Assembly: GCA_015060905.1 (NCBI GenBank)
Contig: SUXQ01000005.1
Span: 11,670-75,669 of the forward strand
Length of the DNA: 64,000 nt
Source: Bacteroidales bacterium
Lineage (GTDB): Bacteria; Bacteroidota; Bacteroidia; Bacteroidales; Bacteroidaceae
Direction of reading: 5' to 3'
Positions within the stretch are counted from its first letter, which is position 1. Each line of letters starts with the position of its first letter. Under the pieces are notes generated by a model. That model had not been told where the DNA came from and searched no databases. It saw only the letters and a list, made by a program, of their open reading frames with translations. Below are positions 1-64,000 of the stretch, in pieces. Made by a program: the position numbers and the translations under genes.

Positions 1-147
1 TTTACTTATTTTTTATCCCGAGCCGAAGCCTATCTTATCCAAAGTAGTGCAAGGCGAGTGGAGAACAAAATAAGTTTACTTATTTTTTATCCCGAGCCGA
101 AGCCTATCTTATCCAAAGTAGTGCAAGGCGAGTGCAATACAAAATAA
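1..147. repeat. 74-bp direct tandem repeat, two copies
   Basis: Two copies of a 74-bp unit lie head to tail at 1-74 and 75-147. The first 60 bases of each copy are identical and only the last dozen or so differ. The unit contains the phrase AGTGCAAGGCGAGTG, which resembles the GTGCAAGCGAGT phrase in the repeats at 168 and 766. No open reading frame is convincing here. The array may continue left of the window. Confidence 0.85.
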
Positions 148-167
148 ACGAGTTTATTTTTATTGCC

Positions 168-250
168 GAACTATCGTGCAAGCGAGTAAGTGGAAATTCA
201 TTTACACTTGCAACGAGCGCAGCCGATAGTCGCCAAAGGCAACTGCGAAG
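168..250. repeat. Dispersed repeat, copy 1
   Basis: This stretch shares the order of phrases GTGCAAGCGAGT, AACGAGCGCAGCC and GCC(A/G)AAGGCAA with 766-848, with roughly three quarters of bases matching by eye. Copy 1 also carries an inverted pair ACTATCG...CGATAGT at its two ends. It looks like a non-coding repeat family member. Confidence 0.6.
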
Positions 251-410
251 CCTAGCTATTTAATTAACCTCAGTTCGATATAATTTTAAATGTTTCTTTT
301 ATTATGGTGATTGAGGAAAAAGTTACCTTATTCGTTACTAACTTTTGTATTCTACGGTAGTTTTTACCCTTAATCTTTTGTTGCAAATTTATAGGTAGTC
401 GTTTCTATCT

Positions 411-1039
411 CACCCTTTTGGCGCCCAAAAGGGTGCAAAAGGCACAGCGCAGACAAAATGCAGTTGCTCGCTCCTCGGCTCACGAATTTTCGCTGGGCGA
501 AAATATCCCTCGTTCGTCGTTCGCTTGCCGGCAACTTTCCCTTGATAGTCGCGGGATGCACAAGTTTGGCCACGCTTACAGCGCGTCAGAAAACTTGCGC
601 CTCTTTTCCGCGCCTATCTGCGGCCGTTGCCTGTGATTTTGACAACGCTGTATTTTTTTTTGAAGTAACCGTTTGCTATTATTATCGCAGGCAATAGTAA
701 CTTTAAAATCCATCCGGCACCGTTAAAGAGCACAGTGAGAGCCCGGCTGTTTTTCGGATTAAGTGCGAAAGTTTCGTGCAAGCGAGTGAGTGGAAGCTTG
801 CTTACATTTACAACGAGCGCAGCCAAAGTTCGCCGAAGGCAAAGACTGTTTGACTGTGGGTTAGATGCGTAAAACGCAGCTAACCGAAGGAGTTCCGCAG
901 CGCCCGAAAAACAGCCGATAGGCTTGAGTGACAAGGCTCGTTCGACTGAGGAATGTTGCTTATAGCAACTTGTGAACAAAGAACGAACTGACTGCTCTTT
1001 CCGTGTGCCGGGCCTTTGGTACTTTGGGCGCCAAAGTAC
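411..1039. repeat. Repeat island with palindromic inverted ends
   Basis: The left end (411-435) is CACCCTTTTGG, CGC, CCAAAAGGGTG. The right end (1019-1039) is GTACTTTGG, GCG, CCAAAGTAC. The cores are inverted relative to each other, and the sequences reading inward from each end are similar: both conceptually translate to a W-R-P-K stretch followed by basic residues and a V-(A)-R-S. I read this as two related repeat units facing each other, not as genes. Long but implausible reading frames cross it (for example 614-1063, minus). No transposase is encoded inside. Confidence 0.55.
766..848. repeat. Dispersed repeat, copy 2
   Basis: Second copy of the repeat described at 168-250, in the same orientation, lying inside the island 411-1039. 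The phrase GTGCAAGCGAGTGAGTGGAA is nearly identical to the one in copy 1. Confidence 0.6.
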
Positions 1040-1200
1040 ATAATTGAAAATATAGCCTTTCAAATTGCAATTACAATCAAGGGTAGATATATACTATATT
1101 AAATAGATAAAATCCTTTATTACTATAATTTGAAAAAACTTTTCCAAACAAACTCAAAAAAGTGCCCCCGACGGAACGCATCGATTATATATACACAGAA

Positions 1201-1231
1201 ATAGAGGAAATGTACGAAACACTTCCTCTAT
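1201..1231 (-). terminator. Terminator downstream of secG
   Basis: ATAGAGGAA (1201-1209) pairs perfectly with TTCCTCTAT (1223-1231). It lies about 25 bases beyond the secG stop on the minus strand and would end the permease-to-secG operon. Confidence 0.6.
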
Positions 1232-1255
1232 ACTATTTTATATATAATATACAAA

Positions 1256-1621
1256 TTATTCGCCCTCGGCAGGTGCAGCGGGTGCGCTCTCAGCCTCGGC
1301 GGGAGCAGCCTGCTCCGAAAAATCGGGAACAGTATTAGGATTAACCACGCTATTCTCAACAGCATTCTGCTGCAAGATACTCTCTTCAACTACAGTCGGC
1401 TGGGGGAGCGACCATGTTGCAACAATACTGATTACAACCATTGCCACAGCAAGACTCCAAGTAGCTTTCTCAATAAAGTCGGTTGTCTTTTTGACACCCA
1501 TAATCTGATTGGATGATGCAAAACCCGATGCAAGTCCGCCACCCTTAGAATTCTGGATGAGAACGATTAAACACATCAACATTGATACAATCACAATCAG
1601 GAATACACAAAGTAAGTACAT
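1256..1621 (-). CDS. secG: Preprotein translocase subunit SecG
   Basis: SecG is the small accessory subunit of the SecYEG channel in the inner membrane and helps protein translocation. The 121-residue product has two membrane segments (about 2-21 and 52-72) joined by a loop containing LIQNSKGGGLASGF, the family signature. The C-terminal tail (about 80-121) is rich in Ala, Pro and Glu and should be disordered, a common extension in Bacteroidota SecG. It is the last gene of the minus-strand run starting at the permease, one base after the TPR gene. Identification is firm. Confidence 0.93.
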   Translation of the reverse strand: MYLLCVFLIVIVSMLMCLIVLIQNSKGGGLASGFASSNQIMGVKKTTDFIEKATWSLAVAMVVISIVATWSLPQPTVVEESILQQNAVENSVVNPNTVPDFSEQAAPAEAESAPAAPAEGE

Positions 1622-1622
1622 T

Positions 1623-2354
1623 TTATTTTCTTTTTGTATGTTTAACTATTTTTTCTAAAAATCTAATTTGGTCTGCAAAGTAACGATTTTTATTTGGATA
1701 TTCCAAATATAATCGTTTAAGAATTTCAAGAGCCTTCTCATATTTTCCTTGTTTCAGGTAAATATTGGCAAGAGTCTCTGTAAAAATTGGCGTTTCTGTA
1801 TCAGTTTCGGCAGTATCAGGCACAGGAGTATTGTTTTTTGTGACAGAAGCGTCCGCAGCATCGGGGAGCAACTGCAACGTAAATTTTTCCTCGCCACCCT
1901 CCAGAAAACTGTCTATAAGCTCTTGTCCGCGCATTTTGGGAACATCCGCCGCATTATCGTCGGCAGCAAGATAGGTGGAAACATAATCCACTGCAGCCGC
2001 ACCCTCGGCCTCGAGAGAGAGATTTTCGGGTGGCAACGTTTCCAAAAATGCGTCTATCAGATTCATTGTGCGGTCTACGGGAATATCCTGCTCCTCGGCA
2101 GACGGGGCATTTACATTCTCGTCTATATTGCCATACTCGCGCATAAGGTCGAACAGCACCCAACGATTTTTAAGATAGAGTGCCGCACTGCGCATCTCTT
2201 TTCCAAATTCAATATCGTGCAGAAGATATAAATTTTTCAGCATCAGCAGACGCGCAGCATCGAAACAGGGATTTTTACGAACAATCATACGCAATTCGTA
2301 CAAAGTCTCCCTGTTGAGCTTGTCGGGGTGGGCTATATAATATGAAATATCCAT
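1623..2354 (-). CDS. TPR-containing protein between lptE and secG
   Basis: A 243-residue soluble-looking protein with no signal peptide. Residues about 190-235 form one clear tetratricopeptide unit (IYLKQGKYEKALEILKRLY). The N-terminal half is helical with paired aromatic residues, and the middle is acidic and low in complexity. TPR units usually mediate protein contacts. It lies 12 bases after lptE and one base before secG, so it is probably co-translated with envelope-biogenesis genes. I know the arrangement from other Bacteroidales, but the protein's function is not known to me. Confidence 0.75.
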   Translation of the reverse strand: MDISYYIAHPDKLNRETLYELRMIVRKNPCFDAARLLMLKNLYLLHDIEFGKEMRSAALYLKNRWVLFDLMREYGNIDENVNAPSAEEQDIPVDRTMNLIDAFLETLPPENLSLEAEGAAAVDYVSTYLAADDNAADVPKMRGQELIDSFLEGGEEKFTLQLLPDAADASVTKNNTPVPDTAETDTETPIFTETLANIYLKQGKYEKALEILKRLYLEYPNKNRYFADQIRFLEKIVKHTKRK

Positions 2355-2366
2355 AAAGAGAGGTTA

Positions 2367-2894
2367 TTACCAATCGGCCACCGCGGCATTAAATATCGAC
2401 TCTACTATTTCTTTAATCATCTGGGTGACAAGTTCTTCCTGAACACTCTCGAGTGACTGTGAAGCCTCAAAGTCGCGTACCGCCGAGAATGAACGTTCAA
2501 AATCCTTTTCGTGGTCCACATTATTTGTGAAACGCACGTTCACAGTCATCTTCAACTGTACCATCGACGAGTAACCATCCGACGAAATTGATTTATTAAA
2601 TTGGTCGTACGAGGTAATTTCACCCGCAAAATGCAGGTCGCCACCATTTCTCACCTGCACCAATTTTGTCTGCTGAACAAAAGCATCGTTCAATGCCTGA
2701 TTGAACATTTGAGCCATTGGGCCCCACTGATAGGCAGCTCTATTCTGGAAAGTCTCCAAAGAGATTGTCTTTATCTTTGTATAATCGATGGAAGCACCCG
2801 TAAGTTTATAACTGACCTTGCAACCCGTCACAACAACAAGTGCCAAAAGCATCAAATAGAGAATGCCCCCTTTGTATTTCTTAATCAAGTCCAT
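2367..2894 (-). CDS. lptE: LptE-family LPS-assembly lipoprotein
   Basis: LptE is the outer-membrane lipoprotein that plugs the LptD barrel and helps place lipopolysaccharide in the outer leaflet. The 175-residue product has a lipoprotein signal ending at LVVVTGC (Cys25), then the start typical of the Bacteroidota family (YKLTGASIDYTKIKTISLETFQN). Length is normal. Its first 14 bases overlap the end of the sigma-54 activator gene, which implies translational coupling. The family call rests on the N-terminal pattern and gene context; LptD is not in the window. Confidence 0.83.
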   Translation of the reverse strand: MDLIKKYKGGILYLMLLALVVVTGCKVSYKLTGASIDYTKIKTISLETFQNRAAYQWGPMAQMFNQALNDAFVQQTKLVQVRNGGDLHFAGEITSYDQFNKSISSDGYSSMVQLKMTVNVRFTNNVDHEKDFERSFSAVRDFEASQSLESVQEELVTQMIKEIVESIFNAAVADW

Positions 2895-4122
2895 ATTCCT
2901 TTATTTTTCTATATAATGTACGTTCGGATATATTCAATTCCTTTGCCGCTTCGCGTCGCTTGCCACGATGCCTTTCGAGTGCACGCAGAATAGCCATACG
3001 CTCCATGTCATCGAGCGAAAGTGTCTCCTCGACATACTCCTCACTTTCGATTATTCCACGTTGCACAGAGTCGCGGTTCTCTTTTACGGGAGAAATATGT
3101 ATAGTGGTAGGCTGAATCTGAGCAGACGGAACGGAAATTTCGTGCGCAGTAGTATACAGCGGCATTTCCTCCTTGTGCGAACGGCCTAAAGTAAGTTCCT
3201 CAACCTGCGCCTTTAGTTCGGTAATATCGCGTCGCATATCAAAAAGGACGCTGTAAAGAATCTCACGCTCACTCTCAAAAGTCTTTCCTTTGGTCGAAGA
3301 GGTTGCAAGGCGCGCTGGAAGAGTCATCTGCGTCTGCTGAGGAAGATATTTCTTCATCGTCTCGCCCGTAACCTCACGCTGCATTTCGAGCAACGATATT
3401 TGTTCGGCAACATTCTTCAACTGACGAATATTGCCCGGCCACGAATATTCCAATATTGCATTTTTAGCACTATCGCTCAACTGAATCTTGGGCACAGAAT
3501 ATTTTGCCGAAAAGTCCAATGCAAACTTCTTAAACAGCAATATTACATCCTCGCCACGTTTACGCAGAGGAGGAACATTAATGGGCACAGTGTTCAAACG
3601 ATAGTAAAGGTCCTCCCTGAAACGTCCATCGCTTATAGCCTCGGGCAGATTGACATTTGTAGCACAGACAATTCTTACATTTGTCTTTTCTACTTTAGAA
3701 GAGCCCACACGAAGAAACTCACCATTCTCGAGCACACGCAACAACCTTGCCTGCGTTGCCAAAGGAAGCTCACCAACCTCGTCCAAAAATATCGTACCAC
3801 CATCAGCCTCGCTGAAGTAACCCTTACGCTCGCTGACAGCATCGGTAAACGCACCTTTCACGTGTCCGAAAAGTTCCGAGTCGATTGTACCCTCGGGAAT
3901 TGCGCCACAGTTTACCGCAAAATACTTTGCATGCTTGCGGACGCTATTCTGATGTATAATTTGAGGGAAATACTCCTTTCCGACACCACTCTCACCGGTT
4001 ATAAGCACCGTCAGGTCGGTGTATGCAACCTGTATAGCAGTATCTATTGCCCTCAACAATCCCGAATCGTTACCTATTATTCCAAACTGTTGTTTTACAC
4101 TTTGTATTTTGGATGAATCCAT
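2881..4122 (-). CDS. Sigma-54-dependent transcriptional activator (AAA+ and Fis HTH)
   Basis: Enhancer-binding protein that uses ATP to remodel sigma-54 RNA polymerase. The 413-residue product begins directly with the AAA+ domain: Walker A GESGVGKE (43-50), sigma-54 contact loop GAFTDA (90-95) in place of the usual GAFTGA, and Walker B GGTIFLDEVGE (about 109-119). A Fis-type helix-turn-helix closes the protein (about 375-410, with GKRREAAKELNISERTLYRK). There is no receiver or sensor domain, so control must come from partners or expression. It sits 20 bases after the permease gene and overlaps lptE. Its targets are unknown. Confidence 0.88.
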   Translation of the reverse strand: MDSSKIQSVKQQFGIIGNDSGLLRAIDTAIQVAYTDLTVLITGESGVGKEYFPQIIHQNSVRKHAKYFAVNCGAIPEGTIDSELFGHVKGAFTDAVSERKGYFSEADGGTIFLDEVGELPLATQARLLRVLENGEFLRVGSSKVEKTNVRIVCATNVNLPEAISDGRFREDLYYRLNTVPINVPPLRKRGEDVILLFKKFALDFSAKYSVPKIQLSDSAKNAILEYSWPGNIRQLKNVAEQISLLEMQREVTGETMKKYLPQQTQMTLPARLATSSTKGKTFESEREILYSVLFDMRRDITELKAQVEELTLGRSHKEEMPLYTTAHEISVPSAQIQPTTIHISPVKENRDSVQRGIIESEEYVEETLSLDDMERMAILRALERHRGKRREAAKELNISERTLYRKIKEYGLD

Positions 4123-4142
4123 AGTTTAAAGTTAATCTGTTT

Positions 4143-6041
4143 TTAAAACGGGAAAAGCAATGGCAGAACAAGCACCATTATCACTCCCATGATAATTTGC
4201 AACGGAAGGCCCACCTTTACATAATCCATAAAAGTATATTGTCCGGCGGGCATCACAAGCGCATTTGGTGGAGTAGAAAATGGCGATGCGAAACACATGC
4301 TTGCACCAACCGTCACCGCAAAAAGGAAAGGTACCGGACTTACGCCCACCTGCATTGCACTGTGCAAGGCAATGGGCGCAAAAAGCACAGCCGTTGCAGT
4401 ATTACTTATAAACATTGTCATCAGCGACGTTGTAAAATATATTCCTGCCAGAAGCAGATGCGGGCCGTACGCTCCAAGACCGCTGACCAAACTATTCGAA
4501 ATATACTCCGATGCACCGGTTTTTTCCAGAGCAAGCGACATTGGCATCATGGCAGCAATAAGCACAATCGATTCCCAATTTATGGTTTTATAAGCAGCTT
4601 CGACGTTGCGGAAACAACCTGTCAGCACCATCAACACCGCAGCGATAATAACAGCCGTCACAGGAGCAACAGGGATAAAATCGAATACCATCATGGCAAT
4701 CATCAACAGCATTATTGCAGCCGCAACCGGAGCTTTATAGTCGAGAGGCACTTTTGCCGCCTCTTCCAACGGACGTCCCAGCACCACCCAATCATTCTCT
4801 TCGTTGCCCAGACGAGCGATATTTTCCCACGAGCCTTGCACAAGCAGCACATCACCTGTGTGTATATGCTCATCGGCAAAATCCTTTAGAAGATAGTTGG
4901 TCTTTCGGCGTATTCCAAGCACATTAAGATTGTATTTTGTACGGAATTCCGACTCGCGTATAGTGCTGTTTATCAAGCTCGAAGTTTGCATTACCACAAC
5001 CTCGGCAACACCTATTGCGTAAAAGTCCAACGTATGTTTGTTGCCACTCTTTTTATCCGAACCCCTTTCCGGAATTTCAAGAGCATAATCTACAGAAAAT
5101 CTCACAACATCCTCATGCTCACCGGTAATATACAAAGTATCACCATTCTCGATAATAGTATTAGGGTCGGCCATCTGCTGTGTAACAGTCTTTAGGAAAC
5201 GATTCTGGGTACTCTCTTTTCGTCTGACCTCGAACACATTAAGACCGTATTTATTTCGCAAGTCAAGCTGAGCAATACTTTTGCCCAGAATCTTCGACTT
5301 TTCATCCACCCTCAGAAGAGAGAGATTATTTGAGACGCCATACTCCTTAACAAGTTCCCTAAGAGTCTTACGCTTGTTTTTATTATTATTTCCGGCCTCT
5401 TTCTCTTTGGACAAAAATATTTTACTAAGCGGAATAAGAACTACCAATCCCACCGTCACACATATTAAGCCCACAGGCAGAAAAGAGAAGAAAGACAGCC
5501 CTTCGTGACCGGCACCCAACAACGTACTTTGGATTATAAGGTTGGGCGGAGTACCGATGAGAGTCATCATGCCTCCCATGCTGCTGGCAAACGCCAAAGG
5601 CATAAGGAAACGACCGGGATTAACATCCGCACTCATAGCAAGACTGACAACAATAGGCAACAGCAGAGCCACCGTACCCGTATTACTCACAAAACCGCCA
5701 ATAGCCGAGGTTACAAGCATTACAAGTATAAAAAGTCGCATTTCACTTTTACCTGCAAGTTTCAAAATGCGCGAACTTATTATTTTCGCAAGCCCTGTCT
5801 GAAAGATTGCACCACCGACAACAAACAAGCCCACCATCATTATAACCACAGAATTGGAAAATCCGGAAAGAGCCTCCTCGGGGGTAAGTATATCACACAG
5901 TAACAATGCAATAAGCGCGCACAAAGCAACAACATCGGAACGCACCTTGCCATTCACAAAAAAGAATACAGACAACAGTAAAATAATACTTGTAGCAATC
6001 ACAGCTATTAATTTTTTATTCAACAACATCAGCAACCACAC
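4143..6041 (-). CDS. SLC13/DASS-family permease with two TrkA-C domains
   Basis: Inner-membrane transporter of the divalent anion:sodium symporter type, 632 residues. Two membrane halves each carry the family's Ser-Asn-Thr signature (SNTGTVALLLP near 118 and SNTATAVLFAP near 550), with TPPN motifs following. Between them are two soluble TrkA-C (RCK-C) domains (about 235-320 and 335-415), usually ligand-sensing. The substrate cannot be read from sequence; dicarboxylate, sulfate and other anions are all possible. A second Met at residue 5 is an equally good start. It is the first gene of the run leading to secG. Confidence 0.85.
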   Translation of the reverse strand: MWLLMLLNKKLIAVIATSIILLLSVFFFVNGKVRSDVVALCALIALLLCDILTPEEALSGFSNSVVIMMVGLFVVGGAIFQTGLAKIISSRILKLAGKSEMRLFILVMLVTSAIGGFVSNTGTVALLLPIVVSLAMSADVNPGRFLMPLAFASSMGGMMTLIGTPPNLIIQSTLLGAGHEGLSFFSFLPVGLICVTVGLVVLIPLSKIFLSKEKEAGNNNKNKRKTLRELVKEYGVSNNLSLLRVDEKSKILGKSIAQLDLRNKYGLNVFEVRRKESTQNRFLKTVTQQMADPNTIIENGDTLYITGEHEDVVRFSVDYALEIPERGSDKKSGNKHTLDFYAIGVAEVVVMQTSSLINSTIRESEFRTKYNLNVLGIRRKTNYLLKDFADEHIHTGDVLLVQGSWENIARLGNEENDWVVLGRPLEEAAKVPLDYKAPVAAAIMLLMIAMMVFDFIPVAPVTAVIIAAVLMVLTGCFRNVEAAYKTINWESIVLIAAMMPMSLALEKTGASEYISNSLVSGLGAYGPHLLLAGIYFTTSLMTMFISNTATAVLFAPIALHSAMQVGVSPVPFLFAVTVGASMCFASPFSTPPNALVMPAGQYTFMDYVKVGLPLQIIMGVIMVLVLPLLFPF

Positions 6042-6389
6042 GCAAACATGCAGTTTCTATTTACATCACACATTGATTATACCACCGCACAAAAAGCGGT
6101 AATTATCTATAAATAACCGCAAAAGGTCATTTTTGCCATCATCGACAGATTAAAAAAACAAACCCGACGACCCGCTAAAAAGAATGTGCAAATTTAGCAA
6201 ATAAAACAAAAAAAATCAATAGCAAGATACCCCAAAAAGAGATAAAAATATTTAATGGAAAAATATTCACGAAAAGAATTATAAAGATTCACACAAAATA
6301 GATAACTTTGCATAATAAAATATGCAAAATTCGGACCATATAAATTTTGCAACAACCACAAAAATAACAAACAAGATAGAACAGACGCC
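6042..6389. other. Divergent intergenic region between permease and tamB
   Basis: About 350 bases of AT-rich DNA between divergent genes. On the plus side it holds a good -7 box (6303-6310). On the minus side TAAATTTG (reverse complement of 6189-6196) could serve the permease, but no -33 element is seen at the proper distance. No small gene is apparent. Confidence 0.5.
6303..6310 (+). promoter_or_regulatory. Putative -7 box for tamB
   Basis: TAACTTTG matches the Bacteroidota consensus TAnnTTTG. It would start a transcript near 6317, about 70 bases before the proposed tamB start. No clear TTTG -33 box is present. Confidence 0.45.
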
Positions 6390-9300
6390 ATAAAAACGCT
6401 AAAAAAAATAGTTTACACACTTATAATACTGCTGCTTCTGCTTGCAACGCCCGCAGCAATATTGCGTTTCGACGCCGTACAGCGTCGTTTGGCAACTATT
6501 GTATCCGACAAACTGATAAACAACATTCAAATTCCATTTGAAGCAACATCCGTAAACATCAGTTTCCCCAACAAACTGACAATAGACTCGATACTCGTAA
6601 AAGACCTTGCAGGCGACACACTCGCCAGCATCCCCCGCATTTCAACAAGTTTCGACATAATACCATTCATCAGAAAAAGCGAAATAAAAATACATACAGC
6701 GACACTATCGGCCCCCGACATACGACTGAGCCGCGCAGACAGCATATCCCCGCTTAACCTGCAATTCATCATAGACAGACTGTCATCAAACGACACAACA
6801 GAAAGCAAGGGGATTCCCAACATACACATCAACCAGATACACATTTACGATGGCAAGATAAGCTACGATGTACTTTCCGAAGAAAAAAAGGAGGGGCTCG
6901 ACCCGTCGCACATAGAAATAAAAAACCTGCAAGCAAACATCGCATTGCGCGCAATAACAAACGACTCTGCCGACCTTTACATAAGAAAAATAGCCTTCAG
7001 CGAAAGTTCGGGCCTTGCAGTCAAACGACTAAGAGCAAGAATAAACGCCACAAAAGAAAAAGCACACATAAGCCGTCTAAATATATCAACAGCCGCCAGC
7101 AATATATCATCAAGAGGAATACAGATACAATTCCCCGAAAAAACAACAGGCAAAAAGCTATCTTTTTCGGGAGAGCTACAAAGCAACAGACTCACAATAA
7201 ACGAATTTACCCCCATCATGCCTCGACTGAGCCACATAAACAGCATATTGGAATTAAACACCAAATTCACAGGCTCGGACAACAGCATAAACATAAAAAC
7301 ATTAAATATATCATCTGAAAAGAATGAAATAAACATCAACCTTTCGGGAGAAGCAAAAAGGCTTTCAAATAAAAATCCGCAATACGAGCTTAAAATAAAA
7401 GAACTGTCGGCAACCCCCGACTTTATAAGCTCCATATACGCAACCGTAACAAACGGAGCAGAACCCCCAAAAGAACTTATCAATTTAGGAAACACAAACA
7501 TAAAAGGCAACATTGCAGGCACAGGCAAACAAGCCGGCGGCGAAGCAGAAATAACAAGCGAGGCAGGCTATATAACAGCAAAAGCAAACATAGATAAAAA
7601 CGGAGAATACAGCGCAACACTCACAGCCCAAGAGATAAACATAGGGAAAATAATCGACAACAACAGTTGGGGACTATGCGGAATAAACGCAGAAGTCAGC
7701 GGAAACACCAAAGACAGCATAGGACACACAGCCAAATTCACAACAACAATAACCCCATTGCAATACAAGCAATACACATACGCCCCCATAAACATTCACG
7801 GCGCATACACAAGCAACAAATTAGCAGCACACATCACACTAAACGACAAAAACATACAAATAAAAAACGCCACCATAAAATACAATAAAAACAAAAGATT
7901 ACCTGTATACGAGTTTAAAATGCAGGTAGACTCATTCCGTCCCTACAATCTGGGGCTCACAACCCTACACGAAGGCAATTATCTATCATTTAACATAGAC
8001 AGCAGAATAACAGGCGACGCTCCTGAAAATTCAAACATATACGCCAAAATAGAGAATTTCACTCTAAAAACACCAAACAAAGAAGAAAAAATACGCGAAT
8101 TTATACTAAACGCCAACATTTTCGAAAAACAGAAAAAACTAACAATAACCTCGGACATCATAAATGGCTACCTTATAGGAATATACAACTACAACACATT
8201 GGCAAACAGCTTCAAGATGGCACTGAATCGCGTGGCACCATCACTCTTTGAAAGAAACGAAATTATAAACACAAACAACGAATTTGCATTCGATTTTAAA
8301 GTAAACAACACCTCGACACTTACAAAAATATTCAATCTGCCTGTAACCATCAAAAAAACATCCTTAATACAAGGCAGTTGCAACGACACACACAAACTTC
8401 TATCACTCTCGGGAAATTTCAAAGGCATAGAATACGGAAAAAGAAAATACCACAATATAAATTTCAACAGCGTAATTGACAAAAAAGAAAATACCAGCAA
8501 CATACAACTAGTCCGCGCTCCACTACCCGATGAGTCAGAAAGTTATAACCCCGGCAACAATATAACAATAAACATACTCTCACAAGCTGCCAACGACTCA
8601 TTATCCACAAATATAAAGTGGAACAATATTTACACACCCACAAATAAAGGCGATGTGAAAATAGATATTGCCCTGCAACGCAACAAAGAGAATAAACTCG
8701 ACGTAACAGCACAGCTACATAAAGGAGAAATTACACAAAGTGACACTACGTGGCTACTCTCTCCCGGAAGAATCATAAGCAGAAACGGCACAATAAACAT
8801 CGACAATTTCTCGCTACAAAGCAACACCCAGCATGTACACATAAACGGCAACATCGGAAAATCAAGCGAGGACAAACTAAATATAGACATGCGACACATA
8901 GACATGGAATATGTGTTCGACATAATAAATTTTCATCCGGTCCATCTTGGTGGGAAAATATCGGGTAATATACACGCATCGTCAATACTCGACAAGATAA
9001 ATTTCAACAGCAACCTACAAGTAGAAAAACTGACATTCGAGAAAGGACTTATAGGCGACCTTGACTTAAAAGGCTATTGGGACGAAGAACAAAAAGCCAT
9101 AATATTAAAAGGAGACGCACGCGAAGGGAACGATTCACGCACCATTATAGACGGCTATATATCACCCGAACAAGACTCTTTGAACATTGGAATAGGAGCA
9201 AAAAATACAAGAATAGACTTTTTGAATCACCTCTTATCAAGTTTCATCGTAGATGCCTCGGGGCATACATCAGGCAAATTGCACATATTGGGCAAATTAG

Positions 9301-10769
9301 GCAGTTTAAACATGCAAGGAGCACTCGCACCGATGGGACACCTGAAAATAAAACCCATAAACACTGTTTATAACCTTACAGGCGACACATTGCGTTTCAC
9401 ACACAACAAGATAGGCTTTGACGAATTCCACCTAAAAGACAATCACGGCAACAGCGGCAGAATAACAGGAGGCGTACATCACAAAAATCTCAAACGTTTC
9501 ACAGTAGATTTTCACATAAAAGCCGACAATCTTTTGGCATTCCACCAACCGGACTTCGGCGAAGAGACATTTTACGGAACAGCCTTTGTTACAGGCGACG
9601 CGTTTCTCACCGTAAACCCCTCGGGCTTAAAACTAAAAGCCAACGTAACAACAAACCCCGGCTCAAAATTCATATACAACGCAAGTTCCCCCGAAGGCAA
9701 CATTAACAACGAATTTGTAACATTCATCGACAGACGCAAACGAAAAAGCCTGATAACAGGAATGGATATATTCCGCGAAGAGGATACACCAAAGAACATA
9801 AACAGCGAATTGAATCTGGACTTCATGATCGACGTTACGCCGGACATGCAGTTGCGCGTATACACCAACCAAGCATCCAACGATTATATAGACATTTACG
9901 GCGGAGGAAAAGTAAATGCCATTTTCGATGAAAAAGCAGGCTTTACCATGCAAGGAAATTTAGGCCTTACACAAGGTACATACAAATTCACCCTGCAAGA
10001 TATATTCCCAAAAGAATTTGACATTCGTTCGGGCAGCAGCATAGACTTCAACGGCGACCCGTTCAACGCCACTCTGAACCTGAAAACAGTTTACAACATC
10101 CCCTCCGTCCCCCTTACAGACCTAAGTATAGATGCCGAAAGACGTAAAAATGTCAAGGTAAACTGTTACATGGACATTACAGGAACAATATTCAGCCCTA
10201 ATCTCAAATTCGACCTCGACCTTCCCGACGGCAACGAAGAAGAAAAGGAACTTCTATCAAGCGCAATAAGCACCCCCGAGCAATTGAATATGCAATTCAT
10301 CTACTTGTTGGGAATAGGAAAATTCTACACATACGACTACAATAACCAACGAGCCGAAAGCCAATCGTCCACAGCTATGGAGTCACTAATTTCAAACACA
10401 ATTTCGGGACAACTGAACAACATGCTGTCACAAATAATAGATGACAATAATTGGAATATTTCGGGTAACTTTACCACCAGCGAGAAAGGATGGAACAGCA
10501 TGGAAGTAGAAGGCATGCTCTCGGGACGCCTGCTCGACAACCGACTGCTTATAAACGGCAATTTAGGCTACCGCGACAACCCGATAGCCAATAAAAACTT
10601 CATAGGAGACTTCGAAGTACAATGGCTGCTGAATAAAAGCGGAAACATCAGCCTTAAAGCATACAACAAGACCAACGACCGTTACTTCTCAAAAACCACT
10701 CTAACGACACAAGGAGCAGGTATATTGTTGAAAAGAGATTTTGACGGTTGGAAATTTTGGGAAAAATAG
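6390..10769 (+). CDS. tamB: TamB-like translocation/assembly module protein (non-canonical start)
   Basis: Very large (about 1,459 residues) AsmA/TamB-type protein thought to bridge inner and outer membranes and help lipid or outer-membrane protein transport. The body is repetitive beta-strand sequence, and the last 350 residues carry the DUF490/TamB domain (for example GNLGLTQGTYKFTLQDIFPKE). The frame is open from 6306 but has no ATG, GTG or TTG before a TTG at 6462. Starting at 6462 would lose the N-terminal anchor (KTLKKIVYTLIILLLLLATP) that these proteins need, so I place the start at ATA 6390. That is either a rare initiator or a sequence error. argF' follows after 20 bases. Confidence 0.82.
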   Translation: MKTLKKIVYTLIILLLLLATPAAILRFDAVQRRLATIVSDKLINNIQIPFEATSVNISFPNKLTIDSILVKDLAGDTLASIPRISTSFDIIPFIRKSEIKIHTATLSAPDIRLSRADSISPLNLQFIIDRLSSNDTTESKGIPNIHINQIHIYDGKISYDVLSEEKKEGLDPSHIEIKNLQANIALRAITNDSADLYIRKIAFSESSGLAVKRLRARINATKEKAHISRLNISTAASNISSRGIQIQFPEKTTGKKLSFSGELQSNRLTINEFTPIMPRLSHINSILELNTKFTGSDNSINIKTLNISSEKNEININLSGEAKRLSNKNPQYELKIKELSATPDFISSIYATVTNGAEPPKELINLGNTNIKGNIAGTGKQAGGEAEITSEAGYITAKANIDKNGEYSATLTAQEINIGKIIDNNSWGLCGINAEVSGNTKDSIGHTAKFTTTITPLQYKQYTYAPINIHGAYTSNKLAAHITLNDKNIQIKNATIKYNKNKRLPVYEFKMQVDSFRPYNLGLTTLHEGNYLSFNIDSRITGDAPENSNIYAKIENFTLKTPNKEEKIREFILNANIFEKQKKLTITSDIINGYLIGIYNYNTLANSFKMALNRVAPSLFERNEIINTNNEFAFDFKVNNTSTLTKIFNLPVTIKKTSLIQGSCNDTHKLLSLSGNFKGIEYGKRKYHNINFNSVIDKKENTSNIQLVRAPLPDESESYNPGNNITINILSQAANDSLSTNIKWNNIYTPTNKGDVKIDIALQRNKENKLDVTAQLHKGEITQSDTTWLLSPGRIISRNGTINIDNFSLQSNTQHVHINGNIGKSSEDKLNIDMRHIDMEYVFDIINFHPVHLGGKISGNIHASSILDKINFNSNLQVEKLTFEKGLIGDLDLKGYWDEEQKAIILKGDAREGNDSRTIIDGYISPEQDSLNIGIGAKNTRIDFLNHLLSSFIVDASGHTSGKLHILGKLGSLNMQGALAPMGHLKIKPINTVYNLTGDTLRFTHNKIGFDEFHLKDNHGNSGRITGGVHHKNLKRFTVDFHIKADNLLAFHQPDFGEETFYGTAFVTGDAFLTVNPSGLKLKANVTTNPGSKFIYNASSPEGNINNEFVTFIDRRKRKSLITGMDIFREEDTPKNINSELNLDFMIDVTPDMQLRVYTNQASNDYIDIYGGGKVNAIFDEKAGFTMQGNLGLTQGTYKFTLQDIFPKEFDIRSGSSIDFNGDPFNATLNLKTVYNIPSVPLTDLSIDAERRKNVKVNCYMDITGTIFSPNLKFDLDLPDGNEEEKELLSSAISTPEQLNMQFIYLLGIGKFYTYDYNNQRAESQSSTAMESLISNTISGQLNNMLSQIIDDNNWNISGNFTTSEKGWNSMEVEGMLSGRLLDNRLLINGNLGYRDNPIANKNFIGDFEVQWLLNKSGNISLKAYNKTNDRYFSKTTLTTQGAGILLKRDFDGWKFWEK

Positions 10770-10789
10770 AATAAAAAAAATAGAAAATC

Positions 10790-11743
10790 ATGAGACATTT
10801 TACATCAGTTAAAGAGATTGGTAATCTCGACCTTGCGGTAAAAGAGGCATTAGAAATAAAAGCCGACCGTTTCAAATACAGCCATCTGGGAAAGAACAAG
10901 ACATTGATGATGGTATTCTTCAATTCCAGCCTTCGCACACGCCTGAGCACCCAAAAAGCGGCACTGAACTTAGGCATGAACGTCATTGTGCTCGACATTA
11001 ACCAGGGAGCATGGAAACTCGAGACTGAGCGTGGAGTGATAATGGATGGCGACAAGCCCGAACATATATTGGAAGCAATCCCGGTGATGGCAAGCTACTG
11101 CGACATAATAGGCGTACGTTCATTTGCACGCTTCGAGGATAAGAAATACGACTACGACGAAGTAATCCTTAACCAATTTATAAACTACTCGGGACGCCCC
11201 GTCTTTTCTATGGAGGCAGCCACACGTCACCCCTTGCAGAGCTTTGCCGACCTTATAACCATAGAAGAGCATAAAACAGTTGCACGCCCCAAGGTTGTTC
11301 TCACATGGGCCCCCCACCCCAAAGCCCTGCCACAAGCTGTTCCAAACTCATTCGCCGAGTGGATGAATGCCGCCGACTACGACTTTGTCATCACACACCC
11401 CGAAGGCTACGAGCTTGACCCACAATTCGTTGGAAACGCCAAGGTCGAATATGACCAGATGAAAGCATTCGAGGGAGCAGATTTTGTATATGCAAAGAAT
11501 TGGGCTGCATACAGCGGCGATAACTATGGTAAAGTCATCAGCAAAGACCGCTCGTGGACAGTCAGCGACCGTCAGATGGCAGTGACCAACAATGCACACT
11601 TTATGCACTGTCTGCCCGTACGCCGCAACATGATTGTTACAGACGATGTTATTGAAAGTCCACGTTCACTTGTAATTCCCGAAGCTGCCAACCGCGAAAT
11701 TTCGGCAACAGTGGTACTTAAACGCATTTTGGAGAATTTATAA
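10790..11743 (+). CDS. argF': N-succinylornithine carbamoyltransferase
   Basis: Transfers a carbamoyl group from carbamoyl phosphate to an N-acylated ornithine in the arginine pathway used by Bacteroidota. The 317-residue product has the phosphate-binding loop NSSLRTRLST (45-54), HPLQSFADL (His-Pro near 150) and HCLPVRRN near 285. Residue 90 is Pro (DGDKPEH). In the Bacteroides fragilis enzyme Pro90 sets the preference for succinyl- over acetylornithine, whereas acetylornithine enzymes have Glu there (established knowledge). The specificity call is therefore supported by one diagnostic residue and overall similarity. A strong terminator follows. Confidence 0.9.
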   Translation: MRHFTSVKEIGNLDLAVKEALEIKADRFKYSHLGKNKTLMMVFFNSSLRTRLSTQKAALNLGMNVIVLDINQGAWKLETERGVIMDGDKPEHILEAIPVMASYCDIIGVRSFARFEDKKYDYDEVILNQFINYSGRPVFSMEAATRHPLQSFADLITIEEHKTVARPKVVLTWAPHPKALPQAVPNSFAEWMNAADYDFVITHPEGYELDPQFVGNAKVEYDQMKAFEGADFVYAKNWAAYSGDNYGKVISKDRSWTVSDRQMAVTNNAHFMHCLPVRRNMIVTDDVIESPRSLVIPEAANREISATVVLKRILENL

Positions 11744-11762
11744 TACACATCACCTTAATAAT

Positions 11763-11793
11763 AAAAGCTATGCAACAAAATTGCATAGCTTTT
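11763..11793 (+). terminator. Terminator after argF'
   Basis: AAAAGCTATGCAA (11763-11775) pairs perfectly with TTGCATAGCTTTT (11781-11793) around the loop CAAAA. The A-run and T-run flanks allow termination in both directions, which suits the convergent argF' and ribH genes. Confidence 0.85.
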
Positions 11794-11828
11794 ATTTGTA
11801 TCTCTCCGATTAGTCTGCAGATAAAAAA

Positions 11829-12314
11829 TTATTCCGAGAATTGAGCAATCATGTGCAATGCTGTAACCGCACATTCATCACCCTTATTACCCAAGCGACC
11901 ACCGCTGCGTTCCTGTGCCTGCTCCAGATTATTTGTGGTTATAAGACCAAAAATCACAGGAGTATCACCTGTAACATTCAAGCTGGAAAGACCTGCAGTA
12001 ACACCCTCGCAAATATAATCGAAGTGAGGAGTATCGCCCCTGATGACGCAACCAATGGCAATTATTGCATCATATTTATCACTCTTCACAAGACGCGATG
12101 CGCCGTAGATAAGTTCGAAACTTCCGGGCACGCTGAAAAGCTCTATACCCTCTTTCTCAACACCATTGACAAGAAGAGTATTTACAGCCCCGTCGCGCAG
12201 TGCATATGTAATTTCGGAATTCCACTCGGAATAAACTATCGCAATGCGTCTGCCTTGACCCGAAGGTACTTTCGTAGGGTCATAGTCGGATAAATTGTGT
12301 AATTCGGTAGCCAT
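11829..12314 (-). CDS. ribH: 6,7-dimethyl-8-ribityllumazine synthase
   Basis: Condenses the ribityl-pyrimidine with 3,4-dihydroxybutanone phosphate in riboflavin synthesis; the enzyme normally forms large cytoplasmic shells. The 161-residue product has the family blocks [11 protein letters not shown] (about 62-72), [17 protein letters not shown] (with the catalytic His near 95) and [15 protein letters not shown]. Length is normal. The gene follows the TPR gene on the same strand but a hairpin lies between them, so it may be partly separate. No FMN riboswitch is visible upstream. Confidence 0.94.
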
Positions 12315-12341
12315 AATATTAATTCTTTATTTTATAAAAAT

Positions 12342-12372
12342 AGCCGCCACGTCTATGTTCGACAGGACGGCT
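12342..12372 (-). terminator. Hairpin between the TPR gene and ribH
   Basis: AGCCGCCACGTC and GACAGGACGGCT form an imperfect stem (AGCCG and GTC ends pair, with mismatches inside), followed on the minus strand by a T-rich run. It may terminate or attenuate transcription from the TPR gene into ribH. Confidence 0.5.
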
Positions 12373-12393
12373 ACTCTTTTATTTTTTATTAAT

Positions 12394-13068
12394 TTATTTT
12401 ACTCTATTGATATATTTATCAATGTCCATCGCCTGCACCGAAGCAAAATATTTCTCTTTAATCTGTGTATATACTTTCAATGCATCGTCTTTTTTGCCCT
12501 GCTGCTCGTAGATGAGGCCTGCCTGCAACAAGCAATAGGGACTTATTGTGTTGTTGTCGGCAACTTTAGCTGCTTCGATAAATTTACTTACTGCCGACGA
12601 AAGGTCACCTGTATTTGCGTAACAGTTACCAAGAGCGCCAAGAACACCGGGAGCTACCATATTGTCGCTGCCATCGAATGCCTTAAGGTAAGGGATTGCC
12701 TCTTCGTAGCGTCCTGTCTGTGCAAGTGCAAGACCTGCATAAGCATTAGCTACATTTGCTGTGGGAGTACCGCCAAACTCGTCGATAATTTGCATAAAGC
12801 CCATGTTACCTTGCTCGTCGCCATTGAGTGCTTTTTCAAAATCCTGCGCAGCAAAATATGACTGTGCCTGATAGATTGCCTCTGATGCAGCTTTTGCGCG
12901 GGGCTCTGATACATTGGTTTTATACAACATGCTGCCACCGACAATAATTACAATTGCGGCAACGGCTACAATAATCTGCATTTTATATTTAAGTATAAAT
13001 GCCTCTGATTTTCCCAATACTTCCTCTACATTGATAGCATCGGGCTGCTGTGTTTTTTGTTTGCTCAT
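12394..13068 (-). CDS. Membrane-anchored TPR protein (YfgM-like)
   Basis: A 224-residue protein with a short cytoplasmic start, one membrane segment (about 31-49, IIVAVAAIVIIVGGSML) and a periplasm-facing region of TPR-like helices, including ANAYAGLALAQTGRYEEAIPYL and LLQAGLIYEQQGKKDDALKVY. This resembles YfgM-type proteins, which work near the Sec machinery in other bacteria; that role is not proven here. It is divergent from recF and upstream of ribH, an arrangement I recognise from other Bacteroidales. Confidence 0.75.
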   Translation of the reverse strand: MSKQKTQQPDAINVEEVLGKSEAFILKYKMQIIVAVAAIVIIVGGSMLYKTNVSEPRAKAASEAIYQAQSYFAAQDFEKALNGDEQGNMGFMQIIDEFGGTPTANVANAYAGLALAQTGRYEEAIPYLKAFDGSDNMVAPGVLGALGNCYANTGDLSSAVSKFIEAAKVADNNTISPYCLLQAGLIYEQQGKKDDALKVYTQIKEKYFASVQAMDIDKYINRVK

Positions 13069-13128
13069 ATTTTTATTTTTTATATACTTTTACAATACTA
13101 TTTTATGAATCATTCTGATTCTGAACTG

Positions 13129-13136
13129 CAAAAATA
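13129..13136 (-). promoter_or_regulatory. Putative -7 box for the TPR gene
   Basis: On the minus strand this reads TATTTTTG, a match to TAnnTTTG, about 60 bases upstream of the TPR start. No clear -33 element is seen. Confidence 0.35.
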
Positions 13137-13209
13137 GTTCTTTTCTGCTTAGCTTAAAAATTTCTGTCTGTTTTTTTTTGCAAATAAAGCAATATTCTCG
13201 TTTTTTCGC

Positions 13210-13217
13210 TATATTTG
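13210..13217 (+). promoter_or_regulatory. Putative -7 box for recF
   Basis: TATATTTG matches TAnnTTTG and would give a leader of roughly 50 bases before the recF ATG. No clear -33 element is seen. Confidence 0.4.
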
Positions 13218-13275
13218 CTAATCGTAAGAAGCAATATTGCGAAAATTTACACATAAATACATATAATTTTATTGA

Positions 13276-14382
13276 ATGTTATTAAATACTATTTCCATAA
13301 TAAACTACCGCAGCCTTTCAACTGTGGAGCTTGAACTTTCGCCAAAAATAAACTGCTTTATAGGGTGCAACGGTGTAGGAAAAACAAATTTGCTGGACGC
13401 TGTCTACTATTTGTCTTTTTGCAAAAGTGCCATAAGCTCGGCAGACACCCAGCATATTAAACACGATGAGCCGTTTTTCATGATTCAAGGTTCATATTTG
13501 TCGGACAACGGTGTCCACGAGGAATTTTCTTGCGGATTGAAACGCGGAGAAAAAAAGCAGTTCAAGCGCAACAAAAAAAACTACGACAAGCTGTCGGAGC
13601 ATATAGGCCTTGTGCCGCTGGTGATGATATCTCCGGCCGACCACGAGCTTATCGCCGGAGGCAGTGACGAGCGACGAAAATTCATGGACGTGGTAATTTC
13701 GCAATACGACAAAGAGTACCTTCACTCGCTTATACGTTACAACCGCGCACTTACACAACGCAATGCAATGCTGCGCAGCGACCGAGAGCTTGACCCGGAA
13801 ATGATGGAACTTGTGGAACAGATGATGGTTGCCGAGGCATATAAAGTATACGATGGTCGAAAAGAATTCGTCGAACGCCTTATACCCATCTTCCAACAAT
13901 TCTATCAACAGATTGCCGGCAGCGAAGAGGCAGTCAGTCTCTCCTACCGTTCCAACCTATCCGATTATTCGTTAGCCGACCAGCTTGCAGCCTCGCGTTA
14001 CGACGACCGCCGTGTAGGATACACTACCAAAGGCATACACAAAGACGAGCTTATAATGCAACTGAACGGATACCCTATAAAAAAAGAGGGGTCACAAGGA
14101 CAGAATAAAAGCTACCTTGTGGCACTGAAATTGGCACAATTCGATTTTCTGCATAAATACAACAACGAGACACCCATCCTGCTGTTGGACGATATTTTCG
14201 ACAAGCTCGACTCGCGACGCGTGGAACAAATAGTAAAATTAGTATCCGGTGAACGATTCGGACAAATATTCATCACAGACGTCAATCGCGACCACATAGA
14301 CACAATACTCGATTGCACCGACGGAAGCTACAAACTATTTGAAGTAATTGACGGGGCTGCCCAATTAATAAAAGAAAGATGA
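13276..14382 (+). CDS. recF: DNA replication and repair protein RecF
   Basis: RecF binds single-/double-strand DNA junctions and, with RecO and RecR, loads RecA at gaps. The 368-residue product has Walker A GCNGVGKT (30-37), an ABC-type signature region near 272 (EGSQGQNKSYLVALKLAQ) and Walker B LLLDDIFDKLD near 301. Length is normal. Its last four bases overlap the DUF721 gene start (ATGA), so the two are coupled. dnaA, which often neighbours recF in other phyla, is not here. Confidence 0.95.
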   Translation: MLLNTISIINYRSLSTVELELSPKINCFIGCNGVGKTNLLDAVYYLSFCKSAISSADTQHIKHDEPFFMIQGSYLSDNGVHEEFSCGLKRGEKKQFKRNKKNYDKLSEHIGLVPLVMISPADHELIAGGSDERRKFMDVVISQYDKEYLHSLIRYNRALTQRNAMLRSDRELDPEMMELVEQMMVAEAYKVYDGRKEFVERLIPIFQQFYQQIAGSEEAVSLSYRSNLSDYSLADQLAASRYDDRRVGYTTKGIHKDELIMQLNGYPIKKEGSQGQNKSYLVALKLAQFDFLHKYNNETPILLLDDIFDKLDSRRVEQIVKLVSGERFGQIFITDVNRDHIDTILDCTDGSYKLFEVIDGAAQLIKER

Positions 14383-14669
14383 AACGAGGAGGCGTAAAAT
14401 CCATAAGCGAACTTGTGCGGGCAACGTGCCGCGAAGAGGGGCTGGAAACCCCGCTGAACGAGTATCGCCTTATAAAAGCATGGTCGCAAGTATTAGGCGA
14501 AAATGTAAATAACTATACAGGAGAAATGTATATAAAGAATCAGATATTATATGTACACGTAACATCCTCGGTGCTGCGACAGGAACTTATGATGAACAAG
14601 AAAAACCTTGTACGACGACTGAACGACCATGTAAAAGCGCAAGTAATAACAGACATAATACTTAAATAA
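14379..14669 (+). CDS. DUF721 (DciA-like) protein
   Basis: A 96-residue protein of the DUF721 family. Related proteins (DciA) load the replicative helicase in bacteria lacking DnaC; whether this one does is not known. Features include a helical N-terminus and the core W-S-Q-V-L-G-E-N-V-N-N-Y-T, followed by a beta region (QILYVHVTSSVLRQELMM) typical of the family. It is coupled to recF by a 4-base overlap. A replication or repair role fits the context. Confidence 0.8.
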   Translation: MKRGGVKSISELVRATCREEGLETPLNEYRLIKAWSQVLGENVNNYTGEMYIKNQILYVHVTSSVLRQELMMNKKNLVRRLNDHVKAQVITDIILK

Positions 14670-14738
14670 CAAAATAGAAACGTAAAGTGTTATTAAATAA
14701 AAATTCCGAATAACACAACCGAACAGTTTCAACAAAAA

Positions 14739-15995
14739 ATGACAAAAGGAATACTCAACCAAATAACATTGCGACTGACAGCCCTCAGTTTCCTTGAATT
14801 TGCCGTTTGGGGCGCATATTTAACCTCAATGGGCATATACCTTTTCAAGGTAGGCCTAGGGGACAAGATTGGATGGTTTTTCGCAATGCAAGGAATAGCA
14901 TCAATTTTTATGCCGGCAATAATGGGCATAATAGCCGACAGATGGATTGCAGCACAAAAACTGCTGTCAATGTGCCATTTTACCGCAGCAATATTCATGG
15001 CATTTATAGGCTACACAGGAATGATTAAAGGTGCAGAGGTGACATTTGCCGACCTTTTTGTCCCCTATGCACTGAGTATAACATTTTTCATGCCCACGAT
15101 AGCCCTGTCAAACTCAGCATCGTACAGCGCGCTTAGCGAACATGGCAAAGATGTAGTAAAAGTATTTCCCAAAATAAGAGTATTCGGCACCATAGGCTTT
15201 ATAGCCTCTATGTGGGCGATAGACCTTTTAGGCTACAAAGACTCATACAATCAATTTTTTGCGTCGGCAGCGTGGGGCTTGATAACCTCAATCTATTCAT
15301 TGACGCTGCCATCGTGCCCGCCAAATAAAAATAAAGGCGAGAAAGGATTTTTCGAACGGCTGGGCCTTGGAGCCTTCCGATGCCTTGCAGAGAAAAGATT
15401 GGCAACATTTTTCATCTTTTCCATGCTGCTCGGATGCGCCCTGCAAATATCCAATGGCTTTACGAGTGCCTATCTGAACAGTTTTTCCACCGAAGCACGC
15501 TACACTGAGACTTTTGCCGTGCAACACCCGATAATAATGACCTCTCTGTCACAAATATCAGAAACATTGTGCATACTGATGATACCCTTTTTTCTTGGAC
15601 GCTTCGGTATAAAAAAAGTTATGACAATAGCCATGCTTGCATGGGCCGCACGTTTCTTTTTATTGGCAATAGGGAACCCCGGCGACGGCGTATGGATGTT
15701 CATCGCCTCGATGCTCATCTACGGCATTGCCTTTGATTTTTTCAACATTGCCGGCTCGCTGTTTGTTAATAAGGCTACAAGAAAAGAGATACGTTCGAGC
15801 GCACAAGGACTGTTCATGCTTATGACCAACGGGCTTGGAACATCCATAGGCATGATAGCCGCACAAAAAGTCGTAGACTATTCACTCGCTCACGACGGAT
15901 GGCAAACTGCATGGTATATTTTTGCCGCATACGCAACAACCATAGCCATAATATTCACACTGTTTTTTAAAGAAAAGGAAGATATTGTAAATTAA
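14739..15995 (+). CDS. MFS transporter, nucleoside:H+ symporter type
   Basis: A 418-residue inner-membrane protein with about 12 predicted membrane segments. The start (LRLTALSFLEFAVWGAYLTSMG) and the block GIIADRWIAAQKLL are typical of NupG/XapB-like nucleoside permeases, common in Bacteroidales. The substrate is assigned by family resemblance only. It precedes the bifunctional nuclease gene by 7 bases and probably heads the plus-strand operon running to DUF3256. No purine riboswitch is seen in the 69 bases upstream. Confidence 0.8.
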   Translation: MTKGILNQITLRLTALSFLEFAVWGAYLTSMGIYLFKVGLGDKIGWFFAMQGIASIFMPAIMGIIADRWIAAQKLLSMCHFTAAIFMAFIGYTGMIKGAEVTFADLFVPYALSITFFMPTIALSNSASYSALSEHGKDVVKVFPKIRVFGTIGFIASMWAIDLLGYKDSYNQFFASAAWGLITSIYSLTLPSCPPNKNKGEKGFFERLGLGAFRCLAEKRLATFFIFSMLLGCALQISNGFTSAYLNSFSTEARYTETFAVQHPIIMTSLSQISETLCILMIPFFLGRFGIKKVMTIAMLAWAARFFLLAIGNPGDGVWMFIASMLIYGIAFDFFNIAGSLFVNKATRKEIRSSAQGLFMLMTNGLGTSIGMIAAQKVVDYSLAHDGWQTAWYIFAAYATTIAIIFTLFFKEKEDIVN

Positions 15996-16002
15996 TTACA
16001 TC

Positions 16003-16584
16003 ATGGTAGAATTATATGTATCGGAAATATTAAGCCGGACAAACGAAGAAAAAGCATTCATTATGCTGTTGCAGGAGAAAGACGGAATGAGAAAATTACC
16101 GGTAATGATAGGTCCCTTTGAAGCACAGTCGATAGTATTTGCCAAACGCAACATACAATTTGAACGCCCGACGACACACGACCTTTTCAAACTTTTCGCC
16201 GAGGCTTGCGACGTAAAACTTTTACATGCCAAAATAGACAAGATAGTAGAAGGCACATTCTACTCCCACCTTCTTTTCACCAACGGCAGCAACGAAATAA
16301 AAATCGACGCCCGAACATCAGATGCAGCAGCCATAGCCATACGTTTCGGTGCCCCCCTTTACATCGACGATGCACTATTAAACACACTCTGTGTAAAAGA
16401 AGAATGGGACAATGCAATATCAATTCCCATAACCTTAGCTGCAACAGACATGTTGCACGAAGTTATGCAACGCGCCATAAAAGATGAAAATTACGAACTT
16501 GCAATGAAACTGAAACAGGAGATTGACGCACGCACAGCAAGAAAAGAAGAAAACAAAAACACAACAAACGACACTAATAATTAA
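16003..16584 (+). CDS. Bifunctional nuclease (DUF151) domain protein with UvrB/C motif
   Basis: A 193-residue protein. Residues about 1-135 form the BFN/DUF151 domain, with LPVMIGPFEAQSIVFA and DARTSDAAAIAIRF as its hallmark blocks. Residues about 150-180 (MQRAIKDENYELAMKLKQEID) form a UvrB/UvrC-type helical hairpin. Members cleave RNA and DNA in plants, but bacterial roles are unclear. It sits between the MFS permease and rsmE in a tight plus-strand run. Confidence 0.85.
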   Translation: MVELYVSEILSRTNEEKAFIMLLQEKDGMRKLPVMIGPFEAQSIVFAKRNIQFERPTTHDLFKLFAEACDVKLLHAKIDKIVEGTFYSHLLFTNGSNEIKIDARTSDAAAIAIRFGAPLYIDDALLNTLCVKEEWDNAISIPITLAATDMLHEVMQRAIKDENYELAMKLKQEIDARTARKEENKNTTNDTNN

Positions 16585-16607
16585 AGAACAATTTATTTTT
16601 ATATACA

Positions 16608-17309
16608 ATGGCACTTTTTTACGCACCCGAAATAGAAAAAACATGGGAACTGCCCGAGGAAGAGGCTGCACACTGTCTGCGCGTGCTTCGCTTGAGCGAG
16701 GGCGACGAGCTTGAAGTAACCGATGGCAAAGGAAAATTCTTCAGAGTAAAAATAGTCTCCACCGCAGGCAAACGCTGCAAGGTAAAGGCCACAGAAACAA
16801 AAAGCATCGAAAAAGGATGGAAAGGCAACCTTACCATCGCCATTGCCCCCACAAAAAACATGGATCGCATAGAGTGGTTAGCCGAAAAAGCGACAGAAAT
16901 TGGTTGGGACAAAGTTACATTCCTCAACTGCCGCTTTTCGGAACGAAAAGTAATAAAAACCGAAAGGATAGAACGCATAGTAGTCTCGGCAATGAAACAG
17001 TCACTAAAATTCCACAAGCCCATAATTGAAGAAATGACCGACTTCAAGAAATTCATCAATGCCCGGCACTGTGGAAAAAAATTCATTGCACACTGCTACG
17101 ACGAACAGAAGCACCCACTCTACGAAAGCCTTGTCCCCGGCGAAGATGCCACAATACTCATAGGTCCCGAAGGCGACTTCAGCAAAGAAGAGGTAGAGAG
17201 CGCAATAGAAGCAGGCTTTACACCCGTAACACTCGGGAATTCCCGTCTGCGTACCGAAACAGCAGGTCTTGCAGCCTGCCACACATACATATTGAAAAAC
17301 GAACGCTGA
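16608..17309 (+). CDS. rsmE: 16S rRNA m3U1498 methyltransferase RsmE
   Basis: A SPOUT-class methyltransferase that modifies U1498 in the ribosome decoding region. The 233-residue product starts with a PUA-like domain (HCLRVLRLSEGDELEVTDGKG). It ends with the knotted SAM-binding blocks LIGPEGDFSKEEV (about 182-194) and LGNSRLRTETAGL (about 208-220). Length is normal. Its stop codon shares one base with the truA start (TGATG), suggesting coupling. Confidence 0.94.
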   Translation: MALFYAPEIEKTWELPEEEAAHCLRVLRLSEGDELEVTDGKGKFFRVKIVSTAGKRCKVKATETKSIEKGWKGNLTIAIAPTKNMDRIEWLAEKATEIGWDKVTFLNCRFSERKVIKTERIERIVVSAMKQSLKFHKPIIEEMTDFKKFINARHCGKKFIAHCYDEQKHPLYESLVPGEDATILIGPEGDFSKEEVESAIEAGFTPVTLGNSRLRTETAGLAACHTYILKNER

Positions 17310-18058
17310 TGGCAAGATATTTTATATATTTATCATACGACGGAAGCAACTATCATGGATGGCAGATACAACCAAACGCCACAACAGTGCAAGAGACACT
17401 CGAAAAATCCCTCACACTGCTAATGCGTCACCCCATAGCAATAACCGGAGCCGGACGAACAGACACCGGAGTAAACGCAACAACAATGGTTGCTCACGCA
17501 GACTTCACCGAGGACATCGATTGCAAACAGACAGTCTATCGTCTGAACAGAATATTACCACCGGACATTGCCATTCACTGCATAAAAGCCGTCACAGAGA
17601 GTGCCCACGCAAGGTTCGACGCCCTTTCGCGCCGCTACCGTTACTACATTTCGACAGCAAAAAACCCATTCACCCGCCGCTACAGTTACCGTGTATCAGA
17701 TAGCATTGATTTTGAAGCAATGAACCGCGCAGCAGCCACGCTGACAGAATACACAGACTTTACCAGCTTCAGCAAACTGCACACCGATACAAAAACCAAC
17801 AACTGCAAGGTAACGTCGGCAAAATGGGTGCAAACAGCAGCAAGCGAGTGGTATTTTGAAATTGAGGCCGACCGATTCTTGCGCAATATGGTACGCGCCA
17901 TCGTAGGCACACTGCTGATGGTGGGTCGCGGCAAGATAACCATCAAAGAATTCAGAGAGATTATAGAAAAAAAACAACGCTCCGAGGCCGGCGACTCGGC
18001 CCTGGCACAAGCCCTCTTTCTCGAAGAGGTTAAATATCCCGAGAATATATTCCTATGA
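17309..18058 (+). CDS. truA: tRNA pseudouridine(38-40) synthase TruA
   Basis: Isomerises uridines 38-40 in the tRNA anticodon arm. The 249-residue product has the catalytic block GAGRTDTGVNA with Asp52, and the C-terminal LRNMVRAIVGTLLMVGRG block. Length is normal. It overlaps rsmE by one base and the DMT transporter gene by four, so all three are probably co-translated. Confidence 0.95.
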   Translation: MARYFIYLSYDGSNYHGWQIQPNATTVQETLEKSLTLLMRHPIAITGAGRTDTGVNATTMVAHADFTEDIDCKQTVYRLNRILPPDIAIHCIKAVTESAHARFDALSRRYRYYISTAKNPFTRRYSYRVSDSIDFEAMNRAAATLTEYTDFTSFSKLHTDTKTNNCKVTSAKWVQTAASEWYFEIEADRFLRNMVRAIVGTLLMVGRGKITIKEFREIIEKKQRSEAGDSALAQALFLEEVKYPENIFL

Positions 18059-18951
18059 TGTGGGTAGCATTAGCATTTTTGTCGGCAGCCCTGCTGGGCT
18101 GTTACGACTTTTTCAAGAAAGTATCGCTTAAAGAGAATGCGGTAATCCCGGTACTATTCCTGAACACACTCTTTTCGGCCCTTCTGTTTCTGCCATTCAT
18201 CATTTTGTCACGCACGGGGAATATAACAGACGAAACTCTTTTCGTCCCCGCCGCCGGATGGAACACGCACCTGTTGCTTATAATAAAAGCCATAATAGTA
18301 CTAAGCTCGTGGATGTGCGGATACTTTGCGATGAAACATCTGCCAATAACCATCGTATCGCCCATACAGGCGACACGTCCGGTAATGGTACTTATAGGAG
18401 CATTGCTCATCTTCGGCGAACAACTGAATGTCTATCAATGGATAGGAGTATCAGTGGCGATTCTCTCCTTTTTTCTGCTGAGTAAAAGCGGTAAAAAAGA
18501 GGGGATTGACTTTAAACACAACAAATGGGTGGCGCTTGTTGTTGCCGCAGCAATATTGGGAGCAATCAGCGCACTGTACGACAAATTCCTGATGAGAAGC
18601 CTCGCACCGATGCTCGTCCAGTCGTGGTTCAATCTGTATCAGTGTATGATAATGGCAGCCATACTGTTGTTCCTTTGGTGGCCGACAAAAGAGAAAAGTA
18701 CCCCGTTCAAATGGCGTTGGAGTATTCCCTTAATATCCATATTCCTGGGAATAGCCGACTTTTGCTATTTTTCGGCCTTGGCACAAGAGGATGCTCTTAT
18801 TGCCGTCGTTTCGATGATACGTCGCGGAAGCGTCATTGTGTCATTTGCCTTCGGAGCAATAATTTTACGAGAAAAAAACCTAAAGAGCAAAGCTTTTGAC
18901 CTTATACTTATATTAATAGGATTATTCTTCTTATATTTGGGCTCGAAATGA
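18055..18951 (+). CDS. EamA/DMT-family transporter
   Basis: A 298-residue inner-membrane protein with ten predicted membrane segments arranged as two EamA halves (about 1-140 and 155-298). The first half carries MKHLPITIVSPIQATRPVMVL and the second ALAQEDALIAVVSMIRRGSVIV, both matching the drug/metabolite transporter pattern. The substrate is unknown. It overlaps truA and DUF3256 by four bases on each side. Confidence 0.85.
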   Translation: MMWVALAFLSAALLGCYDFFKKVSLKENAVIPVLFLNTLFSALLFLPFIILSRTGNITDETLFVPAAGWNTHLLLIIKAIIVLSSWMCGYFAMKHLPITIVSPIQATRPVMVLIGALLIFGEQLNVYQWIGVSVAILSFFLLSKSGKKEGIDFKHNKWVALVVAAAILGAISALYDKFLMRSLAPMLVQSWFNLYQCMIMAAILLFLWWPTKEKSTPFKWRWSIPLISIFLGIADFCYFSALAQEDALIAVVSMIRRGSVIVSFAFGAIILREKNLKSKAFDLILILIGLFFLYLGSK

Positions 18952-19577
18952 GAAAGATTATTTACATATTATTTTTGATGTTTGCATTTGCCGCACAGAC
19001 AAATGCACAGGAGATGCGCACAATATTCGTAGAAATGCCCGACTCAATCATTCCCCTGCTGACAAAGAGCAACCGCGCCGATTGCGTGGACTTTCTTGAC
19101 GCAAAGATGAAGGCACGCGTAACCAACAGATTCGACGGACACTCGGAACTATTGCAATTGACACCCGATTATCTGAAAATGCAACTCACCGGCCACACAT
19201 TTTTACAGATGAAACTGTTGCCACGCTCGTCGGGCGATACTATAATATGTATGATAAATACCGTATGCGCCGAAGCATGCGACAGCCGCATACGATTCTA
19301 CACAAAAAAGTGGCAACAGATTACTCCTGCCGAAAAATTATTACAAAAGCCGATGATAAAGGATTTTTTCACCCCCGGCGACCCACTCGAAAAAATATTA
19401 CAGATAGCCGATATTTATCTTGTAGAATTAAAACTCTTTCCATTGGTAAAAACCATGCAGGCAAGCTACACAATGCCCGCATATATGTCGCGCAAGGACT
19501 CGGCATTTGTAACAAAAAACATGCACTTAATAGAATACCAATGGACAGGAAAAACCTTTGAACAGAGAGAAAAATAA
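18948..19577 (+). CDS. DUF3256 family secreted protein
   Basis: A 209-residue protein with a signal peptide (MRKIIYILFLMFAFAAQTNA) and a mature start QEMRTIFVEMPDSIIPLL, which I recognise as the Bacteroidales DUF3256 family. No catalytic motif is visible. It probably acts in the periplasm. It is the last gene of the coupled rsmE-truA-DMT run. Function unknown. Confidence 0.75.
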   Translation: MRKIIYILFLMFAFAAQTNAQEMRTIFVEMPDSIIPLLTKSNRADCVDFLDAKMKARVTNRFDGHSELLQLTPDYLKMQLTGHTFLQMKLLPRSSGDTIICMINTVCAEACDSRIRFYTKKWQQITPAEKLLQKPMIKDFFTPGDPLEKILQIADIYLVELKLFPLVKTMQASYTMPAYMSRKDSAFVTKNMHLIEYQWTGKTFEQREK

Positions 19578-19592
19578 CAAACACAAAATACC

Positions 19593-20589
19593 ACGAAACT
19601 GCCCAAAAAGATATTTACGACAACAGTAATGCTGTTCATTGCACTTATCGCAAAAGCCGGTAACTATGTAACACCCACAGACCAAGGAGTTTATCGCATC
19701 ATCAACCTAAAGTACAATCTTGCCATGGCCGAGGACTTTACAGGCAGCAAGATGATATGCGACGAAATTGGGCACGCCAATCAAGGAGCTATAAACATGA
19801 TAGGCAATACCGAAATCAGCAACAACCTATTCTCGAACATGGTGCTCTACAAATTCGGACGCTATATGTCACGCGGAGGAATAATCTCAGAAACCTCAAA
19901 AAACTACGAAAATAAAGTACCATATTCGTATCAGGTAAACGTAAACTTGATGCACACTACACGCATGTTCTGGCAATTATACCTCTATTATCATGTTGCA
20001 GGCAATAACCCCGAGTTTTTCCAACGACTCTTCATAGCCCTGCGCAACGACCCAATAAAAAAGCACAAGCAGCATTAATTACGGAAAAAACGACCTTCTT
20101 AAGTTCGTGGAAAAATGTTGCGAAGTAGCACAAGAGGACCTTACCACTTTCTTCGACGCATGGGGATTCTTTGTACCTATGAACAATCTACTCATCGGCG
20201 ATTATGGTAATTACAAACTCACCTCCTCGCAGTCGATGATAAACACAACAAAAACCACTGCAGAAACTATTACTTTATATAGCTATATAGAGACAAAAGA
20301 CGACAATCTGCTTGAATATGTGAAACAACTGCTCGCCGAGACCTCTGCTGCCGAAACATTACTAAAAGAGAAAGTCACAGTATTGTTCCCTGCAGAGAGT
20401 GAAAAGCCATCTACAATAATTGCCCTTGTAAAAGCATCGTACAGCATATCTACAAACATAAACAGTATCACCATAGACGCAATAAAAGAGTTTCAAAATA
20501 TTTACGATCTTAACGGTCGTCGTGTAGAAATCATTATCCCCGGAAACATCTACATAATAAACGGCAAAAAAATAACCGTAACAAAATAA
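19593..20589 (+). pseudogene. Decayed M60-type (enhancin-like) peptidase gene
   Basis: Two reading frames together look like the end of an M60-like metallopeptidase. Frame 1 (to 20078) has DEIGHANQ and NTEISNNLFSNMV, matching HExxH and the downstream Glu of the family, but the first His is Asp. It also has WQLYLYYHVAGNNPEFFQRL. Frame 2 continues with GKNDLLKF, then CCEVAQEDLTTFFDAWGFFVP, and ends in a Bacteroidales C-terminal tail (YDLNGRRVE...YIINGKK). The frames join by a one-base shift in an A-run near 20057-20062. The signal peptide begins at an ACG (19593) where ATG is expected, and the catalytic domain's first part is missing. Confidence 0.68.
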
Positions 20590-20608
20590 GGCCCAACCAC
20601 AACAAACA

Positions 20609-20647
20609 AATATTCGGCGCGAATAATAAAAAATCGCGCCGAATATT
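20609..20647. terminator. Terminator after the M60-like pseudogene
   Basis: AATATTCGGCGCGA (20609-20622) pairs perfectly with TCGCGCCGAATATT (20634-20647). The stem is 14 bp and lies between the pseudogene and the convergent tRNA gene. Confidence 0.8.
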
Positions 20648-20699
20648 ATATACCCGACACGCTCCCCAAAAATACTCAGACAAGTACAAAAAACAAAAA

Positions 20700-20720
20700 A
20701 ACTGCAAGAATTTTGCAGTT
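20700..20720 (-). terminator. Terminator downstream of tRNA-Asn
   Basis: AACTGCAA (20700-20707) pairs with TTGCAGTT (20713-20720), flanked by A- and T-runs. It lies 6 bases beyond the tRNA 3' end on the minus strand. Confidence 0.75.
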
Positions 20721-20725
20721 TTTTG

Positions 20726-20799
20726 CTCTTCCTCTTGGACTTGAACCAAGGACCCTCTGATTAACAGTCAGATGCTCTAACCGACTGAGCTAAGGAAGA
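20726..20799 (-). tRNA. tRNA-Asn (anticodon GTT)
   Basis: The minus strand folds into a complete cloverleaf: acceptor TCTTCCT/AGGAAGA, D arm GCTC/GAGC, anticodon stem TCTGA/TCAGA with loop CTGTTAA, and T arm CTTGG/CCAAG with loop TTCAAGT. The anticodon GTT reads Asn codons. Length is 74 bases with discriminator G; CCA is not encoded. Confidence 0.95.
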
Positions 20800-20981
20800 A
20801 TTTTTCGTCAGAAAAAGTATCTTTTCCGTTTGACGATGCAAAAGTAGTGCTTTATTTTTAACTACGCAACAAATTGCGCTTTTTTTTTCAAAAAATCTGC
20901 ATTTTTACAGAATAAGAGCATCAAAAGTGCAAATTTGGTTAAAATATCCACATAATTCATCGTAAAAACAAGGGTAGATTG

Positions 20982-20989
20982 TATCTTTG
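20982..20989 (+). promoter_or_regulatory. Putative -7 box for the first S41 protease gene
   Basis: TATCTTTG matches TAnnTTTG and would give a leader of about 65 bases before the ATG at 21062. No clear -33 TTTG at the right distance. Confidence 0.5.
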
Positions 20990-21061
20990 CAAACAAACGA
21001 CAAAAATTGTCGTTCAGTAACAATATAACCTTTGGTAACAAGAATAAAAAATCATCGATAT

Positions 21062-22726
21062 ATGAAAAAGAATAAGATTGCACTCATACTTTCAATAGCC
21101 ACTATAGCCGTGTTATTTTTCAGTGCATTCAAAAGAGACAATCACAATTTTGAACTTTCCAAACAATTAAGTATATTCAACAATCTGGTAAAAGAGATTG
21201 ATCTTTTTTATGTAGATACAATCGCGCCCGAGAATATAATAAAAACAGGTATCGATGCGATGCTTGCAAAGCTCGACCCATACACTGCATATTACACCGA
21301 GGAGGGCAGCGAGGAGCTGAAGATGATGATTACCGGAAAGTATGCAGGCATCGGCTCATTGATACGTTTCCACGACAAGAAAAACACAACGGTCATTGCC
21401 GAGCCTTACGACAATATGCCAGCAGCAAAGGCCGGACTGCAGATAGGCGACCTTATACAATCAATCAACGGGATAAAGGTCACAGGCATGAGCAGCGACA
21501 GCGTAAGCAATATGTTACGCGGAGAGGCCGGAACGAAACTCACCATCGAGGTTGAACGTCCGGGCACAAAGGAACCTATTACCATAAAAGTTGAGCGCGA
21601 AAATATCACCCTGCCCGTTATTCCTTATTACGGCATACTAAAAGACAGCGTAGGTTACCTGCAACTTGAGAGTTTCCCCGAAGGATGCGCCAAAGAGATG
21701 CGTCGCGCACTCATTGACATGAAAAACAAAGGCGCAAGCTCATACATTATCGACCTTCGCAGCAACGGCGGAGGCTCATTGGCCGAGGCAATAGACATTG
21801 TGAATCTGTTCGTGCCCAAAGGATTAAGCATCGTCGAGACAAAAGGAAAAATCAAACGCTCGAATGAAACATACAAAACCACACGCGAACCGATAGACAC
21901 AGTTTCGCCACTGATAGTGCTTGTAGACGGGCAGACAGCTTCGGCTGCCGAAATTGTATCAGGCTCGCTACAGGACCTTGACCGCGCAGTTATAATTGGG
22001 TCACGCACATACGGCAAAGGCCTTGTGCAAGTGACGCGCGAACTTCCATACAACGGTTATCTGAAAGTAACAACTTCGAAATACTACATCCCCAGCGGAC
22101 GCTGCATACAGGCAATAGACTACAGTCACCGCAGTGCCAATGGAGAAGTTTCCCGCACCCCCGACAGCCTAACAAACATATTCCACACAGCAGCCGGACG
22201 CGAAGTTCGTGACGGCGGAGGAATATCCCCGGACATAAAGACAAAGGGCGAAAAACTAACCACCCTACTCTACCATCTGGTACAAGACATGGCAATTTTC
22301 GACTATGCAACAGATTATAAGCTGGAACACCCGTCTATAGCATCGGCCGAGACATTCAACCTGAGCGACGAGGACTACGAAACATTTAAAAACTACCTAA
22401 AATCGACAGGCTTCAGCTACGATAAAGAGAGCTACAAGACCCTGAAACAGTTGAAAAAAATGCTGGAGCTTGAAGGATACACCGAAGCAACAAAAGAGGA
22501 GGTAAAAAAGATGGAAAGCATCCTTCAGCACAACCTCGACCACGACCTTGACTTTTTTGCAAAAGACGTCAAGCGTCTGATTGCAGACGAAATTATCAAA
22601 CGTTACTACAGCCAGCAAGGAAGCATCGTATATGCCCTGCGCGACGACGCAGACATTGCCGAGAGTCTGAAACTGTTTAAAGATTCAAAAAAATACAAAG
22701 AAATTCTTCAACCAACAAAAAAATAA
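21062..22726 (+). CDS. S41-family C-terminal processing peptidase (first copy)
   Basis: Carboxyl-terminal (tail-specific) protease, probably periplasmic and membrane-anchored. The 554-residue product begins MKKNKIALILS with one hydrophobic anchor. It then has a PDZ domain (about 85-170) and the S41 core with nucleophile Ser294 (GQTASAAEI) and general base Lys319 (YGKGLVQ). I chose the ATG at 21062 because it begins the anchor directly and follows the -7 box. A second S41 gene lies at 36570 with the same layout but clearly different sequence. Substrates are unknown. Confidence 0.9.
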   Translation: MKKNKIALILSIATIAVLFFSAFKRDNHNFELSKQLSIFNNLVKEIDLFYVDTIAPENIIKTGIDAMLAKLDPYTAYYTEEGSEELKMMITGKYAGIGSLIRFHDKKNTTVIAEPYDNMPAAKAGLQIGDLIQSINGIKVTGMSSDSVSNMLRGEAGTKLTIEVERPGTKEPITIKVERENITLPVIPYYGILKDSVGYLQLESFPEGCAKEMRRALIDMKNKGASSYIIDLRSNGGGSLAEAIDIVNLFVPKGLSIVETKGKIKRSNETYKTTREPIDTVSPLIVLVDGQTASAAEIVSGSLQDLDRAVIIGSRTYGKGLVQVTRELPYNGYLKVTTSKYYIPSGRCIQAIDYSHRSANGEVSRTPDSLTNIFHTAAGREVRDGGGISPDIKTKGEKLTTLLYHLVQDMAIFDYATDYKLEHPSIASAETFNLSDEDYETFKNYLKSTGFSYDKESYKTLKQLKKMLELEGYTEATKEEVKKMESILQHNLDHDLDFFAKDVKRLIADEIIKRYYSQQGSIVYALRDDADIAESLKLFKDSKKYKEILQPTKK

Positions 22727-22761
22727 GACAAAGTATCGCCCGAATATATAATTCCGAAAAG

Positions 22762-23187
22762 TTACTCTTTTACACGCGAAGAGATTGCGCCACCATTATA
22801 TTTCAGCAGCACATCACCGCGCCGTCCAAGCTCTATGATGCTCACAATTACATCGGTAGCATCATCCACTATCAGCAGAGAGTTATTTTCGGCGAGCCTT
22901 TTCGTCCGCAGAACTGTATCAACATTAACGGGGCATCCGGCATAAATTAAACTGTCATTCAGGTACACCCTGTAAGATTTTCCTTGAAAATCGGCGTCAA
23001 AGGCCACCGAATAGTCATATTGCGGGCGAGCAACAGTCGCAGTTTTTTTCCCGTCAGCCGATACGCTCCAATATTGCTGAAGAGTAAAATAACTGAACAA
23101 GCCTATCACCACCACAATTATAAAAAAGAAAAACACACTGCCAAACAAAAATTTCATATTGGCATCGGAGCCTTTTTTTCTGCGCAT
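22762..23187 (-). CDS. Hypothetical membrane-anchored protein
   Basis: A 141-residue protein with a basic start, one membrane segment (about 12-36, FLFGSVFFFFIIVVVIGLF) and a roughly 95-residue domain that should face the periplasm. That domain reads as short beta strands (SYRVYLNDSLIYAGCPVNVDTV). I do not recognise the family. An internal Met at residue 11 is an alternative start. It converges on the S41 protease gene and stands alone on its strand. Confidence 0.6.
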   Translation of the reverse strand: MRRKKGSDANMKFLFGSVFFFFIIVVVIGLFSYFTLQQYWSVSADGKKTATVARPQYDYSVAFDADFQGKSYRVYLNDSLIYAGCPVNVDTVLRTKRLAENNSLLIVDDATDVIVSIIELGRRGDVLLKYNGGAISSRVKE

Positions 23188-23317
23188 ATTATATCATTTT
23201 AAATTTCTGCGAAGTTAGGAAATATTCTCTTTGCACATAAGAAAAAAAGATAAAAAAAAGACAGCAGACTGCAAGTAAAATACTTCAGCCTGCCATCATA
23301 GTGTGTCTAAATAATAT

Positions 23318-23497
23318 TCAATTTAAAACAAATCCTTGCAATGAAGGCTCTACATTTTTCGCTACTCGGAAATTTCTTGCAAAATTCCTGATAAACTCAA
23401 TGGTACTCTCCTTTGGAGAAAGGCGAAGTTCATCGCCTGACAAAGAACTAAATTCCTTTTCTTTAATGTTTAAATTAGAAGTAAAGAGGTCATCCAT
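23318..23497 (-). CDS. Small conserved protein paired with an ECF sigma factor (59 aa)
   Basis: Reading the minus strand from ATG at 23497 gives a 59-residue protein beginning MDDLFTSNLN and ending LQGFVLN. Its middle reads SSLSGDELRLSPKESTIEFI, then a basic helix RNFARNFRVAKN. It lies 85 bases downstream of the sigma factor gene on the same strand. I recall a similar small protein after this sigma factor in other Bacteroidales, which argues it is real. It lacks any anchor or Cys/His pattern, so it is not an obvious anti-sigma factor. Function unknown. Confidence 0.7.
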   Translation of the reverse strand: MDDLFTSNLNIKEKEFSSLSGDELRLSPKESTIEFIRNFARNFRVAKNVEPSLQGFVLN

Positions 23498-23582
23498 AGG
23501 CTATCTGTTTATAAGGTTATCTACAATAGAAACGCTGAAAAAACAGATATATTATATTTAGTCCTTGTTTTTTCTCAAAAAA

Positions 23583-24182
23583 TCACACAGCCTCGAGAGC
23601 CAGACTTATATTCTTCTCTTCGGCCATGCGACGAAGGTTCATCACTGCGTATCGTACACGTCCCAAGGCTGTATTTATGCTTACACCCGTAATTTCGGCA
23701 ATATCCTTAAAGGAGAGCGATTGGTAGAAACGCATATATATAACCTCGCGCTGATTGTGGGGAAGATTATCCACCAGACGGCGAACATCTTTCAGCACCT
23801 GTGTATTTACCATGCGCGACTCGATAGTTCCCTCGGAGTAAGCAGAATTATTGAACAGGTCAATTTCACTCTCGTCGTTGGAAATTACATTTTCGTTTCT
23901 CTCTTGACGAAATTGGTCAATCACAAGATTATGTGCAATGCGCGTAAGCCACGCTGAGAATTTTCCATCACTATTATAGCGACCCTGTTGTAAAGTCACA
24001 ATAGCCTTCACAAAAGTCTCTTGAAAAATATCATCCGCGACATCACGCGAACGTACTATAAAAAATATATAGGAATATAACCTTTCCTTATGACGATTCA
24101 ATAATTCGTCGAACGCCTGATTATTGCCTTCCAAATAGAGGGAGACCAACGCATCGTCGGTCAGCTTATTCAAATTACCCAT
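23583..24182 (-). CDS. RNA polymerase ECF-type sigma factor
   Basis: A 199-residue sigma-70-family factor that redirects RNA polymerase. Region 2 (about 20-90) contains DVADDIFQETFVKAI and FSAWLTRIAHNLVIDQFR. Region 4 (about 130-185) contains LPHNQREVIYMRFYQSLSFKDIAEITGVSINTALGR. An acidic, Asn-rich linker joins them. No transmembrane anti-sigma gene follows; instead there is the 59-residue protein. The regulon cannot be inferred. Confidence 0.92.
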   Translation of the reverse strand: MGNLNKLTDDALVSLYLEGNNQAFDELLNRHKERLYSYIFFIVRSRDVADDIFQETFVKAIVTLQQGRYNSDGKFSAWLTRIAHNLVIDQFRQERNENVISNDESEIDLFNNSAYSEGTIESRMVNTQVLKDVRRLVDNLPHNQREVIYMRFYQSLSFKDIAEITGVSINTALGRVRYAVMNLRRMAEEKNISLALEAV

Positions 24183-24263
24183 TTTCTTAATTCATTTTTA
24201 TTGGAGTAATTGTTTCTCTATAGGCAACAGGGTTTTAAGGTTAATAATGAAACTTTCTCTCTG

Positions 24264-24293
24264 CGAAGATAGTGCAAACGAACGTAACGCAAA
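24264..24293 (-). promoter_or_regulatory. Putative promoter for the ECF sigma factor gene
   Basis: On the minus strand TTTG (24290-24293) is followed, 18 bases later, by TATCTTCG (24264-24271). This resembles the Bacteroidota TTTG / TAnnTTTG pair with one mismatch. It lies about 80 bases upstream of the sigma factor ATG. Confidence 0.4.
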
Positions 24294-24445
24294 CTTGTTT
24301 GCAGGTTACAAAGTGAGTGCAGCCTATATTCGCAACATTTATGTTGCAAAGAAAAGTAAATTATTTATAAGTTCCAAAAAAAGTTAGTTAAATTTGAGAG
24401 TAACCTCTCTTCTACAAGGCGATTCTCTTATAGAAGAAAGGTATT

Positions 24446-25435
24446 TTACTGCAATACTGTCAGTCCGTCAAAACTGAAACCTCGCAGAAGGTCGGCAACG
24501 GGCATACGCTTTTTACCCGGCAACTGCAATGAGGTCAAATGCAAATATCCATCCGATAATGCAACTTTTACATATGTCTTTCCGTCTGTTAGCAACGCTC
24601 CTGCCGGATGATAAGGCTCGCAAATTTCTTTCTTTGTTTCATAAACCTTTATCGCTATTGCGGCACCGGAAGCATCGACAACCTCCATCCATGCTGCAGG
24701 ATAAGGAGAAAGACCGCGTACAAAATTATACACCTGAGAGCAACTTCCACCACAATCTATGCGGCAAGTGTCGCGAAAAATCTTAGGTGCCGGACGAAGC
24801 TCGCCATCATATATGCTTGCTTGAGTGCGAGCAACAGCCTCGCCACTGACTATTGAAAGGACAGTATCAACAACAGTTGTTCCGCCAAGCACCATCAACT
24901 TGTCGTGCAGAGTACCGGCGTCGTCTGTATCGGTAATCTCAACCTCGCGCTGTATTATCACGTCGCCCGTGTCAATCTCGTGCTTCAAAAAGAAGGTTGT
25001 AACACCGCTAACCTTGTCGCCATTGATAATCGCCCAATTTATAGGCGCAGCCCCACGATACTGCGGCAACAGTGAAGCATGCAGATTAAACGTACCGAGA
25101 CGCGGCATATTCCACACACTCTCGGGCAACATACGGAAGGCTACAACTATCTGAAGGTCGGCGCCCCACGATGCGAGCGCAGCAAGAAACTCTTCGTTCT
25201 TCAAAGATTCAGGTTGCAACAGTGGCAATTCCTCGGCAACAGCATACTCTTTCACAGGACTCATAAGCACCTGATTACTACCGCGACGAGTAATTATCTT
25301 GTCGGGCATTGTTACAACACCAACAACTGTAAAACCGCAATCCGCATCGCGCAACTCCAATTCGCGCAAACAGCGCAAAGGCTCTACTGCAAAATCGGGA
25401 GTACCGAAATATACTATACGTAACTTTTCTTTCAT
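24446..25435 (-). CDS. fmt: Methionyl-tRNA formyltransferase
   Basis: Formylates initiator Met-tRNA using 10-formyltetrahydrofolate. The 329-residue product has FNLHASLLPQYRGAAPINWA (about residues 115-134), with the catalytic Asn and His, and HEIDTGDVI with the catalytic Asp. The C-terminal tRNA-binding domain is complete. Length is normal. It is the last gene of the minus-strand run from the LysE-like gene, 17 bases after the ClC gene. Confidence 0.95.
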   Translation of the reverse strand: MKEKLRIVYFGTPDFAVEPLRCLRELELRDADCGFTVVGVVTMPDKIITRRGSNQVLMSPVKEYAVAEELPLLQPESLKNEEFLAALASWGADLQIVVAFRMLPESVWNMPRLGTFNLHASLLPQYRGAAPINWAIINGDKVSGVTTFFLKHEIDTGDVIIQREVEITDTDDAGTLHDKLMVLGGTTVVDTVLSIVSGEAVARTQASIYDGELRPAPKIFRDTCRIDCGGSCSQVYNFVRGLSPYPAAWMEVVDASGAAIAIKVYETKKEICEPYHPAGALLTDGKTYVKVALSDGYLHLTSLQLPGKKRMPVADLLRGFSFDGLTVLQ

Positions 25436-25452
25436 ACCTAATAAACAGACTA

Positions 25453-27234
25453 TTAATCCGAAGTAAAATCCAACAAAGTTTTTCTATATGCACCAAAGAT
25501 AGCCGACTTTGAGACAAAGCCAATGTATGTACCATCAACATCCTCGACCGGAAGATTCCATGCTTTTGTATCCTCGAACTTTTTCATAACCGTTTCCATT
25601 GGCTCCTCTATTCCCAAGCGCGCAGGCACAGGCTTCATCAATCCCGCAACATTGTAACGACGATAAAGCTCCTGACGGAACATTATGTGCCTAATATCAT
25701 CAAGATAGACAATACCCACAAGCCTGTTCGCACTATTCAATACAGGGAAAATATTGCGTTTGGTCTTTGCAACAACAGCCACCAGCGAAGCTAAGTCCAT
25801 GTCCGGATTAACCTTCATGAAGTTTCGCTCAATAACATCCGACACTTTAAGAATGGTAAGCACAGCTTGATCCTTATGGTGAGTAATAAGCTCGCCACGT
25901 TGCGCCAGACGCACAGCATAAATATTATTACTGTCAAACACACGCACCGTAAGATAAGAACTTGCCGACACCACCATAAGTGGCAGAAAAAGAGCGTATC
26001 CGCCTGTAAGTTCGGCAATAAGAAAGACGCCCGTAAGCGGAGCATGAAAGACGCCGGACATCAACGCCGCCATTCCGAAAAGGGCAAAATTCACACACGA
26101 AAGGTCCGTCGCAAGAAATGATTGGTTACACAACGACGAGAACAAATAACCCGAAATACAACCAAGAAACAGGCTGGGTGCAAATATACCACCACAACCT
26201 CCACCGCAATTAGTCACCGTAGATGCCACCGCCTTTGAAAGAATCACAAAAAGCATGAACAGCAACAACAGCTTCGGATACCCATAAAAGAATGAATTAT
26301 TAAGCACATCATACGGGTCGGAGCCGTTGATAAGGGTGTTTATTGTGTGGTAACCCTCGCCATACAATGGTGGGAAAAGAAATATCAATACACTAAGCAC
26401 CGAGCCACCCAATAATAATTTTTTATACGGATTCTCAATCTTACGGAAGAAACGCTCGATAGCCGTTGTTACATGCGTGAAATACAGAGAAATAAGACCA
26501 CACGCAACACCTAACAGCACAACATAATGTACGCGCGTTATTTCAAAAGCCTTATCGGGCTGAAAATCGAACATAGCATCGGTACCCGTAAACATATATG
26601 CAAGCGTCGCGGCAGTTACGCTGGATATAAGCAGCGGCAACAGCGACGACATTGTAAGGTCGAGCATCAACACTTCGAGCGTAAACACCAACCCCGCAAT
26701 AGGAGCCTTAAAGATTCCGGCAATGGCACCTGCCGCGCCACAGCCCAGCAACAGCATCATCACCTTCTTCTCCATGCGGAAGAACTGCCCCAAATTGGAG
26801 CCTATTGCCGCACCGGTAAACACAATGGGCGACTCGGCACCGACAGAGCCTCCAAAGCCAATTGTCACGCCGCTGGCTACAAGCGACGACCACATATTAT
26901 GCCTTTTTATCTGTCCCTTGCGACGCGAAATTGCATAGAGTACCTTTGTAACACCGTGACTAATATCATCGCGCACAATTTTGCGAATGAAAAGCCCCGA
27001 GAAAAATATACCTACAACCGGATAAATAAGATACAACAGGTTACCCGAAAAAACGCTGAATCCGCTTGTCAGCAGCTCTTGAATAAATTCTATAAGATGC
27101 TTCAGCGTAAAGGCGGCAAGTGCCGATAGTACGCCCACAAAGAAACTCAAAATAAGCACAAACTTATTTTGAGGTATATGTTTCTCGCGCCACTCGAAAA
27201 AGCGGTCGAGCAGTGATTTTTCATTCTCTTTCAT
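25453..27234 (-). CDS. ClC-family chloride channel/antiporter with CBS domains
   Basis: A 593-residue inner-membrane protein. The ClC fold (about 20-440) shows GSVGAESP, the counterpart of the gating-Glu motif GREGP, and GGGCGGIFAPSLFLG, the counterpart of GxFxP. I could not find a clear GSGIP motif in the first half. Two CBS domains (about 460-590) follow and probably bind nucleotides. Whether it is a channel or a Cl-/H+ exchanger cannot be decided by eye. Its start overlaps the tsaC end by 4 bases. Confidence 0.88.
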   Translation of the reverse strand: MKENEKSLLDRFFEWREKHIPQNKFVLILSFFVGVLSALAAFTLKHLIEFIQELLTSGFSVFSGNLLYLIYPVVGIFFSGLFIRKIVRDDISHGVTKVLYAISRRKGQIKRHNMWSSLVASGVTIGFGGSVGAESPIVFTGAAIGSNLGQFFRMEKKVMMLLLGCGAAGAIAGIFKAPIAGLVFTLEVLMLDLTMSSLLPLLISSVTAATLAYMFTGTDAMFDFQPDKAFEITRVHYVVLLGVACGLISLYFTHVTTAIERFFRKIENPYKKLLLGGSVLSVLIFLFPPLYGEGYHTINTLINGSDPYDVLNNSFFYGYPKLLLLFMLFVILSKAVASTVTNCGGGCGGIFAPSLFLGCISGYLFSSLCNQSFLATDLSCVNFALFGMAALMSGVFHAPLTGVFLIAELTGGYALFLPLMVVSASSYLTVRVFDSNNIYAVRLAQRGELITHHKDQAVLTILKVSDVIERNFMKVNPDMDLASLVAVVAKTKRNIFPVLNSANRLVGIVYLDDIRHIMFRQELYRRYNVAGLMKPVPARLGIEEPMETVMKKFEDTKAWNLPVEDVDGTYIGFVSKSAIFGAYRKTLLDFTSD

Positions 27235-27803
27235 TGCCTTATAACTGTAACGACTCCACTCTCGGAGAGTTTTATTATACTCGAGGGCTTAGGCGAGCCT
27301 TTCTCTAACTGTTTGTAGTTCACCACATAATCCACAGCCGCCACAATTTCCGGATTAATTTCGGCAAAATAGCGAGGAGTAGGCTCGCCACTGATATTTG
27401 CCGAGGTTGAAACTACCGCACGCTGGAAACGGTAGCAAAGTTCCTTTGAGAACAATTCCGAGGTTACTCTTATTCCCACACTGCCATCCTCGGCAATGAG
27501 GTTGGGCGCAAGGTTGCGCGCACCATCGTAAATTATCGTCAGCGGCTTTGTCGTAAGCTCTATAAGGTCCCAAGCTACTGCGGGTATTTTTGAAACGTAA
27601 CGCACTATCCTGTCGGCAGAATCGACAAGCAGTAACATTGCTTTATTATCGACACGACGCTTAATTTCGTACACTCGTTTCACAGCCTCTTCGTTTGAAG
27701 CATCGCAACCGATGCCCCATACTGTGTCGGTGGGATAAAGAATTACTCCACCCTTGCGCATAACCTCTATGGCACGTTTAGCCTCATCTGCTATTGTTCC
27801 CAT
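27231..27803 (-). CDS. tsaC: Threonylcarbamoyl-AMP synthase (Sua5/YrdC/TsaC)
   Basis: Makes threonylcarbamoyl-AMP from threonine, bicarbonate and ATP, the first step toward t6A37 in tRNA. The 190-residue product is a single YrdC domain with GGVILYPTDTVWGIGCDA (about 18-35), KRRVDNKAMLLLV and STSANISGEPTP. No Sua5 C-terminal domain is present, so it is the short form. It lies 5 bases after prfC and overlaps the ClC gene by 4. Confidence 0.92.
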   Translation of the reverse strand: MGTIADEAKRAIEVMRKGGVILYPTDTVWGIGCDASNEEAVKRVYEIKRRVDNKAMLLLVDSADRIVRYVSKIPAVAWDLIELTTKPLTIIYDGARNLAPNLIAEDGSVGIRVTSELFSKELCYRFQRAVVSTSANISGEPTPRYFAEINPEIVAAVDYVVNYKQLEKGSPKPSSIIKLSESGVVTVIRQ

Positions 27804-27808
27804 TGTTA

Positions 27809-29383
27809 TCAGAATTCACTTGTAAAATGGAATTTTATACTCTTAAAATCATTCTGCGCCATCTGCAACACATAGTTGCTGTCGGCAAGAAAGACGTCGC
27901 GCCCCTCAATATCCTTTGCCATATATTGATATTTGCGCTTTTTGAAATTCTCAAGTTCTGCTTCATCGTCGCTCTCTATCCAGCATGCTTTATAGAGGCT
28001 TACAGGCTCCCAGCGACACTTTGCATTATACTCATTTTCGAGGCGATACTCAATGACTTCGAACTGCAACTGTCCGACGGTGCCTATCAGTTTGCGACCA
28101 TTATGCTGATTCACAAAAAGCTGTGCAACGCCCTCGCCCATAAGTTGGTCGATGCCTTTGGCAAGCTGTTTGGTCTTCATGGGGTCGGCATTTTCTATAT
28201 ATTTGAACATTTCGGGCGAGAAGCTGGGCAGACCTTTAAAATTGAGCATTTCGCCCTCAGTAAGAGTGTCGCCTATCTTAAAGTTTCCTGTGTCGGGAAG
28301 ACCTATAATATCTCCGGGATAAGCCTCGTCGATAGTACTCTTGCGTTGCGCCATAAACTGTGTGGGCGACGAAAAGCGCATATCCTTTCCCAGACGCACG
28401 TGGCGGTAGGGTGCATTGCGCACAAATTTTCCTGAGCATATTTTGCAGAATGCAACGCACGAACGGTGGTTGGGGTCGATGTTTGCAGTAATTTTGAAGA
28501 TGAATCCCGTAAATTTGGGCTCTTCGGGCGAAACGATGCGTCCTTCGGCCTGTACGGGACGGGGGCTGGGGGCTATCTTCACGAAACAGTTTAGAAGTTC
28601 CTGTACACCGAAATTATTCAATGCCGAGCCAAAAAAGACGGGCGCCACCTGTGCATCAAGATAGCTTTGTACTTCAAATTCGGGGTAAACACCCTCGACA
28701 AGTTCAAGGTCGTCGCGCAGCTTCATTGCAAGCTCTTCGCCTATATTTTCGTCAAGTTCTTTGCTGTTTACATCCACTGCTACCTTTTCTGTTACTCGTT
28801 GTTTGTTGGGAGTATAAAGGTCGAGTTTCTGCTCATAAATATTGTATACACCTTTGAAACGCGCTCCTTGGTCGATGGGCCAACTGAGCGGACGCACAGA
28901 GATTTTCAGTTCATTTTCTAGTTCGTCGAGCAGGTCAAAGGGGTCGCGTCCCTCACGGTCCATCTTGTTTACAAAAACAATGACGGGAGTGTTACGCATG
29001 CGGCAGACTGACATTAGTTTGCGTGTCTGCGCCTCGACACCTTTTGCGCTATCTACCACTATAATAACACTATCCACGGCTGTGAGGGTGCGAAAAGTAT
29101 CCTCGGCAAAATCTTGGTGACCGGGAGTGTCGAGAATGTTTATTTTGTAACCCTCGTAGTCAAACTCCATCACCGAAGTTGTAACCGAAATTCCACGCTG
29201 TTTCTCAATTTCCATCCAGTCGGATGTTGCTGTTTTTTTTATCTTGTTCGATTTTACAGCACCGGCAACCTGTATTTGTCCTCCAAACAACAGAAGTTTC
29301 TCGGTAAGAGTGGTCTTACCGGCGTCCGGGTGAGAAACTATGGCAAATGTTCTTCTTCTTCCTATCTCTTCTTGTACATTCAT
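27809..29383 (-). CDS. prfC: Peptide chain release factor 3
   Basis: GTPase that recycles RF1 and RF2 from ribosomes after termination. The 524-residue product has G1 [10 protein letters not shown] (about 18-27), switch motif DTPGHQDF and NKMD for guanine recognition, followed by EF-G-like domains II and III. Length is normal. It is in the middle of the LysE-DUF4924-prfC-tsaC-ClC-fmt run. Confidence 0.95.
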
Positions 29384-29444
29384 AGTAATTTCATTTTTTT
29401 ATTCCGCAGGCGTGCCATAAATGCACGCAAACAGCTTTTATCGA

Positions 29445-30002
29445 TTAAGCTTCGTCATCTTCGAGTTTAAGGCGTCCCTCTTCATCCTCTTTGTAATACA
29501 ATGACAGCATAGATATAAATTTGCTTATTTCGGTGGTTGCCTTCAACGTTTCCTCGCTTATTTCGCGTTTCTGCAGCTTCAGCATCCACACCATATACAA
29601 TGCATCGAAACAATTCTCAAGCTCGGGTTTTTCTTGCCCGTTGCTCTTTGTCCTGAACTCTACAATAAATGGCAAAGCCTTGTAATATGCAGCCGAATAG
29701 AAAGGTACTTTCGGCGACTCGAGCAGACGCAGATGAAGATCGGTAAGCATTATTATGATATTTTTGTTTATTTGCAAATGACCCGTCTGTGCCACCCCTT
29801 CGGTGCGCATCATTTCCACAAGATTGCCGTACCATTCGGTTAGTTGCACCTTGCCCTCTTCGGGAAGTCCGAATGCCGAAATTATATTACTCTTGATGCT
29901 GTCGAGAGAGAGATTGTTGGCTCTTATCAAGTCCTCGACCTGCCACATATACAGCAGATACTCTGCTATATTTTTCTTTCTTAATTCCTGGGATATAAAC
30001 AA
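29445..30002 (-). CDS. DUF4924 family protein
   Basis: A 185-residue, all-helical, soluble-looking protein beginning MFISQELRKKNIAEYLLYMWQVEDLIRA, which I recognise as the Bacteroidales DUF4924 family. No catalytic motif is visible. It sits 12 bases after the LysE-like gene and upstream of prfC. Function unknown. Confidence 0.78.
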   Translation of the reverse strand: MFISQELRKKNIAEYLLYMWQVEDLIRANNLSLDSIKSNIISAFGLPEEGKVQLTEWYGNLVEMMRTEGVAQTGHLQINKNIIIMLTDLHLRLLESPKVPFYSAAYYKALPFIVEFRTKSNGQEKPELENCFDALYMVWMLKLQKREISEETLKATTEISKFISMLSLYYKEDEEGRLKLEDDEA

Positions 30003-30014
30003 AGCCTTAGTATT

Positions 30015-30725
30015 TTAATGGAACGAATATATTCCTGTCAGAAGTAATACCACACTCACAAACGAAGCGGTTATAACAACAGCCCCGATTATGCGGTTTA
30101 TTATCCATATTCCGCGAACATCGAATCGATTCCTCAACTTATTTACAGCATATGTAATAAACAACCACCACAATACTGCACCACCCAAAATAGACAAATA
30201 TCCTATTGCCTGCTCTATAAACGGAAGGTCGGGCAGCATGAACGACAATGGCGTAAACATTGCGAGGAACAAGAATATAATCAAAGGATTGGAGAGGGTT
30301 ATAAAGAAACCCGTCAGTGCATTGTGTATCAGATTACTGCGGTTACGGCTTACTTTGTGTGTATTTTTTGCAGGATTTGTGCGATAGGTATATATTCCGA
30401 AACACAGCAACATTATGCTGCCGCATAATTGCAGCCAGAAAAGGTTACGTTCATTGTGAATAAAATCGTATATAAATGACAATCCGTAACCGGTGATAAG
30501 TGCATAAATTATATCACTTACAGCAGCACCGCAACCTGTAACAATACCATAGGCACGACCTTTGTTAAGTGTCCTTTGCACACATAACACACCTACCGGC
30601 CCCATTGGAGCCGAAGCTACAATTCCAATAATAAGGCCTTTTACAACTATTTCGAGTAGCGACATTTGCGCCACAAGCTGTTGCAAAAAGTCATTTTGCT
30701 GTATAAATTCGTTAATTTCGTTCAT
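30015..30725 (-). CDS. LysE-family amino acid exporter
   Basis: A 236-residue inner-membrane protein with six predicted membrane segments. The block IGIVASAPMGPVGVLCVQRTLNKGR (about 33-57) is the LysE/RhtB signature, followed by a mid-protein SNPLIIFLFLAMF stretch. The extra N-terminal 20 residues are hydrophilic. The amino acid exported cannot be told from sequence. It seems to head the run that ends with fmt. Confidence 0.85.
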   Translation of the reverse strand: MNEINEFIQQNDFLQQLVAQMSLLEIVVKGLIIGIVASAPMGPVGVLCVQRTLNKGRAYGIVTGCGAAVSDIIYALITGYGLSFIYDFIHNERNLFWLQLCGSIMLLCFGIYTYRTNPAKNTHKVSRNRSNLIHNALTGFFITLSNPLIIFLFLAMFTPLSFMLPDLPFIEQAIGYLSILGGAVLWWLFITYAVNKLRNRFDVRGIWIINRIIGAVVITASFVSVVLLLTGIYSFH

Positions 30726-30842
30726 CTCTGCAAAGATAATATAAATAGATGAAACACGTAAATCCTATTTTGATATTTTTATAGAAAAAGATAGCATATC
30801 TGTTCCTCTTTTTTTTCTTAGGGCATAAATTTCATACAAAAT

Positions 30843-30878
30843 ACCCAAATAGGTCGTGCGCACACGACCTATTTGGGT
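30843..30878 (-). terminator. Terminator after glnN
   Basis: ACCCAAATAGGTCGTG (30843-30858) pairs perfectly with CACGACCTATTTGGGT (30863-30878): a 16-bp stem with loop CGCA, about 20 bases past the glnN stop. It separates glnN from the LysE-fmt operon on the same strand. Confidence 0.85.
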
Positions 30879-30898
30879 AGAAAATGCGAATTATTTCA

Positions 30899-33082
30899 TC
30901 AGCAAATAAACAGCAATTCGCGATATTTGGGTAATGTCCACAGTTCGTTATCCACGATAAGTTCGAGCTTATCAACATGTACTCTTATCGCTTCGAGCAT
31001 GGGAGCCACCGTATCGTGATAAGCAATAGCTTTTTCGCGTTCTATGGTTATGCGGTTGGCGACCTTGCGACACTCGACCATTGCATTTACCATTCTTTTT
31101 ATTTCTGAGACATGCGTTGCAATCTCTTTTACTGTGGCTATATTTTCGGCGGAGTATCTGTCGCCCTCTTCTTTGCCGAGGACCGTCTCCATTTTAATTA
31201 TATTGTCCAACAACGAGCTTTGATACTTCATTGCAGTGGGGACAATGTGGTTAAGCGCAAGGTCGCCAAGCACACGCGCCTCTATCTGCACCTTTTTTGT
31301 ATACATTTCCCATTTAATTTCGTTACGTGCTTTAAGTTCTGTTTCGCTCATAACCTCTGTCTTTGCAAACATTTCTATGCTGGCCTTGTCGAGGTAACGG
31401 TCGAACACCACAGGTGCGCTCGACTCGCAATCGAGGCCACGCAAGGCTGCCTCGGCCTTCCATTCGTCTGAGTATCCGTTGCCGTCGAAACGGATGGGCT
31501 TGCTGTATTTTATATATTTTCGCAGCACCTTTACCAGGGCATTCTCTTTTGTCGCACCACCCTCAATTAGCGCATCTACTTCGTTCTTGAAAATAACAAG
31601 TTGTTCGGCCATGGCTGCATTAAGAGCAATCATTGCCGAGGCGCAGTTTGCCTCGGAGCCTACGGCGCGGAATTCGAAACGGTTGCCTGTAAAGGCAAAG
31701 GGTGACGTACGGTTGCGGTCGGTATTATCTATAAGAAGTTCGGGTATCTGCGGAATATTCAGGCGCAGCTCGCGTTTGCTCAATATTTTTACAACGTCGT
31801 CGGTTGTTTCCATGTGGTCGAGTACCGAGGATAGTTGCGAGCCGAGGAAACTTGAAATAATTGCAGGCGGTGCCTCGTTTGCTCCTAAACGGTGGGCATT
31901 TGTCGCAGACATTATGCTTGCCTTCAAAAGTCCATTGTGACGATAGATTGCCGCAAGGGTGTTTACGACAAATGTGATGAAACGAAGATTTTCCTTGTCG
32001 GTTTTTCCGGGCGCCATGAGCAGCGTGCCGTTGTCTGTGCCCAGCGACCAGTTGTTGTGTTTGCCCGAGCCATTGACGCCTTTGAATGGTTTTTCGTGCA
32101 ACAGCACTATAAAGCCGTGTTTGCGGGCAACGACCTTCATCAACGACATTATTATCATATTGTGGTCGACTGCAAGGTTACACTCTTCGTAGATGGGGGC
32201 AAGCTCGAATTGGTTGGGGGCAACCTCGTTGTGACAGGTTTTTGCGGGAATTCCCAACTTGAGTGCCTCAACCTCGAGGTCTGTCATAAAAGCCGCTACA
32301 CGCTCGGGAATTGAGCCAAAATAGTGGTCGTCGAGCTGTTGATTTTTGGCGCTGTCATGTCCCATGAGCGTGCGCCCTGTCATCTGCAGGTCGGGGCGGG
32401 CAAGCGCCATGTCCTCATCGACGAGGAAATACTCTTGCTCCCAGCCAAGATAGGTGTTTACCTTTTTCACACTTTTATCAAAATAGTGACATACGTCGGT
32501 AGCTGCCTTATCGACGGCGCGTATGGCCTTGAGCAACGGGGCTTTATAGTCGAGTGCCTCGCCTGTGTATGAAATAAAGATTGTGGGGACACACAGGGTG
32601 TCGCCTATCAAAAAGGCCGGAGAGGTGGGGTCCCACGCGCTGTATCCGCGAGCCTCGAAGGTGCTGCGTATTCCGCCGTTGGGGAAAGATGATGCGTCAG
32701 GCTCTTGCTGCACAAGCAGTTTGCCTGAGAATTTTTCAATAACACCGCCCTTGCCATCGTGCTCTACAAAAGCGTCGTGTTTTTCGGCGGTTGTTTCGGT
32801 CAATGGGTGGAACCAATGGGTATAATGAGTAGCTCCATTTTCTATAGCCCATCGTTTCATGCCCTCGGCAACGCCGTCGGCTATGGAAACATCGAGTGAG
32901 GCGCCATTGTCAATAACATCAATAAGTTTGGCATAAATATCGCTCGAAAGATATTTGAACATCTTTTCGCGATTGAATACGTTCATCGCAAAATAGTCTG
33001 CCGGACGCCCTTTGGGCATCGTCGGCTTAACGGGTTTCTTGTTAAACGCATCGCGAACAACGTCGAATCTTAATTTTGACAT
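30899..33082 (-). CDS. glnN: Glutamine synthetase type III
   Basis: ATP-dependent ligation of ammonia to glutamate, the main ammonium assimilation step in many Bacteroidota. The 727-residue product has NGSGKHNNWSLGTDNG, TCHNEVAPNQFELAP and NRTSPFAFTGNRFEFRAVGSE, hallmarks of the large GSIII class. I chose the ATG at 33082 (MSKLRFDVVRDAF), where the family usually starts; an upstream in-frame GTG at 33133 would add 17 residues. A -7 box lies about 90 bases upstream and a strong terminator follows, so it is monocistronic. Confidence 0.95.
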   Translation of the reverse strand: MSKLRFDVVRDAFNKKPVKPTMPKGRPADYFAMNVFNREKMFKYLSSDIYAKLIDVIDNGASLDVSIADGVAEGMKRWAIENGATHYTHWFHPLTETTAEKHDAFVEHDGKGGVIEKFSGKLLVQQEPDASSFPNGGIRSTFEARGYSAWDPTSPAFLIGDTLCVPTIFISYTGEALDYKAPLLKAIRAVDKAATDVCHYFDKSVKKVNTYLGWEQEYFLVDEDMALARPDLQMTGRTLMGHDSAKNQQLDDHYFGSIPERVAAFMTDLEVEALKLGIPAKTCHNEVAPNQFELAPIYEECNLAVDHNMIIMSLMKVVARKHGFIVLLHEKPFKGVNGSGKHNNWSLGTDNGTLLMAPGKTDKENLRFITFVVNTLAAIYRHNGLLKASIMSATNAHRLGANEAPPAIISSFLGSQLSSVLDHMETTDDVVKILSKRELRLNIPQIPELLIDNTDRNRTSPFAFTGNRFEFRAVGSEANCASAMIALNAAMAEQLVIFKNEVDALIEGGATKENALVKVLRKYIKYSKPIRFDGNGYSDEWKAEAALRGLDCESSAPVVFDRYLDKASIEMFAKTEVMSETELKARNEIKWEMYTKKVQIEARVLGDLALNHIVPTAMKYQSSLLDNIIKMETVLGKEEGDRYSAENIATVKEIATHVSEIKRMVNAMVECRKVANRITIEREKAIAYHDTVAPMLEAIRVHVDKLELIVDNELWTLPKYRELLFIC

Positions 33083-33173
33083 AGTAATATTAATTTTCAA
33101 AAATACATTTTGCAGCAGCACCGATTTTGACAATATTTTTTACCTAAGCTACCGCTGTTTAAAAAGTCATTTA

Positions 33174-33181
33174 CAAAGATA
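33174..33181 (-). promoter_or_regulatory. Putative -7 box for glnN
   Basis: Reads TATCTTTG on the minus strand, an exact match to TAnnTTTG, about 90 bases before the chosen glnN start. Confidence 0.5.
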
Positions 33182-33579
33182 CTAACGGAACAACAGAGTA
33201 AAAAGGAATTTTAGAAAAATCCACCCTCTTTAAAGAAAAAAATAGCAAAAAAGGGGCGCATTTTTAAAAGTGCGGGATACTTTATCGATAAAATTCATAT
33301 AAAAACAGGGAATTTTTCAAAATTGCGGGTATGTTATCAATATTTGGAGAATAAATAAACAGAAATACAAAAGTTTATATTTAAAAATGTATTTGTAAGG
33401 ATATTTCCAAACAATAACAACTCTTTACCATCCTAAAATTCCACAAATTTTCGTAAGTTTGCATAAAAGAAAAAGAAAATTCACGCTTAGTCGCACACAA
33501 TATTCGTTATAATATTAAAAAAACAACGTAAAAGAGCGAAATTATAAGCAACAATTTTATTTAAAATAGGAGGATTCAT

Positions 33580-33587
33580 TATCTTTG
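33580..33587 (+). promoter_or_regulatory. Putative -7 box for dcp
   Basis: TATCTTTG matches TAnnTTTG exactly and predicts a short leader of about 20 bases before the ATG at 33615. It also argues against translation starting further upstream. Confidence 0.5.
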
Positions 33588-33614
33588 CAAATCTCTCCGC
33601 AGAATGTAACGAAC

Positions 33615-35702
33615 ATGAGCAACGATAATATAACAGAAATAACAGATGCAACAAAAAACCCTTTGTTGCAACCATATAACACCCCATTCGAAGCTATTCC
33701 CTTCGACAAGATAGAACTTTCGCACATACTCCCTGCAATAAAAGAGGGAATAAGAATGGAGCAGAAAGAGATTGCCGCAATCACAGGGAACAGCGTAGCC
33801 CCAACCTTCGAAAATACAATTATCCCTTTTGAAAAGACCGGCGAAACAATTTCAAAGGTCACAAGCGTGCTTAACACCTACATGAATGTACGCAACGACG
33901 AAGAGATACAAGAAATTTCCGAAGAGGCCTATTCGTTGCTTACCGAACACCGCAACAACATTTATCTTGACGAAAAACTCTTTTCAAGGATAAAAGAAGT
34001 ATACAACAACGCCGGCCCCGCATTAAACAGCGAACAATGCCGTTTGCTTCAGACAATATACGAACATTTTGTGGCAGCAGGCGCAAACCTCAACGACAAG
34101 CAAAAAGAAAAATACCGCGAGCTTACACAAAATCTGAACAAGCTGGAACTTAAATTTCAAGAAAACACCCTGAAAGAAACAGATAATTTCAGCCTGCACA
34201 TAACAGACAAGGGACAGCTTGACGGCCTTCCCGAAAGCCTTGTAGAGTCGGCGGCACTCGCAGCAAAAGAGGCCGGGAAAGAAGGATGGATATTTACCCT
34301 CCATCGCCCAAGCTACATACCCTTCCTATGCTTCAGCACCCAACGAGAGCTGCGCAAGAAACTATACACAGCATACAGTTCATTAGGAGCAAAAAGCGAC
34401 GAATATGACAACCGTGCACTCGTAGTACAAATAGTAAATGCCCGTCTGGAGCTTGCCAACCTGCTCGGTTACAACACCTATTCGGACTATATAACCTCGC
34501 AACGCATGGCCCGGAACAGCGACAATGTATTTTCGCTGTTGGGACGCCTCACATGGTCGTACCTACCAACCGCCCGCCGCGAGACAGACGAAATTAAAGA
34601 ACTTGCACGCGAAATTGAAGGCGACAATTTTGAATTAATGCCGTGGGACTTTCTCTACTACTCCGAGAAATTGAAGCAAAAGAAACACTCCCTCGACGAC
34701 GAAATGTTACGCCCCTACCTTGCACTCGAACAGGTGTTGCACGGAATTGCCAACCTCGCCACACGACTATACGGAATAACTTTCCGCAAGAATGAGAAGA
34801 TTCCCGTCTACCATCCTGACGTAAGAGTATTCGAAGTATACGACTACGACGGGCGATTCCTCGCCCTGCTCTACTGCGACTTTTTCCCTCGCAAAGGCAA
34901 ACGTTCGGGCGCATGGATGGACTCCATAAAAGGACAATACAAAGATGCAGACGGCACCGACCACCGTCCACATGTTACCCTTACGACAAACATCACAAAG
35001 CCCACACCCGGAAAGCCGGCAATGCTGACGATAGACGAAGTAAACACCATGCTTCACGAATTTGGGCACTGTCTGCACGGAATATTCTCGGACGTGACAT
35101 ACGAAAGCCTGTGCAGCCCCGACGTACTATGGGACTTTGTGGAACTCCCCTCGCAAATAATGGAAAATTTCACCACACAGAAAGAATTCCTTAACACCTT
35201 TGCCTTCCACTACGAAACAGGAGCAACAATCCCCGAAGAACTGTTGCAACGAGTAAACGACGCACGTAACTTCAAAGCAGGATACAACTGCATACGTCAG
35301 GTAGGATTAGGCCTTATAGACCAAGCATGGCACAATATATCTAAGCCCTTCGACGGAGAAGTGCTGACATACGAACAAAAAGCCATAGAAGCACTGAAAC
35401 TACTGCCCGAAGTTAGCGGAACAGGAATAACACCACAGTTCAGCCATATAATGACAGGCGGATACTCGGCCGGATACTACAGCTACAAGTGGGCAGAAAT
35501 GCTCGACGCCGACGCCTTTGCACTATTCAAAGAGAATGGAATATTCTCGACAAAGATAGCACAATCGTTCCGCGACAATATTCTTGCACGCGGAAACAGT
35601 GAACACCCGCAAATATTATACAAAAAATTCCGAGGGAGCGAGCCGCATCTCGACGCAATGCTGCAACGCGACGGAATTGATACAATATGCCCGCACCTAT
35701 GA
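33615..35702 (+). CDS. dcp: M3-family peptidyl-dipeptidase (Dcp-like)
   Basis: Zinc metallopeptidase that trims dipeptides or cleaves oligopeptides. The 695-residue product has the M3 motif HEFGHCLHG with the zinc His at 481 and 485, and the late block YSAGYYSYKWAEMLDADAF typical of Dcp. It starts MSNDNITEITDAT with no signal peptide, so it should be cytoplasmic. Its stop overlaps the next gene's ATG (ATGA), implying coupling to the lipoprotein gene. Confidence 0.92.
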   Translation: MSNDNITEITDATKNPLLQPYNTPFEAIPFDKIELSHILPAIKEGIRMEQKEIAAITGNSVAPTFENTIIPFEKTGETISKVTSVLNTYMNVRNDEEIQEISEEAYSLLTEHRNNIYLDEKLFSRIKEVYNNAGPALNSEQCRLLQTIYEHFVAAGANLNDKQKEKYRELTQNLNKLELKFQENTLKETDNFSLHITDKGQLDGLPESLVESAALAAKEAGKEGWIFTLHRPSYIPFLCFSTQRELRKKLYTAYSSLGAKSDEYDNRALVVQIVNARLELANLLGYNTYSDYITSQRMARNSDNVFSLLGRLTWSYLPTARRETDEIKELAREIEGDNFELMPWDFLYYSEKLKQKKHSLDDEMLRPYLALEQVLHGIANLATRLYGITFRKNEKIPVYHPDVRVFEVYDYDGRFLALLYCDFFPRKGKRSGAWMDSIKGQYKDADGTDHRPHVTLTTNITKPTPGKPAMLTIDEVNTMLHEFGHCLHGIFSDVTYESLCSPDVLWDFVELPSQIMENFTTQKEFLNTFAFHYETGATIPEELLQRVNDARNFKAGYNCIRQVGLGLIDQAWHNISKPFDGEVLTYEQKAIEALKLLPEVSGTGITPQFSHIMTGGYSAGYYSYKWAEMLDADAFALFKENGIFSTKIAQSFRDNILARGNSEHPQILYKKFRGSEPHLDAMLQRDGIDTICPHL

Positions 35703-36121
35703 TAAAGATAAAAAACATATTATTACTGCTGCTACTATCGACCACCCTCGCCTCGTGCGACAGTGGTGACGACCTTACAGAGATTTTTCAGAGCCACACG
35801 TGGAAACTCTCACACTTCAACGAAGGCGGGCAAATAACATCCCCATCGGGAAACTCGGCCTACACACTTAAATTCCACGACACAACATTCTCCTTTACCA
35901 CAAAAAGCGGAGCAACAATCACAGGATATTGGCAGGCCGACAATAAAGAACGAACATTCAGTTGTTCGCAGGTACAAGTAAGCAACGGCACCATTGCCAC
36001 AGACGCCATAGCCCAAAAAGCCGAAAAATTCTTCAAAGAGGCAAAAAATTACGAAGGCGACAGCAATTATCTGAAAATAATGATACAGAAAAACAGCTTC
36101 ATGCAATTTCATAATAAATAA
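35699..36121 (+). CDS. Small lipoprotein of unknown function
   Basis: A 140-residue protein starting MIKIKNILLLLLLSTTLASC, a lipoprotein signal with Cys20. The mature part reads HTWKLSHFNEGGQITSPSG and then beta-rich sequence with YTLKFHDTTFSF and GYWQADNKERTFSC, reminiscent of META/HslJ-type or other Bacteroidales lipocalin-like lipoproteins. I cannot assign a function. It overlaps dcp by four bases and lies two bases before the dCMP deaminase gene. Confidence 0.72.
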   Translation: MIKIKNILLLLLLSTTLASCDSGDDLTEIFQSHTWKLSHFNEGGQITSPSGNSAYTLKFHDTTFSFTTKSGATITGYWQADNKERTFSCSQVQVSNGTIATDAIAQKAEKFFKEAKNYEGDSNYLKIMIQKNSFMQFHNK

Positions 36122-36123
36122 CT

Positions 36124-36555
36124 ATGGAAAAAATTGAAAAAAAACAGACTGACCTTGACCTAAGATACATACGCATGGCAAGAATATGGGCAGAAAACTC
36201 ATACTGCAAACGCAGACAAGTTGGTGCCATCATCGTAAAAGACAAAATGATAATCTCGGACGGATACAACGGCACCCCCTCGGGATTCGAAAATATATGT
36301 GAGGACGAGAGCGGACTGACAAAACCCTATGTACTACACGCCGAAGCAAATGCAATAACAAAAATAGCACGCTCGGGCAACAACAGCGACGGAGCCACCC
36401 TATACGTAACAGCAGCCCCATGCATAGAGTGTGCCAAACTGATAATACAAGCAGGCATAAAAAGAGTCGTATACTCCGAAGAGTATCGCCTTAAAGACGG
36501 AATAGAACTATTGCAAAGAGCAGGCATCGAAGTTGTTCTTACAAAAGAAGATTAA
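36124..36555 (+). CDS. dCMP/cytidine deaminase family protein (ComEB-like)
   Basis: A 143-residue zinc deaminase of the dCMP deaminase type, which would convert dCMP to dUMP for dTTP synthesis. Zinc ligands and catalytic Glu are all present: His72 and Glu74 (HAEAN) and Cys100/Cys103 (PCIEC). Length is normal. It sits in the dcp-lipoprotein-deaminase-S41 run. The exact substrate is by family resemblance. Confidence 0.9.
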   Translation: MEKIEKKQTDLDLRYIRMARIWAENSYCKRRQVGAIIVKDKMIISDGYNGTPSGFENICEDESGLTKPYVLHAEANAITKIARSGNNSDGATLYVTAAPCIECAKLIIQAGIKRVVYSEEYRLKDGIELLQRAGIEVVLTKED

Positions 36556-36569
36556 AAACACACATAAAA

Positions 36570-38183
36570 ATGAAAAAATATCAACCCACAATATATGTAC
36601 TTATCGCCCTTGTAGGAGTGCTTACAGGTATTTACATTTCCAAACAAGAGAGCATAGAAAAGGTCTTTTACAGTTTCAACAAAGTAGACGAGCTTATGGG
36701 GCTTGTACACGACAACTACGTAGACTCGCTGAGCATGGAAGATATTATAGAGCAAACAATGCCCAAGATACTCACAGAGCTCGACCCACACAGCACATAT
36801 ATACCCGCCAAAGACCTCGAAGCGACCAACGCCGACCTTAAGAGCAGTTTCAGCGGAATAGGCATCAGGTTTATCATACAGGACGACACGATACATGTAA
36901 ACGAAGTTATACGCAAAGGACCATCCGAAAAAGTGGGACTAATGCCCGGCGACCGCATAGTAACAATAAACGACACACTCTTCGTTGGTAAAATATGCAC
37001 CAACAACGAAGCAATGAAACGCCTGAAAGGCCCCAAAGGCACCGAGGTTAAGCTGGGCATCAAACGCTATGGCGAGAAGGAGCTATTAAGTTTTACCATC
37101 ATCCGCGACGATATTCCGCTGCAAAGTATCGAAGCAGCATACATAATAAACGACAAATGGGGATATGTGCAAGTAGACCGTTTTGCCGAGAACACCTTTA
37201 CCGAACTGATAATAGCCCTTGCACGTTTCCAATTCCGAGGATGCGACGGCATAATCATCGACCTCAGAGGCAATGGTGGCGGATGGATGGGCATCGCCAT
37301 TCAGATGGCAAACGAATTTTTGCACAAGGGGGACATGATTGTTTACACCGAGGGCAAAAACCACCCCAAATATGTGGAATATGCCAACGGAAACGGTAAT
37401 TTCATGGAGACTCCGCTTGTGGTACTCACCAACGAGAGATCGGCCTCGGCAAGCGAGATATTTGCAGGAACAATACAGGACAACGACCGAGGCACAATCA
37501 TCGGTCGCCGCACATTTGGCAAAGGCTTGGTGCAACAACCATTTGAGTTCAGCGATGGGTCGGCAGTGCGTCTGACGATAGCACGATACTATACCCCCTC
37601 GGGACGTTGCATACAGAAACCATACGACAAAGGCGACGACAAAAACTACGAGCTGGATATTGTCAATCGTTACGAACGTGGTGAATTCTTCTCGCAGGAC
37701 AGCATACACCAAAATGACAGCCTTGTCTATAAGACCCGCTTGGGACGCACCGTTTATGGTGGCGGAGGCATCATGCCCGATATTTTTGTATCCTCGGACA
37801 CTACCGACGTAACATCCTATTACAGTCAGGCAATGTCGCGCCGACTGATAATGCAATTCTGTCTGCGATACAGCGATACCCACCGCAAAGAGCTTTCCAC
37901 ATACACCACATGGGAGGATATGTTGAAATATCTGCAAACACAACCACTGCTCGACGAATTTGTGGCATATGCCGAGAACAAAGGCCTCAAACGGCGTTAC
38001 AACAACATAATGAAGTCGCGCAAACTGATTGAACGCTCGATATACGCAAATATCATTTATGATATTCTGGGAATGTTGGAGCATGTAAAATATATAAACA
38101 CCTTCGACGTTACCGTTCAAAAAGCCATCGAGGTACTGGAGGAGGGTAAAGCATTCCCCACCCCGCCCGAAGAAAATAATTAG
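36570..38183 (+). CDS. S41-family C-terminal processing peptidase (second copy)
   Basis: A 537-residue tail-specific protease with an N-terminal anchor (about 6-22), a PDZ domain (about 80-165) and the S41 core with Ser293 (SASASEIF) and Lys318 (FGKGLVQ). Same layout as the protein at 21062 but diverged in sequence, so the two may handle different envelope substrates. It ends the plus-strand run from dcp, and a bidirectional terminator follows. Confidence 0.9.
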   Translation: MKKYQPTIYVLIALVGVLTGIYISKQESIEKVFYSFNKVDELMGLVHDNYVDSLSMEDIIEQTMPKILTELDPHSTYIPAKDLEATNADLKSSFSGIGIRFIIQDDTIHVNEVIRKGPSEKVGLMPGDRIVTINDTLFVGKICTNNEAMKRLKGPKGTEVKLGIKRYGEKELLSFTIIRDDIPLQSIEAAYIINDKWGYVQVDRFAENTFTELIIALARFQFRGCDGIIIDLRGNGGGWMGIAIQMANEFLHKGDMIVYTEGKNHPKYVEYANGNGNFMETPLVVLTNERSASASEIFAGTIQDNDRGTIIGRRTFGKGLVQQPFEFSDGSAVRLTIARYYTPSGRCIQKPYDKGDDKNYELDIVNRYERGEFFSQDSIHQNDSLVYKTRLGRTVYGGGGIMPDIFVSSDTTDVTSYYSQAMSRRLIMQFCLRYSDTHRKELSTYTTWEDMLKYLQTQPLLDEFVAYAENKGLKRRYNNIMKSRKLIERSIYANIIYDILGMLEHVKYINTFDVTVQKAIEVLEEGKAFPTPPEENN

Positions 38184-38192
38184 TATATAATA

Positions 38193-38231
38193 TTAAAACA
38201 ACATCTATTGCTTAAATAGATGTTGTTTTAA
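38193..38231. terminator. Bidirectional terminator between S41 protease and nitroreductase genes
   Basis: TTAAAACAACATCTATT (38193-38209) pairs perfectly with AATAGATGTTGTTTTAA (38215-38231), loop GCTTA. A- and T-runs at both flanks suit two convergent genes. Confidence 0.85.
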
Positions 38232-38260
38232 TATACACCCTCTTATTTCGCCCCACGTAT

Positions 38261-38785
38261 TTATACATAAATGACAAACTCTTTTTTTCGTGGGCGCGGA
38301 TACGGCAGTTCCTCGTCCGAGGAGTATCCTATGGCGCAACAACCTATTCCTTCGTAATTTCCTTGTATTCCTAATGCATATAGTAATTCTTTACCCTCTT
38401 TGCTTTGGAACATCTCTTTTGCGCGGTGCACCCAACAACCGCCCAGCCCTTCGGAGTGTGCAGCATTCAAAATGTTACCAATGACTAATGCTCCATCGTA
38501 TATATATGTGGGAACATTTTTATCGGCGAGGACTATTATTACTACGGGGGCTGCATGAAAGGGGTCGGCGGTGGTGCCTAAAATAGATGCGTTCATCTTG
38601 GAGAGTTTGTCGCGCAGACTTTTATCTGTTACCACAATTATTCTTGCCGATTGCTTGCCTTGTCCGTTAGGTGCGTAGGTGCCGGCATCGACTATCCTTT
38701 TGATGCTATCCATAGATGGCATTTTATCTTGATAAGCGCGTATGCTGCGACGTGTCTTAAGATTTTCGATGAATTTATTCCTCAT
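38261..38785 (-). CDS. Nitroreductase family protein
   Basis: FMN-dependent oxidoreductase of the nitroreductase superfamily, 174 residues. The start RRSIRAYQDKMPSMDSIKRIVDAG and APNGQGKQSARIIVVTD form the FMN pocket, and GGCWVHRAKEMF and GYSSDEELPYPRPRK close it. I chose ATG 38785 (MRNKFIENLKTRRS); an upstream ATG at 38803 and a longer frame to 38863 are possible but overlap the divergent promoter. The substrate is unknown. Confidence 0.87.
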   Translation of the reverse strand: MRNKFIENLKTRRSIRAYQDKMPSMDSIKRIVDAGTYAPNGQGKQSARIIVVTDKSLRDKLSKMNASILGTTADPFHAAPVVIIVLADKNVPTYIYDGALVIGNILNAAHSEGLGGCWVHRAKEMFQSKEGKELLYALGIQGNYEGIGCCAIGYSSDEELPYPRPRKKEFVIYV

Positions 38786-38811
38786 AATGTTCCATTTTTT
38801 CATATAACAAA

Positions 38812-38819
38812 TATCTTTG
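38812..38819 (+). promoter_or_regulatory. Putative -7 box for the FKBP gene
   Basis: TATCTTTG matches TAnnTTTG and predicts a leader of about 40 bases before the ATG at 38869. Confidence 0.45.
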
Positions 38820-38868
38820 CACTCTTGATGTGTCGAATGTTTGTATTTTGCAATAATTGTCAAAAAAA

Positions 38869-39267
38869 ATGGGACGTAAAGAAGAATATAAATTAAAGAA
38901 TGATGCCTTTTTCGAGAAGATGCGCTCTTCGGAAGGAGTAAACAACCTCGGCGGTATTTTGTATCGTGTGGTAGCCGAAGGTACCGGTAAGGGCAGTGTT
39001 AAAATGAATAGCGTGGTGACTGTGCATTATCGTGGTACCCTCGTGGATGGTCGCGAGTTTGACAATTCATGGAAAAGGGGGTGTCCCGAGGCTTTTAGGG
39101 TTAATGGGCTTATTGAGGGTTTTTCGATTGCTCTTCTAAATATGCATGTAGGCGATAGATGGATAGTTTATATACCTCAGGAACTTGGGTACGGACGTCG
39201 CGCTTCCGGTTCTATTCCCGGAAACTCGGTACTTATATTTGAAATAGAGCTTTTGGGCATTTCCTGA
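38869..39267 (+). CDS. FKBP-type peptidyl-prolyl cis-trans isomerase
   Basis: Speeds proline isomerisation in folding proteins. The 132-residue product has VTVHYRGTLVDGREFDNS (about 53-70), an FKBP core, and YIPQELGYGRRASGSIPGNSVLIFEIELL at the end. There is no signal peptide, so it should be cytoplasmic. ATG 38869 was chosen over an upstream in-frame TTG at 38857. It is the first gene right of the apparent strand-composition switch. Confidence 0.9.
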   Translation: MGRKEEYKLKNDAFFEKMRSSEGVNNLGGILYRVVAEGTGKGSVKMNSVVTVHYRGTLVDGREFDNSWKRGCPEAFRVNGLIEGFSIALLNMHVGDRWIVYIPQELGYGRRASGSIPGNSVLIFEIELLGIS

Positions 39268-39535
39268 AAAAGTTTTCGGAAAAATTTAAATTTAACACAA
39301 TAAAAACTGTTGTTTGTGAACAAAATGTAAATTACATCTGTTTTTCTGTTTGTATTCCCAAAGTGATTAACTTTCTTTACTCAAAGGGAGATTGTTGCTT
39401 TGCGAGAATGCTATTAATGTTGTGATATTACATTACTACTTTAATGACAAAATGTTTTTTGTGCATGTAATTTTGGCTTTGTCAAATGTACTTGTATAAA
39501 AATAGAAACAGGATAATTTAAATTTTGTATAAAGT

Positions 39536-40636
39536 ATGTTCTGGAGTTTAAGTGTGGTTGCGATGTTTTTGTGCAGTGTAATTTGCGCCGGTATTCTTAT
39601 TCCGCAGATTCTTCTTATTGCCTTTCGTAAGTCGTTGTTTGACGTACCTGATGAACGTAAGATTCACCATTCGAAAGTTCCGCGCTTGGGGGGAATGACT
39701 TTTGCGCCTGTTGTGCTGTTTTCCACATCTTTGCTTTTGGGTGTTACGCTTGCAATGGGTAACGTGATGTTCCTGAAAGAACTTTTGCTGGATATAAAAG
39801 CGGTGGCCTTTCTTATTTGTGCTGTCATCATGCTTTATCTGGTGGGGTTAGCCGATGATCTTGTGGGTGTAAGATATAGGGCTAAATTTATAGTTCAAAT
39901 ACTTTGTGCTGTGATGTTTATAGCTGCCGGCGTTTATGTGCATGACTTTTGCGGTGTAATTTTCTTGAATGAACTTTATTCGTGGTTCGGCATGATGTTT
40001 ACAATGCTTCTGGTGGTGTTTGTGATAAATGCTATTAATCTTATAGATGGGGTGGATGGATTGGCCTCGGGCTTGAGTGGCGTTGCATTGTTTTTTTATG
40101 GAACGATGTTTTATATAATGAGTGAGTATGTGTGTGCTCTTATCGCTTTTGCAACTTTGGGTGCCGTCATACAATTCTTTTATTATAATGTATTCGGCAA
40201 AGCCGAAAAACAGCAAAAAATTTTTATGGGTGATACGGGTGCACTGACTATTGGTATATTGCTGTGCTTTCTTGCTCTTAAACTTTGTTCGCACGGGATG
40301 AAGGATGTTGATGGTATTAACCCTTTGGTTATGGCTTTTGCCCCGCTTATGGTTCCTTGTTTCGATGTTATCAGAGTGTTTCTTGGCAGGATTCGTCGTC
40401 GCAGCAACCCTTTTATGCCGGATAAGACTCATATTCATCATAAACTTATGCTTGTTGGCATGACGCCCCGTTTGACTATGATTACCATAATTCTGTGTTC
40501 TGTGATTTTTGCGGGCGTGAATATTATACTTTCTCCTTATCTTAATGTAAATATTCTTCTTTTGTCGGATATTGTTGTGTGGGTGTCATTTAATATGTGG
40601 CTTACTCGTAAAATACGTTGTCGTTCCAATGGTTAA
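39536..40636 (+). CDS. WecA/MraY-like undecaprenyl-phosphate sugar-1-phosphate transferase
   Basis: Starts polysaccharide synthesis by moving a sugar-1-phosphate, typically GlcNAc-1-P, onto undecaprenyl phosphate. The 366-residue product has about 11 membrane segments, with DERKIHHSKVPRLGG (about 35-50), the Asp pair LADDLVG (about 104-110), NLIDGVDGLASG and GDTGAL, all family hallmarks. HIHHK near 300 is the usual C-terminal His cluster. It opens the exopolysaccharide locus; the 268 bases upstream hold no gene and no clear promoter match. Confidence 0.9.
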   Translation: MFWSLSVVAMFLCSVICAGILIPQILLIAFRKSLFDVPDERKIHHSKVPRLGGMTFAPVVLFSTSLLLGVTLAMGNVMFLKELLLDIKAVAFLICAVIMLYLVGLADDLVGVRYRAKFIVQILCAVMFIAAGVYVHDFCGVIFLNELYSWFGMMFTMLLVVFVINAINLIDGVDGLASGLSGVALFFYGTMFYIMSEYVCALIAFATLGAVIQFFYYNVFGKAEKQQKIFMGDTGALTIGILLCFLALKLCSHGMKDVDGINPLVMAFAPLMVPCFDVIRVFLGRIRRRSNPFMPDKTHIHHKLMLVGMTPRLTMITIILCSVIFAGVNIILSPYLNVNILLLSDIVVWVSFNMWLTRKIRCRSNG

Positions 40637-40712
40637 AATATTGGTGGGATAAATTTACAGTCTGACAGCCAATGGTTTAATAAGATTGATAATATTTAAT
40701 TTAAATACGAAT

Positions 40713-40735
40713 ACCGACATTTGTATAATGTTGGT
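40713..40735 (+). other. Hairpin between the initiating transferase and export genes
   Basis: ACCGACAT (40713-40720) pairs with ATGTTGGT (40728-40735) with one G-T wobble, followed after 17 bases by a T-run. It could be a weak terminator or attenuator. Confidence 0.35.
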
Positions 40736-40789
40736 GGCTGTTTGTGTCTTTTTTCGAATGGATTTTTGCATAAATAAATTTTCTATAAG

Positions 40790-41593
40790 ATGAGTCGTAA
40801 GGTTATTTTCTTGTTTTTATTGTTCATGGTTTGTTTGTCGTCGTGCCGCTCGCCGCAGATTTCTTATTTTCAGGATTCAAACGATGGGCTTGAACTCTTG
40901 TTGAAAGATGATGGGGTTATCAGGTTGCGTCCCGGCGATAAGGTGACTGTAATTGTCAATACAAAGGATCAGGAGTATAATAATATGTATAATCTGCCGT
41001 ATGCGCCTGCGAGGATAGGGCAAAGTTCCTCTTATCAAACGGCGCAGGGGGTGGCTTGTTATACGGTGGATGCTGATGGGAATATTGAATTTCCGGTGCT
41101 TGGCAAAATTGGTGTCAAGGGAATGACGCGTGAGGAGCTGAGTGCGTGCATCAAAAAGGCTCTTCTCGACAAGAGACTTCTCGAGGACAATCCTCTTGTG
41201 GTGACTGTTGAATTTGCTAATTTGAATGTTGCTGTTCTTGGTGAGGTTGGCCGCCCCGGTCGCTATGCTATCGACAATGATAAAGTTACTTTGCTCGATG
41301 CTTTAGGAATGGCGGGCGATGTTACTATTTACGGTGAACGTGACGGGGTTGTTGTGATGCGTCAGGATGAGGGTAAGCAAAAGATATTTGAGGTTGATTT
41401 AACTTCTATCGAGAAACTTGTTAATTCCCCCGCATATTATGTGCAGCAGAATGATATTGTGTATGTTAAGCCTAACAGTATGCGCCAACGTCAGGCAACC
41501 GTAAGTGGCAACACTGTGTACACTCCTACATTTTGGATTTCTGTTGCGTCGTTGCTGACAACGGTTACGGCTATTATTATCAATAATAATTAA
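40790..41593 (+). CDS. Polysaccharide export (OPX, Wza-like) outer-membrane lipoprotein
   Basis: Forms the outer-membrane exit channel for the polysaccharide. The 267-residue product has a lipoprotein signal ending at CLSSC (Cys19), a Poly_export domain (IRLRPGDKVTVIVNT, about 43-57) and an SLBB domain (VAVLGEVGRPGRYAIDNDKVTLLDAL, about 145-170). A C-terminal hydrophobic helix (about 243-263, WISVASLLTTVTAIII) could span the outer membrane as in Wza. It is followed by the Wzc-type kinase after 12 bases. Confidence 0.9.
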   Translation: MSRKVIFLFLLFMVCLSSCRSPQISYFQDSNDGLELLLKDDGVIRLRPGDKVTVIVNTKDQEYNNMYNLPYAPARIGQSSSYQTAQGVACYTVDADGNIEFPVLGKIGVKGMTREELSACIKKALLDKRLLEDNPLVVTVEFANLNVAVLGEVGRPGRYAIDNDKVTLLDALGMAGDVTIYGERDGVVVMRQDEGKQKIFEVDLTSIEKLVNSPAYYVQQNDIVYVKPNSMRQRQATVSGNTVYTPTFWISVASLLTTVTAIIINNN

Positions 41594-41605
41594 TAAATAA
41601 GCAGT

Positions 41606-44020
41606 ATGTCTACTTCTCAAAAAACAGCCGAAAGGAGTGAAGAGCCTTTGAGTGTGAAGGATTTTCTTTTTATCTGTCTTTCCAAATGGCATTGGTTTGT
41701 AATTTCGTTAATTATTACATTGGTGGTTGCTGTTTTTTATATTCTAAGAACACAGCCTTTATACACGCGCGCTTCGCAAGTTATGATTAAGTCCGACTCG
41801 AAGGGCTCTTCAATTTCGGGTGCGATGGGCGATTTTTCGGACATAGGTATATTTGCAACTTCGAGCAGTGTGGATAATGAGATTATAGCTATACAATCGC
41901 CATCGGTAATGGCCGAGGTTGTAAGACGTTTGCAGCTTGATATGAATTATGCCATGGATGGTGCTTTTCACAAAAAGACAATATATGGTAAGTCTTTGCC
42001 TGTGAATGTGCGTTTAATGGATGTTGATGAAAATGCTTATGTAAGTCTGGCGCTGAATATTTTGGCTGATGGCACTGTGTCGCTGGGTAATTTTGTTTGG
42101 TACGTGGATGGGAACAAAAATGAAAGTGATGATGCTGTTAGCGGAAAAATGTTCGAGGCGATAGAGACTCCGTTGGGCAAGGTGGTTGTTACCCCTACGC
42201 TCAACTTTGTTGGTGGCGAGGAGAAGGTTATTCATATTACTCGTAACGGCTTTCATGCAACTACCGATGAATATTCGGACAGGCTTCAGGTTGCACTGAA
42301 CAATAAAAAAGCTGATGTTATAAATTTGACAATAACCGATGTTTCGCCTCAGCGAGCTACCGATGTACTGAATAAGGTTATCGAGGTGTATAATGAGAAA
42401 TGGATTGATGATAAAAACAAGATTACTGTCAGTACTTCAAAATTTATAGAGGAACGTCTCGATAGTATTGTTAAAGAATTGGGCGACGTTGATGAGAATA
42501 TATCTTCGTATAAAAGTGAGCAATTGTTGCCGGATGTAACCTCTGTGTCGAGCCTTTATATGGCTCAGAGCAGCAAGGCGGCCGAAGAGTTGCTCGAACT
42601 TAACAATAAAATTTATATGGCACGTTATATTCTTGACTATCTTAAGGATGAGAAAAATAACGACAAACTTCTTCCGGCAAATTCGGGAATATCTGCTTCG
42701 GGTATTGAGGAGCAGATTGCCGAGTATAATGCATTGCAGTTGCGTCGCTCGCGGTTAGTATCGGGGCACGATATTAAAAATCCGGTGATTGATGATATTG
42801 ACAAGTCGCTTGCGTCGATGCGTATAGCTATCGCTGCATCTGTCGAGAATCAGATAGTGGCTCTTGAAACGCAGCTCGATAATATGAAACGTCACGAGAA
42901 AAAGGCTACTGAACATATTGCCACTAATCCCAAACAAGAGAAATATCTTCGTTCGGTGGGGCGTCAGCAACAGGTAAAGGAGGCTCTTTACCTCTATTTG
43001 CTACAGAAACGTGAGGAGAATGAACTTTCAAGGGCTTTTACTGCATACAACACCCGTATAATAACGCCTCCTACAGGGTCGCTGACTCCCACGGCTCCTG
43101 TAAAATTGAAGATTATTTTAGTTGCTTTTCTCTTGGGGCTGACAGTTCCTATGATTGTGATTTTTATGCAGGAGAATCTTATTACAACCATTCGCGGGCG
43201 TCGCGACATTGAAAAACTTACATTGCCACTCATCGGTGAAATTCCAATGACTCTGCCCCGGAGAAAATGGTGGATGTTTGGGCAGAAGCACAGAAAATTA
43301 AAAAGCCCGTTTGTTGTTGAAGATTGTAACCGCAATGTTATTAATGAGGCTTTTCGTGTGTTGCGTACAAATATCGAATTTATAACAAAAGAGAGGGGCG
43401 AAAATGTATTTATCTTAACCTCCTTCAACCCCGGAAGCGGAAAGTCGTTTCTGGGTGCGAATATTGCAAAATCCTTGACTCTTAAGGGACGTAAGGTTTT
43501 GCTTATAGACGGAGATTTGCGCCACGCATCAACTTCGTTGTTGGTAAATTCTCCCAAACAAGGTATTGCCGATTATTTGGCCGGACGCACAAATGATATT
43601 CGGGAGTTGTTGCGACAGCCTGCCGGACACGAAAATTTATATGTATTACCTGTGGGTACAATCCCTCCCAACCCCACAGAACTGCTCGACAGTGAACGTT
43701 TCGGGAAATGCGTCGAGGAGTTGCGCACACAATATGACTATGTGCTTATTGACTGTCCACCTATAGATATTGTGTCGGATACGCAAATTATCGAGAAATA
43801 TGCTGACAGGACAATCTTTGTTATTCGTGCAGGGGTTCTTGAAAAGAGTATGTTGCCCGAGCTTGAGGATATTTATAAAAGAAAGAGATTTAAAAATATG
43901 TCACTCATACTTAACGCAACCACTGATGGCGGAGGTGGTCGTTACGGCAATCGTTACGGGTACCGCTACGGCTATCGTTACGGTTCGCACAGTTATGTTT
44001 ATGGTTCAGATAAAAAGTAA
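41606..44020 (+). CDS. Wzc-like polysaccharide co-polymerase and tyrosine autokinase
   Basis: Controls chain length and export by cycling phosphorylation. The 804-residue product has an N-terminal Wzz domain between two membrane helices (about 30-50 and 497-517), a coiled-coil periplasmic arm, and a cytoplasmic BY-kinase domain. The kinase has Walker A SFNPGSGKSF (about 604-613), Walker A' LLIDGDLRH (about 631-639) and DCPPIDIVSD. The last 30 residues hold eight Tyr, mostly as R-Y-G repeats, the autophosphorylation cluster. The cognate phosphatase gene follows directly. Confidence 0.93.
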   Translation: MSTSQKTAERSEEPLSVKDFLFICLSKWHWFVISLIITLVVAVFYILRTQPLYTRASQVMIKSDSKGSSISGAMGDFSDIGIFATSSSVDNEIIAIQSPSVMAEVVRRLQLDMNYAMDGAFHKKTIYGKSLPVNVRLMDVDENAYVSLALNILADGTVSLGNFVWYVDGNKNESDDAVSGKMFEAIETPLGKVVVTPTLNFVGGEEKVIHITRNGFHATTDEYSDRLQVALNNKKADVINLTITDVSPQRATDVLNKVIEVYNEKWIDDKNKITVSTSKFIEERLDSIVKELGDVDENISSYKSEQLLPDVTSVSSLYMAQSSKAAEELLELNNKIYMARYILDYLKDEKNNDKLLPANSGISASGIEEQIAEYNALQLRRSRLVSGHDIKNPVIDDIDKSLASMRIAIAASVENQIVALETQLDNMKRHEKKATEHIATNPKQEKYLRSVGRQQQVKEALYLYLLQKREENELSRAFTAYNTRIITPPTGSLTPTAPVKLKIILVAFLLGLTVPMIVIFMQENLITTIRGRRDIEKLTLPLIGEIPMTLPRRKWWMFGQKHRKLKSPFVVEDCNRNVINEAFRVLRTNIEFITKERGENVFILTSFNPGSGKSFLGANIAKSLTLKGRKVLLIDGDLRHASTSLLVNSPKQGIADYLAGRTNDIRELLRQPAGHENLYVLPVGTIPPNPTELLDSERFGKCVEELRTQYDYVLIDCPPIDIVSDTQIIEKYADRTIFVIRAGVLEKSMLPELEDIYKRKRFKNMSLILNATTDGGGGRYGNRYGYRYGYRYGSHSYVYGSDKK

Positions 44021-44031
44021 AAGTGTTTAGT

Positions 44032-44760
44032 ATGTGGTTTTTCACTTCTCGACAAACAATAAAAAACAGTGGATTAATGGTTAATTCTTTGGATTGCCAC
44101 TCCCATATTCTGCCCGGAGTGGATGATGGCGTGCAGACTATGGACGAAGCCCTTGAGATTCTTGCCAATTTCGAGGAGCAAGGTGTTGCCGAAGTGTGGC
44201 TGACGCCTCATGTGATGGAGGATATTCCTAATACAACAAACTTTCTTAAAGAGTGTTTCGCCCGCTTGCAAGCAGAATATAGGGGAAATGTGAAATTGAA
44301 TTTAGCGGCAGAGTATATGCTCGATGCGCTTTTCGACGAACGTCTGGCCGAGAATGACATTTTACCGCTTGGCAAACGAGGTAATAACATATTGGTGGAA
44401 ACATCATATTTTAACCCTCCAATGGGCTTGCAATGTACTCTTGCAAGAATTAAATCCAAAGGGTATTATCCGATTCTCGCCCACCCCGAGCGTTACCAAT
44501 ATATGAACAAAGAAGATTACACTAGGCTAAAGGCTTCAGGTATAAAATTTCAACTTAATTGGGCCTCACTTGCCGGCAAATACGGCCGTTCCGAGCAAAA
44601 GAAGGCCGAATGGCTTGTGAAAAAGAATATGTATGATATTGTCGGTAGCGATACTCACAGGCTTTCCATGCGTTATTGGAATATGAAAATAAATGCTTCT
44701 ATTGCGCGAAAAATAAAAGAATCTCCCATGCTTGGGAAGTACCGAGGATGGGGACTGTGA
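44032..44760 (+). CDS. PHP-type tyrosine-protein phosphatase (CpsB/YwqE-like)
   Basis: Removes phosphate from the tyrosine cluster of the Wzc-like kinase, using metal ions. The 242-residue product has metal-binding blocks DCHSHILPGVDDG (about 22-34), LTPHVM, LAAEYMLD, LAHPERYQY and GSDTHR, all PHP hallmarks. ATG 44032 was chosen over a GTG 9 bases upstream. Being next to the kinase gene supports the partner assignment. Confidence 0.92.
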   Translation: MWFFTSRQTIKNSGLMVNSLDCHSHILPGVDDGVQTMDEALEILANFEEQGVAEVWLTPHVMEDIPNTTNFLKECFARLQAEYRGNVKLNLAAEYMLDALFDERLAENDILPLGKRGNNILVETSYFNPPMGLQCTLARIKSKGYYPILAHPERYQYMNKEDYTRLKASGIKFQLNWASLAGKYGRSEQKKAEWLVKKNMYDIVGSDTHRLSMRYWNMKINASIARKIKESPMLGKYRGWGL

Positions 44761-44864
44761 CAGGATTATAAATTTTTAGGATTAAGGAATTATTTTATAA
44801 AAAAACAGCAGAATATATCTGCCAAACAGAAAAATTTTGTAACTTTAACCTCGAATAATAAGTC

Positions 44865-44912
44865 GCAAGGAACAGTATATATTTTTTTACTGCTTAAGGT
44901 CACATTCCTTGC
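44865..44912 (+). other. Nested hairpin upstream of the UDP-glucose dehydrogenase gene
   Basis: GCAAGGAA (44865-44872) pairs with TTCCTTGC (44905-44912), and inside it CAGTA (44873-44877) pairs with TACTG (44888-44892). A T-rich run follows. It could be a terminator after the phosphatase gene or a structured leader of the following sugar-nucleotide genes. Confidence 0.4.
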
Positions 44913-44973
44913 TGTTAATTTTTTAATTTTTAAAGAGTTAATTCGTGCCATAGTGCCGAGTTTATGTTGATAT

Positions 44974-46212
44974 ATGAAGATAGCAGTAGCAGGTACAGGT
45001 TATGTAGGGCTGAGTGTGGCAACACTATTGGCGCAAAATAATCATGTAGTGGCGGTAGATATTATACCCGAAAAGGTAGAAATGATTAACAAACGTGTAT
45101 CGCCCATACAAGATGAATATATAGAGAAGTTTTTTGCCGAGAAAGAGCTTGATTTAACAGCTACACTTAATGCCGAAAGTGCATACAAAGATGCTGATTT
45201 TATAGTTATTGCTGCCCCAACGAACTACGATAGTGCAAGGAATTTTTTCGATACCTCTGCAGTAGAAAACGTCATTAAAACAGTAATGCAGTGTAACCCC
45301 AATGCAATAATGGTAATAAAAAGCACAATTCCGGTAGGTTACACCGAGCAGGTGCGTGCAAAATTCGGCAGCAACAATATACTTTTTTCACCGGAATTTT
45401 TGCGCGAGAGTAAAGCGCTGTACGACAATCTTTATCCCAGCCGCATAATAGTGGGCCGTCCCGAGGGCGATGAACGTCTGGAAACAGCGGCGCGCATGTT
45501 TGCCGAACTGTTGCGCTTGGGAGCAGAAAAAAAAGACATTGAGGTACTTTACATGGGACTGACCGAAGCTGAAGCTGTAAAACTATTTGCAAACACCTAT
45601 CTTGCCTTGCGCGTGAGTTTCTTTAACGAGCTTGACACATACGCCGAAATTAAAGGCCTTGACACCAAGCGAATAATTCAAGGCGTTGCACTCGACCCAC
45701 GCATAGGCTCGCATTACAATAATCCCTCTTTCGGCTATGGAGGTTACTGTCTGCCAAAAGACACTAAGCAGTTGCTTGCCAATTATCAGGATGTACCGCA
45801 AAATATGATGTCTGCCATTGTCGAAAGTAATCGCACACGTAAGGACTTTATTGCCGACCGCGTGCTTAGCATGGCCGGATATTACGATTATTACAATCGC
45901 GGTGATTACGAAGCTACCAATGAAAAACATTGTGTAATAGGAGTCTATCGTTTAACAATGAAGACAAACTCTGACAATTTCCGTCAATCGTCCATTCAAG
46001 GTGTGATGAAACGCATAAAGGCCAAAGGGGCCGAGGTTGTCATCTACGAGCCGACGTTGCCCGATGGCTCTACATTCTTTGGCAGCAGAGTGATAAATGA
46101 CATAAATGAGTTTAAGCGTCTTTCGCAAGCAATCATAGCCAATCGTTACGACAGTTGTCTGGACGATGTTCGCGAACGTGTATATACGCGAGATATTTTC
46201 AGAAGAGATTAA
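44974..46212 (+). CDS. ugd: UDP-glucose 6-dehydrogenase family protein
   Basis: NAD-dependent two-step oxidation of a UDP-sugar, most likely UDP-glucose to UDP-glucuronate. The 412-residue product has [15 protein letters not shown] (about 7-21) for [17 protein letters not shown] (about 141-154) and the catalytic Cys259 in [10 protein letters not shown]. Length fits the short Ugd form. Other UDP-sugar dehydrogenases (for UDP-GlcNAc or ManNAc) are alternatives, but the pattern and length fit Ugd best. Its product would supply an acidic sugar to the polymer. Confidence 0.85.
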
Positions 46213-46233
46213 TTCCATGATAAATATAATATT

Positions 46234-47142
46234 ATGAAAGGAATTGTACTTGCCGGTGGCAGCGGCACACGTTTATACCCAATAACAAAAGGAGTGAGCA
46301 AGCAGCTTATCCCTATTTTCGATAAGCCTATGGTCTATTATCCAATATCGGTGCTGATGCTTGCAGGAATTCGTGAGATTCTGATAATCTCTACCCCGCA
46401 AGACCTGCCCGGCTTTAAACGTCTGCTTGGCGATGGTAGCGATTATGGTGTACGTTTCGAGTATGCCGAGCAACCTTCGCCCGATGGCCTTGCGCAGGCA
46501 TTCATCATCGGCGAGAAATTTATCGGTGACGATGCGGCTTGTTTGGTGTTGGGAGATAATATTTTCTATGGTGCGGGGTTCAGCGCAATGTTACGCGAGG
46601 CTGTGCGTCAGGCCGAGGAAGAGAAAAAGGCAACGGTCTTTGGTTATTGGGTAAACGACCCGGAACGTTACGGGGTTGCAGAGTTTGATGCTGATGGCAA
46701 CTGCTTGAGTATCGAAGAAAAGCCGGCCGAGCCTAAGTCCAATTACGCTGTTGTGGGACTATATTTCTATCCGAACAAGGTGGTAGAGGTTGCAAAAAAC
46801 ATTAAGCCCTCGGCGCGTGGCGAGCTTGAAATTACAACCGTCAATCAACGTTTCCTCGAAGATAAAGAGCTTAAAGTTCAGACGCTTGGCCGTGGCTTTG
46901 CTTGGCTGGACACGGGCACGCACGATTCGCTGAGCGAGGCCTCTACTTTTGTCGAGGTTATAGAGAAACGTCAGGGGTTGAAGATTGCTTGTCTCGAGGG
47001 GATTGCCTATTGCAAAGGGTGGATAACTGCCGATAAATTGCGAGAATTGGCACAGCCGATGATAAAAAATCAGTATGGGCAATACCTTTTGCATGTAATA
47101 GACGATGTTGAACGCATGAAGGATACAATTTGCGAAATTTAA
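46234..47142 (+). CDS. rmlA: Glucose-1-phosphate thymidylyltransferase
   Basis: Makes dTDP-glucose, first step to dTDP-L-rhamnose. The 302-residue product starts [19 protein letters not shown] with the nucleotide-binding Gly-rich loop and has [16 protein letters not shown] and the late [12 protein letters not shown] block. Length is normal. It is the first of four rml genes in the order A, C, D, B, all close together and ending at a terminator. Confidence 0.96.
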
Positions 47143-47183
47143 AAGCGTTTCGCAAAAATAATAATAGAATAAAAGCTTCTTAA

Positions 47184-47753
47184 ATGGAGGTTATAAAAAC
47201 AAAATTAGAGGGAGTTGTGATTATAGAGCCACGAATTTTCAAAGATGCTCGTGGGTATTTTTTTGAATCTTTTTCGCAAAAAGAGTTTAATGAGAAAGTA
47301 ATGCCTGTAAATTTTGTACAGGATAATGAGAGTATGTCCACGCATGGTGTAATGCGTGGATTACATTATCAGCGTATGCCTCACACGCAGAGTAAACTTG
47401 TGCGTTGCGTAAAGGGTGCTGTACTTGATGTTGCAGTTGATATACGCAAAGGTTCGCCCACCTTTGGGCAGCATGTGGCCGTGGAGCTTACCGGTGATAA
47501 TCATCGTCAGTTTTTTATTCCTCGCGGCTATGCTCATGGCTTTGCAGTGCTGAGCGACGTGGCGGTTTTTCAGTATAAATGCGACAATTTCTACGCTCCG
47601 CAGGCCGATGCGGGTATACAGTTGCTTGACGAAGCGTTGGGTATAGATTGGAAGATTCCTGTTGCCGAGGCTATCCTCAGCGAGAAAGACCTTAAGCAGC
47701 CTTTGCTTAAGGATGCAGTGCTCGATTTTGATATTAATGATAATTTGTATTAA
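47184..47753 (+). CDS. rmlC: dTDP-4-dehydrorhamnose 3,5-epimerase
   Basis: Epimerises dTDP-4-keto-6-deoxyglucose at C3 and C5. The 189-residue cupin has FFESFSQKEF, QDNESMSTHGVMRGLHYQ (with the catalytic His near 62) and FIPRGYAHGFAVLSD. Length is normal. Third step of the rhamnose pathway with rmlA, rmlB and rmlD alongside. Confidence 0.95.
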   Translation: MEVIKTKLEGVVIIEPRIFKDARGYFFESFSQKEFNEKVMPVNFVQDNESMSTHGVMRGLHYQRMPHTQSKLVRCVKGAVLDVAVDIRKGSPTFGQHVAVELTGDNHRQFFIPRGYAHGFAVLSDVAVFQYKCDNFYAPQADAGIQLLDEALGIDWKIPVAEAILSEKDLKQPLLKDAVLDFDINDNLY

Positions 47754-47756
47754 GCT

Positions 47757-48629
47757 ATGAATATTCTTGTTACCGGTGCTAACGGACAGTTGGGTAGCGA
47801 GATGCGCATAGTATCGCGCGCAAGCGCCGACAACTATATTTTTACCGATGTTGCCGAACTTGATATTACCGACCTTGAGGCTGTGCGTTTAATAGTTGCT
47901 TCGAATAATGTAAAAGCAATTATAAACTGCGCGGCATATACTAATGTCGATAAGGCCGAAGATGATGTTAAACTATGCGAACTTCTTAATGCAGGGGCTG
48001 TCGAAAATCTTGCAGTTGCAATGAAAGAGGTTGATGGATTGCTTATACATGTTTCTACCGATTATGTATTTGGCGACGACCCATATAATACACCTTGTAC
48101 CGAAGATAAAAAAGGAACGCCAACGGGTGTTTATGGCCGTAGCAAACTGCATGGCGAACAAAATATACAAAAGGTAGGGTGCCACCATCTTATCATACGC
48201 ACAGCGTGGCTTTATAGTGAGTTTGGCAAGAATTTTGTAAAGACAATGCTTGCGCTTACTTCGAGTAAGGAGCAGTTGAAAGTGGTGTTCGACCAAGTGG
48301 GCACTCCTACATACGCTTACGACCTTGCCGCAGCTATTTTCAACATTGTCGAAAATCGCAAATATGCGGGTAACGACGGCATATATCACTACTCGAATGA
48401 GGGTGTATGCAGTTGGTACGACTTTACAAAAATGATTGCCGAATATTCGGGAAATACATCATGCAACATACAACCTTGTCACAGCAGCGAATTTCCGAGC
48501 AAAGTTATTCGTCCGGCATACTCGGTGCTCGACAAGACAAAAATAAAAACCACTTTCGGGCTATCTGTCCCCTATTGGACCGACTCTCTGAAAGTGTGTC
48601 TGGAGAATATAAAAACTGCTGAACATTAA
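47757..48629 (+). CDS. rmlD: dTDP-4-dehydrorhamnose reductase
   Basis: NAD(P)H-dependent last step to dTDP-L-rhamnose. The 290-residue protein has VTGANGQLGSEM (about 4-15), NCAAYTNVDKAEDD, HVSTDYVFGDD and the SDR catalytic YGRSKLHGE (Tyr and Lys near 128-132). It starts 3 bases after rmlC. Confidence 0.95.
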   Translation: MNILVTGANGQLGSEMRIVSRASADNYIFTDVAELDITDLEAVRLIVASNNVKAIINCAAYTNVDKAEDDVKLCELLNAGAVENLAVAMKEVDGLLIHVSTDYVFGDDPYNTPCTEDKKGTPTGVYGRSKLHGEQNIQKVGCHHLIIRTAWLYSEFGKNFVKTMLALTSSKEQLKVVFDQVGTPTYAYDLAAAIFNIVENRKYAGNDGIYHYSNEGVCSWYDFTKMIAEYSGNTSCNIQPCHSSEFPSKVIRPAYSVLDKTKIKTTFGLSVPYWTDSLKVCLENIKTAEH

Positions 48630-48702
48630 TAGTTGCGACCTTACGAAAAAACTAAATTCCAGAAGTATGGTTGCTGTAGACTATGAAACAAAAAATAAAT
48701 GT

Positions 48703-49839
48703 ATGAAAAGAAACATTATAATAACCGGTGGAGCCGGATTTATTGGCAGTCACGTGGTGCGACTGTTTGTAAATAAATACCCCGAGTATAATATTATTAA
48801 TCTCGACAAACTTACATACGCAGGTAATCTTGCCAACCTGAAAGATATTGAGAATAAAGAGAATTATACATTCGTAAAAGCCGATATTTGCGACTATGAA
48901 AAGATGTTGCAGTTGATGCAACAATACAATATTGATGGCATTATACATCTTGCAGCCGAAAGCCACGTGGACCGCAGTATAAAAGACCCTTTCACCTTTG
49001 CACGCACAAATGTGATGGGAACACTCAGTCTGTTGCAGGCCGCAAAAGTATATTGGGAGTCGTTGCCCGAGAAATACAATGGTAAACGTTTCTACCATAT
49101 ATCTACCGACGAGGTTTATGGAGCATTGGAACTCTCGCACCCCGAGGGCATCGAGCCACCTTTTACAACAACAGCCTCTTCGGGCGAGCATCATCTTGCT
49201 TACGGCACAGACTTTTTTTACGAAACAACAAAATATAATCCCCATTCACCCTATTCGGCGTCAAAGGCGGGTAGCGACCATTTTGTACGCGCTTTCCACG
49301 ACACATACGGCCTTCCTACCATCGTAACAAATTGCTCGAACAACTACGGTCCCTATCAGTTTCCCGAAAAGCTTATCCCGCTGTTCATAAACAATATACG
49401 TCAGCGTAAACCCCTGCCCGTTTACGGCAAGGGCGAGAATGTCCGCGACTGGCTTTATGTTGTGGACCACGCACGTGCAATAGATGTTATTTTCCACAAT
49501 GGCAAGATTGCCGAGACTTACAATATTGGCGGCTTTAATGAGTGGAAAAATATTGATATTATCCATGTGATAATAAAGACTGTCGATCGTTTGCTTGGCA
49601 ACCCCGAAGGACACTCTCTGGAACTTATCACATATGTTACCGACCGCATGGGACACGACCTGCGCTATGCAATAGACTCGACAAAATTGCAGAAAGAGCT
49701 CGGGTGGGAGCCTTCGCTTCAGTTCGAGGAAGGTATTGAAAAAACCGTACGCTGGTATCTTGATAATCAAGAGTGGATGGACAATATCACCAGCGGAGAT
49801 TATGAAAAATATTACGAGGAAATGTACAAAGGACGATAA
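48703..49839 (+). CDS. rmlB: dTDP-glucose 4,6-dehydratase
   Basis: Second step of the rhamnose pathway, an NAD-dependent dehydratase. The 378-residue protein has TGGAGFIGSHVVR (about 7-19), AAESHVDRS, HISTDEVYGAL (catalytic Asp-Glu) and PYSASKAGSDH (Tyr and Lys). ATG 48703 was chosen because the Rossmann strand begins right after it; an in-frame ATG 36 bases upstream would add 12 residues. A clear terminator follows. Confidence 0.95.
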   Translation: MKRNIIITGGAGFIGSHVVRLFVNKYPEYNIINLDKLTYAGNLANLKDIENKENYTFVKADICDYEKMLQLMQQYNIDGIIHLAAESHVDRSIKDPFTFARTNVMGTLSLLQAAKVYWESLPEKYNGKRFYHISTDEVYGALELSHPEGIEPPFTTTASSGEHHLAYGTDFFYETTKYNPHSPYSASKAGSDHFVRAFHDTYGLPTIVTNCSNNYGPYQFPEKLIPLFINNIRQRKPLPVYGKGENVRDWLYVVDHARAIDVIFHNGKIAETYNIGGFNEWKNIDIIHVIIKTVDRLLGNPEGHSLELITYVTDRMGHDLRYAIDSTKLQKELGWEPSLQFEEGIEKTVRWYLDNQEWMDNITSGDYEKYYEEMYKGR

Positions 49840-49858
49840 ATAAAAAGCTATATTGCTA

Positions 49859-49893
49859 CCGAGGGAAAGTTTTTAATTTTCCCTCGGTTTTTT
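49859..49893 (+). terminator. Terminator after rmlB
   Basis: CCGAGGGAAA (49859-49868) pairs with TTTCCCTCGG (49878-49887), followed by a run of six T. It separates the precursor genes from the next group of the locus. Confidence 0.85.
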
Positions 49894-50090
49894 ATGCATA
49901 TATTACATTCAAAATGAATTTGCATTATTTTGGCAGCCTTTGTTATTTTTACACTTATTATAAAAATAATTGAAAGAATATTGAACAAATTCAGAATGTA
50001 AATGGTTATTTGTGTCAGATGTATTTATAACCTTTTCTTTCACTGTATATAAAAATTCTTTCCTTACTATAATTGTGTAAATATATAAGT

Positions 50091-51908
50091 ATGCAAGCAA
50101 TAATTTTAGCAGCAGGCATGGGACGACGCCTTAGGGAATTTACTAAAGAAAATACCAAATGTATGGTTCCCGTAAATGGTACCCGAATGATAGATAGAAT
50201 GCTGTCACAATTGACAAAATTGAATCTTAGCCGCATAGTCATTGTCGTTGGTTACGAAGGCCTGAAGCTGATAGATTACATTGACGGCCGTTACACTGAT
50301 AAAATAAAAATCGAATATGTAAATAATGCAATATATTATAAAACAAATAATATATACTCTTTGGGATTGGCCAAGCAGCAGTTGCAGGAAGATGACACAT
50401 TATTGCTTGAATCGGACCTTGTATTTGATGACAAAATGCTTGAACTTATTGTAAATAACCCCTACCCCAACCTTGCTCTTGTGGCAAAATATGAAAGTTG
50501 GATGGATGGTACCATGGTGTCTATTGATGAGGAAAATAATATTGTAAATTTTATTACAAAAGATGCGTTTCGCTACGATGAAACACATAAATATTACAAG
50601 ACAGTGAATATTTATAAATTTTCAAAAGAGTTCAGCAAGACAAAATATGTACCCTTTCTTGACGCTTATTCGCGTGCCGTAGGAAATAATGAGTATTACG
50701 AGAATGTTCTTCGCATAATCACTTTTTTGAACAACAAAGAGCTGAAGGCTCTCCCTGTCGCCGATAAAAAATGGTACGAAATTGATGATAAACAGGACCT
50801 TGATATTGCCGAAGCTCTCTTTGCCGAGGAGAAAGATATTCTTCGTAAATATTACGGTCGCTACGGTGGTTATTGGCGTTTCCCGGGAATGCTGGATTTC
50901 TGCTATCTTGTAAACCCATATTTTCGCAGTTCTAAAATAATTGACGAAATGCAGGCTAATTTCCACACTCTCGTTGCCGAATATCCTTCGGGGATGAAAG
51001 TTAATACGTTGCTTGCGAGCAAATGTTGGGGCATTAAAGAATATTATATTGTTCCGGGCAATGGGGCTGCCGAGCTTATAAAACATTTGATGGATATTTT
51101 GCCCGGTACCGTGGGGCTTGTTCGCCCCACTTTCGAGGAGTACCCTAATCGTTGCAATAAAGAGAATTTGGTTACATTTATTCCCGGAAATAATGAATTT
51201 CGTTACACGGCGCAGGATTTAATGGATTTTTTTGGCAGGCATCCTGTCGATAATATTTTGCTTATTAATCCTGACAATCCTTCGGGAAACTTTGTACCCA
51301 TTGAGGATATATGCGTGCTTGCCGCTTGGTGCGAGAAGCGTGGGACGCGTCTTATTGTAGATGAAAGTTTCGTGGATTTCAGTGTCGATTGTGAAAATAA
51401 CAGTTTGCTGCACGATAATATATTGGAATCTTATCCGCATATGTTGGTAATTAAGTCCATTAGTAAAAGCTACGGTGTTCCGGGCATTCGTCTGGGGATT
51501 CTTTGCTCGGCAGACGTGGAAATTATTTCAAAGATAAAGAAGATGGCAAGCATATGGAATATTAACTCTTTTTGTGAGTTTTTTATGCAGATTTATACAA
51601 AGTATGAGAAAGACTACAAGCGTGCTTGCGAGAGGTTTATTGATGCTCGCAACGAGTTTGAAAAGAAGTTACGACAGATAAGTTTTCTTCGTGTCATTCC
51701 CTCGCAGGCAAACTATTTTCTTGTAGAGGTGCTCGAACCTTACACTGCGAACGGCCTTGTACTTAGAATGTTGAAAGAGTTTAATATTCTTATGCGCGAT
51801 TGCTCGGGTAAAGAGGGCTTTGATGGGAAACAGTATATGCGCATCGCTGTGCGCGATACTAATGATAATGATAAACTTATTGTTGCTCTTAAAAAGCTGG
51901 AAGAATGA
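50091..51908 (+). CDS. Fusion of sugar/choline-type nucleotidyltransferase and CobD/HisC-like PLP enzyme
   Basis: A 605-residue two-domain protein. Residues 1-235 are a LicC/RmlA-like nucleotidyltransferase (LAAGMGRRL, then TKENTKCMVPV with Lys23). Residues 245-605 are a fold-type-I PLP enzyme with NPDNPSG near 393, IVDESFVDF and the PLP Lys459 in SISKSYGVPGIRLG, which is closer to CobD-type threonine-phosphate decarboxylases than to class V aminotransferases. The layout resembles PntC (2-aminoethylphosphonate activation), but no PepM or Ppd is here. I infer that it makes an amino-alcohol phosphate and activates it as a CDP derivative. It overlaps the next gene by 4 bases. Confidence 0.82.
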   Translation: MQAIILAAGMGRRLREFTKENTKCMVPVNGTRMIDRMLSQLTKLNLSRIVIVVGYEGLKLIDYIDGRYTDKIKIEYVNNAIYYKTNNIYSLGLAKQQLQEDDTLLLESDLVFDDKMLELIVNNPYPNLALVAKYESWMDGTMVSIDEENNIVNFITKDAFRYDETHKYYKTVNIYKFSKEFSKTKYVPFLDAYSRAVGNNEYYENVLRIITFLNNKELKALPVADKKWYEIDDKQDLDIAEALFAEEKDILRKYYGRYGGYWRFPGMLDFCYLVNPYFRSSKIIDEMQANFHTLVAEYPSGMKVNTLLASKCWGIKEYYIVPGNGAAELIKHLMDILPGTVGLVRPTFEEYPNRCNKENLVTFIPGNNEFRYTAQDLMDFFGRHPVDNILLINPDNPSGNFVPIEDICVLAAWCEKRGTRLIVDESFVDFSVDCENNSLLHDNILESYPHMLVIKSISKSYGVPGIRLGILCSADVEIISKIKKMASIWNINSFCEFFMQIYTKYEKDYKRACERFIDARNEFEKKLRQISFLRVIPSQANYFLVEVLEPYTANGLVLRMLKEFNILMRDCSGKEGFDGKQYMRIAVRDTNDNDKLIVALKKLEE

Positions 51909-52924
51909 CAACCATTTGTATATGCGGAGGAGGCTCTTTGGGGCATGTTGTAGCCGGTTATCTGGGAGCAAAGGAAAATGTAAAGGTTAATATTCTTACT
52001 CGTAAGCCCGATGCGTGGCGCAGCAGTATCGAAATTTTTACTCCTGAAAATAGGACTGTTTTTTCTCATCTGAACATTGTTTCGCAAAATGCCGAGGAGG
52101 TTGTTGCCGATGCTGATATTGTAATTTTGTGCCTTCCCGGCTATGCTATTAAAGATGAATTGTTTAAAATAAGGCCATTTGTCAAACGCGGGGCTTTTGT
52201 GGGTACGGTATTTTCTTCTACCGGATTCTTTTTCGAAGCTTTGAATATTTTTGATGAATCGGTTCATTTGTGGGGCTTTCAGCGTGTGCCTTTTATCGCC
52301 CGCACGCGAGAGTATGGAAGGTCGGCGAGTTTGTTGGGTTATAAGGCTGCGCACAGTATTGCAATAGAGAATTGCGATAATAAGGAAAAATTCAGGCTGT
52401 TGATTGAGGCTCTTTTCGACCGCCCTGTAAGGTTGCTGAATAATCATTATGAGGCGAGTTTTACGAATAGCAATCCTATTTTACACCCTGCACGTTTGTA
52501 TTCTTTGTTCTGCGATTGGAATGAAAATGTGTATTACGACCATCAGTTTCTCTTTTACGAGGAGTGGAACAATTCTGCATCGGATTATTTAATTTCTTTG
52601 GATAGGGAATTGTTTGCGGTATTGGAGAAACTACCTGTGGCAAAAGGGTTTCTTGTGCCTATTTTGGAGTATTATGAGGCATTTGATGCTGAAAGTTTGA
52701 CTAAAAAGATAAATTCAATAGATGGGTTTAAAGGTATAAAGGCACCTATGATTCACAATGGCAAGGGCTGGCAGCCCGACCTGAGAAGCAGATATTTTCA
52801 AGAGGACTTTATGTATGGCTTACGTTATATTTATGAAACGGCTCATAAAATAGGTGTATATGTACCCACTGTGGATAAAATATTTACTTGGGGAATAAAT
52901 ATGTCAAAGAGGGTCGATAAATAA
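51905..52924 (+). CDS. Octopine/nopaline (opine) dehydrogenase-like protein
   Basis: A 339-residue protein with an NAD(P) fold at the start (CGGGSLGHVVAGYL, 7-20) and the opine-dehydrogenase domain at the end. NPILHPARLY with His194 is the counterpart of the catalytic His region of that family. Such enzymes join an amine and a 2-keto acid such as pyruvate by reductive amination. Its start overlaps the fusion gene by four bases, so they probably act in the same pathway. Substrate unknown; see the related finding for a proposed role. Confidence 0.82.
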   Translation: MTTICICGGGSLGHVVAGYLGAKENVKVNILTRKPDAWRSSIEIFTPENRTVFSHLNIVSQNAEEVVADADIVILCLPGYAIKDELFKIRPFVKRGAFVGTVFSSTGFFFEALNIFDESVHLWGFQRVPFIARTREYGRSASLLGYKAAHSIAIENCDNKEKFRLLIEALFDRPVRLLNNHYEASFTNSNPILHPARLYSLFCDWNENVYYDHQFLFYEEWNNSASDYLISLDRELFAVLEKLPVAKGFLVPILEYYEAFDAESLTKKINSIDGFKGIKAPMIHNGKGWQPDLRSRYFQEDFMYGLRYIYETAHKIGVYVPTVDKIFTWGINMSKRVDK

Positions 52925-52929
52925 TTTTA

Positions 52930-54399
52930 ATGTTTAAACAGTTTATGTCATCCTCGCTGAAGCAACAGACAATTTCGGGGGTTTTATGGTCGGTGATACA
53001 AAAGTTCGGAACGATGGGTGTCGCATTTGTTTCGAACTTTGTGCTTGCTCGTTTGTTGTCCCCTGATGATTATGGGTGTATAGGTATATTGGCTATCTTT
53101 ATTATTGTGGCTAATACATTTGTGGTTGGTGGCTTTGCCGGAGCTCTTGTCCAGAAAAAAGAGCCGACACACGAGGATTATTCGACGGTTTTTTATTGGA
53201 ATATGATTGTTGCTGTTTTATTGTATGTGGCATTGTATTTTTCGGCAGGGTGTGTTGCTCGTTTCTATAAGATTCCTTTGTTGCAGCCTGTATTACGGGT
53301 TCAGGGAATTGTTCTTATTATAAATGCATTAAGTGTCGTTCAGTTGAACAAACTGCGTAAAGAGCTGAAATTCAAACGCATGTCTATAGTGCAGCTTATT
53401 GCGGCTGTGCTATCTGTGGTTGTAGCTGTTGCTATGGCTTATTGGGGTTATGGAGTTTGGTCTTTGGTGGTTCAACAACTTGTTGTTTCGCTTGTTACTG
53501 CTGTTCTTTTGTGGCATGTAAGTTCATGGCGACCAACATTATGCTTTTCGTCAAAATCTTTTAAGGAGTTGTTTGCTTATGGGGGTTTTTTGTTGTTCTC
53601 GGATTTATTGAATAGTGTTTGTGAGAATATTCAAGGATTGATAATCGGACGAAGATATTCTGTTGCTGACATGGGGTTTTATTCTCAAGCGCGTAAAATG
53701 GAGGAAATTCCAACAATTACTATTTCTCATGTGGTGGCGACAGTTACTTTTCCGGTGTTTGCCGAGTTGCAAAATGATAAGGAACGTTTATATGGGGCTG
53801 TACGAAGGAGTTTGAGATTGATGAATTTTGTAAATTTTCCGTTGATGATTTTGTTGATGGTTGTTGCCGAGCCGTTATTCGTTGTTCTTTTTTCGGAGAA
53901 ATGGTTGGAGTCTGTTCCTTATTTTAGGATTTTATGTGTGGCGGGGCTTGTTAATTGTTTGCAAAGTGTTAATTATCAGGTAACGGCGGCGGTTGGGCGC
54001 AGCAGAGTTTTGTTTCAATGGAATATTGTTAAAAGGGTTGTAGGATTGATTTTGATATTTGTTGGAATGTTGTGGGGCGTGGAGGGTATTCTTTGGGCTG
54101 TGGTCGCAGGTTTTTATTTTACATTCGTGGTAAATGCTGTTGTTGCCTCTTCTTCTACCGGATATTCGCTTTTTCGGCAGGTGAAGGATTTTGTTCCTTT
54201 CTTGATTTTGTCGGTTGTTGCTGCTGTACTTTCGTGGTTGGTGTTGTATGTGTGTGATTTTTCAATTTTATTTATGTTGTTGTTACCGACGGTTGTTTAT
54301 GTTGGGGGTTATCTGTTTTTTGCTTGGACTTTTAAATTGCCCGAACTTGATGAATGTGTAAAAATAATAAGGCCTTATATTAATAGAAAAAACAAATGA
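52930..54399 (+). CDS. Wzx-like polysaccharide flippase (MOP superfamily)
   Basis: Flips the lipid-linked repeat unit across the inner membrane. The 489-residue product has about 12-14 membrane segments. The start QQTISGVLWSVIQKFGTMGVAFVSNFVLARLLSPDDYG is typical of the lipopolysaccharide/teichuronic exporter branch, and SDLLNSVCENIQGLIIGRRYSVADMGFYSQARK is the internal repeat. It is 5 bases after the opine-dehydrogenase-like gene and carries very G/T-rich codons. Confidence 0.9.
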   Translation: MFKQFMSSSLKQQTISGVLWSVIQKFGTMGVAFVSNFVLARLLSPDDYGCIGILAIFIIVANTFVVGGFAGALVQKKEPTHEDYSTVFYWNMIVAVLLYVALYFSAGCVARFYKIPLLQPVLRVQGIVLIINALSVVQLNKLRKELKFKRMSIVQLIAAVLSVVVAVAMAYWGYGVWSLVVQQLVVSLVTAVLLWHVSSWRPTLCFSSKSFKELFAYGGFLLFSDLLNSVCENIQGLIIGRRYSVADMGFYSQARKMEEIPTITISHVVATVTFPVFAELQNDKERLYGAVRRSLRLMNFVNFPLMILLMVVAEPLFVVLFSEKWLESVPYFRILCVAGLVNCLQSVNYQVTAAVGRSRVLFQWNIVKRVVGLILIFVGMLWGVEGILWAVVAGFYFTFVVNAVVASSSTGYSLFRQVKDFVPFLILSVVAAVLSWLVLYVCDFSILFMLLLPTVVYVGGYLFFAWTFKLPELDECVKIIRPYINRKNK

Positions 54400-54509
54400 T
54401 TATCGTACTGAGCATTTGATTTGCACTCTTCAAAAGTTTCTTATTGTTAAAATTTCATATTTTTTTGATTTTTTCGCGAGCGAACTTGCATTTGGCTTTA
54501 ATCTTTTAA

Positions 54510-54526
54510 GTATATTAGTATACGAA
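54510..54526 (+). promoter_or_regulatory. Upstream motif shared by the two small-protein genes (copy 1)
   Basis: GTATATTAGTATACGAA lies 26 bases before the small gene at 54553. Nearly the same 17-18 bases precede the paralogous gene at 60204. TATATTAG within it is one mismatch from the -7 box TAnnTTTG. Confidence 0.45.
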
Positions 54527-54552
54527 TATTGAAAGGCCTAAATAGTGTTCTT

Positions 54553-54741
54553 ATGAAAAAGTTTATAAATGATTTTAATGGTGAGTTTGATGAGATGTCC
54601 GAAGGTGAAAAGTTGTATGCCGAAGCATTGGCTCATTTACTTGATAAAGATACAAAAGATTATGTTGATTTTGTGGAGAATGATGAGGATGTTCCGTTTA
54701 ATATTGCCGCCGACCCGGGGGCGTCTTACGGCGATGATTAA
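54553..54741 (+). CDS. Small acidic protein, paralogue of the one at 60204
   Basis: A 62-residue acidic protein starting MKKFINDFNGEF. The core MSEGEKLYAEALAHLLDKDT is likely helical, and the end is AADPGASYGDD. It is about 58% identical (35 of 60 positions by my hand alignment) to the protein at 60204. ATG 54553 was chosen because the two paralogues align from there; an in-frame TTG further upstream is unlikely. A strong terminator follows, so it is the last gene of this segment. I do not recognise the family. Confidence 0.75.
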   Translation: MKKFINDFNGEFDEMSEGEKLYAEALAHLLDKDTKDYVDFVENDEDVPFNIAADPGASYGDD

Positions 54742-54783
54742 CTTGCTTTTGATAGTCTGTTAGCAGGTATTGGTATTTACAAG

Positions 54784-54818
54784 GCAGTCCGTTACTATGA
54801 AAAATAGTAGCGGACTGC
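54784..54818 (+). terminator. Terminator after small-protein gene 1
   Basis: GCAGTCCGTTACTA (54784-54797) pairs with TAGTAGCGGACTGC (54805-54818) with one wobble pair, loop TGAAAAA, then a T-rich run. Confidence 0.82.
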
Positions 54819-54945
54819 TTTATTTTACAAACAAAGTTATTGTTTCAACTGTTATTAATCTATCATTATAAAATGTTTGTTTAATGCTTATCGCACGTCG
54901 TGCCGCTTGCAATATTTTCAGTAACAGGTTCTATTATTGTTGAAT

Positions 54946-55737
54946 ATGAGACAAATAACGGATATAAAAGAATTGCGTAATATTCAATTGAATATTTTGG
55001 ATGCTATTCATGAGTTTTGTATAAAAAATGAAATAACTTATTTTCTTTCGAGCGGGACGCTTCTTGGGGCTGTTCGTCATAAGGGTTTTATTCCGTGGGA
55101 CGATGATATTGATTTATATATGCCTCGTGACAGTTATGAGAAATTCAAAAAGCTCTTTTATAAAAATGGGAAATATGTTCTATTTTCGTCTGATACGATT
55201 GAAAATTATCCGTGGACATTTGTAAAGGTTGTCGATTCTGAGACAAAGTTGATAGAGGCTTATTATCCCGATTTTGAAATTGGTATTAATGTGGATGTGT
55301 TCCCTGTTGACTATATTCCCGAGAATAGATATAAAAGAAGGTTGATACATTGTGTGCTTTGTTTCTTGTATACTATAAGAAAAGGTAAGGTTAAAAAGAA
55401 ACTTGCCGGCTCGAACTTCAAGGGTGCATTGGGACGCATGTTGTTAAGGCTTGTGCCTGTGAGGGTTGAGACTATTGATAAATTAATTTCAAAGGTTATA
55501 AAAAGTACTTCTCATTCTGAGATTGTTATAAATTTAACAGAATCGGGACCTGAGAACATTGATTGTTTTTTTACAAAAAAAGCAATGGATGCATCTGTTG
55601 ATGTTGCTTTTGAGGATAGAGTGTATAAGACTATGGCCGGATATGATGAGTATTTGTCCGTCACTTATGGGGATTATATGCTGTTGCCTCCGGTTGAAAA
55701 AAGAATTAAACACAATGTTATTGTTTATATAAGATGA
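54946..55737 (+). CDS. LicD-family phosphotransferase
   Basis: LicD proteins transfer phosphocholine or related phospho-groups from a CDP carrier to glycans. The 263-residue product has the hallmark [20 protein letters not shown] (35-54), followed by DLYMPR. No choline genes (licA, licB) are in the window, so the donor is more likely the CDP compound made by the fusion protein at 50091 (inference). ATG 54946 was chosen over an upstream TTG. It overlaps the next gene by 4 bases. Confidence 0.88.
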
Positions 55738-56831
55738 AAAGAATTTTAATAATACAGGAGAGTTTGAATGTAGGTGGTGCCGAAACGTTGCTTACGAGTA
55801 TATTGCCCTATATTGATTCGTCGAAATATGAAATAAATTTGTTGGTGCTTCACAAGGGTGGTCCATTGAAGGGGTTATTGCCTTATAATGTGAAGGTGAA
55901 ATATTATTTTACCAATGCTCTTAAATATTATTTATGGAGAGCATTGCTCTCTGTTGGCATATTTCTGAATTATTACTCGATAAAGGATAAAGAGTTTGAT
56001 TCTATATTGTCTTTTTTAGAGGGGCCGTCGTGTGTCGTGCATTGGAATTTGCTGAAAGGTGGCAGACGCAATGTTACTTGGGTGCACACTGATTTTATGA
56101 AGAATCATTGGTCTTTTAAATATTTTTTTAACAGTAAGAATGAGGCTATGTTTTATTCAATGATGAACAAGATTGTGTTTGTCTCGCAGGCTGCCAAAAG
56201 TAACTTTAGAAAGGTTTACAGTGTTGATGACTCTGTGACAGAGGTGCTTACAAATGCTGTTGATAAAAATTCCATTGTAAAAAAGTCTAACTTGACAATA
56301 CTGAACAAAGGAAAATTTACAGTATGCAACGTGGGACGTCTCGATGTTGCAAAAAGACAGGAGCGCATTATTAATGTAGCAAGAAAAATTCTGGATAAAG
56401 GATACGATTTTGATTTTTGGATTGTAGGCTCGGGCAAGGAAGAGGCGAAACTAAAATCTTTGATAAAAAAGAATCGTGTGGAAAATAACGTATTTCTTCG
56501 AGGCTATCAGTCGAACCCCTATCCATATATAAAATACTCTGATGTTTTTATGCTGACCTCTGATTATGAGGGTTATCCGATGGTTCTTTGCGAAGCATTA
56601 TGCTTGGGAAAGCCTATTATTTCGACAAAGGTGACAGGGGCCGAGGAGATATTGGCTGATGGCGTTGGGGTACTGTGCGACAAGGACGAAGGGGTGCTTG
56701 CCGATGCTTTAATAGAATTATATGAAAATAATGATATTTTTTCAAGGATAAGTAAAAATGCGTTTATTGCTTCAAGAAAATTCTCTTTCGAAGCATATGT
56801 GGACAGGTTTATGGAGATTTTGTTAAAATGA
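55734..56831 (+). CDS. Glycosyltransferase family 4 (first)
   Basis: Adds a sugar to the lipid-linked repeat unit on the cytoplasmic side. The 365-residue GT-B protein starts with [16 protein letters not shown] and has [19 protein letters not shown] (about 198-216), [24 protein letters not shown] and E-A-L-C-L-G-K-P-I, the GT4 donor-binding block. The sugar is not predictable. Overlaps of 4 bases on both sides show tight coupling. Confidence 0.9.
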
Positions 56832-57889
56832 TATATATAGTATATTTATTATATTCGTTTTTCATATTCAAGTTTGTAGATGCACGCAATAGACTCTCTT
56901 TTTTTATGGGTGCTGCTCTTGTGTCTGTTCCTTGGATTGTGATTATAGGTGGTCAATATAATGTTGGTGCCGATTACTTTCCCTACCTCTATTTTTTCAA
57001 CAATCCGACGACTGACGGTCGCTTTGAACCGATATTTGCATTTACTTCTGTTTTTTTGTATGATATTGGGGTTATCGGGCAATTTCAATTTTTCTTTTTT
57101 GCTTTTATAAATGCGCTGTGCTTTTTTGTTGCAGTGAGAAAATTGGAGATTTCTCGGGTGATGCTTTTTTTCTTTCTTTTCGTTACTGTTTCTACGTTGT
57201 TTAACAACCAGATGAACGGCATTAGGCAATGCGTTGCTACTTTTATTGTTTTTTTGGCATTTGTGGAATTTTACGATTCGAAAATTATAGCTGTTCTTCT
57301 TATTATTTGGGCAGCGGGCTTCCATTATTCGGCATTAGTGTGTTTACCATTTTTCTTTTTTAAAGAGATTGTGTTGTTTGCTACTAAAAGGCCGCGTCTG
57401 TTGTTGCTATTGACGTTGATTGTAACGTTGTTACCGTTAGGCGAAGTAGCCAATCGCTATATTTTTGCTTATTTACCCGACTTTATTAGGGAAGAAACTG
57501 CGTATAGTGCAATGTACGAAGGTAATGATTATGTTAATGAGCAGGTTGGATTGCAGTTTAAGCTGTCAAAATTATTGTTGTTGCCAATATACTACCTTTC
57601 GCTGGAGATTTTGGATAGGGATTATCTGAGTGATAAAGAGCGACTCTTTTTCCGATTCGGGATATTGGCATTTTCTTTACGTTGCATGCTGTTGATGAAT
57701 AACCTTGTAGGGCGTTTTTCGTATTATTTTTGGTTACCTTCTATTCTCCCTATATACTATTATATCAAATATTTGCTGGATAATAAATTGCAGCTTAAGG
57801 CTGTTGCGTGTCTGGCATATTCGTCCATAATTTATTTTATAAAAGTGATTATGGCTGTCAATGAGTATAAATACGAGTTTTTTGTTTAA
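56828..57889 (+). CDS. EpsG/Wzy-like polysaccharide polymerase
   Basis: A 353-residue inner-membrane protein with about 10 predicted membrane segments. GGQYNVGADYFPYLYFFNNP near 37-56 and NNQMNGIRQCVATFIVFLAF near 120-140 match the EpsG family, which polymerises repeat units in Wzy-type systems. Its position between glycosyltransferases fits. No other polymerase candidate is present in the locus. Confidence 0.85.
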   Translation: MIYIVYLLYSFFIFKFVDARNRLSFFMGAALVSVPWIVIIGGQYNVGADYFPYLYFFNNPTTDGRFEPIFAFTSVFLYDIGVIGQFQFFFFAFINALCFFVAVRKLEISRVMLFFFLFVTVSTLFNNQMNGIRQCVATFIVFLAFVEFYDSKIIAVLLIIWAAGFHYSALVCLPFFFFKEIVLFATKRPRLLLLLTLIVTLLPLGEVANRYIFAYLPDFIREETAYSAMYEGNDYVNEQVGLQFKLSKLLLLPIYYLSLEILDRDYLSDKERLFFRFGILAFSLRCMLLMNNLVGRFSYYFWLPSILPIYYYIKYLLDNKLQLKAVACLAYSSIIYFIKVIMAVNEYKYEFFV

Positions 57890-57899
57890 TTTTTTTATT

Positions 57900-58874
57900 A
57901 TGTTGGTTAGTTTTATTGTTCCTGTCTATAATGTTGAGAGTTATATTCATCAGTGTGTCGAGTCGATAGTGAAACAAACGTACAAAAATATAGAAATAAT
58001 ATTGGTCGATGATGGTTCGCCCGACAATTCGCCTGAAATTTGTGATAAATTGGCAGTGAAAGATTCTCGAATAAAAGTCTTACATAAACTGAACGGCGGC
58101 CTTTCCGATGCACGTAATGCAGGCTTGAAAATTGCAACAGGTGAATATATTGTATTTATCGATGGCGACGATTTTTGGGTCGATGAAAAGCAATTAGCGG
58201 CATTAATGGTTGTTGTAAAAGAAAATGCCGACTGTGATTTTATTGGTTTTAATTGTTCCTATTATTATTCTCAGAGCGATACGTACAAGCCTTGGGTCAA
58301 ATATTGCGTCGATAATATTGAAGATAAAAACAAAATTATACAAAATCTAATATCATCGGGAACATTTCCGATGAGCGCGTGTTTAAAGATTATCAGACGC
58401 AACTTTCTGGTAAATAATAATCTAACATTCAAGGTCGGCCAACTTTCTGAGGACATTCCTTGGTTTATTAATTTATTGGACAGAGCGAAAAAATGCAAGT
58501 TTATCAATCAATATATTTATGCGTATCGTCAGAATGTGGCTGGTTCAATATCCGGAAGTTTCCCCGTAAAGCATTTCGATGATATTTTAAGTATAATAAA
58601 AAATGAAATACAGGCTATCGATTCATATAGTTTCAATGCTGATACAAAAAAAGCCATTTGCTCTTTTTTGGCGTATGAATTATGTATCCTGTTGTCAAGG
58701 ATTTACAGGCTCGATAAAAAAGTACGAAAAAAGAAGCGACAGGAACTGTTGCCTTATAAGTGGTTGCTTGATTATACTCATAATCCAAAAGTCAGGAAAG
58801 TGGCTGCATTGAACAGAATATTGGGTTTCCGCCTTACTGAATATTTTTTGAAAATATATGATCGTGGAAAGTAA
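57900..58874 (+). CDS. Glycosyltransferase family 2
   Basis: A 324-residue GT-A enzyme starting MLVSFIVPVYNVESYIHQ. It has EIILVDDGSPDNSPEICD (about 35-52) and the metal-binding DGDD motif near 90, then a C-terminal half typical of GT2. I chose ATG 57900 because the family begins directly with this strand; ATG 57861 would overlap the polymerase gene by 29 bases. The sugar is unknown. Confidence 0.9.
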   Translation: MLVSFIVPVYNVESYIHQCVESIVKQTYKNIEIILVDDGSPDNSPEICDKLAVKDSRIKVLHKLNGGLSDARNAGLKIATGEYIVFIDGDDFWVDEKQLAALMVVVKENADCDFIGFNCSYYYSQSDTYKPWVKYCVDNIEDKNKIIQNLISSGTFPMSACLKIIRRNFLVNNNLTFKVGQLSEDIPWFINLLDRAKKCKFINQYIYAYRQNVAGSISGSFPVKHFDDILSIIKNEIQAIDSYSFNADTKKAICSFLAYELCILLSRIYRLDKKVRKKKRQELLPYKWLLDYTHNPKVRKVAALNRILGFRLTEYFLKIYDRGK

Positions 58875-58973
58875 TCCCGTACTTTAGCTTGCCTGTCTGT
58901 AAAATCTGTATTCAAAAGTGTAAATATTGATGACTGTTTTTAGATGTTGATTTTTTATTAATTTATACTTTTT

Positions 58974-60098
58974 ATGAAGATTCTTTTTTGTGACAATGCA
59001 TTAACTTCACTGTTAAATTTCAGAAGTGATGTTATTTCCTATTTTTTGGAGTCGGGGTGCGAGGTTGTATTGGTTGCTCCCAAGATAGAAAAAAACAGAC
59101 AGATGGAGAAAATTGTCCCTGCCGGTTGCAAAGTTTATACAATAGAAATGGAACCTGCGAGTGTCAATCCTTTAAAGGATATTGCATATTTTGGCAGATT
59201 GCTGAAAATTTATCGTCGCGAATCGCCGGATATTGTGTTTCATTATACGATTAAGCCCAATATCTATGGAACTTTTGCAGCTCGTTTGTGTCGCTTTAAG
59301 ACTGTGGCAATGGTTGCAGGGTTGGGATATGTTTTTACGGGTAACAGTTTGTTGAACAAGATTAGTTGCCTTTTGTATAAGTCGATGCTATTGCTCTCAC
59401 ATAAAGTAATATCCTTGAACAGACGAAATTACAAACTGTTGCTTGATAGAAAATTTGCAAAGAAAAAGCAGATGATTCTTTTTAATGGTGGCGAAGGTGT
59501 GAACCTTGAACAGTATTCCTATAAGAAAAGCAGGTTCGATTCTGTAACTTTTTTGATGGTGGCGCGCATTCTTTATGATAAAGGATATAATGAATATGTC
59601 GAGGCTGCCAGAATTGTAAAAAACAAATATCCTGATACAAAATTCAAATTATTGGGCCCATTGGACGTTGTTTCCCCTATGGGCGTTCCGGAAGAGGTTG
59701 TCAATAAGGATGTTGCAAATGGGCTCATTGAGTATATGGGAATAACCAATAATGTTCAAGCTATCATGGAACATCCGAATGTTGTTTCTGTACTGCCGTC
59801 CTATCACGAGGGGCTGTCGCGCTCTTTGATGGAGGCGTGCGCAATGGGTAAGCCTATAATTACAACCAATATACCCGGGTGCCGTGAAACAGTGGATAAT
59901 GAGGTTAATGGTTTTTTGGTTGCCGTGAAAAAGGCTGATTCTTTGGCCGAGGCTATGATTAGATTTATAGAGCTTCCTAAGGAGAAAAAACTTGCTATGT
60001 CCAAGGCTAGTCACAAAAAGGCATTAAAAGAGTTTGATGTTAATAATGTATTAATTCAATATAGGGATATTGTCGATGAGCTATTAGAAAAAAGATGA
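58974..60098 (+). CDS. Glycosyltransferase family 4 (second)
   Basis: A 374-residue GT-B protein. It has FHYTIKPNIYGTFAARLCRF and MVAGLGYVFTGNSLL (about 82-101 and 105-120), a pattern seen in GalNAc or fucosamine transferases of O-antigen loci, and VSVLPSYHEGLSRSLMEACAMGKPII for the donor. The sugar assignment is uncertain. The 99 bases upstream hold no recognised signal. Confidence 0.9.
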   Translation: MKILFCDNALTSLLNFRSDVISYFLESGCEVVLVAPKIEKNRQMEKIVPAGCKVYTIEMEPASVNPLKDIAYFGRLLKIYRRESPDIVFHYTIKPNIYGTFAARLCRFKTVAMVAGLGYVFTGNSLLNKISCLLYKSMLLLSHKVISLNRRNYKLLLDRKFAKKKQMILFNGGEGVNLEQYSYKKSRFDSVTFLMVARILYDKGYNEYVEAARIVKNKYPDTKFKLLGPLDVVSPMGVPEEVVNKDVANGLIEYMGITNNVQAIMEHPNVVSVLPSYHEGLSRSLMEACAMGKPIITTNIPGCRETVDNEVNGFLVAVKKADSLAEAMIRFIELPKEKKLAMSKASHKKALKEFDVNNVLIQYRDIVDELLEKR

Positions 60099-60156
60099 TT
60101 TTATTCATATATATTTAATTTCTCATTGGAAAACTTGCTTATGGTCCCAATGCTTC

Positions 60157-60174
60157 GTATATTCGTATTACGAA
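60157..60174 (+). promoter_or_regulatory. Upstream motif shared by the two small-protein genes (copy 2)
   Basis: GTATATTCGTATTACGAA lies 29 bases before the ATG at 60204. It differs from copy 1 by one substitution and one inserted T. TATATTCG is one mismatch from TAnnTTTG, and a TTG lies 20 bases upstream. Confidence 0.45.
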
Positions 60175-60203
60175 AAAGTAATACAATTAAAGGAACGGAG
60201 TTT

Positions 60204-60386
60204 ATGGACGATTTTTTGAATGATGTTGATGGAAATTTAAGCAAAATGTCAGAAGGCGAAAAATTGTATGCTGAATCTTTGGCTCATTTGCTCGATAGGG
60301 ATACTGTTGATTATATTGAGTTTTTGGATGATAATGAGGCTGAGTTTGCTGTTGCAGCCGAGCCTTGTGCTATTTATGGTGATTGA
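60204..60386 (+). CDS. Small acidic protein, paralogue of the one at 54553
   Basis: A 60-residue acidic protein starting MDDFLNDVDGNL, with core MSEGEKLYAESLAHLLDRDT and ending AAEPCAIYGD. The block from MSEGEKLYAE to AHLLD is almost identical to the paralogue at 54553, while both ends diverge, except for a shared final Y-G-D. It contains a single Cys near the C-terminus where the paralogue has Gly. It precedes the WbuC gene by 43 bases. Function unknown. Confidence 0.75.
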   Translation: MDDFLNDVDGNLSKMSEGEKLYAESLAHLLDRDTVDYIEFLDDNEAEFAVAAEPCAIYGD

Positions 60387-60429
60387 ATGGATTTTATTTG
60401 GGAAAGGTACTTTATATTGTTGTTTAAGA

Positions 60430-60825
60430 ATGAAAGTAGATAAAAATGTGTTAGACGAATTAACTGCAAAGGCAAAGGCCAGCGAGCGGTTGAGAATGAA
60501 TTTTGACTTGCGTACGTCGCTGAACGATACTTCGCAGCGCATGCTTAATGCTCTTGAGCCGGGGACGGTTGTTCCTGTTCATCGTCATTGTACGACGGCC
60601 GAGACTGTAATAATTGTACGCGGAAGGGTTAAAGAGTTTCTTTACGATGAGCGTGGTAATCTTGCCGAAGAAATTCTTATGGAGGTTGGCGGCGATTGTC
60701 CGGTACTGCAGATTCCTGCCGGACAGTGGCACACGATAGAGTCTTTGGAGACGGGCACTGTGATTTTCGAGGCAAAGGATGGTGCATTTGCCCCTTTGAG
60801 AGAGGAGGACATTTTTAAAAGATAA
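60430..60825 (+). CDS. WbuC-family cupin metalloprotein
   Basis: A 131-residue single-domain cupin. The metal-binding pattern is VPVHRHCTTAETVIIVRGRV (about 46-65) with LQIPAGQWHTIESLE later; His, Glu and His ligands are visible. WbuC-type proteins occur in O-antigen and capsule loci, usually at the end, but their reaction is not established. ATG 60430 was chosen because the family normally starts with this helix. It is the last gene of the locus, ahead of a strong terminator. Confidence 0.85.
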   Translation: MKVDKNVLDELTAKAKASERLRMNFDLRTSLNDTSQRMLNALEPGTVVPVHRHCTTAETVIIVRGRVKEFLYDERGNLAEEILMEVGGDCPVLQIPAGQWHTIESLETGTVIFEAKDGAFAPLREEDIFKR

Positions 60826-60840
60826 AATACCCTGAACAGA

Positions 60841-60882
60841 TAAGCAAAGTTCCGTGCCTAATAAGGCACGGAACTTTGCTTA
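60841..60882. terminator. Bidirectional terminator between the polysaccharide locus and lysA
   Basis: TAAGCAAAGTTCCGTGCC (60841-60858) pairs perfectly with 60865-60882 (18-bp stem, loop TAATAA). It separates the convergent wbuC-like and lysA genes. Confidence 0.88.
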
Positions 60883-60891
60883 TAGAGGATA

Positions 60892-62052
60892 TTAAAGTTC
60901 AGTAGAGAAGTAGGCTTTTGGCAATTCCCGGCAATTGTAGCCGAATGCCATTGCCTCGCCATAAGCTCCGGCCGAGTGTATGGCTAAAATATCGCCACGT
61001 TTCATCACCGGAAGGCTGCGCTCTTTTGCAAAAACATCGGACGATTCGCATATTGGGCCTACAATGTCGTAAACATCTTGTTCGGTGCCATCGGCTGTAA
61101 GATTCTCAATCTCGTGGTACGCCTGATAGAGCGCAGGACGCACAAGGTCGTTCATTCCCGCGTCGATGATGGCAAATTGTTTGCATGTGCCTCGCTTGAT
61201 GTATGTAACGCGCGAAATCAGGCTGCCGCACTGCCCCACAAGACTGCGCCCAAGCTCGAAATGCACTTGTTGCCCCGAGCGACGTTTCAAGTTCGTGGCG
61301 TATGCGTCAAAATAGGCCGAAAAATCAGGAATGGGATTTTTTGCCGGTTGATGGTAGTCGATGCCTAAACCTCCGCCAACATTGATGTTGGGAAGCACAA
61401 GATTGAGGTTACTTTCGAGTGTATCCTGAATTTCGTTTATTCTGTCGCACAATGCTGCAAAGTCGTTCATTTCCAGAATTTGCGAGCCTATGTGAAAATG
61501 CAGTCCTATAAGCTCTACATTCTTCAGATTTTTGATGCTGCCAATAGTCTCTTCGAGCAATTCGTAGTTTATTCCGAACTTATTTTCGGCAAGCCCCGTG
61601 GTGATGTTTGCGTGCGTATGTGCAGCAACGCCGGGGTTTACTCTTATAGCTATGCGGGCTATTCTACTATATTCTGCTGCAAGCTCGTTGATAAGTTCAA
61701 CCTCGGGCAATGACTCTACGTTGAAGCAGAATATGTCTGCCGCAAGTGCAAGGCGCAACTCTTTCTCGGTTTTACCTACCCCTGCAAAGACTATCTTTTC
61801 GGGAGCGATTCCTGCGTCCAATGCAGCTTTCACTTCACCGCCACTGACGCAGTCGGCTCCAAGACCGGCCGCGCTTATTATTTGTAGCACTTTGGGGTTG
61901 AAGTTTGCTTTTATCGCGTAGTGAATGTGGTAGTCGTCGTGCTTAGCGGCCTCTTTGTTTGCACATTCGAGCGTCTCTTTCAACAGTTCTACGTTGTAAT
62001 AGTAGAAGGGTGTTTCTATATTGGCAAACTTATTTATAGGGAATGTACTCAT
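60892..62052 (-). CDS. lysA: Diaminopimelate decarboxylase
   Basis: PLP enzyme for the last step of lysine synthesis. The 386-residue product has HYAIKAN with the PLP Lys48, LHFHIGSQI near 180, GGGLGIDY and CESSDVFAKER with the active-site Cys near the end. Length is slightly short but complete. It follows lysC by 7 bases on the same strand, so the two steps are co-expressed. Confidence 0.95.
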   Translation of the reverse strand: MSTFPINKFANIETPFYYYNVELLKETLECANKEAAKHDDYHIHYAIKANFNPKVLQIISAAGLGADCVSGGEVKAALDAGIAPEKIVFAGVGKTEKELRLALAADIFCFNVESLPEVELINELAAEYSRIARIAIRVNPGVAAHTHANITTGLAENKFGINYELLEETIGSIKNLKNVELIGLHFHIGSQILEMNDFAALCDRINEIQDTLESNLNLVLPNINVGGGLGIDYHQPAKNPIPDFSAYFDAYATNLKRRSGQQVHFELGRSLVGQCGSLISRVTYIKRGTCKQFAIIDAGMNDLVRPALYQAYHEIENLTADGTEQDVYDIVGPICESSDVFAKERSLPVMKRGDILAIHSAGAYGEAMAFGYNCRELPKAYFSTEL

Positions 62053-62059
62053 CTGTCGG

Positions 62060-63376
62060 TTAGTTGAAAATATTTTTGCTCAGTGCGCGAAGGGCTTTCT
62101 CCTTGTCCTCCATGCGAATGAGGAATGAAATGTTGTAGTTGCTGCCGCCGTATGACACCATGCGTACAGGAATGTCTTTCATTGCTTCCATTGCGCGAGA
62201 CTCGAAGCCTGTATTTTCCCACGTAAGGTCGCCTACTACACAGATGATGCACATATCCTTGTCCACAGTTACTGTACCATATTTCTGTAATTCGTTGGTA
62301 ATTTCCTCCAGACGATTGGTGTTGTCGATTGACATTGAAACGCCTACCTCCGATGTACAAATCATGTCTATTGATGTTCGGTAACTTTCAAATATTTCAA
62401 ATACTTTGCGCAGGAATCCATAGGCAAGCAACATACGTCCCGACTTTATTCCTATTGCTGTGATGTTATCTTTTGCTGCAATGGCTTTTATTGTGCCAGG
62501 CTCTGTAAGGTTGTTGTCTATAAGTGTACCCTCGGCTGTGGGGTCCATAGTGTTGAGCAGGCGCACAGGTACGTTTGCCAACTTTGCGGGAAGAATACAT
62601 GTGGGGTGCAGAATCTTTGCGCCAAAGTAGGCAAGCTCGGCCGACTCTTCGAAGTGCAGGTGACGTACGGGACGTGTGCCGTCTACTATGCGCGGGTCGT
62701 TGTTGTGCATTCCGTCAATATCTGTCCATATTTGTATCTCCTCGGCCTGAAGGGCTGCGCCTATGAGAGTTGCTGTGTAGTCGCTGCCGCCGCGTTGCAG
62801 ATTGGCGATGCGACCTTCGTTGTTCATGCAGACGAAGCCTTGTGCGATGTATATTTTGCCATCTGTGCGGCTTTCAATCTGGGGCGTGAGTTTTTCTATA
62901 AGATACTCCATGTCCGGCTCTTCGTTGGCTTTCAGACGCATAAATTCGAGTGAGTTCAGCAACTTCACGTTTATGCCTTGCTCCTCCATATACAAAGCTA
63001 CCATATTTGTGGACATCATTTCGCCTTGAGCGATAATCTCTTTTTCGTTGTCTGCGGTTAAGGGTTGCGATGCGAGGCTGCGCAGATGGTTGTAAATTTC
63101 ATTTATCTTTTCGTTAGCGGCCTCGGCGTAGTTCTCTTTTGTGTATAGGTCTTTTATTGTTTGTCTGTACTTACTTTGCAGGTTTGTAATGTGTTCTACT
63201 GCGCCTGTGGGGTTGCCGTTACGCAGATAGTTGGTAAATTCTATAAGTGCGTTTGTGGTTCCGGACATTGCCGAGAGTACAACTACTTTTGTTTCTCCGT
63301 CGTTGATGAGCTTTACGACGCCCTGCATGCGGGTAGCCGAGCCTACGGATGTTCCTCCGAATTTTAATACTTTCAT
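62060..63376 (-). CDS. lysC: Aspartate kinase
   Basis: Phosphorylates aspartate at the start of the lysine, threonine and methionine pathways. The 438-residue product begins MKVLKFGGTSVGSATRM and has the FVCMNNEGRIANLQRGGSDYTATLIG block, then two ACT regions (about 300-438) that usually bind lysine as inhibitor. It is the monofunctional form, without a homoserine dehydrogenase domain. It lies 20 bases after ftsE. Confidence 0.94.
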   Translation of the reverse strand: MKVLKFGGTSVGSATRMQGVVKLINDGETKVVVLSAMSGTTNALIEFTNYLRNGNPTGAVEHITNLQSKYRQTIKDLYTKENYAEAANEKINEIYNHLRSLASQPLTADNEKEIIAQGEMMSTNMVALYMEEQGINVKLLNSLEFMRLKANEEPDMEYLIEKLTPQIESRTDGKIYIAQGFVCMNNEGRIANLQRGGSDYTATLIGAALQAEEIQIWTDIDGMHNNDPRIVDGTRPVRHLHFEESAELAYFGAKILHPTCILPAKLANVPVRLLNTMDPTAEGTLIDNNLTEPGTIKAIAAKDNITAIGIKSGRMLLAYGFLRKVFEIFESYRTSIDMICTSEVGVSMSIDNTNRLEEITNELQKYGTVTVDKDMCIICVVGDLTWENTGFESRAMEAMKDIPVRMVSYGGSNYNISFLIRMEDKEKALRALSKNIFN

Positions 63377-63396
63377 TGTGTGTATGTTTTTTATTG

Positions 63397-64000
63397 TTAT
63401 TCTGTTGGTTCTTGTGGCTGATTTTCTGTTTCGGCCGGATATGTTTTTTTATTTTCTATTATTTTTTTGTCTTTGCACAGGAATTCTCGGCCCGGAAAGG
63501 TTGTGAGCCATTGTTCATTGTGAGTTATCATCAGCACTGCTGTCTTTTCTTCTTTGCAGATGTTGTGCAATAGTTGCATGATGTTGTTGCCCGTCTCGTT
63601 GTCGAGGTTGCCTGTCGGTTCGTCGGCGAGTAGCAGTGTGGGGTGATTAAGAATGGCGCGTGCAATCACTATGCGCTGTTGTTCGCCACCCGATAGTTCG
63701 TGGGGCATTTTGTAACCTTTTTGTGGAAGGCCGACAAGGTCGAGTACCTCTTGAATGCGTTTTTCGCGCTCGTTTTTATTGTTCCATCCGGTACATTCGA
63801 GTACAAATTCCAGATTATCGTGCACTGTGCGGTCGGTGAGCAGTTGAAAATCTTGAAATACGATGCCCATGCGTTTGCGCAGTGACGGTAGTTTGCTGCG
63901 GCGCAATTCTTTCAATGAAAATTCGTCGAAAAGAATTGCTTTTCCACTGTTTATGTCTACTTCGCCATAGATGCTTTTCAGAAGTGTCGATTTTCCCGAC
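63397..64000 (-). CDS. ftsE: FtsE-like ABC transporter ATP-binding protein (5' end outside window)
   Basis: The last 200 codons of an ABC ATPase. The window edge cuts the gene just before the Walker A (SGKSTLLKSIYG is visible at the start). It has FQDFQLLTDRTVHDNLEFVL (Q-loop), the signature LSGGEQQRIVIARA and Walker B LLLADEPTGNLDNETG. The pattern fits FtsE, which with FtsX controls cell-wall hydrolases at division. MacB/LolD-type exporters are an alternative. ftsX is not visible. The extra C-terminal tail is polar (QPQEPTE end). Confidence 0.8.
   Translation of the reverse strand, partial: SGKSTLLKSIYGEVDINSGKAILFDEFSLKELRRSKLPSLRKRMGIVFQDFQLLTDRTVHDNLEFVLECTGWNNKNEREKRIQEVLDLVGLPQKGYKMPHELSGGEQQRIVIARAILNHPTLLLADEPTGNLDNETGNNIMQLLHNICKEEKTAVLMITHNEQWLTTFPGREFLCKDKKIIENKKTYPAETENQPQEPTE

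What the first reader, a model, noticed from the sequence alone, without database searches (positions are those of the whole stretch)
50091..55737. Possible pathway for an opine-type amino-alcohol phosphate decoration on the polysaccharide
Seen: a nucleotidyltransferase fused to a CobD/HisC-like PLP enzyme (50091-51908) overlaps by 4 bases an opine-dehydrogenase-like gene (51905-52924), and a LicD transferase (54946-55737) lies in the same locus. Known: CobD-like enzymes decarboxylate or transaminate phospho-amino compounds, opine dehydrogenases add a 2-keto acid to an amine, and LicD moves phospho-groups from CDP carriers to glycans. From memory, N-(1-carboxyethyl)-ethanolamine phosphate exists in some Proteus O-antigens. 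Inference: a phosphoserine- or DHAP-derived amino-alcohol phosphate is activated with CTP, N-carboxyalkylated and attached by LicD. I know of no described pathway of this make-up.
Basis: partly seen in the sequence, partly recalled or inferred. Interest (0 to 1): 0.75.

Follow-up and report, generated by a model that had tools for sequence, protein, structure and literature searches.

The report
Capsule tag pathway with opine step
Three genes in a bacterial capsule locus probably build a small phosphate tag, modify its amine the way opine enzymes do, and attach it to the surface sugar coat; I found no description of such a pathway in the papers I could search.

Summary
In detail: a nucleotidyltransferase/CobD-like PLP fusion, an octopine-dehydrogenase-family gene overlapping it by 4 bases, and a LicD gene share one capsule locus. 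The association is far above chance. In 80 named relatives a reductase lies within 5 kb of the fusion in 66 and LicD in 60. Across 295 order-mates LicD is in 10 of 11 fusion genomes against 27 of 284 others. Some relatives fuse the domains outright.

The dehydrogenase slot can be filled by an unrelated family, ornithine cyclodeaminase/mu-crystallin (OCD), known for imine-reduction chemistry. And of six genomes found with that OCD clade but no fusion, four carry 2-aminoethylphosphonate (AEP) genes; two are unresolved. The shared substrate is most simply an aminoethyl group.

Best reading: phosphoserine is decarboxylated to ethanolamine phosphate, activated to CDP-ethanolamine, N-carboxyalkylated, and moved by LicD onto the polysaccharide. 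No activity was tested; substrates, keto acid, stereochemistry, order of steps and acceptor are inferred.

The parts
50091..51908 (+). Bifunctional enzyme: N-terminal LicC/PntC-type nucleotidyltransferase (about residues 1-250), C-terminal CobD-like PLP enzyme (about 260-605); proposed phosphoserine decarboxylase plus ethanolamine-phosphate cytidylyltransferase
   Evidence: Pfam and PDB matches; K459 (PLP lysine by recalled family motif), E107 and E204 invariant in 41 sequences
51905..52924 (+). Opine-dehydrogenase family reductase, proposed to N-carboxyalkylate the aminoethyl phosphate or its CDP form
   Evidence: PF02317; octopine dehydrogenase 3c7a at E 3e-49 by profile; H194, R296, D301 invariant in 24 sequences and aligned with octopine dehydrogenase positions 212 (H), 324 (R), 329 (D)
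52930..54399 (+). Wzx-type flippase of the capsule locus, 5 bases after the dehydrogenase
   Evidence: PF13440 E 4e-97
54946..55737 (+). LicD phosphotransferase, proposed to move the CDP-activated group to the glycan; the only LicD found in this (87.5% complete) genome
   Evidence: PF04991 E 1.4e-42; one LicD match in G000; lies in a 21-row clade (SH-aLRT 99) of fusion-near LicDs that holds 0 of 20 control LicDs
49858..49888 (+). Terminator-like hairpin upstream of the fusion; suggests the module starts its own transcript
   Evidence: 14-pair stem with T tail; consensus match only (9 such sites found, 5.1 expected in shuffles)
55734..60098 (+). Glycosyltransferases and a Wzy-like polymerase of the capsule locus, giving the likely acceptor context
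   Evidence: Glycos_transf_1 (two genes) and Glycos_transf_2 matches; the polymerase label of 56828-57889 is by reading only

Best explanation
A tailoring module for the capsule. The CobD-like domain decarboxylates L-phosphoserine to ethanolamine phosphate; the fused LicC/PntC-type domain turns it into CDP-ethanolamine with CTP; the opine-dehydrogenase-type enzyme condenses the free amine with a 2-keto acid (probably pyruvate) and reduces the imine with NAD(P)H, giving an N-(1-carboxyalkyl)ethanolamine phosphate head group; LicD transfers this phospho-group to a sugar of the polysaccharide. Shown here: genes, families, catalytic residues, conserved linkage, domain fusions, reductase exchange, and presence of the alternative reductase with AEP phosphonate genes where the fusion is missing. 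Inferred: each substrate, the keto acid, the order (reduction after CTP activation is favoured because the nucleotidyltransferase keeps the acidic residues that face a free amine in PntC), and the acceptor.
For: Linkage: 80 named loci, reductase within 5 kb in 66 (within 60 bp in 63), LicD in 60; of 59 with at least 3 kb on both sides, reductase 50, LicD 43, both 39. Unselected order sample of 295 genomes: fusion in 11, PF02317 in 6 of 11 vs 16 of 284 (p 3e-5), LicD in 10 of 11 vs 27 of 284 (p 3e-9); the dehydrogenase branch of the window is in 6 genomes, all with the fusion, two of them with it on another contig. Fusions: nucleotidyltransferase-PLP-dehydrogenase in L087 and L088 (Pfam); dehydrogenase-LicD in L069, L094, L098, L100 (own profiles and sequence). 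Slot exchange: OCD-type reductase in 12 of 80 named loci, in 11 of them with no PF02317-type gene near and in one (L067) beside it; at least 10 OCD label changes forced by starred branches on a quick fusion tree. Substrate: 16 of 236 family genomes have the OCD clade; 13 have the fusion, and the 3 without it carry AEP genes; G229 of the order sample likewise. In G229 and G419 the reductase is directly next to an AEP gene. On the OCD tree the four AEP-genome rows need at least 3 label changes. No PEP mutase over cut-off in 11 of 11 order-sample fusion genomes. Pocket: window E107 aligns with the PntC glutamate that faces the AEP amine (aspartate in LicC), and E204 with LicC D192. PLP domain: best solved relative 6oux, labelled threonine phosphate decarboxylase-like, 196 bits; then 3ftb, labelled histidinol-phosphate aminotransferase, 161; CobD 1lc5 134; HisC 8bj1 115.
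Against: No activity data. The PLP domain fails the CobD and HisC cut-offs, and its second-best solved relative is labelled HisC, so decarboxylation is a family inference. 14 of 68 loci with full flanks lack either reductase within 5 kb and 20 of 68 lack LicD. Among the closest relatives of the window's fusion, L026 and L028 show no LicD in the fetched stretch, and in L027 and L039 it is 8.5 and 6.5 kb away. G042 has no LicD at E 1e-10; G101, G286 and G151 have neither reductase. In the PntC alignment E196 falls one column beside E204. The PntC-transaminase fusion was seen full length in only 1 of 295 order genomes (G229), so its direct linkage to the reductase rests on one case, plus one PEP mutase neighbour (G419). 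In G387 and G519 the reductase and the AEP cluster are apart. In some relatives the module lies next to housekeeping genes (by eye), so a lipid acceptor is possible there.
Confidence: 0.58

Rival explanations
1. The PLP domain is an aminotransferase on dihydroxyacetone phosphate; the activated, N-carboxyalkylated compound is serinol phosphate, as the C. jejuni Cj1437 precedent would suggest.
For: Cj1437 makes serinol phosphate for a capsule (passage of PMC12409886); the domain is also HisC-like, and 3ftb, labelled HisC, is its second-best solved relative.
Against: The best match is CobD-type in both NCBIfam and the PDB; the OCD reductase is shared with AEP genomes, and AEP has no hydroxymethyl branch.
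Confidence: 0.12
2. The PLP domain decarboxylates phosphothreonine, giving 1-amino-2-propanol phosphate as in cobamide synthesis.
For: TIGR01140 CobD is the best NCBIfam match.
Against: Below the CobD cut-off; nearest solved structure is the divergent CobD-like 6oux; reductase shared with AEP genomes; phosphothreonine needs its own kinase (recalled), which I did not search for.
Confidence: 0.08
3. CDP-ethanolamine is made, but the reductase works on a different amine (an amino sugar or a free amino acid), so the tag is plain ethanolamine phosphate beside an independent modification.
For: Some loci have fusion and LicD with no reductase (8 of 68 with full flanks), so the core seems to work without it.
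Against: In-frame fusions to the PLP protein and to LicD and the presence of the OCD reductase with AEP genes tie the reductase to the aminoethyl compound itself.
Confidence: 0.13
4. The acceptor is a lipid (glycolipid or sphingolipid), not the polysaccharide.
For: The LicD here has a below-cut-off match to a diacylglycerol cholinephosphotransferase (NF045866, 88.5 of 225 bits); several relatives lie beside housekeeping genes such as one reading as methionyl-tRNA synthetase (by eye).
Against: In the window the module is inside a capsule-type locus with flippase and glycosyltransferases.
Confidence: 0.09

Closest known systems
Pnt pathway (PntC and PntC-AEP transaminase fusion, e.g. Treponema denticola Tde1415, PDB 6pd1/6pd2)
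   Same: N-terminal LicC-like cytidylyltransferase fused to a PLP enzyme that makes the amine; glutamate at the amine-facing position (E104 type); LicD nearby
   Different: Here the PLP domain matches Aminotran_1_2 and is CobD-like, not class V; no PEP mutase over cut-off in the 11 order-sample fusion genomes; product expected to be a phosphate ester, not a phosphonate; a reductase follows
Lic pathway (LicC, LicD) for phosphocholine
   Same: Nucleotide activation then LicD transfer
   Different: Glutamates where LicC has aspartates; amine proposed to be made de novo from an amino acid phosphate rather than taken from choline
Campylobacter jejuni Cj1436 (serine phosphate decarboxylase)
   Same: Makes ethanolamine phosphate for a capsule
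   Different: There the compound is amidated to glucuronate and then dephosphorylated; no CTP step in the passages read; sequence not compared here
Octopine dehydrogenase (Pecten maximus, 3c7a)
   Same: Profile match over nearly the whole length, E 3e-49, with His, Arg and Asp aligned
   Different: Condenses free arginine with pyruvate; here the amine is predicted to be an aminoethyl phosphate or its CDP form
Ornithine cyclodeaminase/mu-crystallin family (SbnB, pyrroline-carboxylate reductase)
   Same: Fills the same slot; PF02423, related to imine-reducing enzymes
   Different: The one member scanned with NCBIfam (from L125) falls below every cut-off, so a separate branch

Membership tests
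LicC/PntC-type cytidylyltransferase | MobA-like/NTP transferase domain with LAAGxGxRL motif (motif recalled) | tested here: met
   Pfam over cut-off; PntC and LicC are the best solved relatives
LicC/PntC-type cytidylyltransferase | Acidic pair facing the substrate amine (PntC E104/E196, LicC D105/D192) | tested here: met
   E107 and E204 invariant in 41 rows. E107 aligns with PntC E104; E204 aligns with LicC chain position 212, which is D192 if, as I inferred from both aspartates fitting, chain and residue numbers differ by 20; it is one column off PntC E196
LicC/PntC-type cytidylyltransferase | CTP specificity and product CDP-ethanolamine | not testable with these tools
   needs enzyme assay
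Pnt phosphonate pathway | PEP mutase in the genome | tested here: not met
   0 of 11 fusion genomes over the TIGR02320 cut-off, window genome included (87.5% complete; another, G194, 68%); elsewhere G348 has both the fusion and an AEP cluster
CobD (TIGR01140 equivalog) | Score over curated cut-off | tested here: not met
   170.8 of 290.55 bits
HisC (TIGR01141 equivalog) | Score over curated cut-off | tested here: not met
   129.7 of 276.55 bits
Octopine/opine dehydrogenase PF02317 | Alpha-helical domain over cut-off, with catalytic His-Asp and the Arg sensor | tested here: met
   passages of PMC2924402 name a His-Asp dyad, His212 and Arg324; that the Asp is 329 is recalled
Octopine/opine dehydrogenase PF02317 | Reductive condensation of an amine with a 2-keto acid | not testable with these tools
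   needs enzyme assay
LicD PF04991 | Family match over cut-off; [12 protein letters not shown] motif (recalled) | tested here: met
   146.8 of 22.6 bits; motif read in the translation

The most novel reading that the evidence does not exclude
A cell-surface chemistry spread through Bacteroidales (fusion in 11 of 295 sampled order genomes, also in two records titled Fibrobacter): a de novo CDP-ethanolamine route (phosphoserine decarboxylase fused to cytidylyltransferase) feeding nucleotide-level opine formation, in which two unrelated reductase families, and for one of them two head-group branches (phosphate and phosphonate), are exchanged like cassettes, so that strains vary the keto acid or stereochemistry of a zwitterionic surface tag.
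Probability: 0.45. Interest if true: 0.85.

Novelty: new variant of a known kind. Interest (0 to 1): 0.76.

Why it matters
It predicts a specific, testable structure on the surface of many Bacteroidales, links opine dehydrogenases to glycan tailoring, gives a bacterial route to CDP-ethanolamine that does not pass through phosphatidylethanolamine, and suggests that AEP surface phosphonates may also be N-carboxyalkylated. Zwitterionic and phosphate tags on capsules bear on host recognition and phage binding (general knowledge), so a swappable tag would be of wide interest.

Tried and rejected
AEP/phosphonate as the product in the window: unlikely for lack of PEP mutase. Chance neighbours in a capsule locus: rejected. 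Phosphocholine as substrate: less likely from the glutamate pair. LicD subtype as a marker of reductase presence: the labels mix on the LicD tree, so dropped, although four short LicDs without reductase do group.

Papers. Ten searches were made, over open-licence PMC texts only. In the listings I saw no title on such a pathway; of the papers listed there I opened only PMC6697681 and PMC9630907. From PMC6697681 I saw the start of the abstract and passages; from PMC12409886, PMC4585668, PMC2924402, PMC9630907 and PMC6461909 passages. PMC4966446 is not held, so that 6oux is the Sulfurospirillum SMUL_1544 protein, and that this enzyme uses serine phosphate, rest on recall. A structure prediction of the fusion was not obtained: the machine was busy. 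My notebook entry calling the partner of another dehydrogenase set radical-SAM-like was by eye; Pfam gave no match.

Limits of the counts. Neighbour searches used profiles built from these loci, so the dehydrogenase branch of the window is defined by likeness to fusion-neighbour enzymes, though two members are unlinked to the fusion. Rows dropped: L025 (fusion in two pieces) from the fusion tree; four LicDs farther than 5 kb from the control tree. The fusion tree and the control LicD tree used the quick method without bootstrap. The 20 control LicDs were chosen by me out of 55 LicD rows; two come from fusion genomes (G151, G293) but not from beside the fusion. How common AEP clusters are in the window's family was not measured, so '3 of 3' without fusion has no base rate. 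G239 (65% complete) and G304 (reductase with an in-frame stop at a contig end) have the OCD clade and no fusion; I did not search them for AEP genes. In G387 no PEP mutase was seen in the stretch read, and in G316 only a PntC-like gene was seen. PntC-like and dehydrogenase-LicD assignments rest on my own profiles, not on Pfam.
Full report
OBSERVATION. The fusion at 50091-51908 has a LicC/PntC-like nucleotidyltransferase domain and a CobD-like PLP domain; the dehydrogenase at 51905-52924 overlaps it by four bases and is followed after five bases by a flippase; LicD at 54946-55737 is two kilobases further on. The surrounding locus reads as a capsule locus, with export, nucleotide-sugar and rhamnose genes before it and glycosyltransferases after it (names upstream of 49839 are by reading, not by a family search). 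A terminator-like hairpin lies before the fusion.

IS THE LINKAGE REAL? The fusion occurs in 11 of 295 genomes of the order at E 1e-60. An octopine-type dehydrogenase lies within 5 kb in 55, an OCD/mu-crystallin reductase in 12, either in 66 (one locus, L067, has both), and LicD in 60; in 63 the reductase is within 60 bp. Of the 59 with at least 3 kb on both sides, 50 have a reductase, 43 LicD and 39 both. On the 295 unselected genomes, LicD is in 10 of 11 fusion genomes against 27 of 284 (Fisher p 3e-9) and PF02317 in 6 of 11 against 16 of 284 (p 3e-5). In those 16 other genomes the dehydrogenase scores E 1e-25 to 1e-60 against the fusion-neighbour profile, whereas the branch of the window (E below 1e-120) is found in six genomes, all with the fusion (p 5e-10), two of them with the genes on different contigs. 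That last figure is partly circular, because the branch is defined with fusion-neighbour sequences.

DOMAIN FUSIONS. In L087 and L088 one protein of 945 or 944 aa holds nucleotidyltransferase, aminotransferase-fold and octopine dehydrogenase domains. In L069, L094 and L098 the dehydrogenase is fused to LicD, and in L100 to LicD and a further stretch (own profiles and sequence). Each pair of neighbouring steps is thus joined in a single chain somewhere.

A SECOND REDUCTASE IN THE SAME SLOT. Where the dehydrogenase is missing, the gene after the fusion is in a number of loci PF02423, ornithine cyclodeaminase/mu-crystallin (three tested), related to SbnB-type and pyrroline-carboxylate reductases. 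Of 80 named loci 11 have it in place of the dehydrogenase and one has both; 14 have neither within 5 kb. On the fusion tree the OCD label changes at least 10 times by starred branches, and close pairs differ in the reductase (for example L059 and L071). No genome of the 11 in the order sample has both clades: 6 have one, 2 the other, 3 neither. Two unrelated families in one slot point to shared chemistry; the one both families are known for is reduction of an imine next to a carboxylate, that is N-carboxyalkylation of an amine (family knowledge, and inference).

WHICH AMINE? In G229, which lacks the CobD-type fusion, the same OCD clade directly follows a PEP mutase, a phosphonopyruvate decarboxylase and a PntC-AEP transaminase fusion (PEP mutase 390 of 319.55 bits, decarboxylase 524.7 of 312.5, transaminase half PhnW-AepZ 380.3 of 360.8). 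In the window's family 16 of 236 genomes carry the OCD clade. Ten have the fusion directly beside it, 13 have the fusion somewhere, and the remaining three (G387, G419, G519) have phosphonopyruvate decarboxylase, PntC-like, AEP transaminase and LicD genes together (decarboxylases and transaminases over cut-off). In G419 the reductase is next to a PEP mutase; in G519 the PEP mutase is in the AEP cluster, far from the reductase; in G387 I saw no PEP mutase in the stretch read. Two more genomes with the OCD clade and no fusion, G239 and G304, are unresolved. On the OCD tree the four AEP-genome reductases need at least three label changes among the others. AEP and ethanolamine phosphate share the 2-aminoethyl group, so ethanolamine phosphate is the simplest product of the fusion. 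PEP mutase is not over cut-off in any of the 11 order-sample fusion genomes, so AEP itself is an unlikely product there; G348 of the family sample has both fusion and AEP genes. The full-length PntC-transaminase fusion was seen in one of 295 order genomes.

ENZYME RESIDUES. PntC contacts the AEP amine with E104 and E196, where LicC has D105 and D192. E104 aligns with window E107; window E204 aligns with LicC D192 (numbering offset inferred), one column off PntC E196; both are invariant in 41 fusions. The PLP domain is nearest to 6oux, then 3ftb (labelled HisC), then CobD 1lc5; I recall, but could not check, that 6oux is the S. multivorans protein SMUL_1544, for which a paper passage proposes ethanolamine phosphate production. 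The dehydrogenase keeps H194, R296 and D301, aligned with positions 212, 324 and 329 of octopine dehydrogenase; paper passages name a His-Asp dyad, His212 and the Arg324 NADH sensor.

LICD. One LicD match was found in the window genome. It falls in a 21-row clade (SH-aLRT 99) made only of LicDs near fusions, with 0 of 20 control LicDs inside. The LicDs of four AEP clusters lie elsewhere, in a group with four controls.

WHAT SPEAKS AGAINST. Twenty of 68 loci with full flanks have no LicD within 5 kb and 14 have no reductase. The nearest relatives of the window's fusion have LicD farther away or not in the fetched stretch. Nothing here shows activity, keto acid, order or acceptor. In several relatives the module sits beside housekeeping genes (by eye), where a lipid or another glycan could be the acceptor.

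COMPARISON AND NOVELTY. Nucleotide activation of aminoethyl or choline phosphorus compounds with LicD nearby is known (Lic, Pnt). New here are the CobD-type fusion as a de novo source, the opine step, its two interchangeable families, and the sharing of one of them with AEP genomes. The expected residue is known chemically: PMC9630907 abbreviates N-[(R)-1-carboxyethyl]ethanolamine phosphate in a legend-like passage on O-polysaccharides. The listings of searches showed no paper on such a pathway; they cover open-licence PMC texts only. I rate it a new variant of a known kind.

Noticed in passing
L108:3692-7862, L111:5127-9291 (also L106, L107, L109, L112): Other Bacteroidales octopine-type dehydrogenases of a different branch recur beside a 560-630 aa protein (cut by the contig end in L109) with no Pfam match in the two tested; in L108 and L111 (Pfam), and by eye in L106 and L112, an ATP-grasp protein is also near.
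   Followed up: partly
L150:3777-5557: An unfused aminotransferase-fold gene followed by a separate LicC-like nucleotidyltransferase, in the reverse order of the fusion, in a genome that also has the fusion.
   Followed up: partly
L014/L015 (G266): The fusion is in two pieces with an in-frame stop; whether gene split, decay or assembly error is unknown.
   Followed up: no
window 54400-54945: About 550 bases between flippase and LicD in which I noticed only a 62-aa reading frame without a Pfam match (54553-54741).
   Followed up: partly
window 60268-60825: Small protein at the end of the capsule locus matching DUF6016 and weakly Cupin_2.
   Followed up: no
L100:11838-14603: Dehydrogenase-LicD fusion continues into a further stretch of about 320 aa that reads like a glycosyltransferase (by eye).
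   Followed up: no
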